Source: an uncultured Actinomycetes bacterium (lineage in GTDB: Bacteria > Actinomycetota > Actinomycetes > Nanopelagicales > Nanopelagicaceae). From it: a stretch of DNA of 48,366 nt. Below the pieces are notes generated by a model. The model did not search any database. It saw nothing but the letters and a program-made list of their open reading frames with translations, and had not been told where the DNA came from. Of this stretch, positions 1 through 48,366 are shown piece by piece. Both the position numbers and the translations under genes were made by a program. Location: assembly GCA_903933585.1 (NCBI GenBank), contig CAIZKO010000076.1, forward strand, positions 1-48,366, read 5' to 3'. Each line of letters starts with the position of its first letter. The first letter of the stretch is position 1.

Positions 1-1
1 A

Positions 2-541
2 GTAACTCCGCATCATCTGATGCTCACCGACGATTTAGCGGAGAGCTACGATCCGGTTTATAAGGTGAATCCACCTCTACGCACCGCGGTCGATGTGCAA
101 GCGCTGCGCGAAGGTTTAGCGGATGGCACTATCGATATCGTTGCCACCGATCACGCTCCCCATCCGGCAGAAGATAAAGATTGCGAGTGGAGCGCTGCGG
201 CCTTTGGAATGATCGGGCTGGAGACCGCTCTATCAATCGTCGCCAAGGCAATGATTGAGACTGGCTTAATGGATTGGACAACGCTCGCGCAACGCATGTC
301 GACAACGCCCGCCGCGATTGGTGGTTATGAAGATCATGGTGCGATAACTGTAGGTAATTTCGCTAATTTCGTCGTAGTGGACCCGTCTGCTAATTGGAAG
401 GTAGATCGCAACAATCTCCTCTCCAGAAGTTCCAATACCCCTTTCCATGACTTCACTCTTCCGGCCAGCGTTGTTCACACCTTCTTCCGCGGAGTGCACG
501 TTCTCAAGGATGGTCAACTGACGGGATTAAAATATGAGTAA
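2..541 (+). CDS. pyrC: Dihydroorotase, C-terminal part (gene enters from the left edge)
   Basis: Catalyses the reversible cyclisation of N-carbamoyl-aspartate to dihydroorotate, step three of UMP synthesis, in the cytosol. The frame is open from base 2, so the ATG at 20 in the ORF track is internal. The first residues read VTPHHLMLTDD, a conserved block of dihydroorotases, and ATDHAPHP further on is the amidohydrolase metal/catalytic Asp motif. About 180 C-terminal residues are present of a usual 420-440, and the N-terminal metal-binding part lies outside the window. The stop overlaps the carA start (ATGAGTAA), so it is the upstream member of the pyr operon. Identity is secure. Confidence 0.95.
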   Translation, partial: VTPHHLMLTDDLAESYDPVYKVNPPLRTAVDVQALREGLADGTIDIVATDHAPHPAEDKDCEWSAAAFGMIGLETALSIVAKAMIETGLMDWTTLAQRMSTTPAAIGGYEDHGAITVGNFANFVVVDPSANWKVDRNNLLSRSSNTPFHDFTLPASVVHTFFRGVHVLKDGQLTGLKYE

Positions 542-1653
542 AGCATTTTTAGTACTTGATGATGGGACCATCTTTGAGGGCGAGAGTTGGGCTTGTAGCG
601 GAGAAGCCTTCGGAGAAGCGGTCTTCTCGACAGGAATGACTGGGTATCAAGAGACCTTGACTGATCCTTCGTATCACAAACAGATTGTCATAATGACCGC
701 TCCGCACATAGGTAATACCGGAATGAATGACATCGACAAGGAGTCTGAGAAGATCTGGGTCGCTGGCTTTGTGGTTCGCAATCCCTCTCCACGCGTAAGC
801 AATTGGCGGTCTCAATACTCGCTAGAGAGCTCACTCTCTGAAGCAGGAGTTGTAGGAATTCAAGGAGTGGATACGCGCGCAATTACTCGTCACCTGCGCG
901 ACCGAGGTGCGATGCGGATGGGAATCTTCTCCGAGACGACTTTGACGCGTTCTGAAATGATCATCAAGGTACGCGCCACTGACGCTATGGCGGGCGCCTT
1001 CCTAGCTAACGACGTGACGACGAAAGAGAAATACGTGGTTAGCCCTCCCGCTGGAACCGAGGTGCGCTTTCGCGTCGCGGCGATTGATTTAGGTATAAAA
1101 AATGCAACCCCTAGATCAATGTCAGAAAGAGGTATTGAAGTAACGGTCTATCCCCTTAGCACAACGGCCGAAGAGATTAAGGCGTCGCACCCTGATGGGC
1201 TCTTCATCTCAAACGGTCCGGGAGATCCGGCGACCATGACCCAAGTTGTCGATCTCGTACGGGAATTTTTGACTGATGAAATACCAACCTTTGGAATCTG
1301 CTTCGGCCACCAAATTTTGGGTCGCGCTTTGGGTTTTGACACTTATAAGTTGCCTTTCGGCCACCGCGGAATCAACCAACCCGTAAAGAATTTGCAGAGT
1401 GGAAGAATCGAGATCACAGCACATAATCATGGCTTTGCCGTAGCAGCTCCATTAGAGGGAAATTTCCATACCGCCTTCGGCGCGGGTCATGTGAGCCACA
1501 TCTGTCTCAATGATGGCGTCGTCGAGGGACTTGAATTAATCGAGCGTCCAGCATTCAGCGTTCAGTACCACCCCGAATCCGCAGCCGGCCCTCATGATGC
1601 CGCATACCTCTTCGACCACTTCGTAGAGCTGATGAGTAAGGCAAAGGTTAAAA

Positions 1654-1661
<8 letters not shown>
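534..1661 (+). CDS. carA: Carbamoyl-phosphate synthase small (glutaminase) subunit
   Basis: Hydrolyses glutamine and channels ammonia to CarB for carbamoyl phosphate, the shared precursor of pyrimidines and arginine. It has 375 residues, a normal length. The N-terminal half is the CarA-specific domain ([17 protein letters not shown]). The C-terminal half is a class I glutamine amidotransferase with nucleophile elbow GICFGHQ (Cys about 256) and the His/Glu of QYHPES (about 346/348). The start overlaps the pyrC end by 8 nt and the end overlaps carB by 8 nt, so translation is probably coupled through the operon. Confidence 0.97.
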
Positions 1662-4916
<3,255 letters not shown>

Positions 4917-4920
<4 letters not shown>

Positions 4921-5765
4921 TCAACTCAAAAGCCGTTCAACTCTCTGCAGAGGTTGTCTCAAATAAGAAAGTCGGCGCGTATCACCACATGGTCTTTGCG
5001 GTCGGTGATATGGCGGCCAGCTGCCGTCCTGGAAATTTCGTTGCAATATCAGTTGGTGGAGCCAGCTCCTCGCTGATATTGCGCCGTGCCTTCGCAATAT
5101 ATCGTGCATCTCTCCGATCCGATGGAATGGGTTTGCTGGAATTAGTGATAGCTCCACAAGGCAGTGGAAGTAAGTGGTTGGTCGCGCAAGAACCCGGCGA
5201 TCGTGTTGATCTTATCGCCCCTCTTGGTACATCTTTCGGCATTCCCAAAGAGCCTATCAACGCCCTTTTGGTCGGCGGAGGATATGGTTCTGCACCACTT
5301 TTTTCACTCGCTGAAACTTTGAAGTCGCGCGGATGCCGGGTCGATATGGTCCTTGGGGCCAGCACTGCGGGCAAGATTTATGCACCACTCGAGGGAAAGC
5401 GTTCCGTCAATTCTCTGACAATTACCACCGACGACGGCAGCGCAGGGATAGCGGGGCGCGTGAGCGATGTGCTACCGAAACTTATTGCTGAACATGACGT
5501 AGATGTGATCTACTCGTGCGGGCCGATGGCGATGTTAGAAGCCATCACGTTGATTTCGCAAAGAACCGATGTGCTTCATCAGTGTTCTGTCGAGGAGTCT
5601 ATGGCCTGCGGTATTGGAGTGTGCATGACCTGCGTTCTTCCCGTCGAAGGCGAAGACGGAGTCATTCGTATGACTCGAAGTTGCGTCGAGGGTCCAGTCA
5701 TGGATGGCAACAAAGTACTCTGGAACACATCCCGTGAGATTCCAGATGGGGTGTGGGGAAAATGA
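4917..5765 (+). CDS. pyrK: Dihydroorotate dehydrogenase electron-transfer subunit (PyrK)
   Basis: FAD and [2Fe-2S] subunit that passes electrons from the class 1B dihydroorotate dehydrogenase PyrD to NAD+. The 282 residues show a ferredoxin-reductase FAD domain ([10 protein letters not shown]), an NAD domain ([22 protein letters not shown]) and a C-terminal cluster site with Cys at about 231, 236, 239 and 256 ([10 protein letters not shown]...RSCVEG). It starts in the ATGA overlap with carB and ends in an ATGA overlap with pyrD. Its presence next to pyrD tells that the enzyme is NAD-linked, not quinone-linked. Confidence 0.95.
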
Positions 5766-6694
5766 GTATTAACTTCAGCACCTCGATCGGCGGTGCGTTC
5801 TTCGCTAATCCTATTTTCACGGCCTCTGGATGTGCCGGTTCAGGCAAAGAACTATCACATTTCTTTCCACTCACCTCGCTAGGCGCGGTAGTCACCAAGT
5901 CGATCATGGTAAAACCACGTAGCGGGCGTGCGACACCGCGCATGGCCGAGACGCCTAGTGGAATGTTGAACTCGATTGGATTGCAGGGTCCAGGAATTGA
6001 CCTATTCCTTGAGAACGATATCCCTTGGTTACGCGAGCAAGGCGCACGGATTATCGTAAGTATCGCGGGGGAGAGCGTCGAGGACTATGCGGTACTTGCC
6101 CGTAAATTACGTAACGTTGTAGGCATAAGCGCGCTGGAGGTCAACATCTCCTGTCCAAATGTGGAAAATAGAGGGCAAGTTTTCGCCTGCCATCCAGATA
6201 CTGCAGCTGCCGCTATCGCTGCGGTACGGCGAAATATTGGCGGAGAGTTGCCGATCATTGCGAAACTCTCACCCGATGTGACGGATATAACCGCTATCGC
6301 AGATAGCGTCATCGTAGCGGGCGCAGATGGCCTTGCACTTATAAATACCCTGTTGGGCATGGTCATCGACACCACTTCCATGCTGCCTAAGTTATCGCAG
6401 AAGACCGGGGGACTTTCAGGCCCAGCGATTCGCCCCATCGCAGTACGCGCGATCTATCAGGTGCGGGCCGCTTTTCCTAAGATTCCCATTGTCGGAATGG
6501 GTGGAGTCACCAATGGTCGCGACGCCTTCGAGCTTGTCCTTGCGGGCGCAGATGCGGTTTCAATTGGAACGGCTACCTTCGGCAATCCGATGGCGGCTAT
6601 GACAATCAAGAACGAACTAGAGGAACTCTGCGAAGCGCGTGGATTTAATTCATTCTCAGATGCAGTTAGTTACGCCCACAGAGTGGAGGCATAA
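5762..6694 (+). CDS. pyrD: Dihydroorotate dehydrogenase, class 1B catalytic subunit
   Basis: Oxidises dihydroorotate to orotate in the cytosol with FMN, partnered by PyrK. The protein shows the FMN-barrel motifs NISCPNVENRG, AKLSPDVTD, INTLLGMVID, KTGGLSGPAIRP and GMGGVTNGRDA, which match the 1B rather than the membrane class 2 type. I chose ATG 5762, which overlaps the pyrK stop as ATGA behind a G-rich ribosome site. The ORF track begins three codons earlier at GTG 5753. The stop TAA shares a base with the pyrF ATG. Confidence 0.95.
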   Translation: MSINFSTSIGGAFFANPIFTASGCAGSGKELSHFFPLTSLGAVVTKSIMVKPRSGRATPRMAETPSGMLNSIGLQGPGIDLFLENDIPWLREQGARIIVSIAGESVEDYAVLARKLRNVVGISALEVNISCPNVENRGQVFACHPDTAAAAIAAVRRNIGGELPIIAKLSPDVTDITAIADSVIVAGADGLALINTLLGMVIDTTSMLPKLSQKTGGLSGPAIRPIAVRAIYQVRAAFPKIPIVGMGGVTNGRDAFELVLAGADAVSIGTATFGNPMAAMTIKNELEELCEARGFNSFSDAVSYAHRVEA

Positions 6695-7398
6695 TGTCAA
6701 CCCTTAATTCGCCCATCATATTGGCGCTAGACACCGATGAACTTGAAACTGCAATTCAGTGGATCGAAGCTACCGCTGGTAGCGTCGACGTATATAAGGT
6801 TGGGCTGGAATTCTTTCTCAAACATGGCGCTGCGGGCCTGCGTGAATTACGAAATACCAGCAACTTTGAACTCTTTTTAGATCTCAAACTACATGACATC
6901 CCCAATACCGTGGCCGGTGCGGTGCGATCCGTTCGCGATTTACAACCGCGTTTTCTCACACTGCATGCTGCAGGCGGGGCGGCAATGATTAAAGCGGCGG
7001 CCGAGGCTGGACCTACCATATCGATTACGGCCGTAACCGTGTTAACGTCGCTCAATCAAGCAGAATTGTCGACTATGGGAATAGCTCTAACCCCATTAGA
7101 TTTCGCGGTTTCTCTCGCAGATAATGCGGTCGCGTCAGGGGCTCGCTCAATCGTCTGCTCTCCAATGGAAGTGGCAGCAATTCGCAGTGCAGTTGGAAGT
7201 GGAGTAAAAATTATTACTCCCGGCGTTCGACCCGCCGACTCCGAACTTGGAGATCAGAGCCGAACAATGACCCCGCGCGAGGCCATTGTTGCTGGTGCTG
7301 ATTTTCTCGTAATAGGTAGGCCCATAACTTCGTACTATGCGCGATCTCCACAAGCGATGCGTGAGAGATCTCAACAAATTTTGGAATCCCTCTCTTGA
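6694..7398 (+). CDS. pyrF: Orotidine 5'-phosphate decarboxylase
   Basis: Last step of UMP synthesis. The 234-residue protein has the catalytic DLKLHDIPNTV signature (DxKxxD), ILALDTDELE at the N-terminus, and the phosphate-binding ITPGVRP and ADFLVIGRPI loops at the C-terminus. This is the compact type 1 enzyme. Several actinobacteria such as Mycobacterium carry the longer type 2 form. A GTGGAGG ribosome site precedes the ATG, which overlaps the pyrD stop as TAATG. The stop overlaps the TTG start of the next ORF. Confidence 0.95.
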   Translation: MSTLNSPIILALDTDELETAIQWIEATAGSVDVYKVGLEFFLKHGAAGLRELRNTSNFELFLDLKLHDIPNTVAGAVRSVRDLQPRFLTLHAAGGAAMIKAAAEAGPTISITAVTVLTSLNQAELSTMGIALTPLDFAVSLADNAVASGARSIVCSPMEVAAIRSAVGSGVKIITPGVRPADSELGDQSRTMTPREAIVAGADFLVIGRPITSYYARSPQAMRERSQQILESLS

Positions 7399-8270
7399 CA
7401 CCCACGCCTCCGCCGCAACTTTCAGTAGCCCAGCGGCAGGCCGCCCTGGAAAAGGCGAAAATTTCTCGGCAAGAGCGCGCCGAGGTGAAGCGATTGATAA
7501 CACTGGGGGAGATCAACATATTCGATGCAATAAACGATCCGCGCGAATCAATTCGTCGCATGAAGGTGATAGAGCTACTCTCAGCAATTCCCGGAGTGGG
7601 CAAGGCGCGCGCTACTTTAATCATGGAGCGTCGGAATATCTCGCCTACCCGTAGAATCGGTGGCCTAGGGCATCTGCAATTAAAAGCGTTGGGAAAGGAG
7701 TTGGCTGTGGCGAAGGTGGATCCAATCCGCGGAAAACTGATAGTCATCTCTGGTCCCGGCGGAGTCGGCAAGAGCACCATCACCGCACAACTACGGAACG
7801 ACCCTAGATTTTGGATCAGCGTCTCCGCCACCACCCGAGACCCTCGACCCGGCGAGCGCGAAGGTGTCGACTACCTCTTTCTTACCCCAGAGAAATTTCA
7901 GGAGATGATTGAAACCGGAGAGTTTTTAGAGTGGGCTGAATTTGCCGGAAATCGTTACGGAACCCCGCGCGCTCCAGTAGAAGAGTGGCGCACGCTAGGA
8001 AAGCACGTGATCTTGGAGATCGAAATAGATGGGGCCCGACAGGTCCGATCTCGTGAGGCGGGGGCTACCTTGATCTTTATCGCGCCTCCTTCCTGGGAGG
8101 AGCTCGTCCGACGCCTTACCAGTAGAGGCACAGACTCCCCAGAGCGGCGCGCCGCCCGCCTAGCCCTTGCTGAGCAAGAGATGGCCGCAGCGAGCGAATT
8201 CGATGCAATTCTCGTAAATGATGACGTCGAGGGTTTGATCGAGCAACTGGTATCCTTGGCGACTGCTTAA
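7395..8270 (+). CDS. gmk: In-frame fusion: actinobacterial integration host factor (mIHF) + guanylate kinase
   Basis: Residues 1-104 are the nucleoid protein mIHF/sIHF: QRQAALEKAKISRQERAEVK helix, PGVGKARATLIMER helix-hairpin-helix and RRIGGLGHLQ. Residues about 110-291 are guanylate kinase (GMP + ATP to GDP), with P-loop GPGGVGKST from residue 120, VSATTRDPRPGE and GVDYLFL. The usual neighbours mihF and gmk are here one uninterrupted frame. The TTG start overlaps the pyrF stop (TTGA). An in-frame GTG at 7707, exactly where gmk would begin, sits 6 nt after AAAGGAG, so free Gmk may also be made. Both domains look intact. A missed stop or sequencing error cannot be excluded from one sequence. 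Confidence 0.9.
   Translation: MTPTPPPQLSVAQRQAALEKAKISRQERAEVKRLITLGEINIFDAINDPRESIRRMKVIELLSAIPGVGKARATLIMERRNISPTRRIGGLGHLQLKALGKELAVAKVDPIRGKLIVISGPGGVGKSTITAQLRNDPRFWISVSATTRDPRPGEREGVDYLFLTPEKFQEMIETGEFLEWAEFAGNRYGTPRAPVEEWRTLGKHVILEIEIDGARQVRSREAGATLIFIAPPSWEELVRRLTSRGTDSPERRAARLALAEQEMAAASEFDAILVNDDVEGLIEQLVSLATA
7691..7709 (+). promoter_or_regulatory. Internal ribosome binding site and GTG start for a free guanylate kinase
   Basis: The segment GGGAAAGGAGTTGGCTGTG inside the fused ORF places a strong Shine-Dalgarno core (AAAGGAG, 7694-7700) 6 nt before an in-frame GTG at 7707. Translation from it would give a 187-residue guanylate kinase, the normal family length, beginning VAKVDPIRGKL. 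This looks like the relic, or still working, gmk start now lying inside a fused frame. Confidence 0.6.
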
Positions 8271-8291
8271 CTGACGAATAGAGGGACACAC

Positions 8292-8582
8292 ATGTCTGCT
8301 GAACTTACCGATGGAATCACCCATCCTTCGATCGATGAACTTCTCGATGCTGCTGGATCTAAGTACAGCCTCGTTCTCTACGCTGCCAAGCGCGCCCGCC
8401 AGATCAACGCTTACTACTCCCAATTGGGAGAGGGTCTACTTGAGTATGTAGGACCACTCGTTGAAACCTATGTACACGAGAAGCCACTCTCAATCGCACT
8501 CCGCGAAATTAATCAGGGCCTTCTCACCATTGAGAATTTGGAACCTGTCGCTGAGGCCACGAGCTCAGAAGTTTCTGCTTAA
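8292..8582 (+). CDS. rpoZ: RNA polymerase omega subunit
   Basis: Small subunit that helps assemble RNA polymerase by chaperoning beta-prime. The 96-residue protein shows the core [30 protein letters not shown] and the actinobacterial tail [23 protein letters not shown] about 8 nt upstream of the ATG is the ribosome site. It follows gmk by 21 nt and precedes coaBC by 10 nt, the usual actinobacterial order gmk-rpoZ-coaBC-metK-priA. Confidence 0.96.
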
Positions 8583-8592
8583 ATAGAAGAAG

Positions 8593-9801
8593 ATGTATCC
8601 ACGCGGGCGTGAAATCGTCCTCGGTGTATCCGGGGGAATTTCGGCCTATAAATCCTGCGATCTGCTACGCAGGTTACAAGATCTCGGCTTCTTAATTACA
8701 GTCATCCCCACCCGATCAAGTCTCAATTTTGTCGGACTTTCAACCTGGGAGGCTCTCTCTGGACGCCCGGTTCCCACCGAACTTTGGAACAACGTTCATC
8801 AGGTTCCACATATCGCTCTAGCGAAGCAAGCCGATGCCATACTCGTTGCTCCTGCGACTGCAGACATCATGGCAAAAGTTGCAACCGGTATCGCCGATGA
8901 TCTCTTAACCAATGTCATTCTCGCCAGCACCGTCCCTTTGATCTTTGTACCTGCAATGCACTCCGAGATGTGGCTTAACTCCGCAACACAGGCAAATGTG
9001 CAACTTCTTCGAAGCCGCGGTCACCTCGTCATTGAACCCGACTCCGGAAAACTCACCAGCGGGGATGTAGGCGTTGGCAGATATCCTGATAGTTCAAAGA
9101 TAGTCGATTGCCTGACCACAACGCTGCAAAGTCGCGCCGATCTTCGTGGCCGCTCCGTATTAATTAGTACCGGCGGAACGCGAGAGGCGATCGACCCGGT
9201 CCGCTTTATCGGTAACAACTCCTCCGGTCGGCAAGGTTATGCCTTGGCTTATGCAGCCGTTGCACGTGGAGCACAGGTCACGCTAGTAGCCGCGAACTGC
9301 GAGATCGCCGATATTGAGGGAGTCAAAACGGTACACGTCACGACAGCGCTTGAGATGCAAGCTGCTCTGGAATCTCACTTCGAAAGCGCGGATGTCGTAA
9401 TCATGGCCGCTGCGGTCGCTGATGTTCGTCCCAGCGTCTTTAATTCGACCAAGATCGCTAAGGAGGATCTCTCGGCGATCCCCGTAGTTAAAAATCCAGA
9501 TATCACCAAGGAGCTTTCTCGGCGAAAGAGTTCCCAGATCATGGTCGGCTTCGCGGCTCAGACCGCCGAATCAAGAGCCGAGGGGTTGGCGCTGGCATCT
9601 GCAAAGATGAAAGATAAGGGGCTAGATCTAGTTTATTTCAATGATGTATCTGGCGGTGCGATTTTCGGCTCAGACAAAACGGCAGGAGTCATCTTGACTG
9701 CCACAGGTGATACCTACGAGTTTAACTCTGGACTTAAAGTGACACTCGCCAACAGGATTCTAGATTTGGTCTGCGATAAGTTAAGTTATCCCAATGACTA
9801 A
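8593..9801 (+). CDS. coaBC: Bifunctional phosphopantothenoylcysteine decarboxylase / phosphopantothenate-cysteine ligase
   Basis: Carries out two consecutive steps of coenzyme A synthesis. The N-terminal CoaC flavoprotein domain (about 1-180) has [16 protein letters not shown], the [19 protein letters not shown] block and PAMHSEMW. The C-terminal CoaB domain (about 185-402) has [29 protein letters not shown] and the dinucleotide/CTP-binding segment, ending with MVGFAAQT and [11 protein letters not shown]. At 402 residues it is normal. The stop lies 8 nt inside metK. Confidence 0.96.
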
Positions 9802-10987
9802 GCGACTATTCACCTCCGAGTCCGTTACCGAAGGCCATCCCGACAAGATGGCAGATCAAATTTCCGATGCGATCCTCGACTCGCTTCTTAGCCAAGATGC
9901 CAAGAGTCGGGTAGCAGTCGAAACCCTCATCACCACTGGGCAGGTCCATGTCGCCGGTGAAGTCACGACCAAGGGCTACGCCGATGTTATGGGTATCGTT
10001 CGCGACACCGTGCTTGAAATTGGTTATGACTCATCTGCTAAGGGCTTCGACGGTAATTCGTGCGGAGTTTCAATCTCTCTCGGTCAGCAATCAAGCGATA
10101 TCGCCCAAGGCGTCAACTCTGCAATGGAGAACCGCATTTCATCTTCCATCGACCCGCTCGATGCACAAGGTGCGGGAGATCAAGGCTTGATGTTCGGATA
10201 TGCCTGCGAAGATACCCCAGAACTGATGCCAATTCCTATCTCCTTAGCTCATCAATTGGCGCAGAAACTCTCCTCGGTACGTAAATCAGGCGAGTTAGAT
10301 TACCTCCGCCCAGATGGAAAGACTCAGGTCACGATTGAATACGATGGCGACCGTCCAGTAGCTCTCAACACCATCGTCATCTCCTCGCAACATGCTGCGC
10401 ACGTGGATATCGATAGCGTTTTAGCGCCAGATGTCGAGCGTTTGGTAATCCGTCCGGTTCTAGCTGGACTGGCATTAGATCATTCAAATGTACGTATCCT
10501 GATTAACCCCACGGGGCGCTTTGTAACTGGCGGGCCGATGGGCGATGCTGGATTAACTGGCCGGAAGATCATCGTTGATACTTACGGGGGAATGGCGCGC
10601 CATGGTGGCGGAGCATTCTCTGGAAAAGATCCTTCCAAGGTCGATCGTTCGGCTGCTTATGCAATGCGTTGGGTGGCGAAGAATGTCGTCGCCGCCGGAC
10701 TCGCCTCTCGCTGCGAAGTTCAGGTCGCTTACGCTATTGGAAAAGCACAACCAGTCGGGCTCTTCGTCGAGTGCTTCGGTACCGAAAAGATCCCAGTTCT
10801 GCAGATTGAAGCGGCGATCGAAACGGTCTTCGATCTACGTCCAGCTGCTCTCATCAGAGATTTAGATCTGCTCCGCCCTATCTATCAAAAAACCGCAAGC
10901 TATGGACACTTCGGACGTGAACTTCCCGCTTTTACATGGGAGAAGAGTGATCGAAGTGCTCTCCTGCAAAAGGCCGTTAAGGGTTAA
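9794..10987 (+). CDS. metK: S-adenosylmethionine synthetase
   Basis: Makes S-adenosylmethionine from methionine and ATP, releasing phosphate and pyrophosphate. The 397-residue protein carries the family signatures [20 protein letters not shown] (N-terminal His and metal ligands), [12 protein letters not shown] and the P-loop-like [19 protein letters not shown]. The length is standard and no key motif is missing. It overlaps coaBC by 8 nt and is followed 6 nt later by priA, so it is co-transcribed with both. Confidence 0.97.
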
Positions 10988-10993
10988 TTCGAC

Positions 10994-12877
10994 GTGGCTG
11001 CAGTAAAGCCACTCAAACTGCGCCGAGAGAAGGTGCAGAGTTTTCGCCCGCGTGCTTCATCAAATCCCATCGCCCGTGTACTCGTTGACCACCAGATTGT
11101 TCATCTGGAACAAGTGTATGACTATGAGGTCCCTGAACTATTTGATGCAACCGCATCCATAGGCGCACTCGTTGAAGTGGAATTCGGCCATATTCTCACA
11201 CAGGGTGTGATTCTTGAGAGGCGAGAGACTTCAGAGAGCGCCGGTAATCTCAAGGAGATACTCAAGGTGCTGAGCATCGAGCCATATGTTTTACCTGATC
11301 AGTTAGCAAACATTGATACCGCCGCAGCCTTGTATGGTGCCAAGCCGTGGGATTTTTTGCGAAGGTGTGTTCCACCATTTTCTAAGGTGGGTGAGCGGAA
11401 TTTTCGAAGTAACCCAACCCTGCCAGAGGGTAAGGTGATATCTAATATCTCGCTCCCGGAATCTTTACTAGCGATATTGCAGGGTTCAACCAGACTCACC
11501 TGCGCCATTGAGCTTCCTCCTTCTGCACCATATTGGAATCTGGTAGCAGCTATTGCTCTCGAGCGAAGCCACAATGCTTCAGTACTCGTGTTACTTCCCA
11601 ACGAAAGGGAGATGTCTCTTCTCGAGACCGCGTTCCACGAATTTGGCTGCCCTCTCATAGTTATTGCGAGCACGGCTGGTAAGAGTGATCGCTATCAAAA
11701 CTATCTCAAAAGCCGCTCCGCAACACCCGTGATTGTTTTAGGCACAAGAAGTTCAGTACTGCACTCTCTCTCACCAGAGGCAACTGTGCTAGTCGTGGAC
11801 GATATGGATGAGTCACACTACGAACGCCACAGTCCCACCTGGAACACCCGCGATCTGATCAAATTGCGAGAGGATGATCTCTCGGTTATTTATCTCAGCA
11901 CTTCAATTGGCTTAGAAACCGCCCGTCGAGTTTCACATCACTCGTTGCCCCTCTATCGATTCCCAGCATCGCAACCACCTCGATTTCACAGCGCAAGCTC
12001 TCCCCAGGGGAGCGACTATTTTTCGATCATCCGTGAAGGACTCACCAAAGGCGCTGTTCTGGTTAGCGTCGGTGCGACCGGATATGTGACTTCATTCTCC
12101 TGCCAGAAGTGTCGCAACATCGCTCTCTGCTCTTGCGGTGGGAAGCTCTATTTTCCGGCCCGTGGGGTAACGCCTCGCTGTGCAACGTGCGACACTGAAT
12201 ATATAGAGTGGTGCTGCCCGTGGTGTCAGGAGAGCAAACCCCGAATAGTGAAGAGCGGGGTAATCCGCAGGGCAGAGGAGTTCGGACGCGCCTTTCCGCG
12301 CTATTCCATACTGACTTCATCTGCATCCAACCCCATTGCCCAATTACCAGAGGGAGTGCATTTAGTTCTTAGCACCCCAGGGGTGGAGCCGCGCGGAGAG
12401 TACGCAGCGATTATATTTCTAGATTTGGAAGGTCGACTACTTCGTACAACGCTGCGAGCGACAGAGGAGTTGCGACTGCATATCTGCAGATCGCTCTCCA
12501 TGCTACGCCATGGTGAAGACGCCTACTTTGCGCTACCTCCATCAGATCCCTTCTTGCAATCAATTTTGCGGGGGAAGCCCTTGGGGGCGGCGGAGCGCGA
12601 AGTTGATGAACGAGATGGCGCCCACCTTCCTCCAAACTATTGCGCATTGCTCGTTTCTGGAGAGCGCGTAGAGAATGTGAAAGTTCTCCTCGCCAACGTT
12701 TCTCAGATTGAACTGCTCGGCCCCTTTCTTAGGGAAGGAAAGAAGACCATCCTGGTGAAAGCGCCACTCGAAAGTCAGCTCGAGATTGTGCGACTCCTCT
12801 CTCATGTAAATCGTGTCAATAGCATGCGTAAAGAGCCACTTCTGAGCTATCAGATCAACCCGTATTCTCTGAATTGA
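10994..12877 (+). CDS. priA: PriA-like primosomal protein lacking helicase ATPase motifs
   Basis: Homologue of the replication-restart protein PriA, starting at GTG 6 nt after metK. The N-terminal DNA-binding domain (VLVDHQIVHLEQVYDYEVPE...GALVEVEFG) and the zinc module (CQKCRNIALCSCGG...CATCDTEYIEWCCPWC, about residues 370-415) are kept. The expected Walker A (GxTGSGKT) is replaced by unrelated sequence and the DEEH box reads VVDDMDESH. An ATPase-dead PriA is typical of actinobacteria, so this is lineage-normal rather than decay. It probably acts in DNA binding or restart as a scaffold, not as a helicase. Confidence 0.9.
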   Translation: MAAVKPLKLRREKVQSFRPRASSNPIARVLVDHQIVHLEQVYDYEVPELFDATASIGALVEVEFGHILTQGVILERRETSESAGNLKEILKVLSIEPYVLPDQLANIDTAAALYGAKPWDFLRRCVPPFSKVGERNFRSNPTLPEGKVISNISLPESLLAILQGSTRLTCAIELPPSAPYWNLVAAIALERSHNASVLVLLPNEREMSLLETAFHEFGCPLIVIASTAGKSDRYQNYLKSRSATPVIVLGTRSSVLHSLSPEATVLVVDDMDESHYERHSPTWNTRDLIKLREDDLSVIYLSTSIGLETARRVSHHSLPLYRFPASQPPRFHSASSPQGSDYFSIIREGLTKGAVLVSVGATGYVTSFSCQKCRNIALCSCGGKLYFPARGVTPRCATCDTEYIEWCCPWCQESKPRIVKSGVIRRAEEFGRAFPRYSILTSSASNPIAQLPEGVHLVLSTPGVEPRGEYAAIIFLDLEGRLLRTTLRATEELRLHICRSLSMLRHGEDAYFALPPSDPFLQSILRGKPLGAAEREVDERDGAHLPPNYCALLVSGERVENVKVLLANVSQIELLGPFLREGKKTILVKAPLESQLEIVRLLSHVNRVNSMRKEPLLSYQINPYSLN

Positions 12878-12889
12878 GCCACCCACTAG

Positions 12890-12895
12890 TAGACT
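12890..12895 (+). promoter_or_regulatory. -10 box of a leaderless promoter for def
   Basis: TAGACT followed by exactly 6 nt (GAGCAA) and then the def ATG. An RNA polymerase start 6-7 nt after the box would place the transcript start at the A of ATG. No Shine-Dalgarno is present in the 24-nt gap after priA. No convincing -35 is visible. Confidence 0.6.
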
Positions 12896-12901
12896 GAGCA
12901 A

Positions 12902-13462
12902 ATGTCTATTCAGCCGATCCGCCTCTTTGGCGATCCAGTCCTGACGACGCCAGCCACACCCGTTGAGAGTTTTGATAAGGAGCTGCGCACCCTGGTCAAG
13001 GATTTAATGGAGACCATGCACGACGCACCTGGAGCCGGTTTAGCTGCGCCTCAGATCGGAGTACCCCTTCGGGTATTCGTCTGGGATGTTGATGATGTCG
13101 AAGGCCATCTGGTTAACCCCTCGCTGTCTCTGAGTGATGAACTTCAAGATGGCGAAGAAGGATGCCTATCCTTCCCCGACCTGCGATATGACACCCCTCG
13201 GGCGTTGCGAGTCGTGGCCCGCGGTTTCAACATGCACGGAGAGCCCATTGTCATAGAAGGCACCGAGTACCTCTCTCGCGCAATTCAACACGAAACCGAT
13301 CACCTCGATGGAATCCTCTTTATCGATCGTATGCCTACTGATGCCCGTAAATTGGCGATGAAGGAGATCCGCGAGAGCGAATGGTTTGGATCTGCTATTG
13401 CCCATGGTCGCGTACCCGTTATTAAGAGCTCCCCACATGCCACTCGTGGCTTAGGAATATAG
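12902..13462 (+). CDS. def: Peptide deformylase
   Basis: Metallo-hydrolase that removes the formyl group from nascent N-formylmethionine. All three family motifs are visible in the 186-residue protein: GAGLAAPQIG, EEGCLSFPD (metal Cys) and QHETDHLDG (metal His pair plus catalytic Glu). It pairs functionally with fmt, which follows after 6 nt and installs the formyl group. A TAGACT -10 box ends 6 nt before the ATG, so def has its own leaderless promoter inside the larger gene string. Confidence 0.97.
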   Translation: MSIQPIRLFGDPVLTTPATPVESFDKELRTLVKDLMETMHDAPGAGLAAPQIGVPLRVFVWDVDDVEGHLVNPSLSLSDELQDGEEGCLSFPDLRYDTPRALRVVARGFNMHGEPIVIEGTEYLSRAIQHETDHLDGILFIDRMPTDARKLAMKEIRESEWFGSAIAHGRVPVIKSSPHATRGLGI

Positions 13463-13468
13463 GTCACC

Positions 13469-14389
13469 TTGCAGATATCAGTCGCTTCCTCCTCTCTCAT
13501 CGCTCTGCCAATCATCGAAGCGATTGTCGCCTCTGAACACACCCTCGCATCGGTTATAACGACACCGGACAAGAAGGTCGGTCGTGGACAGGTAGAAACA
13601 CCGACAGAATTGGCGCTCTGGAGTGAGCAACAGGGATACCTGGTAGCCAAGCCATTCGATACTCCGACCCTCAACCAGCATCTCTTGGCGGCACAGCCCC
13701 AACTCATTATTACGATTTCTTACGGACGGATGATCCCTGTCGAAGTGCTGCACGGGCCCAGGTTCGGTTGGCTCAACATCCACTTCTCCCTACTGCCACG
13801 TTGGCGCGGAGCAGCACCCGTTCAATGGGCGCTGATGGAAGGAGATTCCGTTACAGGTATCTCGATTTTCAAACTCGACAAGGGGATGGATACCGGCCCG
13901 GTATACCTCCAAGAAGAGGTCGAGATCGGACCCTCTGACACGACGAGCGACCTTTTAGATCGTATGAGCAAATTGGCGGGAATGCGGATTATGAATGTCG
14001 TAGCCGAAATCCGCAAAGGAGTTAAACCGACAGCGCAACCGAATGCTGGAATTGTGCTTGCTCCTAAAATCTCAAAGGAGATGGCGAAGTTGGATTGGAG
14101 CCTTGGCGCTGATGCAATCATGCGCAAAGTCCGCGCCCTCGACGATCGTCCAGGTACCTGGACCACCTTCAATGACGAAAGGATTGCAGTACACCGACTT
14201 TCAGAATCACTTCTGCCAAATACCCTCAAGAAACCTGGCGAGATTGCTCTCGTGGAAAGTTCACTATTGATCCGATGCCAAGACAGCACCTTAGAGATTT
14301 CCGAGGTTACTCCTGCCGGCAAGAAGCGGATGAAGGGAAGTGACTTCGCTCGCGGTGCACACCTTGTTGGTGGAGAGCGTTTCGAGTAG
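13469..14389 (+). CDS. fmt: Methionyl-tRNA formyltransferase
   Basis: Transfers a formyl group from 10-formyl-THF to initiator Met-tRNA. The 306-residue protein has the N-terminal formyltransferase domain with NIHFSLLPRWRGAAPVQWA (catalytic Asn-His) and MDTGPVY, then the C-terminal tRNA-binding domain (KISKEMAKLDWS, VRALDDRPGTWT). The start is TTG at 13469, 6 nt after def, with a weak AGGT upstream. The next in-frame ATG is much too far inside. The stop TAG shares a G with the GTG of rsmB. Confidence 0.95.
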   Translation: MQISVASSSLIALPIIEAIVASEHTLASVITTPDKKVGRGQVETPTELALWSEQQGYLVAKPFDTPTLNQHLLAAQPQLIITISYGRMIPVEVLHGPRFGWLNIHFSLLPRWRGAAPVQWALMEGDSVTGISIFKLDKGMDTGPVYLQEEVEIGPSDTTSDLLDRMSKLAGMRIMNVVAEIRKGVKPTAQPNAGIVLAPKISKEMAKLDWSLGADAIMRKVRALDDRPGTWTTFNDERIAVHRLSESLLPNTLKKPGEIALVESSLLIRCQDSTLEISEVTPAGKKRMKGSDFARGAHLVGGERFE

Positions 14390-15750
14390 TGGCTAACGTT
14401 GGTAAGAGGCCGAAGCCAGAAGCCGCGCGTCTTTTAGTCTTTCATCTCTTGACTCAGGTCAATCGTCAGGGGGCATTTGCAAATTTACGCCTTCCAGAAC
14501 TTCTTGCTGAATCAAATTTGGAGGAGCGCGATCGCGCATTTGCAACGGAGCTCGGTTACGGGACGCTTCGGATGCAAGGTAAGCATGATGCTCTCATTAA
14601 GCGCCACATTGATAGACCTTTTGATGAGGTTGATCAAGGCATAGTTGACTTGCTCCGGATGGGTATTCACCAGGTTAAAGAGATGCGCGTTCCAGATCAT
14701 GCTGCGGTTAGTGAAACTGTAGAAGTTGCACGGGCCACCATTGGTGAATCGAAAGCCACCTTTGTCAATGCAATCCTGCGAAGAGCGAGCGCCGATCTAA
14801 CTTTTGAAAGTGATGCTTCGGAAATTGTTGACCCCAAGGCGCGATTAGCAACGCTCTTCTCGCACCCAGAGTGGATCATCTCCGCTTTCTACGACCAGCT
14901 TCAGGACTGGGGGAGCGTTGAAGAGATTTTGCGGGCTGATAACGCCCCGGCGAAACCTCATCTCATCGCATGGCCTGGACGAAGCACCATCGCAGAATTA
15001 ATTGAAGAAGGTGGAGAAGTTCTAGATTGGACTGAGAACGGCGTCCTCTCAGCAAAGATGCCAGGTGCATACCGGGCTGTTAAAGAGCGTCGGGCAGGTG
15101 TACAAGATCGCGGATCCCAATTGGTATCGCAAATATTTCTTAACACGGCAGAAGAAGTTGGTTCTGATGAAAGTCTGAGCTGGCTCGATATGTGCGCCGG
15201 GCCTGGAGGAAAGGCATCGGCGGTATTTACAGATCTGCTGATTCATCGTCCGCAGGACACTTTCATGGCAAACGAACCAAGCGAACATCGCGCTCGTCTC
15301 GTCTCGCATGTCATTCCAGTTGAGAATGTGATGATTCACTCCGGGCAAGAATTGCCTGCGCTAGGAGTGCATTACGACCGGATAATGATCGACGCTCCCT
15401 GTACTGGGCTCGGGGCGCTGCGCCGTAGGCCCGAAGCTCGATGGCGCCGCACGCCACAGGATCTTAAAGAGTTGGTCATGACACAGAAGGAACTTCTTAC
15501 ATCTGGACTGCAACTTCTTAATCCAGGCGGATTGCTCGCTTACGTGACCTGTTCGCCTCATCTCCTGGAGACCAAAGCCCAAGTCCTCGAGATCTTGCAT
15601 CGCAATAAAGATTTGGAGCTAGTCGATATCAAGCCCTACCTGCCCGAATCAGTGCCAGAACGAGTGGTCACACTTGATGGTGCTCTGCAATTGTGGACTC
15701 ACCTCGACGATTCAGATTCCATGTTCATGGCGCTCTTCACGCGAAAATAG
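14389..15750 (+). CDS. rsmB: 16S rRNA m5C967 methyltransferase (RsmB/Sun family)
   Basis: SAM-dependent RNA cytosine-5 methyltransferase. Residues about 1-150 form the NusB-like RNA-binding domain (ARLLVFHLLTQVNRQGAFANL). The Rossmann catalytic domain has LDMCAGPGGKASAV (SAM loop), the general Cys in DAPCTGLGALRRRPEARWRR and the catalytic Cys in YVTCSPH. At 453 residues it is typical. GTG start overlaps fmt by one base. The order def-fmt-rsmB-rpe is widespread in actinobacteria. Confidence 0.95.
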   Translation: MANVGKRPKPEAARLLVFHLLTQVNRQGAFANLRLPELLAESNLEERDRAFATELGYGTLRMQGKHDALIKRHIDRPFDEVDQGIVDLLRMGIHQVKEMRVPDHAAVSETVEVARATIGESKATFVNAILRRASADLTFESDASEIVDPKARLATLFSHPEWIISAFYDQLQDWGSVEEILRADNAPAKPHLIAWPGRSTIAELIEEGGEVLDWTENGVLSAKMPGAYRAVKERRAGVQDRGSQLVSQIFLNTAEEVGSDESLSWLDMCAGPGGKASAVFTDLLIHRPQDTFMANEPSEHRARLVSHVIPVENVMIHSGQELPALGVHYDRIMIDAPCTGLGALRRRPEARWRRTPQDLKELVMTQKELLTSGLQLLNPGGLLAYVTCSPHLLETKAQVLEILHRNKDLELVDIKPYLPESVPERVVTLDGALQLWTHLDDSDSMFMALFTRK

Positions 15751-15758
15751 CCGCTGAG

Positions 15759-15764
15759 TAGAGT
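15759..15764 (+). promoter_or_regulatory. -10 box of a leaderless promoter for rpe
   Basis: TAGAGT, then TGACCC (6 nt), then the rpe ATG. It lies in the 20-nt gap after rsmB, where there is no Shine-Dalgarno sequence. The geometry is identical to that of def and pafB. Confidence 0.6.
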
Positions 15765-15770
15765 TGACCC

Positions 15771-16427
15771 ATGACTGTCCGTATCTGCCCTAGCATCCTC
15801 AACGCCGACCGCACGCGACTGCTCGAAGAGATCGATCGAGTCGCTACAGCTGATCTACTTCATCTAGATGTCATGGATAACATCTTCGTGCCAAATCAAA
15901 CATTCTCAATCACAGAGTGTCGAGAGATCATCGCGCATTCGAAGATACCTGTTGACTCGCACCTGATGATCGCCAATCCAGATGACGATGCGATCTTGTA
16001 TGCAGAAGCCGGAAGCGCCAGCGTTACCTTTCATTTCGAAGCGAGCCAAAATCCGAGAGCAACTATCAAAGTGCTGAAGGAATCTGGTGTCCGTGTTGGA
16101 CTTGCGATTAAGCCGAAGACCACTTTTGAAGCAATAGCTGATCTCCTGGAAGAGATTGACATGCTTCTGGTCATGACCGTTGAACCGGGATTTGGCGGAC
16201 AGAGTTTTATGTCCGATCAACTTCCCAAGATTGAAAGCGCCAGAGCCGCTATTGGAGCACTAACGGGAGTTCTTCCCTGGCTTCAGGTCGATGGTGGCAT
16301 CTCCCTAGAAACTATCTCCCTTGCGGCCCGGGCGGGGGCTGACACCTTTGTCGCGGGAAGCGCCATCTACAAAGCGTCAAATCCAGCTGAGATGATCTCT
16401 ATCCTGAGAGTTGCCGCAGACTTTTGA
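15771..16427 (+). CDS. rpe: Ribulose-phosphate 3-epimerase
   Basis: Interconverts ribulose 5-phosphate and xylulose 5-phosphate in the pentose phosphate pathway. The 218-residue TIM barrel shows ICPSILNAD, HLDVMDNIFVPNQTF, DSHLMIANPD, MTVEPGFGGQSF and VDGGISLETI, which carry the metal-binding His/Asp residues and the phosphate site. The start is fixed by the leaderless -10 box upstream. A hairpin just past the stop may end the transcript before the riboswitch. Confidence 0.96.
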   Translation: MTVRICPSILNADRTRLLEEIDRVATADLLHLDVMDNIFVPNQTFSITECREIIAHSKIPVDSHLMIANPDDDAILYAEAGSASVTFHFEASQNPRATIKVLKESGVRVGLAIKPKTTFEAIADLLEEIDMLLVMTVEPGFGGQSFMSDQLPKIESARAAIGALTGVLPWLQVDGGISLETISLAARAGADTFVAGSAIYKASNPAEMISILRVAADF

Positions 16428-16433
16428 GTTTCG

Positions 16434-16452
16434 GCAGGGCAGCTTTCCCTGC
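16434..16452 (+). terminator. Short GC hairpin after rpe, possible weak terminator
   Basis: GCAGGG CAGCTTT CCCTGC gives a perfect 6-bp stem with a 7-nt loop, 6 nt after the rpe stop and just before the riboswitch promoter. There is no U-tract, so if it ends transcription it is not a classical intrinsic terminator. Confidence 0.35.
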
Positions 16453-16458
16453 ATATGT

Positions 16459-16464
16459 GATAAT
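16459..16464 (+). promoter_or_regulatory. Extended -10 promoter of the FMN riboswitch transcript
   Basis: GATAAT preceded by TGT (TGTGATAAT, an extended -10). A start 7 nt downstream falls at about 16471, the first base of the conserved riboswitch, so the aptamer would form the very 5' end of the RNA. No good -35 is seen. Confidence 0.45.
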
Positions 16465-16470
16465 TACCCC

Positions 16471-16597
16471 ACGTTGTTCCGGGGTCGGTGTAATTCCGAA
16501 CCGGCGGTTAAAGTCCGCGACCCGATTGCATCCAGTAATCGGTGGATTTGGCGAAATTCCAAAACCGACGGTTAAAGTCCGGATGAGAGGGACACGT
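16471..16597 (+). ncRNA. FMN riboswitch (RFN element)
   Basis: Flavin mononucleotide-sensing leader RNA. The hallmark segments are present in order: GGGGTCGGTGTAATTCCGA, ACCGGCGGTTAAAGTCCGCGACCC, a short variable arm, GGCGAAATTCC, ACCGACGGTTAAAGTCC and GGATGAGAGGGACACGT. The outer P1 stem pairs ACGT at the 5' end with ACGT at 16594-16597. The downstream platform (16598-16683) has a 7-bp hairpin at 16605-16622 and a CCCC (16639-16642) that could mask the GGGGG ribosome site (16671-16675) of ribM. I therefore infer translational control: FMN bound, transporter off. Confidence 0.95.
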
Positions 16598-16683
16598 AAA
16601 GGTTTGATTCATCGTTGAATCACGCCTTGATGTGGCTACCCCGGAGTATGCGCTGAAACTAACGCAAAAAGGGGGATCAACCA

Positions 16684-17367
16684 ATGTCAGTCATTCACTG
16701 GCTTTTCAATGCACAAGTTCATTTCGGAAATAAATATACCCAGGCAATTTACTGGAAAGAGATCATCGGGAACATCTTCGGATTAGGAAGCGCCCTGCTC
16801 GGAATGCGACGCAAGATGTGGGCCTGGCCCATCGGAATCATCGGCAATGTACTTCTATTTACGCTCTTCATAGGAAGTATGTGGGATCCTCATCAGACAA
16901 GTCGGATCATGCTCGGCCAGGCAGGTCGTCAACTTCTCTTGATCGCAGTCAGTCTTTACGGCTGGCAGATGTGGACTCGAAACCGTCGGAAATCTGCGGA
17001 CTCGAGCAAACCACCTGTAGCGATCCGTTGGACTACCAGCAGGGAGAGGATGGCTCTCGTACCAGCAACGATTGCTTTCTACTTTGCTACCTTCTTCACC
17101 ATCACGGCTATTGGCGGCTCCTGGAATATTGCAGCAGATTCGTGGATCTTCACGGGTACCGCACTAGCCACCTATGGGTTGGCACGCGGGTACGTGGAGT
17201 TCTGGCTCGTCTGGATCGCTGTAGATGCAGTGGGCGTTCCTCTCGATATTCGCGGTCATTACTACCCGACGGCATTTATGTATCTCCTATATGGCGCCTT
17301 CGTTATCTGGGGATTCATCACGTGGCTGCTCGTGGCCAAGCGGGAAAAGGAAGCACTTCCTGCATAA
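16684..17367 (+). CDS. ribM: Riboflavin transporter, PnuC-like (RibM/PnuX)
   Basis: Predicted inner-membrane facilitator for riboflavin. The 227-residue hydrophobic protein has several transmembrane segments and the PnuC-family signature YWKEIIGNIFGLGSALLGMRRKMWAWPIGIIGNVLLF near residues 20-60. PnuC proteins move nicotinamide riboside, but placement directly behind an FMN riboswitch identifies the riboflavin-specific branch. AAAGGGGG precedes the ATG. It is the only flavin gene here, followed by hisE. Confidence 0.88.
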   Translation: MSVIHWLFNAQVHFGNKYTQAIYWKEIIGNIFGLGSALLGMRRKMWAWPIGIIGNVLLFTLFIGSMWDPHQTSRIMLGQAGRQLLLIAVSLYGWQMWTRNRRKSADSSKPPVAIRWTTSRERMALVPATIAFYFATFFTITAIGGSWNIAADSWIFTGTALATYGLARGYVEFWLVWIAVDAVGVPLDIRGHYYPTAFMYLLYGAFVIWGFITWLLVAKREKEALPA

Positions 17368-17395
17368 TCGCGCACGAGCGGGGGAGATCGCCAAT

Positions 17396-17401
17396 TAGAA
17401 T
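17396..17401 (+). promoter_or_regulatory. -10 box of a leaderless promoter for hisE; sets its start
   Basis: TAGAAT, then ATGGCA (6 nt), then the ATG at 17408. The box directly abuts the ATG at 17402, so a transcript from this promoter would begin at 17408 and exclude the upstream ATG. This favours MKSFDELW over [10 protein letters not shown] as the true N-terminus. Confidence 0.55.
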
Positions 17402-17407
17402 ATGGCA

Positions 17408-17671
17408 ATGAAATCCTTTGATGAACTGTGGATAGAGCTCAACGAGAAGGCCCAAACACGGCCGCCGGGCTCCTCCACAGTGAGCGCATTGGATGACGGC
17501 ATTCATGCCATGGGAAAGAAGATCATTGAAGAAGCTGGCGAGGTTTGGCTAGCCGCTGAACACGAGAGCGATGAAGCCTTAGCCCTGGAAATTTCCCAAT
17601 TGCTCTACCGCTTGCAAGTGTTGATGATCGCACGCGGAATTTCACCCGCTGATGTGTACAAAGTTCTGTAA
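17408..17671 (+). CDS. hisE: Phosphoribosyl-ATP pyrophosphatase
   Basis: Second step of histidine synthesis, hydrolysing phosphoribosyl-ATP to phosphoribosyl-AMP. The 87-residue all-alpha MazG-like protein has [28 protein letters not shown], containing the metal-binding EExxE pattern. The track starts at ATG 17402. I chose 17408 from the leaderless -10 geometry and the usual MK[ST]F start of the family. It is followed by hisG after 17 nt. Confidence 0.93.
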
Positions 17672-17688
17672 GAGATCGAGGAGAAGAG

Positions 17689-18534
17689 ATGCTTAAAGTA
17701 GCAATTCCCAACAAGGGATCCCTCTCGGACTCCGCAATCGCGATGCTTAAAGAGGCTGGCTACCGACAACGTACTGACTCACGCGATCTGACACTTATCG
17801 ATCCAGAAAATGATATTGAGTTCTACTACCTCCGCCCTCGAGACATCGCTGTCTATGTTGCGAGCGGAGAATTAGAAGTTGGCATAACCGGTCGCGACCT
17901 TCTTATCGATAGTGGGGCCGTAGCAACCGAAGTACTCGCCCTTGATTTCGGGAAGAGCACCTTCCGCTTTGCCGCTCCTATTGGCAACTCTTTTACCGAG
18001 AGCAGCCTGGCGGGTAAGCGAATCGCAACGGCCTATCCAGGATTAGTCGCTAGTCACTTCAAGAAGGCTGGAATAGCGGTCGACCTCGTTCGCCTGGATG
18101 GAGCGGTCGAAAGTTCAGTACGTCTGGGTGTGGCCGATGCAATCGCCGACGTGGTATCCACGGGCGGCACATTGCGCCAAGCCGGTCTATCTACTTTCGG
18201 CGAAGCAATTCTCCACAGTGAAGCAATTCTTATCGAACGACCATCAACTCTGCGCTCCACAGAGGTCGAAACGCTGCTGCGTCGCTTGCAAGGCGTAGTA
18301 ATTGCGCGTCAATATGTCTTGGTTGATTATGATGTTAAATCTGAATTCCTCGATGCGGCCTGTGCGCTAACACCCGGCATCGAATCTCCAACTATCTCGC
18401 CTTTACAGCGAAGTGATTGGAATGCCGTGCGAGCGATGGTAAAACGGAGCGATATCAATCGAATAATGGACGATCTCTGGAAGGTCGGAGCGCGTGGGAT
18501 CTTGGTGACGGATATTCATGCCTGCCGACTCTAA
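17689..18534 (+). CDS. hisG: ATP phosphoribosyltransferase, long form
   Basis: First and feedback-controlled step of histidine synthesis (ATP + PRPP). The 281-residue protein is the long, hexameric type. It has a periplasmic-binding-like catalytic domain (LKVAIPNKGSLSDSAIAMLKEAGY, DIAVYVASGELEVGITGRDLL, VADAIADVVSTGGTLRQ) and a C-terminal regulatory domain of about 75 residues (VDYDVKSEFLDAACALTPGIESPTISPL). GGAGAAGAG precedes the ATG. It converges on serB with only 3 nt between stop codons. Confidence 0.96.
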   Translation: MLKVAIPNKGSLSDSAIAMLKEAGYRQRTDSRDLTLIDPENDIEFYYLRPRDIAVYVASGELEVGITGRDLLIDSGAVATEVLALDFGKSTFRFAAPIGNSFTESSLAGKRIATAYPGLVASHFKKAGIAVDLVRLDGAVESSVRLGVADAIADVVSTGGTLRQAGLSTFGEAILHSEAILIERPSTLRSTEVETLLRRLQGVVIARQYVLVDYDVKSEFLDAACALTPGIESPTISPLQRSDWNAVRAMVKRSDINRIMDDLWKVGARGILVTDIHACRL

Positions 18535-18537
18535 TTT

Positions 18538-19182
18538 CTAGTTATTAGAGAGCTCCATCAACCTAAGTACCTGAAGAAGATCGCCATCATTTATCGTGAA
18601 CATGGCAGCAGCCTGCACTTTTGGCTTCGCATTAAAGGCGATGCTCAATCCAGCGATCTCCATCATCCCTATGTCGTTCGCTCCGTCTCCAACGGCTACC
18701 GTTTGCTCCAATGGAATGGCAATCTGGAGCGCAATCTCCTTTAAGAAGGCGGCCTTTGCGGCTCGATCAATAACTGCTCCAATAGTTCTTCCGGTGAGAA
18801 AACCATCGATGCTCTCTAAGTGATTGGCGCGAAAGTAGTCAACTCCCACCGAGCGCATGATCGGGTGAATAATGTTTTCAAATCCGCCAGATACAACGGC
18901 AACTTTGTGGCCATCTGCGTGAAGTCGATCGACCATCTCCTGGGCACCTCGAGAGAGCGAGATCTCTCGACGCACCTGGTCGAAGATCTCCACTGGCAAT
19001 CCTTTAAGGAGCGCCACGCGCTCGGCGAGAGATGAGCTGAAATCCACATCACCGCGCATAGAGCGCTCTGTAATCTCCGCAACTTCATCTCCGACTCCAG
19101 CATGAGCTGCTAGTAGATCGATGACCTCCTGTTGGATAAAAGTGGAATCCATATCAAGAACCACTAGTCGTTGCGGACTCAT
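18538..19182 (-). CDS. serB: Phosphoserine phosphatase, catalytic HAD domain only
   Basis: Dephosphorylates phosphoserine to serine. The 214-residue protein begins right at the HAD core: LDMDSTFIQQEVID (nucleophile Asp in DxDST), VVSGGFENII, and AVGDGANDIGMM with its Asp pair. The regulatory ACT part found in other actinobacterial SerB proteins is absent here but occurs in the next upstream ORF in the same frame, separated by TAG GGG CTT CTC before this ATG. AGGGG, overlapping that stop, can serve as ribosome site. The catalytic domain looks complete. Confidence 0.92.
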   Translation of the reverse strand: MSPQRLVVLDMDSTFIQQEVIDLLAAHAGVGDEVAEITERSMRGDVDFSSSLAERVALLKGLPVEIFDQVRREISLSRGAQEMVDRLHADGHKVAVVSGGFENIIHPIMRSVGVDYFRANHLESIDGFLTGRTIGAVIDRAAKAAFLKEIALQIAIPLEQTVAVGDGANDIGMMEIAGLSIAFNAKPKVQAAAMFTINDGDLLQVLRLMELSNN

Positions 19183-19191
19183 GAGAAGCCC

Positions 19192-19458
19192 CTAGACCTC
19201 TTCGGAGTAATCAATGGCAAGATCGAATCCCGAGCTCTCTCCAAATGCGAGGAGATCGGCCTCTATTGCCCGAACATGAGCAGGGTCACATGTGATCAAG
19301 AGACCAATAATCAATCGTCCGCGAAGGGCGATCTTCTGAAGATCCACGATCGCGAGCGAAAAGGGTTCTAATACGGCGCGAAGCGAGGCTTCCACCCCGG
19401 GCTCATCATTCGCTGAGAGCAGGATGAGGGCGTTGAAGTCATTTTGGAGAGCAGGCAT
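19192..19458 (-). CDS. ACT-domain protein, detached N-terminal regulatory part of SerB
   Basis: An 88-residue single ACT domain (SANDEPGVEASLRAVLEP...DLQKIALRGRLIIGLLITCD), closely resembling the first ACT domain of mycobacterial-type SerB, including the IRGRL-like segment and the VAIERSDD-like end (LAIDYSEEV). It ends at TAG 9 nt before serB, in the same reading frame. ACT domains bind amino acids such as serine, so it probably regulates SerB in trans. The second ACT domain of long SerB proteins is missing. TAATCT 7 nt before the ATG suggests a leaderless start. Confidence 0.85.
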   Translation of the reverse strand: MPALQNDFNALILLSANDEPGVEASLRAVLEPFSLAIVDLQKIALRGRLIIGLLITCDPAHVRAIEADLLAFGESSGFDLAIDYSEEV

Positions 19459-19465
19459 GAGGCGA

Positions 19466-19471
19466 AGATTA
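19466..19471 (-). promoter_or_regulatory. -10 box for the ACT-serB pair
   Basis: On the minus strand TAATCT lies 7 nt before the ATG at 19458, with no Shine-Dalgarno between. It fits a leaderless or nearly leaderless promoter in the 50-bp divergent gap with the ABC ATPase gene. On the other strand TATCTT (19495-19500) lies 8 nt before the GTG of that gene. Confidence 0.45.
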
Positions 19472-19508
19472 GCCTGTAAGAGCGGATGAAAGGGTATCTT
19501 TCACCATT

Positions 19509-20297
19509 GTGAGCCTCGTATTAGATCTGCAGGACGTTTCTGTTATTCGGGACGGCGCAACGATTTTAGGTCCGCTCTCCTGGAAGGTCTCTACCGGGGA
19601 ACGTTGGGTAGTCCTGGGCCCGAATGGCGCCGGTAAAAGCACGCTCTTCGCACTTGCTGGATCCATCATCCATCCGACAAAGGGCCAGGTATCAATCCTG
19701 GATTCACAAATGGGTAGAACGGATGTTTTCGAACTTCGCCCTCGTATCGGAATGACCTCCAATGCAATTGTTGAGCTGATTCCTGAAGAGGAAAGCGTGA
19801 TGAATGTTGTCATGACATCGGCGTATGCGATTGTGGGTCGATGGCAGGAAAGTTACGACCTTTGGGATGAGTCGCGTGCGCTTAGCCTTCTGACAATTCT
19901 TGGAGTGCGTGCACTCAAGGAACGTACCTTTGGAACGCTGAGTGAAGGAGAGAAGAAGCGTGTTCTTATCGCGCGCGCTCTGATGCCAAATCCAGAACTC
20001 CTTTTACTCGATGAGCCGGCCGCCGGATTGGATCTAGGGGGACGCGAAGATTTGTTACACCGCTTAAATGCTCTGGCGCTGGACCCAGCAAGCCCTGCAA
20101 CCATCATCGTTACGCACCACGTGGAAGAGATTCCGCAAGGAACGACGCATTGCCTCCTTTTAAGCGATGGACTTGTCGTTGCCCAGGGGGAACTTAAAGC
20201 GGTGCTTACCTCACAGAATCTGTCGATTGCATATGACATTGCGATAGAGGTGCAAGAAGATAGCGGTCGATATTTCGCCCGCGCCAGCGATCGATAG
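19509..20297 (+). CDS. Stand-alone ABC transporter-type ATPase
   Basis: ATP-binding cassette of 262 residues: Walker A GPNGAGKST (about residues 38-46), signature LSEGEKKRV, Walker B LLLLDEPAAGLD and switch His in VTHHVEE. No membrane partner is encoded nearby, so the substrate is unknown. It could be an orphan subunit or act in a soluble role. The start is GTG at 19509, chosen because the ABC fold begins straight after it. It is followed by uppP after 8 nt and is divergent from the serB pair. Confidence 0.85.
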   Translation: MSLVLDLQDVSVIRDGATILGPLSWKVSTGERWVVLGPNGAGKSTLFALAGSIIHPTKGQVSILDSQMGRTDVFELRPRIGMTSNAIVELIPEEESVMNVVMTSAYAIVGRWQESYDLWDESRALSLLTILGVRALKERTFGTLSEGEKKRVLIARALMPNPELLLLDEPAAGLDLGGREDLLHRLNALALDPASPATIIVTHHVEEIPQGTTHCLLLSDGLVVAQGELKAVLTSQNLSIAYDIAIEVQEDSGRYFARASDR

Positions 20298-20305
20298 GGG
20301 AGAAG

Positions 20306-21166
20306 ATGTTTCATTTCACATTTTTGCAAGCGGGAATTACCGGACTGATCCAGGGAATTACTGAGCTCTTTCCCATTTCGAGTCTGGGCCACGCGGTTTT
20401 AGTTCCAGCTTGGTTGGGAGGCTCATGGCGAGAATTCTCAAATACACCGCAGTACCTGCTCATCGCAGTCGCCTTCCACCTAGCCAGCGCCGTAGCGCTC
20501 TTTATCGTCTTCGCTCCACGTTGGATTGCGATCCTTCGTTCAGTTATATCCTGGAAGAAAGGCTCTGCAAATTTCAAACTCTTCTGGCTGTTAGTTTTCG
20601 GAACACTTCCCGTGGGTCTCATAGGCGTAGCGTTTAATAATTTCTTTCAACGCAATTTTCAAAAGCCACTGGCCGCCGCAATCTTCCTGGCAATCAATGG
20701 ATTAATCCTCTTGAGCACAGAAAGACTTACTTCGAGAAGGCACGCCCACACAGTTCCTGCTGATCAAAATCTGGCCATCATTGAGCGGGTATCTCCTGGG
20801 CAGGCTCTCGTCATCGGGGTCGGTCAGAGCGCCGCACTCTTTGCTGGTATTAGTAGATTTGGTATTACTGTCTCGGCTGGAATGCTTCGCGGACTCTCTC
20901 GTTCGGTCGCGGCTGATTTCGCTTTCCTGCTCTCATTCCCGGTAATTCTTGGAGCTTCCATTGTTAAATTGCCAAAACTTGGCCACGGCGCATTAGCTGG
21001 GTCATATGGAGCCCTCACTTTTGGAGCGGCGGTCGCCTTCGTCGCGACGATCTTCAGCGTCAAAGTTCTCACGCGTTGGTTTAAGAGTAATTCGTTGCGT
21101 CCGTTCGCCGCATATTGCCTCGTCGTAGGTCTGATTTCGATTATCAAGTTTGGCTTCATAAACTAA
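20306..21166 (+). CDS. uppP: Undecaprenyl-diphosphatase (UppP/BacA), variant motifs
   Basis: Integral membrane enzyme that recycles undecaprenyl pyrophosphate to the monophosphate carrier for peptidoglycan synthesis. The 286-residue, multi-helix protein has the first signature as QGITELFPISSLGHAVLVP and the second as FAGISRFGITVSAG. Common UppP proteins read TEFLPVSSTGH and GxSRSG, so this belongs to a divergent branch, but the Glu, Ser, His and Arg positions are kept. GGGGAGAAG directly precedes the ATG. The stop overlaps the next start as TAATG. Confidence 0.9.
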   Translation: MFHFTFLQAGITGLIQGITELFPISSLGHAVLVPAWLGGSWREFSNTPQYLLIAVAFHLASAVALFIVFAPRWIAILRSVISWKKGSANFKLFWLLVFGTLPVGLIGVAFNNFFQRNFQKPLAAAIFLAINGLILLSTERLTSRRHAHTVPADQNLAIIERVSPGQALVIGVGQSAALFAGISRFGITVSAGMLRGLSRSVAADFAFLLSFPVILGASIVKLPKLGHGALAGSYGALTFGAAVAFVATIFSVKVLTRWFKSNSLRPFAAYCLVVGLISIIKFGFIN

Positions 21167-21900
21167 TGTTCGTTGGACTTGGTACCGTAATAAATATCGG
21201 GACCATCATCCTAGGTTCGTCGCTCGGAATTCTGGGCGGTGCGCGTTTTCCGCAGAAATTACGAGTGATCATCATGGACGTACTCGGATGCGTCACGCTC
21301 ATCAATGCGGCTGATAATGTAAAGAGCGTCTGGTCGCATTCCTTTTTATCTGCAGTGCCAACTGGCTGGACCACCCTGGGTACTCTCGCTGCCCTTATTC
21401 TGGGGGGAGTAGTGGGTTACCTCTTGCATATAGAGGATCGTCTGGAGAAATTTGGGTTGAACATCAAGTCGCGCTTTGGAAGTCACGATAAAGGATTATT
21501 TCTTGAGGGCTTCATGGCCGCCTCCTTGCTCTTTGCGATCGGTCCCCTGGCGATCCTCGGTAGCGTCAGCGATGGCATGCACACGGGAATTCAGCAGCTC
21601 GTATTGAAAAGCACGCTCGATGGCTTCGCGGCAGTGGCATTTGCAACGACATTTGGGTGGGGAATCGCCTTCGCCGCCATCCCAGTTGCTATCTATCAAT
21701 TTGGCTGGACCGCAATTGGATTCTTCCTAGGAAATATCTTGACTCAATACCAGGTGCAATCTCTCACGGCCGTGGGAGGAGTCCTACTCTTCGGAATTGG
21801 ATTGCGCCTTCTTAACATCAAGATAATTGCGATAGGTGATCTACTGCCCGCCTTGATCTTTGCGCCGCTCGTTGCTTTAGCGGCGCATCAATTTATCTGA
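21166..21900 (+). CDS. DUF554 family membrane protein
   Basis: A 244-residue hydrophobic protein starting MFVGLGTVINIGTIILGSSLGILGG, the recognisable N-terminus of the DUF554 (YdfK-like) family, with about six to seven predicted membrane segments. Function is unknown and no catalytic motif is evident. The track starts it at 21115, but the ATG at 21166, sharing a base with the uppP stop, matches the family start. It is probably co-transcribed with uppP. It converges on the alcohol dehydrogenase gene with 2 nt between. Confidence 0.85.
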   Translation: MFVGLGTVINIGTIILGSSLGILGGARFPQKLRVIIMDVLGCVTLINAADNVKSVWSHSFLSAVPTGWTTLGTLAALILGGVVGYLLHIEDRLEKFGLNIKSRFGSHDKGLFLEGFMAASLLFAIGPLAILGSVSDGMHTGIQQLVLKSTLDGFAAVAFATTFGWGIAFAAIPVAIYQFGWTAIGFFLGNILTQYQVQSLTAVGGVLLFGIGLRLLNIKIIAIGDLLPALIFAPLVALAAHQFI

Positions 21901-21902
21901 GA

Positions 21903-22943
21903 TTAAAAGGTAGAAGCATCAATGACGAAGCGATACTTAACATCGCTCGCAACTGTACGTTCATACGCTTCGTTGATGTAGTCGGCTTTAATAATTTCCA
22001 CATCACTGAGGATGTTCTTCTCTGAGCAGAAATTCAACATCTCTTGAAGCTCCGGCAATCCACCAATCATCGATCCGGCCAGGGATCGGCGTAGACGCAA
22101 TAAGTTAAAGGCACTCACCTCGTATGGTTCGCCAGGCAGACCGATAACAACGAGAGTCCCATTTAACTTGAGTAGGCCGAGATAGAGATTGATCTCCAAC
22201 TTCGCTGAAACGGTGTTGAGGATGAGGTCGAAGCTCTCCTTGAGCCCCTCGAATACAGCCGGATCCTTAGTGACAACGAAGTGCTCTGCTCCCATGCGTT
22301 TTGCATCGGCCTCTTTTGAAGCAGAGTGCGAGAAGACTGTGACTTCGGCGCCCATAGCCGCTGCAAATTTGACGCCCATGTGCCCCAGTCCGCCAAGCCC
22401 GATGACGGCCACCTTGGTTCCAGGACCGGCCTTCCAATGGCGCAGGGGTGAATAGAGGGTGATTCCCGCGCAGAGCAAAGGGGCGACGCCAGAAAGTTCT
22501 AGATTTGCGGGAACCAAGACCGCATAGTCTTGGTCGATCACATACTTGTTGGAGTACCCGCCTAGCGCAACGGTCACCCCGTCTCTTTCATATCCGTTGT
22601 AAGTCCCCGTCATCCCGTCCAGGCAGTATTGCTGTTGACCGGCTAGGCAGTTCTCGCAGGTGCGGCAGGAATCAATAAAAACTCCTACGCCGACCTGATC
22701 CCCGATAGCGAACTTAGTGACGGCGCTACCAACAGCGGTGACTACACCTACGATCTCGTGACCGGGCACCATGGGGAATATCGCAGACCCCCACTCTTCG
22801 CGAGCCTGATGAATATCTGAGTGACAGATTCCAGAGAACTTAATATCAAATGCGATATCTCCCGCTCTCAATTCGCGTCTCTCAAATGCGAAGGGTTGAA
22901 GGGGAGTATTTGCTGCTAAGGCTGCATATCCACGAGTTTCCAT
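21903..22943 (-). CDS. Zinc-dependent NAD(P) alcohol/aldehyde dehydrogenase (YahK/AdhA-like)
   Basis: Medium-chain dehydrogenase of 346 residues. Catalytic zinc ligands appear in GICHSDIHQ and GHEIVG, and the structural zinc site is CRTCENCLAGQQQYC. The nucleotide fold is GLGGLGHMGVKFAAAMG. The overall pattern is that of the cinnamyl-alcohol-dehydrogenase/YahK group, usually NADPH-dependent aldehyde reductases of broad substrate range. The exact substrate cannot be told. It is monocistronic, with TACTTT 7 nt before its ATG. Confidence 0.9.
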   Translation of the reverse strand: METRGYAALAANTPLQPFAFERRELRAGDIAFDIKFSGICHSDIHQAREEWGSAIFPMVPGHEIVGVVTAVGSAVTKFAIGDQVGVGVFIDSCRTCENCLAGQQQYCLDGMTGTYNGYERDGVTVALGGYSNKYVIDQDYAVLVPANLELSGVAPLLCAGITLYSPLRHWKAGPGTKVAVIGLGGLGHMGVKFAAAMGAEVTVFSHSASKEADAKRMGAEHFVVTKDPAVFEGLKESFDLILNTVSAKLEINLYLGLLKLNGTLVVIGLPGEPYEVSAFNLLRLRRSLAGSMIGGLPELQEMLNFCSEKNILSDVEIIKADYINEAYERTVASDVKYRFVIDASTF

Positions 22944-22950
22944 GGGGCGA

Positions 22951-22956
22951 AAAGTA
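22951..22956 (-). promoter_or_regulatory. -10 box for the alcohol dehydrogenase gene
   Basis: Minus-strand TACTTT followed by 7 nt (TCGCCCC) and the ATG at 22943. No Shine-Dalgarno is present, consistent with a leaderless transcript. Confidence 0.5.
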
Positions 22957-23013
22957 CCTTAGTTGACGGAAATATTCCCAAGGAACTTTGGTGAGGGGTT
23001 TTCTTCTTACTTG

Positions 23014-23097
23014 TGTCCGAGAAGGGAGTTGAACCCTCAAGCCCTTGCGGGCACTAACACCTCAAGCTAGCGCGTCTGCCAATTCCGCCACCCGGAC
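23014..23097 (-). tRNA. tRNA-Leu (anticodon GAG)
   Basis: On the minus strand, GTCCGGG pairs with CTCGGAC as the acceptor stem (one G-T pair), with discriminator A. The D arm reads TGGCGGAATTGGCAGACGC. The anticodon stem CTAGC/GTTAG holds loop TTGAGGT (anticodon GAG). The long variable arm TGCCCGCAAGGGC marks a class II tRNA, and GGTTCAACTCC is the T arm. The length is 84 nt. CCA is not encoded (ACAAG follows). It reads CTC and CTT leucine codons. Confidence 0.95.
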
Positions 23098-23112
23098 CGG
23101 TGCAGCCATTGA

Positions 23113-23118
23113 ACCCTA
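23113..23118 (-). promoter_or_regulatory. Probable promoter -10 of tRNA-Leu
   Basis: On the minus strand TAGGGT lies 15 nt before the mature tRNA 5' end, with TTACTC 17 nt further upstream as a weak -35. This leaves a short 5' trailer to be removed by RNase P. Confidence 0.45.
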
Positions 23119-23181
23119 CGTGGGATCGGCTGAGTGAGTAAGGATACCAAAACAATCTTGGTCAAGTTGCCACCGCTAGGG

Positions 23182-23187
23182 CAGAAT
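23182..23187 (+). promoter_or_regulatory. -10 box for the M20 peptidase gene; sets its start
   Basis: CAGAAT, then GAGGGG (6 nt), then ATG 23194. TTGGTC lies 18 nt upstream as a -35 candidate. The geometry matches the other leaderless genes and supports 23194 over the GTG at 23134 used by the ORF track. Confidence 0.45.
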
Positions 23188-23193
23188 GAGGGG

Positions 23194-24507
23194 ATGACAA
23201 GCACTGAGTTGAGCGCACTAGAAGATGACTGTATCCAGATCCTCCAAGAGTTAATCCGAATCCCGAGTGTCAATTATGGCGAGGGTAAGGGGGATGAAGA
23301 GGCGGTAGCGCGGTATGTGGTCGGTAAGTTAGCCGAGGTTGGAATCGACTCTGAACTCATTGAAACTGGACCCAAGCGCTTTAACGTCGTTGCAAAGATT
23401 CCAGGACGAGACATCAGTCGCCCAGGATTAGTTGTGCATGGCCACCTCGATGTTGTGCCAGCGAACGCGGCTGATTGGAGTTTTGATCCTTTCTGCGGTG
23501 ACGTTAAGGATGGCTATGTATTAGGTCGTGGGGCCGTAGATATGAAAGATACCGATGCTATGTATCTGTCGATCGTGCGCTCGTGGGCCCGAAGCGGATA
23601 TCTTCCTCCGCGCAATATCCTCCTTGTCTTCTTTGCCGACGAAGAAGCAGGTAGTACTTACGGTTCACATTGGATGGTCGAAAACCGTCCAGAGATTTTT
23701 ACGGGTTATTCCGAAGCAATCTCTGAAGTGGGCGGATTCTCGGTAACGATCACCGGTGGTCATCGCCTCTACTTCATTGAGACCGCCGAAAAAGGGATTC
23801 AATGGATGGAGATTACGGCGCATGGCACCGCCGGGCACGGTTCCTTCATCAACCATGACAATGCTGTTACAAAGTTGGCCAAGGTTATTTCCAGAGTTGG
23901 CGAGCACGTCTGGCCACAACGTGAGACGGCGACAGGAGCGAAGTTCTGGGGCAAGATCGCCGAACTAACAGGTGAGAAGTACGACCCTGCGAACGCAACC
24001 GACCTCTTAAAACATATTGGTGGGGCCGCCCGCATGATGGGTGCCACAACTCAAAACACTGCAAATCCTTCCATTCTCAACGCTGGTTATAAAGCGAACG
24101 TTATTCCTGGATCTGCAACAGCAGTTGTCGATGGACGCTTTCTACCTGGCTTCGAACATGAACTCGAAGAGACAATGCGCCAACTCGTTGGTCAAGATGC
24201 CGAGATATCGGTTCAAGTCCGCGACAAAGCCCTCGAAGTTGAATTCTCTGGACCACTTGTAGATGCAATGAATGCGGCGGTCCTTTCGCAGGATCCCGAA
24301 GGAATTCCGGTTCCATATCTCATGAGCGGCGGAACCGATAACAAGGCCCTCAGCGAACTTGGAATCATTGGATATGGGTTTAGCCCGCTGCGACTTCCCG
24401 CTGACCTAGATTTCTTTGCGCTCTTCCATGGCGTAGACGAGCGAGTTCCAGTAGATGGACTCAAATTTGGAGTGCGCGCACTCCTGCACTTCTTTGAAAA
24501 CTGCTAA
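23194..24507 (+). CDS. M20 family metallopeptidase (DapE/ArgE-like)
   Basis: Zinc peptidase or deacylase of 437 residues with the chosen start. Motifs are HGHLDVVPANAADWSFDPF, GRGAVDMKD and DEEAGSTYG, giving His, bridging Asp, catalytic Glu and metal Glu, with a dimerisation/lid domain in the middle (about residues 180-320) and the C-terminal metal His likely in FALFHGVDER. The family cleaves dipeptides or N-acyl amino acids. Substrate is not deducible. The ORF-track start at GTG 23134 adds 20 residues without a ribosome site, so ATG 23194 is preferred. Confidence 0.88.
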   Translation: MTSTELSALEDDCIQILQELIRIPSVNYGEGKGDEEAVARYVVGKLAEVGIDSELIETGPKRFNVVAKIPGRDISRPGLVVHGHLDVVPANAADWSFDPFCGDVKDGYVLGRGAVDMKDTDAMYLSIVRSWARSGYLPPRNILLVFFADEEAGSTYGSHWMVENRPEIFTGYSEAISEVGGFSVTITGGHRLYFIETAEKGIQWMEITAHGTAGHGSFINHDNAVTKLAKVISRVGEHVWPQRETATGAKFWGKIAELTGEKYDPANATDLLKHIGGAARMMGATTQNTANPSILNAGYKANVIPGSATAVVDGRFLPGFEHELEETMRQLVGQDAEISVQVRDKALEVEFSGPLVDAMNAAVLSQDPEGIPVPYLMSGGTDNKALSELGIIGYGFSPLRLPADLDFFALFHGVDERVPVDGLKFGVRALLHFFENC

Positions 24508-24513
24508 GGAGTT

Positions 24514-25461
24514 TTAGCGCGCAGATATCTCGTCGAGCGCTACGCACACCTGCAGCGGAATTTCAATCTCTTCGACCGAGAGAGCGCCACGCAATTGCGC
24601 TCCGGTGCGCGCTCCTACAATGGCGCTGCTGACTCCAGGTTGATCTCGCACCCAACTTAAGGCGACTTCAATGGGGGAATAACCCAAACCCTCCGCGGCA
24701 ACGCACACGGCATCTACGATCGAACGCGCTCGCTGGTCCAAGTAAGGGGCGATAAAACTGGAGAAGTGCGGACTTGCACCCCGCGAGTCTGACGGGGTTC
24801 CATTTCGGTATTTTCCAGTAAGAACTCCACGGCCGAGTGGAGACCATGCGATAAACCCAACTCCTACTTCGTCGCATGCTGGCAGGAGTTCAGTTTCAGA
24901 TTCGCGATTGAGAAGTGAGTACTCAGATTGCGCGGAACTCAACGCAACCTTTCCGAAGAATGGATTTTGAATCGTAGCTGCTCGTGCTACCTGCCACCCC
25001 GCAAAGTTAGAGACTCCTACATAACGAACTCGACCGCTTGATACCGCAAAATCGAGAGCGGAAAGGGTCTCTTCCAAGGGCGTGTATGGATCCCACTGAT
25101 GTATCTGCCAGAGATCGACGTAATCAACACCGAGGCGTTCGAGAGAGGCGTCAAGATCGCCCAGAAGCGATGCTCGCGAATTGCTAATAGACCGCTCTCC
25201 GCTCTTAAAAGAAATTCCCGCCTTCGTTGCAATCGTGATCTCATCGCGGGGGACCAAAGTTCCGATAAAGCCGCCAATAACGCGCTCGGCATCCCCATCT
25301 CCATAGACAGCGGCGGTATCGATAAATGTTCCGCCTGCATCTAGATAGATCCGAAGTTGATTCGCCGCCTCATGTTCGTCGGTATCTCGACCCCAAGTCA
25401 TAGTCCCCAGCCCAATTCGCGATACTTGTAGACCGGATCGTCCTAAGGTGCGCTTTTCCAT
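24514..25461 (-). CDS. Aldo/keto reductase
   Basis: NADPH-dependent oxidoreductase of 315 residues with a TIM barrel. The catalytic tetrad is visible as Asp and Tyr in FIDTAAVYGDGDAE, Lys in IATKAG and His in LWQIHQWDPYTP. The cofactor end reads SWVRDQPGVSSAIVGART. It resembles the YajO/Tas-type group. Physiological substrate is unknown. It converges on the M20 gene with a 6-nt gap and is divergent from the histidine phosphatase gene. TAGGGT 6 nt before its ATG indicates a leaderless start. Confidence 0.9.
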   Translation of the reverse strand: MEKRTLGRSGLQVSRIGLGTMTWGRDTDEHEAANQLRIYLDAGGTFIDTAAVYGDGDAERVIGGFIGTLVPRDEITIATKAGISFKSGERSISNSRASLLGDLDASLERLGVDYVDLWQIHQWDPYTPLEETLSALDFAVSSGRVRYVGVSNFAGWQVARAATIQNPFFGKVALSSAQSEYSLLNRESETELLPACDEVGVGFIAWSPLGRGVLTGKYRNGTPSDSRGASPHFSSFIAPYLDQRARSIVDAVCVAAEGLGYSPIEVALSWVRDQPGVSSAIVGARTGAQLRGALSVEEIEIPLQVCVALDEISAR

Positions 25462-25467
25462 GAGGTG

Positions 25468-25473
25468 ACCCTA
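25468..25473 (-). promoter_or_regulatory. -10 box of a leaderless promoter for the aldo/keto reductase
   Basis: Minus-strand TAGGGT, 6 nt (CACCTC), then ATG 25461. It shares a 48-bp divergent gap with the opposite-facing box at 25498-25503. Confidence 0.55.
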
Positions 25474-25497
25474 GCAACCCTCAGGCAAATTTCTCGG

Positions 25498-25503
25498 TAA
25501 CCT
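25498..25503 (+). promoter_or_regulatory. -10 box of a leaderless promoter for the phosphatase-DUF3090 operon
   Basis: TAACCT, 6 nt (AAGAGC), then ATG 25510. Together with the divergent box at 25468-25473 this packs two start-site-proximal promoters into 48 bp. Confidence 0.5.
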
Positions 25504-25509
25504 AAGAGC

Positions 25510-26181
25510 ATGGCCAAGGTTCCCAGCTGCGAGGTTGTATTGGTGCGCCATGCTCACTCAACCGCCAATCTCAAGGGGATTCTGGCTGGTCGTGATAACC
25601 GAGTAGGGCTCTCGCCCCGAGGCAAGATTGAGGCAGAAGAGTTAGCAACCCTCCTTCAATCCAGTGAGTTCGACGCGATTTACTCATCCCCGCTACGGCG
25701 TTGCAGAGAGACAATTGCTCCACTTCTTGCGCGCCGGGCGCAGAAGGTAGAGTTTTTAGATGGTCTGATTGAGATGGAATATGGGCGATGGTCCGGGAAA
25801 TCATTGCCACTACTTGCAAAAGAGGATCTTTGGAAGACGATTCAAAGCCGTCCCAGCACCGTTCGCTTCCCAGGCGGAGAAAGTTTTTCGGAGATGTCAG
25901 TCCGTGCTAATCAAGCTGTACTTGCTCAGTCATCGGGGAAGCGTCGAATATTGGTGGTATCCCATGGTGATGTCATTAAATCCATCGTGGCCTTCCACCT
26001 TGGCCTTACCTTGGATCTCTTTCAGAGAATCGCGATTGATCCCGCATCCGTATCGACGATTCGACTTCCGGCCTCACAAATAATTCAAGTAAATTCAACC
26101 GCGCATCTTTCGAGGGGCGCAGCAGGACCCAAGGCTAAGCGTGATCGCTTTACCTTGGGTGGGGGAGAGGGAAGGAAATGA
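25510..26181 (+). CDS. Histidine phosphatase family protein (phosphoglycerate mutase-like, MSMEG_4193 type)
   Basis: Phosphohydrolase of 223 residues with the phospho-histidine motif LVRHAHSTAN near the N-terminus, YSSPLRRCRET, the acid residue region LIEMEYGRWSG and the second catalytic His in VVSHGDVIKS. It looks active. Substrate is unknown. It overlaps the DUF3090 gene by 4 nt (ATGA) and heads a run, phosphatase-DUF3090-SCO1664-mshC, that is conserved across actinobacteria, including Mycobacterium. The C-terminal 40 residues are basic and less conserved. Confidence 0.9.
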   Translation: MAKVPSCEVVLVRHAHSTANLKGILAGRDNRVGLSPRGKIEAEELATLLQSSEFDAIYSSPLRRCRETIAPLLARRAQKVEFLDGLIEMEYGRWSGKSLPLLAKEDLWKTIQSRPSTVRFPGGESFSEMSVRANQAVLAQSSGKRRILVVSHGDVIKSIVAFHLGLTLDLFQRIAIDPASVSTIRLPASQIIQVNSTAHLSRGAAGPKAKRDRFTLGGGEGRK

Positions 26182-26741
26182 GTAGATTTATATATAACCA
26201 TGAGAACGTTTCACGGTGCATCGTAGGAACGGTTGGTCTCCCTGGAGAACGCCAATTCTTTCTGCAGGTTGTATCCGAACAGGAGACTACCTGTGTAGCA
26301 ATTGAAAAGTCACAAGCCATAGCGCTCTCTGAACGGTTACGACTGATGCTGCGGGAGCTACGCAGAAATCAATTGGCTAGCCTCGATGAACTCAACGTGG
26401 CACTCGAGCGCGACGATACTGCCTTGGAATTTCCCATCACTGAAGATTTTCGGGTGGGAGTAATAGGGATCAGTTGGGATCAAGATACCCAACGCATTCT
26501 CGTTGAAGCCCAGGCGATAGGTGATGAGACCCTTACTGAATTGCTTGATGATGATGAGGCGGCGCTCTTGGAGGATGCGCCCGACCTTCTCTCTTTCAAA
26601 TTACGCATTCACCAAGCTCGCTCCTTCTGCGACAGAACCGATGCGGTCGCCGCCGCCGGGCGTCAGCCCTGCCCTTTCTGTGGGCTACCAGTTGACCCTC
26701 TCGGACATCTCTGCCCGCGCGCAAATGGATATCGCCGTTGA
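26178..26741 (+). CDS. DUF3090 family protein
   Basis: A 187-residue protein of unknown function found in actinobacteria. The N-terminus is rich in beta structure (RCIVGTVGLPGERQFFLQVV). The C-terminus has a zinc-ribbon-like CPFCGLPVDPLGHLCPRANG, with three Cys and a His available to hold a metal. It overlaps both neighbours by 4 nt (ATGA upstream, TTGA downstream), so the three proteins are probably made together and may form a complex. Confidence 0.88.
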   Translation: MSRFIYNHENVSRCIVGTVGLPGERQFFLQVVSEQETTCVAIEKSQAIALSERLRLMLRELRRNQLASLDELNVALERDDTALEFPITEDFRVGVIGISWDQDTQRILVEAQAIGDETLTELLDDDEAALLEDAPDLLSFKLRIHQARSFCDRTDAVAAAGRQPCPFCGLPVDPLGHLCPRANGYRR

Positions 26742-27430
26742 CACCTGTACAGAAAATAATTGAGGGCGGCGAATTGCAGGTAGAAGGACGCTTTGTAGAT
26801 GCCTCCAATGCCACGCTCTTCGCTAAATGTGTCATGGGGGAGGAGGAAGTGGCGGTTATTTACAAGCCAATAGCAGGCGAGCGCCCTCTCTGGGATTTTC
26901 CAGATGGAAACTTGGCTCAGCGTGAATTAGCTGCGTATCTCCTTTCGGAGGCGCTCGAGATGCATCTTGTTCCTTTTACAATTATGCGCGATGGGACCTT
27001 CGGCCCTGGAATGGTGCAGGAGTGGATTGAAATTGACGAAGAGTTGGACGTCGTCGAATTAACTAGTAGTGCGAACGAACGCATCCGTCAGATGGCTCTC
27101 TTCGACGCCATCATCAACAACACAGATCGTAAATATGGGCATATCCTCCCAACCAAAGATGGCGCCATCTATGGGTGCGATCATGGGGTAACTTTTCACA
27201 CCGACCCGAAACTTCGCACCGTTATATGGCAATTTGCGGGTCAACAGTTCTCCGCGAGTGAACTGCAGGTGCTACGCAGCGCCCGGGAGCTCGCGCAGCG
27301 GAGTACGGAGGGCCTCATATCTCCTGCGGAAGTTTCCGCTCTGAAATCCCGGATAGAAGACCTCCTCGCTACGGGTACCTTTCCGGAGCCGAGCGAGGAT
27401 TGGCCAGCCGTCCCTTGGCCGCCTTTTTAG
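26738..27430 (+). CDS. SCO1664 family protein with a PI3/PI4-kinase-like fold
   Basis: A 230-residue protein with kinase-like hallmarks: YKPIAGERPLWDFPDG (candidate ATP-binding Lys), RELAAYLLSEAL (candidate Glu), ALFDAIINNTDRKYGHIL (catalytic-loop Asp and Asn as in PI-kinase/HipA-like folds) and YGCDHGVTFH (metal Asp). It appears catalytically competent, but its substrate is unknown. The start is TTG in the TTGA overlap with the DUF3090 stop. mshC follows after 16 nt. Confidence 0.85.
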   Translation: MTPVQKIIEGGELQVEGRFVDASNATLFAKCVMGEEEVAVIYKPIAGERPLWDFPDGNLAQRELAAYLLSEALEMHLVPFTIMRDGTFGPGMVQEWIEIDEELDVVELTSSANERIRQMALFDAIINNTDRKYGHILPTKDGAIYGCDHGVTFHTDPKLRTVIWQFAGQQFSASELQVLRSARELAQRSTEGLISPAEVSALKSRIEDLLATGTFPEPSEDWPAVPWPPF

Positions 27431-27446
27431 GTAGCCTTGCCGCCTC

Positions 27447-28697
27447 ATGGAAATTTTAAAGAACCCTTGGCCCAGCCCATCTCTTCCACATATCGACCAC
27501 CAGGTGCCTGCCTTGCGATTGCATAGTACGAGTGGACCCTTTGAAATTTTGCCCGGCTCAGAGCAGAGAATGTATGTCTGCGGCATTACTCCATACGACG
27601 CGACTCATCTTGGGCACGCCGCTACCTACCTAACCTTTGATCTCATCAATAGGTACACCCGATTAAGTGGTGGTTCCATGCACTTTGTAGAAAATATTAC
27701 CGATATCGATGAGCCACTCTTGGTGCGAGCAGAGCGAGATGGCTCCGATTGGCAAAGTTTGGCGCAGAAGGAGACCGACCTCTTCGCTGCCGATATGGCT
27801 GCACTGCGAATTCTGGCCCCGGAGTGGTTCGTCCCCGCAACGCAGGTCATGGATCTTGTTGACCAGGCGATTTCCGCAATGGAGCAGAATGGCTTTGTTT
27901 ATACCCTTGAAGGGGATTTCTACTTTCGAACGAAGGAGCTTTTAGCCGATCTGCCTTACCCCGAAGCAGAGTGCTTGCGCATCTTCGGTGAGCGTGGAGG
28001 AGATCCAGAGCGGAGCGGCAAGGAGCACCCACTTGATCCCGTTCTCTGGATTGCCAATAAAGAGGGGGAGCCTGGTTGGCAGTCATCGCACGGCTTCGGT
28101 CGTCCCGGCTGGCATATCGAATGCGCTGTCATAAGTTTGCGATACCTCTTGGGCGAAGATTTTCTCACCGGAGATTCAACGCGGTCATCTCTTATAGATA
28201 TCCAGGGTGGCGGGAGTGATCTAATTTTCCCACACCACTTCATGTCGGCGATTCAAGTTAAGGCCATCACTGGAGCGCAATTTGCGCGGGCGTATGTGCA
28301 TTCCGGGATGATCGGTCTTGATGGTGAGAAGATGAGCAAGAGCAAGGGTAATTTAGTCTTCGTTTCAAAACTTCTTGAAGAGGGAGTAGATCCCGTAATC
28401 ATCAGATTTGCATTACTACGAGATCACTATGCCTCTGACCGCATGTGGAGCCAAGAGATCTTGATTTCTGCAACGTCGGATGTCGCTCGAATTAGAATGG
28501 CGCTCTCGCGAAATGAAGTTGCGCCAACCGCTGCTGTCGTAGCCGAAATCATCACCGCCCTGAGCGAGAATCTTGATACCCCCAAGGCAATGGCGGCGAT
28601 CTTTACCTGGGTAGATGCGACCGAGTCAGGCTTAGTCGGAGGCTCTACAGGAGAGTTGGCCAGAGCTTTAGATAGCGCTTTGGGTCTCGCCTTCTAG
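27447..28697 (+). CDS. mshC: Cysteine:GlcN-Ins ligase of mycothiol synthesis
   Basis: ATP-dependent ligase joining cysteine to glucosaminyl-inositol, the third core step of mycothiol synthesis. At 416 residues it is a class I tRNA synthetase paralogue. The zinc/HIGH region reads YVCGITPYDATHLGHAATY and the second motif is KMSKSKGN. CITPYDATHLGHA distinguishes MshC from cysteinyl-tRNA synthetase, which is longer and has CGPTVYxxxHIGN. GWHIECAVIS provides further zinc ligands. Its presence implies that the organism uses mycothiol. Confidence 0.95.
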   Translation: MEILKNPWPSPSLPHIDHQVPALRLHSTSGPFEILPGSEQRMYVCGITPYDATHLGHAATYLTFDLINRYTRLSGGSMHFVENITDIDEPLLVRAERDGSDWQSLAQKETDLFAADMAALRILAPEWFVPATQVMDLVDQAISAMEQNGFVYTLEGDFYFRTKELLADLPYPEAECLRIFGERGGDPERSGKEHPLDPVLWIANKEGEPGWQSSHGFGRPGWHIECAVISLRYLLGEDFLTGDSTRSSLIDIQGGGSDLIFPHHFMSAIQVKAITGAQFARAYVHSGMIGLDGEKMSKSKGNLVFVSKLLEEGVDPVIIRFALLRDHYASDRMWSQEILISATSDVARIRMALSRNEVAPTAAVVAEIITALSENLDTPKAMAAIFTWVDATESGLVGGSTGELARALDSALGLAF

Positions 28698-28717
28698 GCT
28701 AAACTCATCCCCTATAG

Positions 28718-28756
28718 CGAAGAGCTTCTTATCCTGCCGCTCGGATAAGTTCTTCG
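28718..28756 (+). promoter_or_regulatory. Imperfect hairpin between mshC and the HAD gene
   Basis: CGAAG ... CTTATCC TGCCGCTC GGATAAG TT CTTCG: a 7-bp inner stem and a 5-bp outer stem with internal loop. There is no following U-tract, so it is not a classical terminator. It lies 28 nt before the HAD ATG and could be an RNA processing or stability element or a dyad operator. The rest of this 87-nt gap shows nothing else. Confidence 0.35.
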
Positions 28757-28784
28757 AAGCCGTCTATCACTGGAGCCTTGAACA

Positions 28785-29462
28785 ATGGAAGCAGTTCTCT
28801 TTGATATGGACGGCACTCTCATCAACTCAGAGCCATACTGGTTGATTGCAGAGACCGCCCTCATGGCTCGATATGACCATCAGTGGACCGATGCAGATCA
28901 GGCGTATTGCCTGGGTGGCCCGCTTCCTAAAGTTGGCGCCTATATGTCTCGATTAGCCGCTGCTGCAGAAGATGCGCTCTACTTTGAAAATGAGTTGGTC
29001 CGATTAGTTGCAGAGCAATTCACCAAGGGTTTGGAGTTCATGCCGGGTGCACAAGCCTTAGTAGATGACCTCGTGCAATCCAAAATCCCGGTGGCCCTTG
29101 TCTCCGCTAGCCCACGCCTGCTCGTAGATTCGGCGATCTCGCTCTTACCACGTGGAACTTTCGTCACCAGTGTCTCAAGTCAAGATGTGAAGGTGAGCAA
29201 GCCAGATCCCGAGAGTTACATCAAAGCCGCAGTACACCTCGGAGTAGATATCACTCGGTGCGTCGTCCTTGAAGATTCTCGAACTGGTATTGACGCTGGA
29301 CTCGCCAGCGGAGCCGTCGTGATCGGAATTCCACATTTGATCACCTATCCGCCAACCCCTCGACTTCACTTACGTCGCGATCTTGCGGGACTTAAGACGA
29401 CGGATATTCGAGAGATTTTCCAGATCGAGAGCGAAGAGGCTAGTAATGCGACCAGAATTTAA
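28785..29462 (+). CDS. HAD family phosphatase (beta-phosphoglucomutase-like)
   Basis: Haloacid dehalogenase-type hydrolase of 225 residues. Motif I is LFDMDGTLINSEPYW, motif II LVSASPR, motif III Lys in VSKPDPESYIKAA and motif IV VVLEDSRTGIDAG. A helical cap lies at residues about 15-85. The family acts on sugar phosphates and similar small molecules, and the substrate is unknown. Its end overlaps trmI by 17 nt, so the two are co-transcribed. Confidence 0.87.
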   Translation: MEAVLFDMDGTLINSEPYWLIAETALMARYDHQWTDADQAYCLGGPLPKVGAYMSRLAAAAEDALYFENELVRLVAEQFTKGLEFMPGAQALVDDLVQSKIPVALVSASPRLLVDSAISLLPRGTFVTSVSSQDVKVSKPDPESYIKAAVHLGVDITRCVVLEDSRTGIDAGLASGAVVIGIPHLITYPPTPRLHLRRDLAGLKTTDIREIFQIESEEASNATRI

Positions 29463-30303
29463 TTACGGCGACCGAGTTCAGCTCACCGATGCCAAGGGAA
29501 AGTTGCACACCATTACTCTCAAAGAGGGAGGGGAGTGGCACACGCACAAGGGCTGGCTTATCCATGATCAGATTGTTGGAGCGCCTCAAGGTTCTGTTGT
29601 AGAGACGACCGCCGGCTTAAAATTCTTGGCCTTCAAACCCCTGCTCGGTGATTACGTTCTCTCTATGCCACGCGGAGCAACGATCGTCTATCCAAAGGAT
29701 GCCGCCCTCATAGTTGGCTTTGCAGATATTGCACCTGGATTGCGAGTACTCGAAGCTGGAGTCGGATCCGGAGCTCTCACAATCTCGTTGCTGCGCGCCG
29801 TCGGTCCAACTGGAGCCGTCGACTCGTACGAGCGACGCGCAGAGTTTGCTGAGATTGCCACCAAAAATATTCACAATTACTTTAATGGAGCACCAGAGAA
29901 CTGGACTCTCACTCTCGGATCGGTGCAAGATAAATCGAGCGAAGTTAAATACGATCGAATCGTGCTCGACATGTTGGCGCCATGGGAGTGTGTTGAATTG
30001 GCAGATAGCGTTCTGCATCCCGGGGGAGTTTTGTTAGCCTATGTCGCAACTACGACGCAATTGTCGGCGATGGCCGAGGCGATTAAGGAATCTGGACGCT
30101 TCACGGAGCCCGAGAGCAGCGAATCGCTGGTTCGCCAATGGCATCATGAAGGGCTAGCAGTGCGCCCCGTGCATCGCATGATTGGACACACAGGTTTTCT
30201 CATCCAAGCTCGACATTTAGCACCTGGCGTTACTGCGCCTTTGCGTCGGCGCCGTCCATCAAAGGGTGCTTATGGCCTTCCTGAAGACGAGAGCGTTATT
30301 TAA
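29446..30303 (+). CDS. trmI: tRNA (adenine-58-N1)-methyltransferase
   Basis: Methylates A58 in the T loop of tRNAs using SAM. With the chosen start it has 285 residues. The N-terminal small domain (FNYGDRVQLTDAKGKLHTITLKEG) is followed by a Rossmann domain with RVLEAGVGSGALTISLL and VLDMLAPWECVE. ATG 29446 has AAGAGG 7 nt upstream and matches the family start. The track start at 29383 adds 21 residues inside the HAD gene. It overlaps the convergent FKBP gene by 8 nt. In related genomes proteasome genes follow trmI, but here they do not. Confidence 0.93.
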   Translation: MRPEFNYGDRVQLTDAKGKLHTITLKEGGEWHTHKGWLIHDQIVGAPQGSVVETTAGLKFLAFKPLLGDYVLSMPRGATIVYPKDAALIVGFADIAPGLRVLEAGVGSGALTISLLRAVGPTGAVDSYERRAEFAEIATKNIHNYFNGAPENWTLTLGSVQDKSSEVKYDRIVLDMLAPWECVELADSVLHPGGVLLAYVATTTQLSAMAEAIKESGRFTEPESSESLVRQWHHEGLAVRPVHRMIGHTGFLIQARHLAPGVTAPLRRRRPSKGAYGLPEDESVI

Positions 30304-30805
30304 CCGCCAAGAGATCTACGACGAATACTAAGGTCTCGTTAGCGGGAATATTACCCGCGCCTTGCGCTCCGTATGCCAGCGCAGGTGGAATGATGAAGAG
30401 CCGGCGTCCACCTATCTTCATTCCGGGAATACCTTGCTGCCATCCTGGAATCAAATTTGCTAGCGGCGCGGTGAAAGGTTGGGCTGTCCACGAAGTTTGA
30501 TACACAACTCCGGTCTTCCAGGACATTACGACATATTGCGCAGTAACCGTGGAGGAGGTGATCGCGGCAGCTCCCGATCCGACAATTATATCTTTCGAGA
30601 TGAGGCTTGCTGGGGCTGCTCCAACTGGTTTTCCAATTACCGGAGCCACTCCTGGCGTTGCTGAAACCGAAGGCAGTTCAGTGGTCAAGGTATTTGCCTT
30701 TCCTGAAGATTGAGAGGTCGAGTGCGCACCGATGGCCACTCCTAGAACGATGATGAGAAGAATTCCGACGGCGATGACGATTTTTCTCTTCTTTAAGAAT
30801 TCCAT
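30296..30805 (-). CDS. Membrane-anchored FKBP-type peptidyl-prolyl isomerase
   Basis: A 169-residue protein with an N-terminal membrane anchor (KIVIAVGILLIIVLGVAIGA, residues about 8-28) without a lipobox Cys. A Ser/Thr/Pro-rich linker follows, and the C-terminal FKBP domain has VTAQYVVMSWKTGVVYQTSW, GWQQGIPGMKIGGRRLFIIPP and AYGAQGAGNIPANETLVFVVDL. It likely speeds prolyl isomerisation of exported proteins outside the membrane. AAGGAGAAG precedes the ATG. In other actinobacteria an FKBP gene lies between pafA and pafB on the same strand. Here it faces away from pafB. Confidence 0.9.
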   Translation of the reverse strand: MEFLKKRKIVIAVGILLIIVLGVAIGAHSTSQSSGKANTLTTELPSVSATPGVAPVIGKPVGAAPASLISKDIIVGSGAAAITSSTVTAQYVVMSWKTGVVYQTSWTAQPFTAPLANLIPGWQQGIPGMKIGGRRLFIIPPALAYGAQGAGNIPANETLVFVVDLLAVK

Positions 30806-30833
30806 GAATCTTCTCCTTAGAAATCAGGTGGTG

Positions 30834-30839
30834 ATAGTA
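30834..30839 (-). promoter_or_regulatory. Candidate -10 box for the FKBP gene
   Basis: Minus-strand TACTAT about 28 nt before the FKBP ATG, leaving a short leader that contains the AAGGAGAAG ribosome site. It sits back to back with the pafB box in the 55-bp divergent gap. Confidence 0.35.
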
Positions 30840-30848
30840 GCAAACGCA

Positions 30849-30854
30849 TAGAGT
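30849..30854 (+). promoter_or_regulatory. -10 box of a leaderless promoter for pafBC
   Basis: TAGAGT, 6 nt (ACGGGT), then the GTG start of pafB at 30861. There is no Shine-Dalgarno sequence. The same arrangement occurs at rpe with an identical hexamer. Confidence 0.6.
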
Positions 30855-30860
30855 ACGGGT

Positions 30861-31787
30861 GTGTCAGACCAGAAGACCGAACGGCTCATCAACCTCACGA
30901 TGGCGCTCCTTGCCACGAAGCGCTTTCTCAGCAAGGGTGAGATATTTCAACAGGTCGCTGGATATGTGGGCACTCCCGAGACAAAAGAGCGCATGTTCGA
31001 GCGTGACAAGGATGATCTACGCAAGCTCGGCATCTCCATACAAGTCGGAACTCACGACCCACTCTTTGATGACGAACCGGGATACCGAATTCTAGAGAGT
31101 GAATATGAGCTCGATATTGGGGCACTCACTCCGACTGAACTGTCTTATCTCTCCTTGGCGGCAACCATCTGGCGCAATCAACTCTTCTCTGCCAGCGGTG
31201 CCCTGGCTCTAGTAAAGCTCGATGCTCTCGGTGGCACCGCTCTTCGCGAAGATTTCGGTCATGCCACGCTCTCGTTGGAGAACGAAACCCCACTCTTTCC
31301 CGCACTCTGGGACGCGCTCACCGAATCTCAAAACATCTCTTTCACCTACCGCAGCAAGATCACGAGCACTCGACATGTCTCGCCGTACGGTTTAACACTC
31401 TGGCACGGCACATGGTATCTAGCTGGAATAGATCTCGAGAAGAATGAGTTACGAGTATTTCGCGTATCTCGCATCACTTCTGAGATCACCCTTGAAGGAA
31501 AGATCGGAGCCTTTAAGGTTCCAGATGACTTTCGCATCGAACAACACCTCATCATGTTGCAGCCCGAACCACAGACGCACTTCACGGCACGTGTGCGAGT
31601 GGGTCGGTGCCACAGTCTGCGCTCCAAATCCAAGATCACTAATGTCGATGCCGAATGGGATCGTTTAGAGTTCTCGCTCGGAAATAACTGGCGCGAAGAG
31701 ATTCTTTGGTTTGGGGCGGATCTTGTTTTGGAGAGCCCCGCCGAAAACGCTGCGGAGATCATGGCACTTTTACGGAGCAAACTATGA
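30861..31787 (+). CDS. pafB: PafB, WYL-domain transcription regulator (DNA-damage response)
   Basis: The 308-residue protein has an N-terminal winged helix-turn-helix (ERLINLTMALLATKRFLSKGEIFQQV, ERDKDDLRKLGI) and a central WYL domain (ISFTYRSKI...VSPYGLTLWHGTWYLAGIDLEKNELRVFRVSRI). With PafC it forms the PafBC activator of the LexA-independent mutagenic DNA-damage regulon described in mycobacteria. The GTG start is fixed by the leaderless -10 box. Its stop overlaps pafC as ATGA. The pupylation genes that give it its name are not adjacent here. Confidence 0.93.
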   Translation: MSDQKTERLINLTMALLATKRFLSKGEIFQQVAGYVGTPETKERMFERDKDDLRKLGISIQVGTHDPLFDDEPGYRILESEYELDIGALTPTELSYLSLAATIWRNQLFSASGALALVKLDALGGTALREDFGHATLSLENETPLFPALWDALTESQNISFTYRSKITSTRHVSPYGLTLWHGTWYLAGIDLEKNELRVFRVSRITSEITLEGKIGAFKVPDDFRIEQHLIMLQPEPQTHFTARVRVGRCHSLRSKSKITNVDAEWDRLEFSLGNNWREEILWFGADLVLESPAENAAEIMALLRSKL

Positions 31788-32719
31788 GTGAGACCGCCCT
31801 AGACCGAGTGGCACGTGCCCTCAATTTGATTCCCTTTATCGCTAGCAACCCCGGATTGTCTGTGGTCGAAATTGCGTCACGATTCAATTCGACGCCAACA
31901 CAAATCTCCAAAGATCTATCGCTTCTTCACATGTGCGGGCTACCTGGTTACTCACATCTGGAATTGCTGGATATCGATTATGAAGATCCGAATTATGTAT
32001 CAGTTACAGAGGCGCAGGTCTTGGATCAGCCACGTTCGCTCACCCAGATCGAAGCGCTCACGCTCGTGCTAGGGCTGCAGTTGCTCGGTGAACTTGCCTC
32101 AGATCAGAGTGAAGCTCTTGCGATTTCTGCTTTGCAATTACGAATAAGCAATCTCTTTGGCGAACAGTTGGCTGGAAAGGTGACTGTAGCGGACGCTATT
32201 GTTGACTCACCAATAGCAAGAAAGATTTCTCAAGCGATATCTCACCATCAGCACTTGGTCATTCATTACACCTCTGCTTCGAGTGATTCAGTGAGTGACC
32301 GTGAAATATTTCCGCTGGAGATTAATTACCATAATGGAATTGGGTATTTGAGCGCCTTTGCTACCGAAGCTAGGGAGTTGCGCACCTTCCGCTTGGATCG
32401 CATAGACGCAATCTCCGTGGGCACATCAGATCCTGAATTTATCGAAACCGTAGTACGCCCAGGTGGCGGTCAAGAGTTAAGCGATATTGAAATTGAGATG
32501 GGGCGCGATGGCTTCTTCTTCATAGAAAAACATAACGAAATTGTTACCTCCTTCCACGAGATCGGGGAGCGCTTTCGAATAACGTTAAGGGTCACCCCTG
32601 GAGAATGGATAACCCGTACATTGCTGGCTTGGCCCAGCCAGATAACTGTTCTCCGTCCCACCGACCTCGCGGATGCTATTCGGGAACGAATCGCCAGCGC
32701 CTTAGCCAATTACCACTAA
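31784..32719 (+). CDS. pafC: PafC, WYL-domain transcription regulator
   Basis: Partner of PafB, 311 residues with the chosen start. N-terminal winged helix MSETALDRVARALNLIPFIASNPGLSVVEIASRFNSTPTQISKDLSLL is typical of PafC, and the WYL domain follows (LVIHYTSASSDSVSDREIFPLEIN...LRTFRLDRID). ATG 31784 overlaps the PafB stop. The ORF-track start at 31706 lies inside pafB and adds unrelated sequence. The two halves remain separate genes, unlike the fused PafBC of some Micrococcales. Confidence 0.93.
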   Translation: MSETALDRVARALNLIPFIASNPGLSVVEIASRFNSTPTQISKDLSLLHMCGLPGYSHLELLDIDYEDPNYVSVTEAQVLDQPRSLTQIEALTLVLGLQLLGELASDQSEALAISALQLRISNLFGEQLAGKVTVADAIVDSPIARKISQAISHHQHLVIHYTSASSDSVSDREIFPLEINYHNGIGYLSAFATEARELRTFRLDRIDAISVGTSDPEFIETVVRPGGGQELSDIEIEMGRDGFFFIEKHNEIVTSFHEIGERFRITLRVTPGEWITRTLLAWPSQITVLRPTDLADAIRERIASALANYH

Positions 32720-32748
32720 GATTGACCTACCTCGAGATTGGAATATAA

Positions 32749-32934
32749 ATGGGAGACCTTAAGCCCTGGCACATCGTTATCGTCGTACTTGTCTTTGTCG
32801 TTCTCTTTGGAGCGAAACGGCTTCCGGATTCCGCAAAGTCAGTCGCCAAGTCACTCCGTATTTTCAAGGACGAGCTGAAGACGCCAGAAGAGAAAAAACT
32901 AGATGGCGGTTCTTCTTCTACACCTTCCAACTAG
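32749..32934 (+). CDS. tatA: Twin-arginine translocase subunit TatA
   Basis: A 61-residue pore-forming component of the Tat export system for folded proteins. The N-terminal membrane helix ([16 protein letters not shown]) is followed by the FGAKRLPD hinge, an amphipathic helix ([16 protein letters not shown]) and a short charged tail. It lies 29 nt after pafC and 10 nt before tatC, the usual pafC-tatA-tatC order. No tatB is present, as is common when one TatA-type protein serves both roles or tatB lies elsewhere. Confidence 0.95.
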
Positions 32935-32944
32935 GAAGTAGTCA

Positions 32945-33709
32945 ATGACCACTGAAGATAGTGGTCGGATGTCATTGCTGGAGCACTTTAGAGAGCTTCG
33001 CAAGCGCACTGTCCGTTCTGCTCTCGCGATCCTAGTATTCGGAACTGTTGGCTGGGTTTTTTATACCAAGATAGTTCGCATCCTCACCAAGCCGGTATGC
33101 GATCTCTCATTGGCACAGTCGACTCCACACCATTGCGGAGTGCTTTACATCGATGGCGTTCTCGGACCACTCAACTTGCAGATCTCGGTCGCGATCGTCT
33201 CTGGAGTAATTCTCGCCTCACCCATCTGGCTCTACCAACTCTGGGCCTTTGTATCGCCAGCTCTCCATAATCGGGAGAAGAGATACTCGATCCTCTTTAT
33301 TGCAGTAGCTACACCATTCTTCGTAGCCGGAGCAGCGCTGGCCTATTGGATTTTGCCCTTGGCGATCCGAGTACTCCTAGGATTTACCCCAACGACGCTC
33401 ACGAACCTCATTAAATTTAGCGACTACCTCACCTTCGTTCTCCACCTCATCCTGGTCTTTGGGCTCGCCTTTGAACTTCCCGTTCTGCTCATCGCTCTCA
33501 ACTTCGCGGGTGTTCTCTCTGGGCGCTCCATTCTCAAGCCATGGCGCTACGCGGTCTTTGGCATCACGCTCTTCTCTTCAACTTTCGTTCCGACGAGCGA
33601 TCCATTTACGATGGGAGTCTTAGCGCTGCCTCTCGTGGGATTCTATTTCGCGGCGGGGGGCATCGCACTACTCAACGATCGCCGCCGAGCATCGAAGATC
33701 GAAGAGTGA
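32945..33709 (+). CDS. tatC: Twin-arginine translocase subunit TatC
   Basis: Receptor subunit that recognises RR signal peptides. The 254-residue protein has the cytosolic N-terminal SLLEHFRELRKRTVRSAL, six predicted membrane helices, and the conserved VSPALHNREKRY and FGLAFELPVLL segments. AGGAAG precedes the ATG. Its stop overlaps the GTG of the next gene (GTGA). With TatA it forms a working minimal translocase. Confidence 0.96.
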   Translation: MTTEDSGRMSLLEHFRELRKRTVRSALAILVFGTVGWVFYTKIVRILTKPVCDLSLAQSTPHHCGVLYIDGVLGPLNLQISVAIVSGVILASPIWLYQLWAFVSPALHNREKRYSILFIAVATPFFVAGAALAYWILPLAIRVLLGFTPTTLTNLIKFSDYLTFVLHLILVFGLAFELPVLLIALNFAGVLSGRSILKPWRYAVFGITLFSSTFVPTSDPFTMGVLALPLVGFYFAAGGIALLNDRRRASKIEE

Positions 33710-34587
33710 AAGCACTTGTCGTCATCAACCCGCGCGCGGGTGGTGGCAAGGGATCGGTAATGGGGGCCAAAGTCCGTGCTCACTTTGCAGACCGCGAAGA
33801 TTCCATCACATATGTAGAGGCACAATCTTTGGCAGAATCTCTGAGTGAGATAACACAAGCATGTGCAACTTCACATTTTGAAGTACTGATCTGCATTGGT
33901 GGAGACGGCCTCATCCACGATCTCTTACCTGCCCTGATCGAGAATGATCTCCCTCTCTTGGTAATCCCTTCGGGCACTGGGAATGATTTTGCGCGGACTC
34001 TGGGTTTATATGGGAAGAAGCTGGCTCTGATCTTGGCCCAACCAGCACTCTCGAAACCGTCAAAGATTAATGTAGGGATGATAAAACACGCTGATAGGGA
34101 GACCCCTTTCGTTCAAATATTAAGCACGGGCTTCGACTCGGTTGTGAATGAGCGTGCGAATAATTTCAAGATAGTGCGCGGCAAGATCAAATACATTATT
34201 GCAGTTCTACAGAAAGTGTGGAGATTCCGCGCGCTGGAATTTGCCTTGGATATTGATGGAGTAATGCGCAAGCAGCGAGCGATGTTAGTCTGCGTCGCCA
34301 ACGGTCAGAGTTACGGCGGCGGAATGAAGATTGTTCCGCATGCTAAAGATGACGATGGTCTTCTCGATGTAATGATCGTAGATCGCGTCAATCCTTTCCG
34401 TCTTCTCATGGTCTTTCCACGTGTTTTTTTCGGGACACATGTGACACATCCGAAGGTTCACTTTTTCAGCGGCTCGCACATTAAGATCGTGGGGGATACC
34501 CAGGCGTACGCCGATGGCGAGCGAATCTCCGTACTGCCCGTGGAAGTCCGTATCTCTGGACATAGCCTGTCTGTCTACCGATTATGA
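33706..34587 (+). CDS. Diacylglycerol/lipid kinase family protein (YegS/DgkB-like)
   Basis: Predicted ATP-dependent lipid kinase of 293 residues. Motifs are VVINPRAGGGKG at the N-terminus, CIGGDGLIHDLL (GGDGx nucleotide loop), IPSGTGNDFARTLG, and AYADGERIS in the C-terminal beta domain. The GTG at 33706 overlaps the tatC stop. The track start at 33541 runs 165 nt into tatC and is not credible. A homologue sits between tatC and helY in other actinobacteria, and the substrate may be diacylglycerol or a phosphatidylinositol-type lipid. Confidence 0.9.
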   Translation: MKALVVINPRAGGGKGSVMGAKVRAHFADREDSITYVEAQSLAESLSEITQACATSHFEVLICIGGDGLIHDLLPALIENDLPLLVIPSGTGNDFARTLGLYGKKLALILAQPALSKPSKINVGMIKHADRETPFVQILSTGFDSVVNERANNFKIVRGKIKYIIAVLQKVWRFRALEFALDIDGVMRKQRAMLVCVANGQSYGGGMKIVPHAKDDDGLLDVMIVDRVNPFRLLMVFPRVFFGTHVTHPKVHFFSGSHIKIVGDTQAYADGERISVLPVEVRISGHSLSVYRL

Positions 34588-36956
34588 GTACACCTGCCGA
34601 ACGTTATGCGGCAGCTGCGCTAAGAAATTCCTTTAAGGCAACGAATGAATTCGCGGCTAAATTTGATTTTCCACTCGATGACTTTCAAATAAGTGGCTGC
34701 CACTCCTTGGAGGCAGGCAGGGGAGTGCTCGTGGCTGCCCCCACCGGCGCTGGTAAAACCGTTGTTGGAGAGTTTGCCGCATTTCTTGCAATGAGCCAAG
34801 GGAAGAAGTGTTTCTACACTGCTCCCATCAAGGCGCTTTCTAACCAGAAGTATTCGGATTTTAAGGAGATGTTTGGCGAGGCAAATGTGGGTCTGCTTAC
34901 CGGCGACACCAGCATCAATTCAGAGGCAAATATCGTTGTAATGACGACTGAAGTTTTGCGAAATATGATCTACGCGGATTCACGGACCCTCAACAACCTG
35001 CAATTTGTTGTGATGGATGAAGTGCACTACCTGGCCGATAAGTTTCGCGGTGCCGTTTGGGAAGAGATCTTGATTCATCTTCCAGAGAGCACACAGGTGG
35101 CTTCGCTCTCTGCAACGGTTTCAAATGCCGAGGAGTTTGGCGATTGGCTCAATGAGGTTCGCGGAAATACCGATGTCATAGTCTCTGAAACTCGCCCTGT
35201 TCCGCTCTATCAACATGTTCTCTTCAATAACCGATTACTGGATCTCTTTGTCGATGGCGGACGCGTCAACCCAGAAATTCTCCATCTTGAAAAGGAGAGC
35301 CACCGCAGAGTCGGCGGGTTGGCCCAACGTCACAAGACACGTGAATATGGTTGGAACGATCGTGGACCTAATGTCAAACAACTGAGTCGTCCAGATGTTA
35401 TTGAGAAATTGGATCGAGAAGGATTGTTACCGGCGATCACCTTTATCTTTTCCCGTAACGCCTGCTCCGCCGCGGTTCATCAATGTTTGGTAGCGGGCAT
35501 TCGCCTTACCAACGCTGAAGAACGGAGCATCATTCGCGAAATAGCCTTTCGCGCTACTTCCAATATCCCCGAAGAAGATCTCGTAGTCCTGGGTTTCGCA
35601 GAGTGGCTTGATGGATTAGAGCGCGGTATAGCCGCCCACCATGCCGGTCTGTTGCCGGCTTTCAAAGAGACAGTAGAAGAGCTCTTCCAACGTGGTCTCG
35701 TAAAATGCGTCTTTGCCACCGAAACCCTCGCCCTAGGAATTAACATGCCAGCTCGAACCGTTGTGCTTGAGAAATTAGTGAAATGGAATGGCGAAGCGCA
35801 TGTTGCGATCTCACCCGGTGAATTCACGCAGTTAACCGGCCGCGCTGGGCGTCGGGGGATTGACGTTGAAGGCAACGCCGTCATTTTGTGGAGCAAAGAG
35901 ATTGATTCGGGCTCCGTCGCGGGTCTGGCTTCCACACGTACATATCCTCTGAAGAGTAGTTTCAAGCCAACCTACAACATGACCATAAACTTGATATCAC
36001 GTTTTGGAAGTGTCAGCGCGCGCGAGTCCTTGGAATCATCTTTTGCGCAGTATCAAGCCGATAAGGCGGTCGTAGGACTCGCACGACAAATTAAGAGAAA
36101 TCACGGCGCCATCTCAGAGTTGCGCGAGACGATGATCTGTTATGCCGGTGATTTTGAGGAGTACGCGGAGATTCGCTCGGAGATTAAGACCATAGAGAAA
36201 TCTTTCGCAAAACTTACCAAGGCCAAGAGAGTGCTGGCCGAAGATGAACTTATTGCTGCCCGTAAGGCGCTGCGAACTCATCCCTGTCATTCGTGCGGAG
36301 ATAGGGAATCACATTCACGTATTGCTGAAAGAGTTGATCGCTTGGTCCGCGAAACTCGCGGCCTAGAAGAGCGTGTTAGCACTCGCACCGATCTGATTGC
36401 AAAGCGCTTTGATAAGGTCCAAATTATGTTGGAGCGTTCTGGATATCTCAAGAACGGATTGATAACCGAGTGGGGCACACTGCTCGCGAAGATTTACGGA
36501 GAGACCGATCTGCTGATCGCCGAACTTATTAAGCGGGGAAGTTTCGATACTCTCGACGGACCCGAGATGGTCTCCGTTCTCTCTGCCCTGGTATTTGAGG
36601 CGAGGCGAGATGAGTCTCCCAAGATACCTAGGGGAGCGGTAGAAGAATCCCTCAACGACCTTATCCACCAATGGTCACTCATCCACAGCAATGAGATCGA
36701 AATAGGACTGGAACCGATGCGCGAACCGGATTTGGCCTTCTGTTGGGTTTCTTATCGTTGGGCGAGTGGTCATTCCCTCGGTGCGATACTTAAGGGAACT
36801 GAGTTAACTGTCGGGGATTTTGTGCGATCGATGAAACAAATTATTGATTTGTTACGTCAAATTGGTAATGCTTCTCCGCATCTAGCGCAGACGGTAGAGA
36901 ATGCGCTAAAACGTATCGACCGGGGAATTGTTTCTTATGCGGGAATTGTCGGATGA
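34584..36956 (+). CDS. helY: HelY, Ski2/Mtr4-like DEVH-box RNA helicase
   Basis: Superfamily 2 helicase of 790 residues, shorter than the roughly 900-residue mycobacterial HelY. Motif I APTGAGKTVVGEF, Ia APIKALSNQKY, II MDEVHYLAD, III SLSATVSN, V ALGINMPARTVV and VI QLTGRAGRRGID are all intact. The C-terminal third (about 480-790) is helical with a CHSCGDRESH Cys/His pair, like the Ski2 C-terminal domain. It probably unwinds structured RNA in decay or maturation. ATGA overlaps join it to both neighbours. Confidence 0.93.
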   Translation: MSTPAERYAAAALRNSFKATNEFAAKFDFPLDDFQISGCHSLEAGRGVLVAAPTGAGKTVVGEFAAFLAMSQGKKCFYTAPIKALSNQKYSDFKEMFGEANVGLLTGDTSINSEANIVVMTTEVLRNMIYADSRTLNNLQFVVMDEVHYLADKFRGAVWEEILIHLPESTQVASLSATVSNAEEFGDWLNEVRGNTDVIVSETRPVPLYQHVLFNNRLLDLFVDGGRVNPEILHLEKESHRRVGGLAQRHKTREYGWNDRGPNVKQLSRPDVIEKLDREGLLPAITFIFSRNACSAAVHQCLVAGIRLTNAEERSIIREIAFRATSNIPEEDLVVLGFAEWLDGLERGIAAHHAGLLPAFKETVEELFQRGLVKCVFATETLALGINMPARTVVLEKLVKWNGEAHVAISPGEFTQLTGRAGRRGIDVEGNAVILWSKEIDSGSVAGLASTRTYPLKSSFKPTYNMTINLISRFGSVSARESLESSFAQYQADKAVVGLARQIKRNHGAISELRETMICYAGDFEEYAEIRSEIKTIEKSFAKLTKAKRVLAEDELIAARKALRTHPCHSCGDRESHSRIAERVDRLVRETRGLEERVSTRTDLIAKRFDKVQIMLERSGYLKNGLITEWGTLLAKIYGETDLLIAELIKRGSFDTLDGPEMVSVLSALVFEARRDESPKIPRGAVEESLNDLIHQWSLIHSNEIEIGLEPMREPDLAFCWVSYRWASGHSLGAILKGTELTVGDFVRSMKQIIDLLRQIGNASPHLAQTVENALKRIDRGIVSYAGIVG

Positions 36957-37852
36957 CTCTATTACTTCTGGATAGCGCTTCGCTCTGGTACCGAGCCTTT
37001 TTTGGTATGCCAGATACTCTCTTGTCGCCCAGCGGTGAACCCGTTAATGCCATCAAGGGTTTCCTCGACATGTCTGCTCGACTTATCAATCAATACCAAC
37101 CTTCCCGCTTAGTGGCTTGTTTAGAGGGAGATTGGCGTCCTAGCTGGCGCGTGGAACTCTTTTCAGGGTACAAAGCCAATCGAGTGGATGAGAGTGGCGA
37201 AGAGGAAGAGCCCGACACATTAGGCCCGCAGATACCGATTCTTTTAGATATTTTGGAGGCCTTCGGTATCCCTATGGTTGGGGTGGATGACTACGAAGCC
37301 GATGACATCATGGCCACATTTAGCGTGAAAGAACGGGGACCTACCTTCGTCGCAACAGGTGATCGCGATCTCTTTCAATTGGTGGATGACAAGCGTCGCG
37401 TAAAGATTGTTTATCTTGCTAAAGGAATTTCTAATCACGATCTCGTTGACAGAGCCTGGATTAAGAACCGTTATGAAATCCCGGGGGATAGGTACGCTCT
37501 CTTCGCGATGCTCCGCGGTGATGCTTCGGATGGTCTTCCCGGCGTACGGGGAATAGGTGAGAAAGGCGCCGCTCACATTGCAAATCACTTTGAAAGTATT
37601 GAAGATGCTCTAGCCGCCGCTCACGCCGCCGATGAGAAACTCACTCCTGCATTGCGTAAGAAATTGATTGAAGGTTCGGATTACGTAGCTATCGCACCGA
37701 AATTGGTGCATTGCGCCTTGGATGTTCCCATCCCATCAATGTCAATCACAATGCCATCCAAACCTCTTGATATGTCACAAATCTGGCAGTATAAAGAGCA
37801 GTATGGTCTCGGGTCATCTATCGATCGCATGATTGCAGCTCTCAATTGGTAA
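36953..37852 (+). CDS. 5'-3' exonuclease (stand-alone FEN/PolA-N domain)
   Basis: Flap-type nuclease of 299 residues resembling the N-terminal domain of DNA polymerase I. It shows MTLLLLDSASLWYRAFFG, the arch region WRVELFSGYKANR, acidic metal ligands in DDYEADDIMA and ATGDRDLFQLVD, and the helix-hairpin-helix LPGVRGIGEKGAAHI. There is no polymerase part. It probably processes flaps or RNA primers. It follows helY with a 4-nt overlap, the order seen in Mycobacterium. Confidence 0.9.
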   Translation: MTLLLLDSASLWYRAFFGMPDTLLSPSGEPVNAIKGFLDMSARLINQYQPSRLVACLEGDWRPSWRVELFSGYKANRVDESGEEEEPDTLGPQIPILLDILEAFGIPMVGVDDYEADDIMATFSVKERGPTFVATGDRDLFQLVDDKRRVKIVYLAKGISNHDLVDRAWIKNRYEIPGDRYALFAMLRGDASDGLPGVRGIGEKGAAHIANHFESIEDALAAAHAADEKLTPALRKKLIEGSDYVAIAPKLVHCALDVPIPSMSITMPSKPLDMSQIWQYKEQYGLGSSIDRMIAALNW

Positions 37853-38562
37853 GCTCTAAAACACTCGTCATTGTTCCTACATATAACGAGGTAGCAAATA
37901 TCACCGATGTAATTCAAAGATTGAAATTTGCTACATCTGATGTCGACATTCTTATAGTTGATGATAATTCTCCGGATGGAACTGGCGCAGTGGCAGATTC
38001 TCTGATCGACTCTAGAACTCATGTTTTGCACCGCTCCGAAAAAGGTGGGCTGGGTCCGGCATATCTGGCGGGATTTCATTGGGGTTACGATCGCGGTTAC
38101 GAGTATTTCGTGGAGATGGATGCCGATGGAAGCCATCAACCCGAGGAAGTAATCCGACTAATTGCGGCATCTGCCGGCAATGATCTCGTCCTCGGAACAA
38201 GATGGATGCCTGGAGGTAGCGTCGTCAATTGGCCGATCTCGCGGCGATTAATCTCGCGTTTTGGCACCCGATATGCCTCTCTGGCCTTGGGGTTATCCTT
38301 TAGAGATTTGACCAGTGGATATCGACTTTTGAGTCGTCGTTTAATCCAAGATATTTTTGATTCACAATTGACGACAATTGGTTATGGATTCCAAATTGAG
38401 ATAGTTCGCATCGCTGACTCTCACGAGAGAGTGATCGTTGAAGTGCCAATAACCTTTGTAGAACGGGTAGCGGGAAGTTCGAAGATGAGTCGAAAGATCG
38501 TCATTGAGGCGTGGAGAAAGACCACAATCTGGGGTTTGCAGCGTATGGTTAATCGCCGATAA
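37846..38562 (+). CDS. Polyprenol-phosphate mannosyltransferase-like glycosyltransferase (Dpm1/Ppm type)
   Basis: GT2 family enzyme of 238 residues, predicted to transfer mannose (or glucose) from a nucleotide sugar to polyprenyl phosphate at the membrane. It shows VPTYNEVANI, VDDNSPDGTG, the metal-binding EMDADGSHQPEE, LTSGYRLLSRR and GYGFQIEIV. Mycobacterial Ppm1 carries an extra acyltransferase domain that is absent here. TTG at 37846 overlaps the end of the exonuclease gene, and no better start is visible. The stop faces gcvP with a 23-nt AT-rich gap. Confidence 0.88.
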   Translation: MVSSKTLVIVPTYNEVANITDVIQRLKFATSDVDILIVDDNSPDGTGAVADSLIDSRTHVLHRSEKGGLGPAYLAGFHWGYDRGYEYFVEMDADGSHQPEEVIRLIAASAGNDLVLGTRWMPGGSVVNWPISRRLISRFGTRYASLALGLSFRDLTSGYRLLSRRLIQDIFDSQLTTIGYGFQIEIVRIADSHERVIVEVPITFVERVAGSSKMSRKIVIEAWRKTTIWGLQRMVNRR

Positions 38563-38585
38563 TCTACATTATGTAAAGTAAAAGT

Positions 38586-41441
38586 TTAACCGTTGATAGC
38601 CAACTCCTCGATCGGCGTACACGAACAGACGAGATTACGATCGCCGTATACCCCGTCGATGCGTCCTGTTGCGGGCCAATACTTACCCTTATGGGCCATT
38701 TCAGGGTCACTTCCCAGCGGATATGCACCCATCTCACGCGAGTATTTCCGGTCCCAGTCAGCGCGCAGAAGATCGCTATCTGTATGCGGCGCAAACCGTA
38801 AAGGCGACTCTTCTATGGTTATTTCGCCATGCTCGATATCCGAGATCTCAGCTCTAATCGAGATCATGGCGTTGATGAAGCGATCGAGCTCGCCAATATC
38901 TTCAGATTCGGTAGGTTCAATCATGAGCGTTCCCGCGACTGGGAAACTGACGGTTGGCGCATGGAAGCCATAATCCATCAAACGCTTTGCAACGTCATCG
39001 ACCGTGGCACCCGTCTTCTTGGTAATTTCGCGCAAATCCACGATGCACTCATGCGCGATAAATCCATGAGCACCCTTATAAAGAACTGGGAAATGTGGAT
39101 CTAACTTTCGCGCGATGTAATTGGCCGAGAGAATAGCAACCTCGGTCGCGCGGGTGAGTCCGTCTCCCCCCATCATCTGGATGTAACTCCAGGAGATTGG
39201 CAGAATTCCTGCAGAACCAAAGGGAGCGGAGCTGACAGGTCCGGGGCCTTGCACCCCGCCCACAGTGAGATCGAGCGGATGGTTCGGCAAATAGGGAGCT
39301 AAATGGGCGCGTGAGATGACAGGGCCAACGCCTGGTCCCCCACCGCCATGTGGAATGCAGAATGTTTTGTGGAGATTAAGATGCGAAACGTCGGCGCCAA
39401 ATTTTCCCGGCTGGGCAAGGCCCACAAGAGCATTGAGGTTCGCACCATCTACATATACCTGTCCACCAGCGTCGTGCACCAAGCCGCAGATCTCTGAGAT
39501 TGCCTCTTCAAAGACGCCGTGCGTGGATGGGTATGTGACCATCAATGCAGCGAGACGATCGCTATATTCGATGATCTTAGCCTTCAGATCATCGACAGAA
39601 ACGTTACCTGCATCATCACAGGCAATAACGACAACTTTCATTCCCGCCATGACTGCACTGGCGGCATTGGTGCCATGCGCGCTCGATGGAATCAAACAGA
39701 TATCTCGTTCGCTCTCGCCCTTATGATCCAAGAAATTGCGAATCGCTAATAATCCAGCGAACTCACCCTGTGAACCAGCGTTGGGTTGTAATGACACAGC
39801 ATCATAGCCAGTGATCGCTATCAACCAGTCGGAGAGCTCTTGAATGAGTCGGCGAAAACCTAAACTCTGCCCCGCTGGTGCGAATGGGTGCAGCGAAGAA
39901 AATTCGGGCCAGGTAATTGGAATCATCTCGGTAGTTGCGTTGAGTTTCATTGTGCACGATCCAAGCGGAATCATGCTGCGATCCAGCGCAAGGTCACGGT
40001 CGGCCAAGGTACGTATGTAACGGAGCATCGCCGTTTCGGAGTGATATGTATTGAAAATTCTGTGAGTCAGGAAATTGGCTCCGCGCTTAAGGTGAGCAGG
40101 GACCTCCTCCGTATTCTCAACTAAAGAGGCGGTAAATATGGCAAGCAGATCGCCGATATCTCGCTCCGTCACCGTCTCGTCGAGTGAGATGCCGACGCTT
40201 TCTTCGGAAACCTTACGCAGATTAATTCCGCGATCAGCGGCGTTCTTAATAACCTCGGAGGCCTTCACCTGGTTCACGACAAAAGTATCGAATATCTCCC
40301 CTTGCGCGATCTTGAACCCTGCTGTCAAGAGTGATCCACGAAGTGAGAGCGCATGGTTTCTAATTCGATTAGCAATTGATTGCAATCCATCTGGACCGTG
40401 CCACATGGCATAAAACCCCGACATAACTGCAAGCAATACTTGTGCAGTACAAATATTAGATGTGGCTTTATCGCGACGGATGTGCTGCTCTCTCGTTTGC
40501 AGCGCCAATCTGAATGCTGGGTTACCGTGTACATCCAAACTCTGTCCGACTAGACGACCTGGTATCGAGCGTTCCAGACCCGAGCGAACCGCCATGAATC
40601 CTGCGTGCGGTCCTCCGAAGCCCATCGGAACACCAAAGCGTTGTGCCGATCCAATTGCTACGTCAGCACCGTACTCCCCCGGCGATTTATACAAAGTCAG
40701 AGATAAAAGATCACATGCAACAATTGCAAGAGCGTCAACGCTATGAATCGCAGCGACCGCAGGAGCCAAATCGAATATCTGACCATACGTAGAGGATTGT
40801 GTAATGATCGCACCAAAGATAGCTTCGCTCATATCTAGCAAAGTCTCTTGTGTGCCTTCGATGATCGAAATCTTGAGTGGCTTTGCTCGAGTATGTATGA
40901 CCGCCTTGATTTGCGGATGGAGATGCGAGTCGACAAAGAAGGCCGCCTCATCGCTACCCTTCCATACGCGCCGCGCTAAAGTCATCGCTTCGGCAGCTGC
41001 AGTTGCTTCATCCAGCATCGATGCATTGGCTATTGGAAGCGCCGTGAGATCACCCACGACTGTTTGAAATGCGAAGATCGCTTCTAAACGCCCTTGACTG
41101 ATTTCAGGTTGATAAGGCGTGTACGCGGTATACCAGGCCGGATTCTCAAGAATGTTGCGCAAAACTACCGGCGGAGTGATTGTTCCGTAATAACCGATTC
41201 CAATGTAGGACCGCATAACCTTGTTCTCGGCGGCAAACTCTTTGAGTCGCTCAATGGCAGCAACTTCAGATATAGCCTCGGGTAGCAGATTGACTAATTT
41301 TTCGCGCATTGCAATATTTTCTGGAACAACTTTTCTTATTAAAGCATCCAGCGTTGGCTCGCCAATATCCGCCAACATTGACGCGATCTCTTTTTGGTCT
41401 GGCCCGATATGGCGATCTACAAAGTTCTCGCGTAAAGACAC
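38586..41441 (-). CDS. gcvP: Glycine dehydrogenase (decarboxylating), P protein
   Basis: PLP enzyme that decarboxylates glycine and loads the methylamine on GcvH. At 951 residues it is the single-chain form with two homologous halves. Motifs: [17 protein letters not shown] at the N-terminus, [15 protein letters not shown] and the PLP-lysine segment [16 protein letters not shown] (about residue 700). The start is GTG with AAGGGGGACAG upstream. It ends the minus-strand cluster. gcvH is nearby in the same cluster. gcvT is not in the window. Confidence 0.97.
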
Positions 41442-41486
41442 CTGTCCCCCTTAAGGATGAAATTCTCCTAGATAAGGATAAGAGTT

Positions 41487-41993
41487 TTAAGCCCCCTTGC
41501 GCTTCCTCCGCTGAGCTAATTCATCATTACTTGATGTGATAAAGGACCCATCCGCGCCTGACTCTCCTTGCAGGTTGGCCAGTGAACCTTCAACCTCGTT
41601 CCACACCTTGTTAATCGCTATTCCGAAGACGCCTTGCCCGCCTTGCAGTAGGTCGATAATCTCATCAGGCGAATTGCACTCGTAAATGGAGACGCCATCG
41701 CTCATGAGGGTCATGCTCTCCAGGTCGGCCACTCCCCTCTTGCGCAGGTGCTCTACCGCGGTACGAATATTTTGGAGCGAGACGCCGGTATCAAGAAGAC
41801 GCTTAACAATCTTTAAAACAATGATGTCTCTGAAGCTATAAAGTCGCTGCGATCCAGAGCCAGCCGCGCTCTTAATGCTTGGCGAGATGAGATCGGTTCG
41901 GGCCCAATAGTCGAGTTGGCGGTAGGTGATACCCGCTGCGACACAAGCCGTTGCACCGCGATAGCCGACTTCAGGAGTTACTTCACTCATCAT
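41487..41993 (-). CDS. MerR family regulator (homologue of Rv1830)
   Basis: A 168-residue transcription factor. Residues about 12-80 form the MerR winged helix (GYRGATACVAAGITYRQLDYWARTDLISPS, RLYSFRDIIVLKIVKRLLDTGVSLQNIRTAVEHL). The C-terminal part is a small domain of unknown ligand. The gene order gcvH-FHA-FtsR-nuclease-MerR-gcvP matches Mycobacterium Rv1826-Rv1832, so I identify it with the Rv1830 group. Two ATG codons in tandem (MMSE) could start it. The tail is basic and serine-rich. Confidence 0.9.
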   Translation of the reverse strand: MMSEVTPEVGYRGATACVAAGITYRQLDYWARTDLISPSIKSAAGSGSQRLYSFRDIIVLKIVKRLLDTGVSLQNIRTAVEHLRKRGVADLESMTLMSDGVSIYECNSPDEIIDLLQGGQGVFGIAINKVWNEVEGSLANLQGESGADGSFITSSNDELAQRRKRKGA

Positions 41994-42018
41994 GATGACT
42001 CACTTCTTAGGAAAGAAG

Positions 42019-42034
42019 GCCGAAGGGGATCGGC
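42019..42034 (-). terminator. Small hairpin in the leader of the MerR gene
   Basis: On the minus strand GCCGA TCCCCT TCGGC followed by CTTCTTTCC: a 5-bp stem with a pyrimidine-rich tail, 26 nt before the merR ATG. It could be a weak terminator of the upstream operon or an attenuator. The stem is short, so the call is tentative. Confidence 0.3.
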
Positions 42035-42091
42035 ACGAGTTAAGAGTAGAACTCCCGCCTCAAAAATAGGGAGAACGACACGAGAAACTTT

Positions 42092-42113
42092 AAACCTTTA
42101 CTTGAGGCTTAGC
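42092..42113 (-). promoter_or_regulatory. Candidate MerR-type operator upstream of merR
   Basis: On the minus strand GCCTCAAGTAAAGGTTTAAA lies in the 124-nt gap between the nuclease and merR genes. CCTCAAGT is the half-site form used by several MerR-family proteins such as SoxR. The second half is poor. A TTGAGGGTTAATC stretch also precedes the FHA gene. Autoregulation by the MerR protein or FtsR is a guess. Confidence 0.3.
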
Positions 42114-42117
42114 ATTT

Positions 42118-42585
42118 CTACGAAGCAAAATCCTCTGGATTGATCTGATCAAGGAACTCGCGGAACTTCTCCACCTCATCCTCGGATTGGTCCGGGATCT
42201 CAATTCCAGCCTTGGAGAAGAGGGATTCTGTGGCGCTAATGGGGGCGCCTGCCCGTAGCGCCAATGCGATGGCATCGCTGGGGCGAGCCGATATTGTGAT
42301 AGCCCCCTGCAAGTGGAGCTCGGAGTAGAAGACCCCATCGATGAGGTCAGTAATCTCAACACGCTCCACCTTTGCGTTCAAGATGTGGAGGGCTGAGGTA
42401 AAGAGGTCATGGGTCAGTGGCCGAGTTGGAACGAGACCTTGCTGTGCGAAGGCGATGGCCGAAGCTTCGACCGCCCCCACCCAGATCGGCAAGTAGCGAA
42501 TTCCATCAACCTCTTTGAGCAGAACGATGGGCTGGTTCGAAGGCATCTCAATCCGAACACCTACGACCTCTACAGGAATGCTCAT
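42118..42585 (-). CDS. Bifunctional nuclease family protein (DUF151)
   Basis: A 155-residue protein of the BFN/DUF151 family. Conserved sequence includes PIVLLKEVDGIRYLPIWVGAVEASAIAFAQQG, PLTHDLFTSAL, and ISARPSDAIALALRAGAPI. Plant and archaeal relatives have been reported to have DNase/RNase activity. The bacterial role is unclear. It lies 9 nt after ftsR, in the conserved glycine-cleavage cluster. The ATG is preceded by a weak AAGG. Confidence 0.92.
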   Translation of the reverse strand: MSIPVEVVGVRIEMPSNQPIVLLKEVDGIRYLPIWVGAVEASAIAFAQQGLVPTRPLTHDLFTSALHILNAKVERVEITDLIDGVFYSELHLQGAITISARPSDAIALALRAGAPISATESLFSKAGIEIPDQSEDEVEKFREFLDQINPEDFAS

Positions 42586-42594
42586 AAAAGGCCT

Positions 42595-43308
42595 TTACTT
42601 TGCGCGATGTAGACCGGCGCGAACCAGGGAGGCGTGAAGCTTGACCGAGAGCGATGCCAATTCATTGGCAACCTCATCGGCGCGCGCCTTGGCATCCGAG
42701 CTCTTCTGACGCAGGATCGGCGAGATGACTTGTTCCACGAGACCGACCTCGCGGTCGGCTGCAGATTTAAAGGAGCGCAGATGGCGGGCTTCAATTCCAA
42801 AGGCGGCGATCGCGGCGATGATTCGAGCTACGGCGAGGGCATCGGCGTCGTAGTAGCGCCCACGAATGGTGATCAGACCGAAGGATTCAACTTCCGTCAA
42901 TTGCTCCTCAGTTAGCTCCGAGGACTCGAGGAGCTCGCTCCGAGAGAGGCGAAGTTCGCTCTCGCCAGCAAAGTGGCCGGGGGCAAACTCACCGTCGACC
43001 GTTGCCAGACGAGGGGTTGCGCTTCCGCCAGGCAGTGCGGCTGGTTCTAGTCCGCGATCTAGGGCATCTAAATTCTCTTTAATGACGCGCAAAGGCAGGT
43101 ACTGATCGCGCTGCGCCGTGAGGACGTAGCGTAAACGCTCGAGATCGACTCCGGTGAACTTTCGATAGCCCGATGGCGTCCGCTGCGGTTCAATGAGCCC
43201 CTCGGACTCCAAAAAACGAATCTTCGAGATCGTTATATCCGGGAAATCTCCACGTAGTTTTCCAAGCACTTCTCCAATGCTTAGATATGCGCGCGCTGGA
43301 ACCGCCAT
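42595..43308 (-). CDS. ftsR: MerR family regulator FtsR (Rv1828 homologue)
   Basis: A 237-residue protein with an N-terminal MerR winged helix (YLSIGEVLGKLRGDFPDITISKIRFLESEGLIEPQRTPSGYRKFTGVDLERLRYVL). A long linker and a C-terminal helical domain follow (ITIRGRYYDADALAVARIIAAIAAFGIEARHLRSFK). The Corynebacterium homologue FtsR activates the cell-division gene ftsZ. The link here rests on sequence and gene order. GGGAGGG just upstream of the ATG is the ribosome site, and it overlaps the end of the FHA gene by one base. Confidence 0.92.
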   Translation of the reverse strand: MAVPARAYLSIGEVLGKLRGDFPDITISKIRFLESEGLIEPQRTPSGYRKFTGVDLERLRYVLTAQRDQYLPLRVIKENLDALDRGLEPAALPGGSATPRLATVDGEFAPGHFAGESELRLSRSELLESSELTEEQLTEVESFGLITIRGRYYDADALAVARIIAAIAAFGIEARHLRSFKSAADREVGLVEQVISPILRQKSSDAKARADEVANELASLSVKLHASLVRAGLHRAK

Positions 43309-43769
43309 TAGTTCGCCCTCCCCTTGAAATATGTCAACCTGAATTTTCCAATTTGAATCTCATCACCGATGGCCAACCGCGACTCTTGCACTTGATGCGC
43401 GTTGAGATAACTGCCATTGAGACTGCCTAGATCTACAACATGAAAATCCCCCTGCGCCGAACGAGAGATCTTCGCGTGCTTCCGGGAAACCGTTACATCA
43501 TCCAAAAAGATTTCACTCTTCGGATCGCGACCAATAAAAGTTTCGTCAGAATCGATGAGAAAGCGCGCACCCTTATTTGGCCCGGCTATAACAATGAGCA
43601 TCGCCGAGCGTTGGGGCAATTGACTTACAATTTCGCGCTCTTCCAGCGATAAAACTGAAAATATCTCTTCGAGTGGTCGCGGTTTTGGAACCGACCGAAG
43701 TGCGGAGAGGTGAATCGTCGAGGTCAGATCTGGCTTCGCAGGTTCATCGGGAGCTTTTGAATCGTTCAC
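43308..43769 (-). CDS. garA: FHA-domain regulator (GarA/OdhI homologue)
   Basis: A 153-residue protein with a C-terminal forkhead-associated domain (FIGRDPKSEIFLDDVTVSRKHAKI, VVDLGSLNGSYLN, IGDEIQIGKFRL). Homologues inhibit 2-oxoglutarate dehydrogenase and act on glutamate metabolism when unphosphorylated. The N-terminal kinase-target motif ETTS of GarA/OdhI is not intact here (DLTSTIHLSAL). I chose GTG 43769, 7 nt after AAAGGAGG. The track ATG at 43805 adds 12 residues that contain this ribosome site. Confidence 0.88.
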   Translation of the reverse strand: MNDSKAPDEPAKPDLTSTIHLSALRSVPKPRPLEEIFSVLSLEEREIVSQLPQRSAMLIVIAGPNKGARFLIDSDETFIGRDPKSEIFLDDVTVSRKHAKISRSAQGDFHVVDLGSLNGSYLNAHQVQESRLAIGDEIQIGKFRLTYFKGRAN

Positions 43770-43852
43770 ATCTCCCCCTCCTTTGAGACCGAGATTAACC
43801 CTCAATCTCTATCTTGACTAGAGGCTGACACTATTGATCGCTTGCAGAAAAA

Positions 43853-44230
43853 TCAAGCCGTAAGAGCTTCGTACTCCGCGCTCGATAGTAGATCGGTAGC
43901 AGGTGCAGAAATTTCAATCTCTGCAATCCAACCCGCAGTGTAAGGATCTTGGTTAAGTAACTCCGGATTTGCATCGAGTGCGGGATTGACAGATTTTACA
44001 ATTCCAGTAAGTGGCGAATATATCTCTGAGACCGACTTAGTAGATTCCACCTCGCCACAGACTTCACCAGACTTAACGCTCTGACCCACCTTTGGAAGTT
44101 GGATATAGACAATATCCCCGAGGGCACCTTGTGCAAAATCAGTAATACCGATCTGGAAGGTGGTCGCAGAACTTTCGCGAACCCACTCGTGCTCCTTCGT
44201 GTATTTCAAATCTGCGGGGATGCTAGACAT
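43853..44230 (-). CDS. gcvH: Glycine cleavage system H protein
   Basis: Lipoyl carrier that shuttles the methylamine between P, T and L proteins. With ATG 44230 it has 125 residues. It shows LKYTKEHEWVR and the lipoylated Lys in GEVESTKSVSEIYSP. AGAGGAGAAAGT supplies the ribosome site for this ATG. The longer track start at 44257 lies further inside pgsA. It overlaps pgsA by 8 nt. A 47-nt untranslated gap plus leader separates it from the FHA gene. Confidence 0.95.
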   Translation of the reverse strand: MSSIPADLKYTKEHEWVRESSATTFQIGITDFAQGALGDIVYIQLPKVGQSVKSGEVCGEVESTKSVSEIYSPLTGIVKSVNPALDANPELLNQDPYTAGWIAEIEISAPATDLLSSAEYEALTA

Positions 44231-44792
44231 ACTTTCTCCTCTGATCGGATAGGGCAATTCGTGAATAATCTACTGCAGCTAGAAGGTACAACCCTATCCC
44301 CCATATCGCAAACCCCCACCCAAATGAATGAGCGAATTCACCCCAGCCACTTGCGCTGCTGAGTAAGAGGAATGGAAAGGCATACAAAAGGTTAAAGGTG
44401 GCCGCCTTGCCGAGAAAGGTGACGGAGAATACTTTCCCACTTCTCTTTCTATAGGAAGCGAGCAGCAAAACCATATAAATATCGCGCGCGGCAAGAACTG
44501 CCACCATCCACCAAGGAATGTAATGCTTGAGCGCTAATCCGATAACGGTCGCAGCAATGTAAAGGCGATCTATCGTCGGATCCATGGCGGCACCTAATTT
44601 TGATTCCTGGTGTAGCCAGCGAGCAACTTTCCCATCAAAGTAATCGGTGGCGGCCCCGAGGGCAAGGACGATATAGCTCCAACCCTTGAGATTCTCACCA
44701 AGAAGGAGCCAGAGGAAGAGCGGAATCCCAAATGCGCGGATCAGGGTCAACCCATTAGGAATTGTTAGAACTTCCCGGCGCGTAATCTGCAT
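44223..44792 (-). CDS. pgsA: CDP-alcohol phosphatidyltransferase (PgsA/cardiolipin-synthase-like)
   Basis: Integral membrane enzyme of 189 residues that exchanges CMP on CDP-diacylglycerol for an alcohol. The full catalytic motif D-x2-DG-x2-AR-x8-G-x3-D-x3-D is present (DYFDGKVARWLHQESKLGAAMDPTIDRLY). Several hydrophobic helices surround it. The alcohol is likely glycerol 3-phosphate or phosphatidylglycerol, as for Mycobacterium PgsA2 next to the gcvH cluster. The start immediately abuts the cmk-der stop. Confidence 0.9.
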   Translation of the reverse strand: MQITRREVLTIPNGLTLIRAFGIPLFLWLLLGENLKGWSYIVLALGAATDYFDGKVARWLHQESKLGAAMDPTIDRLYIAATVIGLALKHYIPWWMVAVLAARDIYMVLLLASYRKRSGKVFSVTFLGKAATFNLLYAFPFLLLSSASGWGEFAHSFGWGFAIWGIGLYLLAAVDYSRIALSDQRRKYV

Positions 44793-46769
44793 TTAGTACT
44801 TTCTTTCTTCCCGTTCCCGGACCTTGATCGATACCTCAACCGGGGTACCTTCAAAGCCAAATTCTTCACGGAGACGACGTTCAATAAACCTACGGTAACT
44901 CGGCTCAACCCATTCGCTAGAGAAGACTACGAATTTCGGTGGGGCGATTGTCGCCTGGGTGGCGAATCGAATCTTCGGCTGCTTTCCGCCGCGCACAGGA
45001 GGTGGAGTTGCGGATACGAGAGCGCCTAGGAAGGCGTTGAGTTTTGCTGTTGGGACACGCTTCTCCCAACTTCGCAACGCTGTGCGTAGCGCCGGTGCTA
45101 GTCGATCTCTGTGCCAACCAGTTTTGGCCGAAAGGTTTACTCGCTGCGCCCATGGGTAACGTTCTAGATTGCGCTCTAACTCCTTGTCGAGTTGCTCCCG
45201 ACGTTCATCATCCACGACATCCCACTTATTCATAACGAGGACCATGGCACGGCCCGCCTCTTCCGCCATCGTGACAATGCGTAGATCCTGCTCGGTGAGT
45301 GGAAGCGATGCATCAATGACTATGACTGCGACTTCCGCGCGATCAAGAGCCGCCGCTGTTCTCAAACTTGCGTAGTAGTCAGTGCCGCTATCGTGAATTG
45401 CGCGCTTGCGAATACCAGCGGTATCGATGAAACGCCAGGTATCCCCTCCAAGTTCGATAAGTTCATCGACGGGATCTCGAGTTGTCCCTGCGACATCATC
45501 AACGAGTACTCGTGATTCTCCGGCAAGTGCATTGAGGAGGCTAGATTTTCCAACGTTTGGGCGTCCGACGATCGCGATGCGACGAAATCCATCATCGGGA
45601 AGTTCCGAACCAACTTCGGGTAACTCTTGTACAAGGTAATCCAAAAGATCGCCAGAACCACGACCGTGGAGCGCCGAGACGAAGCGCGGCTCCCCCAAAC
45701 CTAAATTCCAGAGAGCGTGTGCGTTCTGCTCTTCGTTCAATCCATCGACCTTATTAGCAACCAAGATCGTCTTCTTCTTCGACCTACGGAGAAGTGCGAG
45801 GAGTGAGGAATCTTCATCGAGTGCTCCAACTTGGGCATCTACGACAAAGAGCACGACATCGGCTTCAGCGATCGCCATCTCAGCACCGGCGGTAATCTTC
45901 TCGGAGATGCCCTCAGGCTTTACCTCCCAGCCTCCAGTGTCGATCAATACGAAAGTTCTGCCATTCCACTCTGCCTCGTACTTAACGCGGTCACGTGTAA
46001 CGCCCGGAGTATCTTCAACAATCGCTTCACGGCGACCGATGATTCGATTCACCAGGGTCGACTTCCCAACATTGGGACGGCCGATTATGGCTACCTTCGG
46101 CAGCCCTAAGAGCGAACGTTCCTTGGCCCATTGCCAAATCACATCTACAACCTCTGGGAGGTCGAGCAAAGTGGAGTCGATTTCTAAAGCGTCATCTGCC
46201 ATTCGTAACGGTGAAATCTTTCGAGTCGAATCGATCAGATCCCGATCTTGAAGCGACGCAGACACCTCATCGGTAGATGTGGGGTCGGCTAACTCCCGCT
46301 CGCGGCGTAAGGCGCGTTGCTGCAGATCGGCATAGAGGAAGATCTTTAAGGGGGCGTGAGGGGCTACGACAGTTCCAATATCTCGGCCTTCGACGACAAT
46401 TCCATGCGGGGCATCATCGATGAACCTCTGTTGGATACCCAGTAAATAAGCACGCACCTCGGGGTATGCAGCGATGATTGAAACCTGATCCGTTACTCGT
46501 GCTGAACGAATATCGGCGGTGATATCCATCTCTCCGACAAAGATTCGAGGCTCAATAGGATCTCCGTTGAAAACTATCTCCTCCTGGCGAGCGCGCTCAA
46601 CCAACTCCTCTGGATCCGTTATCCCTTCTCTAAGGGCAAACCAAGTCACTGCGCGATATAGCGCTCCGGTATCGAGGTACTGCCAATTGGCGCGTTGAGC
46701 TACAGCGCGGGCGGTGGATGACTTACCTGATCCACTGGGACCATCTATTGCTATTACGACGGTCGACAT
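44793..46769 (-). CDS. der: Fused cytidylate kinase - ribosome-assembly GTPase Der
   Basis: A 658-residue bifunctional protein. Residues about 1-218 are cytidylate kinase (CMP to CDP): [41 protein letters not shown]. Residues about 223-658 are Der, with two GTPase domains ([30 protein letters not shown]; and [32 protein letters not shown]) and a KH-like C-terminal domain ([19 protein letters not shown]). Der matures the 50S subunit. The cmk-der fusion is known in several actinobacteria. Confidence 0.96.
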
Positions 46770-46807
46770 ATGAGAACCTTAACGCTTAATGCGTGCGCTG
46801 GATTTCC

Positions 46808-47884
46808 TCAGCCGATCGATTCACGGGGTGGGTGCACCCGCCAGCCATCTTTGATTAATTGCGCAAATACTTTCTCTGAATCCACCTTCGAGAGAGCCAG
46901 GGTGACGAGGCCACTATCCTGACCCGGAGTATGTTCAATAGTTAAATCCTCGACGTTGGCTGCGACCAAGGCGCAGGCATCAAATATCTTCGCTAACTGC
47001 CCTGGCTTATCTGCGATGATAATCGGCAGATACCAGTAGTCACGCTTCTTACCTCCATGCTTGCCCGGAATTCGAGCGTGATTTTCGCGCCCGAGCGCGA
47101 GGATCTCTTGAGTCTTGCGGAGGTCATCATTTTGTAGAGAAGTCGATAAATCTTCAAGGTGCTTTGATAATATATTCAAAAACTCGACAACAGCGGAACT
47201 GTTGGCGTGGAGGAGCTCTGACCAGAGCTCTGAATTCGAGGCGGCCAAGCGAGAGACATCTTTTAGCCCTTGTCCCGCCAATCCAATGTCGCGGTCGGAG
47301 ATATCGATAAGAGTCGCCGAAAGGAGCGAGCTCATGATCTGGGGCAGGTGCGAAATCCCGGCGATAGCCTGATCGTGCTCCTTCGCGCTGAGAATTACTT
47401 TCTTACCTCCGAGAGCGTTAATAATCTCCAAGGCACTCGCTACCGCCAACTCCGAAGAGTTGATGGTCGGCGTATAAATCCAGATCCGCCCCTCAAAGAG
47501 GTCACCACGCGCCGCTAGAGCGCCTGAGATCTCCCGCCCCGCCATCGGGTGGGTAGCACAGAATCTTGAAGAAATATCTGGAAACTGCTCTATCTCAGCG
47601 ACAACTTCAGACTTTAATCCCCCAATATCCATAACTATTGCTTGAGGGTAGCGAGTTGCGAAGCCCTTCACGAGCGTCGAAATGCTAGAGATGGGGGTAG
47701 CAATGACTACCACTTCGGGATTTGGCCCCTCTCCCACCTGCCCGATCAAAGATTGCGCTATCTCCTCTGCCCGTGGGTCCTCATCTTCAATTGCAATCTG
47801 GTATCCAGCACCTTTAAGCCCGAGCGCCATCGAGGTGCCTATAAGTCCCGCTCCAACCACTCGAACCTGGGTAAATGTCCGCAC
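46808..47884 (-). CDS. tyrA: Prephenate dehydrogenase with C-terminal ACT domain
   Basis: Oxidative decarboxylation of prephenate to 4-hydroxyphenylpyruvate for tyrosine synthesis. The 358-residue protein has an N-terminal NAD fold (VRVVGAGLIGTSMALGLK), the active-site ATHPMAGREISG, a helical dimer domain and an ACT domain at about 285-350 (PIIIADKPGQLAKIFDACALVAANVEDLTIEH), suggesting tyrosine feedback control. GTG start overlaps the aroH stop by one base (TAGTG). Confidence 0.94.
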   Translation of the reverse strand: MRTFTQVRVVGAGLIGTSMALGLKGAGYQIAIEDEDPRAEEIAQSLIGQVGEGPNPEVVVIATPISSISTLVKGFATRYPQAIVMDIGGLKSEVVAEIEQFPDISSRFCATHPMAGREISGALAARGDLFEGRIWIYTPTINSSELAVASALEIINALGGKKVILSAKEHDQAIAGISHLPQIMSSLLSATLIDISDRDIGLAGQGLKDVSRLAASNSELWSELLHANSSAVVEFLNILSKHLEDLSTSLQNDDLRKTQEILALGRENHARIPGKHGGKKRDYWYLPIIIADKPGQLAKIFDACALVAANVEDLTIEHTPGQDSGLVTLALSKVDSEKVFAQLIKDGWRVHPPRESIG

Positions 47885-48246
47885 TATTGCGCTATATCCC
47901 GGCGAAGAACTTCAGCCCCACGCTTATAAATATGCTTCATCTCTCCATGTGAGAGTTGGGAATAGGTGTGAATCATTACCCGGACCACGCGTGGGAGCGC
48001 TCCTGCTACGGGTATCTCTTGGGCGCACATCAGCGGAATATCCCCTAAATCGAGCTTTCGCGCGGCGGCGGCAGGAAAGTCACAAACCAGGTCCGGGGTT
48101 GATGTGAATAGGATCGAGATGAGGTCGGCTTTGACTATTCCATTCTTCTCAAAGAGCTCAGCCAAAAGTTCCGTCACTGCCTCAGCCATCTCCTGCGGAT
48201 CATCAAACCGCAATTGTGTGGCTCCGCGAATCGCTCGAACTTTCAT
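47884..48246 (-). CDS. aroH: Chorismate mutase, AroH (trimeric) type
   Basis: Rearranges chorismate to prephenate, the substrate of the TyrA encoded next. The 120-residue protein matches the AroH fold family of Bacillus: MKVRAIRGATQL (active-site Arg), DLISILFTSTPDL, FPAAAARKLDLGDIPLMCAQEIPVAGALPRVVRVMIH. It is the first gene of the long minus-strand cluster in this window. TAGGCT 6 nt before the ATG points to a leaderless promoter. Confidence 0.95.
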   Translation of the reverse strand: MKVRAIRGATQLRFDDPQEMAEAVTELLAELFEKNGIVKADLISILFTSTPDLVCDFPAAAARKLDLGDIPLMCAQEIPVAGALPRVVRVMIHTYSQLSHGEMKHIYKRGAEVLRRDIAQ

Positions 48247-48252
48247 ATCCCC

Positions 48253-48258
48253 AGCCTA
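48253..48258 (-). promoter_or_regulatory. -10 box of a leaderless promoter for aroH
   Basis: Minus-strand TAGGCT, 6 nt (GGGGAT), then ATG 48246. The remaining bases 48259-48366 show no gene. They become strongly AT-rich after about 48300, in contrast to the rest of the window. Confidence 0.55.
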
Positions 48259-48366
48259 CAGTTTCCCAGAGGCAGCGCGTTGGCGACTCACGCATTGACG
48301 CTATGGCAATTCATTAATTATTTGATTTATCTATATATTGCTACTTCTGATTATCAACTTTTAGAA

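Follow-up and report, generated by a model that had tools for sequence, protein, structure and literature searches.

A fused integration host factor–guanylate kinase gene in an actinobacterial family and a predicted internal start for the free kinase

In the 48,366-nucleotide stretch of DNA analysed here (hereafter the window), the genes for the actinobacterial integration host factor (mIHF) and for guanylate kinase (Gmk) share a reading frame, raising the questions of whether the two proteins are truly joined, how the joining came about and whether a free kinase is still made from the fused gene. The initial annotation had placed an mIHF and a complete Gmk in a single frame, and profile matches bore this out with exactly the same coordinates (Table 1): the frame is uninterrupted, both domains score above their curated cut-offs and the guanyl_kin match covers positions 1–178 of the 180-position profile. 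Pfam searches with the same ORF returned H2TH_5 and Guanylate_kin. The mIHF half matches in sequence the Streptomyces coelicolor protein SCO1480 (4ITQ) and the mycobacterial mIHF (6TOB), and the closest solved fold for the Gmk half, by structural comparison, is that of Mycobacterium tuberculosis Gmk (1S4Q). An in-frame GTG preceded by AAAGGAG had also been reported at the junction, and both elements are indeed there, separated by a 6-nt spacer (TTGGCT). The predicted masses are 32.2 kDa for the fusion and 20.7 kDa for the product starting at this GTG; the computed isoelectric points describe a very basic mIHF half (pI 11.1) and an acidic Gmk half (pI 4.95).

Table 1. Features of the fused locus and its immediate neighbours, in window coordinates
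Feature	Coordinates	Strand	Remarks
pyrF, upstream neighbour	6694..7398	+	4-nt overlap with the fusion start
mihF-gmk fusion gene	7395..8270	+	291 aa, TTG start, TAA stop; start overlaps the pyrF stop (pyrF end at 7398)
mIHF (actinobacterial integration host factor, H2TH) domain, residues 7–103	7413..7703	+	NCBIfam actino_IHF (NF041260), 91.7 bits (curated cut-off 60)
Internal Shine-Dalgarno sequence AAAGGAG, within the fused frame	7694..7700	+	SD energy -8.5 (fusion start -3.3); conserved in sub-branch
Internal in-frame GTG, predicted free-Gmk start	7707..7709	+	codon 105; NTG at 105/106 in 47/53 group A sequences
Flexible junction, residues 105–110	7707..7724	+	AlphaFold2 pLDDT <50, flanked by two well-predicted domains
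Guanylate kinase domain, residues 113–289, P-loop GPGGVGKST	7731..8261	+	guanyl_kin (TIGR03263), 218.9 bits (curated cut-off 160.45)
rpoZ, downstream neighbour	8292..8582	+

The source genome (G000) is a 1.53-Mb draft in 135 contigs, a degree of fragmentation that could favour an assembly or sequencing error having deleted a stop codon. The likelihood of such an error is practically nil: dozens of independent assemblies, including several single-contig genomes, have the same uninterrupted architecture, and this clade-wide conservation rules the artefact out. A comparison with homologues, proposed at the outset as a way of looking for the missing stop between mihF and gmk, found it absent from 83 of the 105 family loci inspected and from every genome of the same genus with a full-length match, whose frames are all stop-free. 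In the sample taken from the order (151 genomes, all of one family, f1), most genera carry the fusion, many single-contig genomes among them; at the 105 loci it was found in 11 genera (g1, g2, g3, g4, g5, g30, g32, g34, g35, g37, g39), the other 22 loci, from six genera (g6, g31, g33, g36, g38, g40), having split genes. The fusion is therefore real. The fused gene and Gmk are each single-copy in G000, and mIHF scored above the cut-off once per genome in all 61 sampled genomes of the order, with one additional sub-threshold match of 20 bits in G093. No second mIHF was found elsewhere in these 61 genomes, nor a second Gmk in G000. In the fused genomes, no mIHF other than the fusion was thus detected.

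Comparative sequence analysis indicates strong purifying selection on both domains and decay of neither: among close pairs, several of which have saturated synonymous sites, the median dN/dS is about 0.04 (mIHF) and 0.035 (Gmk). In 79 fused sequences, the GxxGxGKST P-loop of Gmk and the tested Arg, Tyr and Glu catalytic columns are invariant or almost so, as are Arg25, Arg28, Arg86, Gly90, Gly92 and Gln95 of mIHF. In mycobacterial mIHF, an arginine stretch, RR-x-R, is important for DNA binding. In the H2TH region of the window's sub-branch (group A, defined below), its first two arginines are kept in 53/53 and 50/53 sequences, and the third, unlike in mIHF Rv1388 and sIHF SCO1480, has given way to G, A or Q, so that DNA affinity may differ. 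AlphaFold2 returned two confident domains (mean pLDDT 88, pTM 0.63), which the model suggests are globular units linked by a short flexible segment, in an uncertain relative orientation. A programmed frameshift that would free mIHF was also considered but finds no support in the stop-codon counts, out-of-frame stops around the junction being about as frequent as expected.

Does the fused frame still yield a free kinase? Within a codon alignment of the 83 fused genes, two groups were analysed: group A, the window's sub-branch (g1, g2, g32, g34 and g39; 53 sequences), and group B, its sister genera (g4, g30, g5 and g37; 26 sequences). In group A, residue 105 or 106 is encoded by ATG, GTG or TTG in all but six of the 53 genomes. 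Where residue 105 is Val or Leu, the codon is GTG or TTG in 35 of 43 sequences, against 9.4 expected from the codon use of each gene itself (p~2e-16); the bias persists after dereplication at 80% identity (29 of 36 against 8.0 expected, p~2e-13), and this position is the most NTG-biased of the 42 V/L-rich columns. The codon of Glu102, which supplies the GAG of the Shine-Dalgarno (SD) sequence, is GAG in 48/53 sequences (background 0.54, p~9e-9). SD pairing energies average -7.4 kcal/mol at the junction, whereas the 796 other in-frame NTGs have a mean of -2.7 kcal/mol (p~2e-20). For the window's gene, the values are -8.5 at the internal site and -3.3 at the fusion start, and the internal SD beats the best SD of the fusion start in 37 of the 40 group A genes compared. 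These are signals at the synonymous level that protein function, judging from the alignment, does not explain, and the retained gmk start proposed in the initial annotation thus finds support as a selected feature of the window's sub-branch. None of the NTG, GAG or SD signals is present in the 26 sequences of group B, eight of which have an ATG close to the junction without an SD. These ATGs (EF-M-K/N, at g30 loci L135-L138, L140, L141, L143 and L144) may be decayed starts. We infer that group A makes free Gmk besides the fusion, the free form probably being the more abundant since its SD sequence is the stronger. Where the sister genera lack this start, the fused gene probably yields no free Gmk, and the fused kinase would then have to suffice for GDP synthesis.

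Whether mihF and gmk are fused or split, the family keeps the gene order carA-carB-pyrK-pyrD-pyrF-mihF-gmk-rpoZ-coaBC-metK-priA, and a TTG or GTG at the fusion start position is kept in near relatives. The carA-to-priA run is extremely compact in the window (534-12877), with overlaps of a few bases such as 1654/1661, 4917/4920, 7395/7398 and 9794/9801. In M. tuberculosis, mihF, gmk and rpoZ act as a single transcription unit, and deletion of mihF required gmk and rpoZ in trans (PMC6155035).

The initial annotation had attributed the fusion to an apparent loss of the mihF stop; as a simple, local event, such a loss is not supported. Most split relatives have the two genes in different frames, where the loss of a stop alone would not join them; an in-frame stop separates the two genes in only a few (L156 and L159 of g33, L160 of g40). 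Stop loss is thus one possible route to the fusion among others. A tree of nine neighbourhood genes (3748 columns) gathers all of its fused f1 genomes in a clade of 29 rows, with the split genera g6, g40, g38 and g31 outside this clade and the split genera g33 and g36 nested within it. Monophyly of the fused f1 genomes, imposed as a constraint, was rejected on the nine-gene tree (AU p=0.0008), whereas the short mIHF+Gmk tree did not reject it (p=0.075). Taken together, the two results leave either one fusion followed by later splits or several fusions. Horizontal transfer is not indicated, the mIHF+Gmk tree broadly tracking the nine-gene tree. Present in most genera of the family and in two further families of the class, the fusion is old and recurrent rather than a recent stop-codon loss in a single genome.

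Two further families of the same class, f36 and f34 (genus g103), carry mIHF and Gmk fused at the same locus. As in f1, the domain order is the same, in one open frame and in the same neighbourhood; they differ from the f1 fusions in their distant position in the tree, in their junctions and in having no internal SD or start evident on inspection, and both are apparently independent of f1. The loci of f36 (L184-L191) and of f34 g103 (L192-L193) appear to represent separate fusions, those of f36 having an unusual P-loop, GPTAVGKGT, with Gly instead of Ser after GK, and a divergent mIHF half. Elsewhere in the class mIHF may be missing altogether: searches with NF041260 detected none in G040, G198 and G246 (f5), G229/G339/G370 and G386/G423/G437 (f34 g67 and g114) or G295 (f39), and PF22525 likewise detected none in G040, G198, G246, G229, G370, G423 and G295. 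These genomes are from actinomycetes and are mostly small; at the two loci read directly (L237 and L238), gmk follows pyrF almost immediately. This pattern suggests that a protein indispensable to mycobacteria has been lost repeatedly.

We consider it likely that the mIHF-Gmk fusion serves as the cell's sole mIHF, accompanied by free Gmk in group A, with two largely independent domains. The sequences show that mihF and gmk, neighbours in a conserved gene run, merged into one frame early in the family and that, in group A, selection maintains the gmk ribosome-binding site and start codon inside the fused frame. According to our proposal, the 32 kDa protein would sit on the nucleoid through its H2TH region and act as the mIHF of the cell, free Gmk would be the second product, and the short flexible linker would allow the domains to work without crosstalk. 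The main benefit of the fusion would be to save an intergenic boundary and to fix co-expression in a small genome. In the sister genera, the internal start has decayed, which would leave all Gmk carried on mIHF. A DNA-binding nucleotide kinase is plausible on the strength of the conserved residues and of precedent: msIHF of M. smegmatis is essential, is believed to bind as a monomer and yields functional fusions to fluorescent proteins (PMC10028186), a precedent for mIHF tolerating attached proteins.

Alternatively, the internal GTG and AAAGGAG could be a relic, no longer used, of the start that gmk had ancestrally, the fusion being the only product. The decay of the start in g4 and g30 without visible consequence would fit this, but a relic leaves unexplained why the NTG, the GAG and the SD strength are conserved at synonymous sites among genomes at ~55-80% protein identity, and we regard it as highly improbable. 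Post-translational cutting of the long product within the linker, which would make the fusion a precursor of separate mIHF and Gmk, is also unlikely. Residues 105-110 are predicted to be disordered and the linker sequence varies between genera, as a cleavable segment might; against this, the linker is short, the junction alignment has no conserved cleavage motif apparent across genera and msIHF tolerates attached proteins.

Crosstalk between the domains is possible, and the fusion might be a regulatory device in which GMP, GDP, ATP or an alarmone bound to Gmk alters DNA binding by mIHF, or DNA alters the kinase, letting the nucleoid sense purine supply. Such a device appears improbable to us given the flexible junction, for which the AlphaFold2 model predicts no fixed domain interface, and given the free Gmk start kept in one sub-branch and the split genera nested among fused ones, which suggest that the link is dispensable; moreover, M. 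tuberculosis reportedly controls its Gmk differently from other Gram-positives (cited in PMC6892785). In its favour are the repeated origin of the fusion (f1, f36 and f34-g103), the high constraint on both fused domains, the opposite charge of the two halves and the lower stable RNA and reduced expression of some ribosomal genes upon mIHF depletion in M. tuberculosis (PMC6155035). A more specific version, in which the attached Gmk signals the purine-nucleotide state to the chromosome or focuses GDP synthesis on the nucleoid and the internal start sets the ratio of free to tethered kinase, is speculative and quite unlikely. An effect of the covalent link other than co-expression is as yet unsupported; the occurrence of the fusion in three families could just as well reflect a function.

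Compared with known proteins, the mIHF half resembles mIHF Rv1388 and sIHF SCO1480 (NF041260) in its full-length domain match, its Arg-Arg and PGVGK/GLG motifs and its position ahead of gmk-rpoZ (PMC6155035), and differs in that each of those is a free protein of ~105 aa whereas the fusion always bears a C-terminal kinase. The kinase half is by sequence a complete bacterial Gmk (TIGR03263; M. tuberculosis Rv1389, 1S4Q) with all tested P-loop and catalytic columns; unlike Rv1389, it has an N-terminal DNA-binding domain, and a free form would exist only if the internal start is used. Genes with nested in-frame starts, such as cheA, infB and clpB, encode a long and an N-terminally shortened product from one frame. 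The fused gene shares the single frame, the two starts and the long and short predicted products with them, but here the short form would be a complete enzyme and the extra N-terminus derives from what was once a gene of its own. Each of the two domain families is well known. A literature search found no description of an mIHF-Gmk fusion, of its recurrence or of a selected internal start, although domain databases may already list the architecture; in the literature searched, all three are thus apparently undescribed.

Mycobacteria cannot live without mIHF, and Gmk is an essential enzyme; in the fused genomes, the cell's only mIHF would be obligately tied to the GMP kinase. Genes of this kind should not be annotated as plain 'guanylate kinase'. 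The start codon preserved inside a fused gene offers a clean comparative case, and the sister genera, predicted to have both products, the fusion only or split proteins, constitute a natural experiment. With such a lineage, one may ask whether it matters to the cell that a metabolic enzyme is tethered to the nucleoid.

Follow-up and report, generated by a model that had tools for sequence, protein, structure and literature searches.

The window, i.e., the whole 48,366-nucleotide stretch of DNA that was analysed, derives from a genome of 1.53 Mb in 135 contigs (92.6% complete), whose closest relatives are Nanopelagicales-type freshwater actinobacteria. Three genes on its forward strand run into one another and, after a short gap, into mshC, as follows:

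25510..26181, + strand: histidine phosphatase (MSMEG_4193 / Rv2135c type), ATG start, 223 aa; catalytic set R13-H14, R64, E88, H152
26178..26181, + strand: ATGA stop/start overlap of 4 nt, phosphatase to DUF3090
26178..26741, + strand: DUF3090 / TIGR03847 protein, ATG start, 187 aa; predicted two-part beta-beta-beta-alpha fold, weakly PUR-alpha-like; C-terminal C165-C168-H177-C179 zinc-knuckle-like tail
26738..26741, + strand: TTGA stop/start overlap of 4 nt, DUF3090 to kinase
26738..27430, + strand: SCO1664-family (TIGR03843) putative kinase, TTG start, 230 aa; predicted PI4K type II / FAM20-like fold; K43, E63, D130, H135 and D148 invariant, as is a C-terminal PWP
27447..28697, + strand: mshC (cysteine ligase, mycothiol synthesis), 16 nt past the end of the kinase gene; CGITPYDATHLG signature

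The original prediction was of three genes, each overlapping the next by 4 nt, beside mshC, and the ORF coordinates, the ATGA and TTGA overlaps and the 16-nt gap to mshC all agreed with it. The kinase frame is open over 244 codons, and the TTG at 26738 was taken as its start since the ORF list holds no earlier start codon in that frame, and a later one would cut the conserved GEL segment. The mshC product scored 455 bits against TIGR03447, below the cut-off of 485.1, and groups with MshC, not CysS, both in a tree and by its CGITPYDATHLG signature. Exact 4-nt start/stop overlaps recur among 78 loci of close relatives, between phosphatase and DUF3090 in 64 and between DUF3090 and kinase in at least 37, and because these overlaps repeat in relatives and the one-strand gene order repeats throughout the phylum, the arrangement is not due to chance.

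The Mycobacterium tuberculosis counterpart of the trio is taken to be Rv2133c-Rv2134c-Rv2135c, and the notes to models TIGR03843, TIGR03847 and TIGR03848 treat the three genes as one system, of which one member is probably a kinase. The window trio has the same families in the same order as that catalogued actinobacterial trio, which likewise lies near mshC in Actinomycetes, and nothing essential differs; it is a Nanopelagicales-type version with 4-nt overlaps, a TTG start and a low TIGR03848 score. The trio is therefore not new, as each of its proteins has a TIGRFAM model and the proximity of SCO1664 to mshC had already been described (PMC4255298). That its function is not established, as the original prediction also held, was borne out by the literature searched, which assigns it none and in which Rv2134c and MSMEG_4192 turn up only in screens.

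A survey of 198 genomes spread over the phylum found the trio in 82, counted as 81 by a full or split match to the kinase plus one (G164) in which a contig ends inside the operon. DUF3090 was likewise found in 82, and the kinase gene lay beside it except at contig breaks. In class Actinomycetes, kinase and DUF3090 were each present in 140 of 148 genomes, and outside the class the trio was kept in 64 sampled genomes. In the loci inspected, including 59 from outside the class, the order was phosphatase-DUF3090-kinase on one strand, so that the expectation of a single conserved, linked unit held up across the phylum. No other neighbour was conserved in more than about 12 of those 59 loci, apart from an opposite-strand set overlapping the trio (cluster 0), which had no Pfam match in its example and was taken to consist of shadow ORFs. 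Relatives of the trio are also known from Chloroflexota.

The exceptions to this order were instructive. A second phosphatase-kinase pair without DUF3090 occurs in G008 (L171:6823-8263), and in two genomes of family f69 (G238 and G267) phosphatase, kinase and mshC stand together with DUF3090 distant from the kinase; in several f69 genomes the DUF3090 gene is far from the pair (L181, L178, L180), and some carry two copies of it. The Corynebacterium glutamicum control had matches to kinase and phosphatase and none to DUF3090. In G254 (98% complete), phosphatase-DUF3090-mshC lie on one contig from which the kinase is cleanly absent (L175:5608-8158); its MshA is present but divergent (486 bits). 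From these lineages it follows that phosphatase and kinase are the two parts most often kept together and that no part is absolutely fixed, and, since G254 keeps the phosphatase without the kinase, that the phosphatase is not solely the counterpart of the kinase. Two further loci were of note for their layout: in G141, about 900 bases separate DUF3090 from the kinase (L168:6852-9008), and the Tsukamurella tyrosinosolvens 'plasmid 20' (L172) carries uppP, dapA, the trio, mshC and metH and resembles a piece of chromosome.

The SCO1664 protein scored 282 bits against TIGR03843, well above the curated cut-off of 172.4, and its PI-kinase-like residues had led to the suggestion that it is a kinase. 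Its AlphaFold2 model (pLDDT 94.1, pTM 0.91) bore this out with a kinase fold and a kinase-type active site, the best PDB match being PI4KII-alpha (Foldseek 1.6e-7, probability 1.00, TM 0.62 on the query), with further matches to PI4KII-beta, Helicobacter pylori CtkA (4.7e-6) and FAM20A/C. A profile search with the family likewise returned FAM20A and PI4K2B at 2e-4, then PI4K2A, FAM20C and FAM20B. PF00454 is weak on the window kinase itself (0.04) and was matched by 40 of 45 family members (best 9.7e-14), while HipA_2 was matched by 11 of the 45 (best 8e-4). Across 160 aligned sequences, K43, E63, D130, R131, K132, H135, D148, R160, T161 and W164 are 99-100% conserved, and the YKP with the ATP lysine, the helix Glu63, NNxDRKxGH, DHG and the C-terminal PWP are essentially invariant; the catalytic Lys (K43), catalytic Asp (D130) and metal Asp (D148) of PI4K-II/FAM20-like kinases are thus all in place. 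What the family has in common with type II PI4K (PI4K2A/B) and FAM20 is the fold, the catalytic Lys, the catalytic-loop Asp-Arg and the D-(H/N)-G metal motif, but at 230 aa it is far smaller, lacks their membrane or disulphide parts and has the invariant PWP at its C-terminus. It also differs at a metal position, where the profile alignment places an invariant His135 in lieu of the metal-binding Asn that follows the catalytic Asp in PI4KII (FAM20A has an acidic residue), and therefore we term it PI4K-II/FAM20-'like', not a PI 4-kinase. The bacterial atypical kinases HipA and CtkA have a related kinase fold, although the SCO1664 kinase has no antitoxin-type partner and is coupled to a phosphatase. 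Based on the predicted fold and the invariant residues, kinase activity is very probable for the SCO1664 protein, which would be a variant of the lipid/secretory-kinase type.

The phosphatase matched PF00300 at 1.6e-43 and TIGR03848 with 193.7 bits, about 10 bits under the curated cut-off of 203.85, and other trio members also fall just under it; its MSMEG_4193-type orthology was assigned by gene order only. The catalytic residues had been described as intact, and the full set (R13, H14, R64, E88 and H152), which is that of branch 1 of the superfamily, is 99-100% conserved in 157 sequences. Among solved structures it is closest to PspA, a phosphoserine phosphatase (4ij5, 5.7e-18, the best), and to CobC. 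Rv2135c, which we take from gene order to be the M. tuberculosis orthologue, has catalytic residues in common with the window phosphatase, as do PspA and CobC, and has its RHA motif, where the superfamily usually has RHG. Rv2135c was shown to act as an acid phosphatase and not as a mutase; it hydrolyses PEP, glycerol-1-phosphate and fructose-6-phosphate weakly, and ADP, 3-PGA and glucose-6-phosphate not at all (PMC3866925).

The DUF3090 protein scored 182.3 bits against TIGR03847 (curated cut-off 117.25). The zinc-ribbon-like tail read from its sequence proved a family trait, with C165, C168, H177 and C179 kept in 158 of 158 aligned proteins, among which G20xPGxR25, E43-K44 and N183 are near-invariant; the CxxC..HxC motif had been noted earlier (PMC9425974). 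No solved relative was found by sequence search. The top 11 PDB fold matches of its model (pLDDT 86.6) were all PUR-alpha chains, albeit weak ones (E 0.02-0.2, the best 0.021, with TM 0.27-0.41 on the query), and the strand-helix parts of its two halves align with each other with a score of 19.5, compared with 13.9 for the best of 30 shuffles. These matches are suggestive of a two-repeat PUR-like fold. PUR-alpha, a nucleic-acid binder, and other PUR-domain proteins have weakly similar strand-helix repeats but not the additional zinc-knuckle-like tail, and DUF3090 may be a zinc-bearing binder of nucleic acid or of a partner.

The reading that we favour is reversible phosphorylation by a single actinobacterial unit, whose three genes are translationally coupled and have been kept by vertical descent. 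As a small atypical kinase from the PI4K-type-II/FAM20/HipA branch, the SCO1664 protein would phosphorylate a target, the MSMEG_4193-type phosphatase would remove that phosphate through a phospho-His14 intermediate, and DUF3090, a putatively zinc-bearing protein of two repeats, would bind or present the target, or couple both enzymes; in class Actinomycetes the unit would have become linked to mshC. We put the probability of such a cycle at roughly 0.45. The analysis itself shows how the genes are ordered and coupled, that the active sites are conserved and that a kinase fold is predicted; that the enzymes are active, that they have a target in common and what DUF3090 does are inferred. In its favour, kinase and phosphatase stay paired where DUF3090 is absent or elsewhere (G008, G238, G267 and C. 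glutamicum), while the kinase loss in G254, the stray DUF3090 genes of f69 and the His in place of the metal-binding Asn count against it. The target is more likely to be a molecule of general use in the cell, whether a protein or something that DUF3090 binds, than a dedicated mycothiol intermediate.

The position next to mshC had hinted at an inositol- or mycothiol-linked substrate, and a mycothiol-linked cycle, in which an inositol-containing intermediate would be the common substrate of the two enzymes, or MshC or MshA would be regulated by them, so that mycothiol synthesis is tuned, was proposed in kind by the report that SCO1664 is invariably near mshC and may belong to its network (PMC4255298). 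Of 136 genomes of class Actinomycetes, 125 do have the kinase no more than 5 kb from mshC, the adjacency survives rearrangement in G300, and this near-universal linkage argues for some tie to mycothiol, counting against a general-target cycle. The 5 genomes of family f81, which belong to two genera, have neither kinase nor DUF3090 and neither MshC nor MshA, and mshA is unlinked elsewhere in related genomes, although this co-absence represents at most one evolutionary event. The 11 exceptions within the class include contig breaks, but some are real, with kinase and trio apart from mshC (G008, f74 g167 and f68). Beyond it the trio is next to mshC in none of the 59 loci inspected, i.e., the adjacency is confined to a single class. 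Of the 64 trio genomes outside the class, 22 encode a separate MshC homologue that scores at least 380 bits, and the four examined have a CGITPYDxTH signature and branch together as sister to MshC; such homologues lie away from the trio in L187, L188, L192 and L194, and some of these genomes may make mycothiol. The other 42 have no MshC homologue at that threshold, although a divergent one may exist (G057). Co-occurrence with MshA, found in 74 of 82 trio genomes compared with 5 of 116 others (phi 0.86), was first taken as mycothiol evidence, but was dropped since the controls WhiB and PafA did equally well or better (both phi 0.93); because all three follow the same lineages, co-occurrence over the phylum has no special mycothiol signal and reflects only the general actinobacterial core. 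The mycothiol hint thus stood in part, in that linkage at the class level carries some mycothiol signal, and a cycle dedicated to mycothiol seems to us unlikely, if still worth serious thought.

The trio might instead be co-transcribed housekeeping genes with separate substrates, their order frozen by translational coupling, as would fit the cases in which the parts have come apart (the distant DUF3090 of f69, the missing kinase of G254). We consider this distinctly unlikely, as 1:1 co-occurrence, a fixed order across classes that have no other common neighbour, and a pair kept together even when duplicated (L171) are difficult to account for unless the genes work together.

There is a slim chance that the phosphatase is MshA2, removing phosphate from GlcNAc-Ins-P, with kinase and DUF3090 as regulators. 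The mycothiol literature searched names MshA2 as an activity only, with no gene, no other phosphatase lies closer to mshC throughout the class, and G254 keeps phosphatase-DUF3090-mshC after its kinase loss. However, genomes that have no MshC or MshA homologue still keep the phosphatase, the kinase partner is left unexplained, and Rv2135c hydrolyses sugar phosphates poorly, and glucose-6-phosphate not at all, GlcNAc-Ins-P being outside the substrates tried (PMC3866925). Least probable of all is a phylum-wide system in which the PI4KII/FAM20-type kinase, with its His-for-Asn metal site, and the histidine phosphatase act reversibly on nucleic acid, or on a target bound to it, with a PUR-like DUF3090 that carries zinc as their guide.

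Three other ideas were discarded. A proteasome/pupylation link was set aside as the source genome has no PafA match yet keeps the trio. A phage or defence origin was rejected in that there were no IMG/VR relatives and no PADLOC match beyond a weak one to the kinase, and a toxin-antitoxin reading was ruled out, the unit being core and vertically kept. Regarding the first, a PafB/PafC-type WYL regulator pair is kept in the window (30861-32719), with PafA not found in the 92.6%-complete genome. Regarding the second, the unannotated 'Bacteriophage sp.' MT835969 encodes phosphatase, DUF3090 and kinase (L174:8136-12774), and is probably misassigned actinobacterial host DNA.

A role in mycothiol metabolism is not implied by the phylum-wide co-occurrence, and the identity of the phosphatase with MshA2, if true, would be relevant to a step of the mycothiol pathway where a gap exists. 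The trio is a core actinobacterial unit, present in M. tuberculosis and Streptomyces, and its kinase is expected to have activity and to belong to the PI4KII/FAM20 type.
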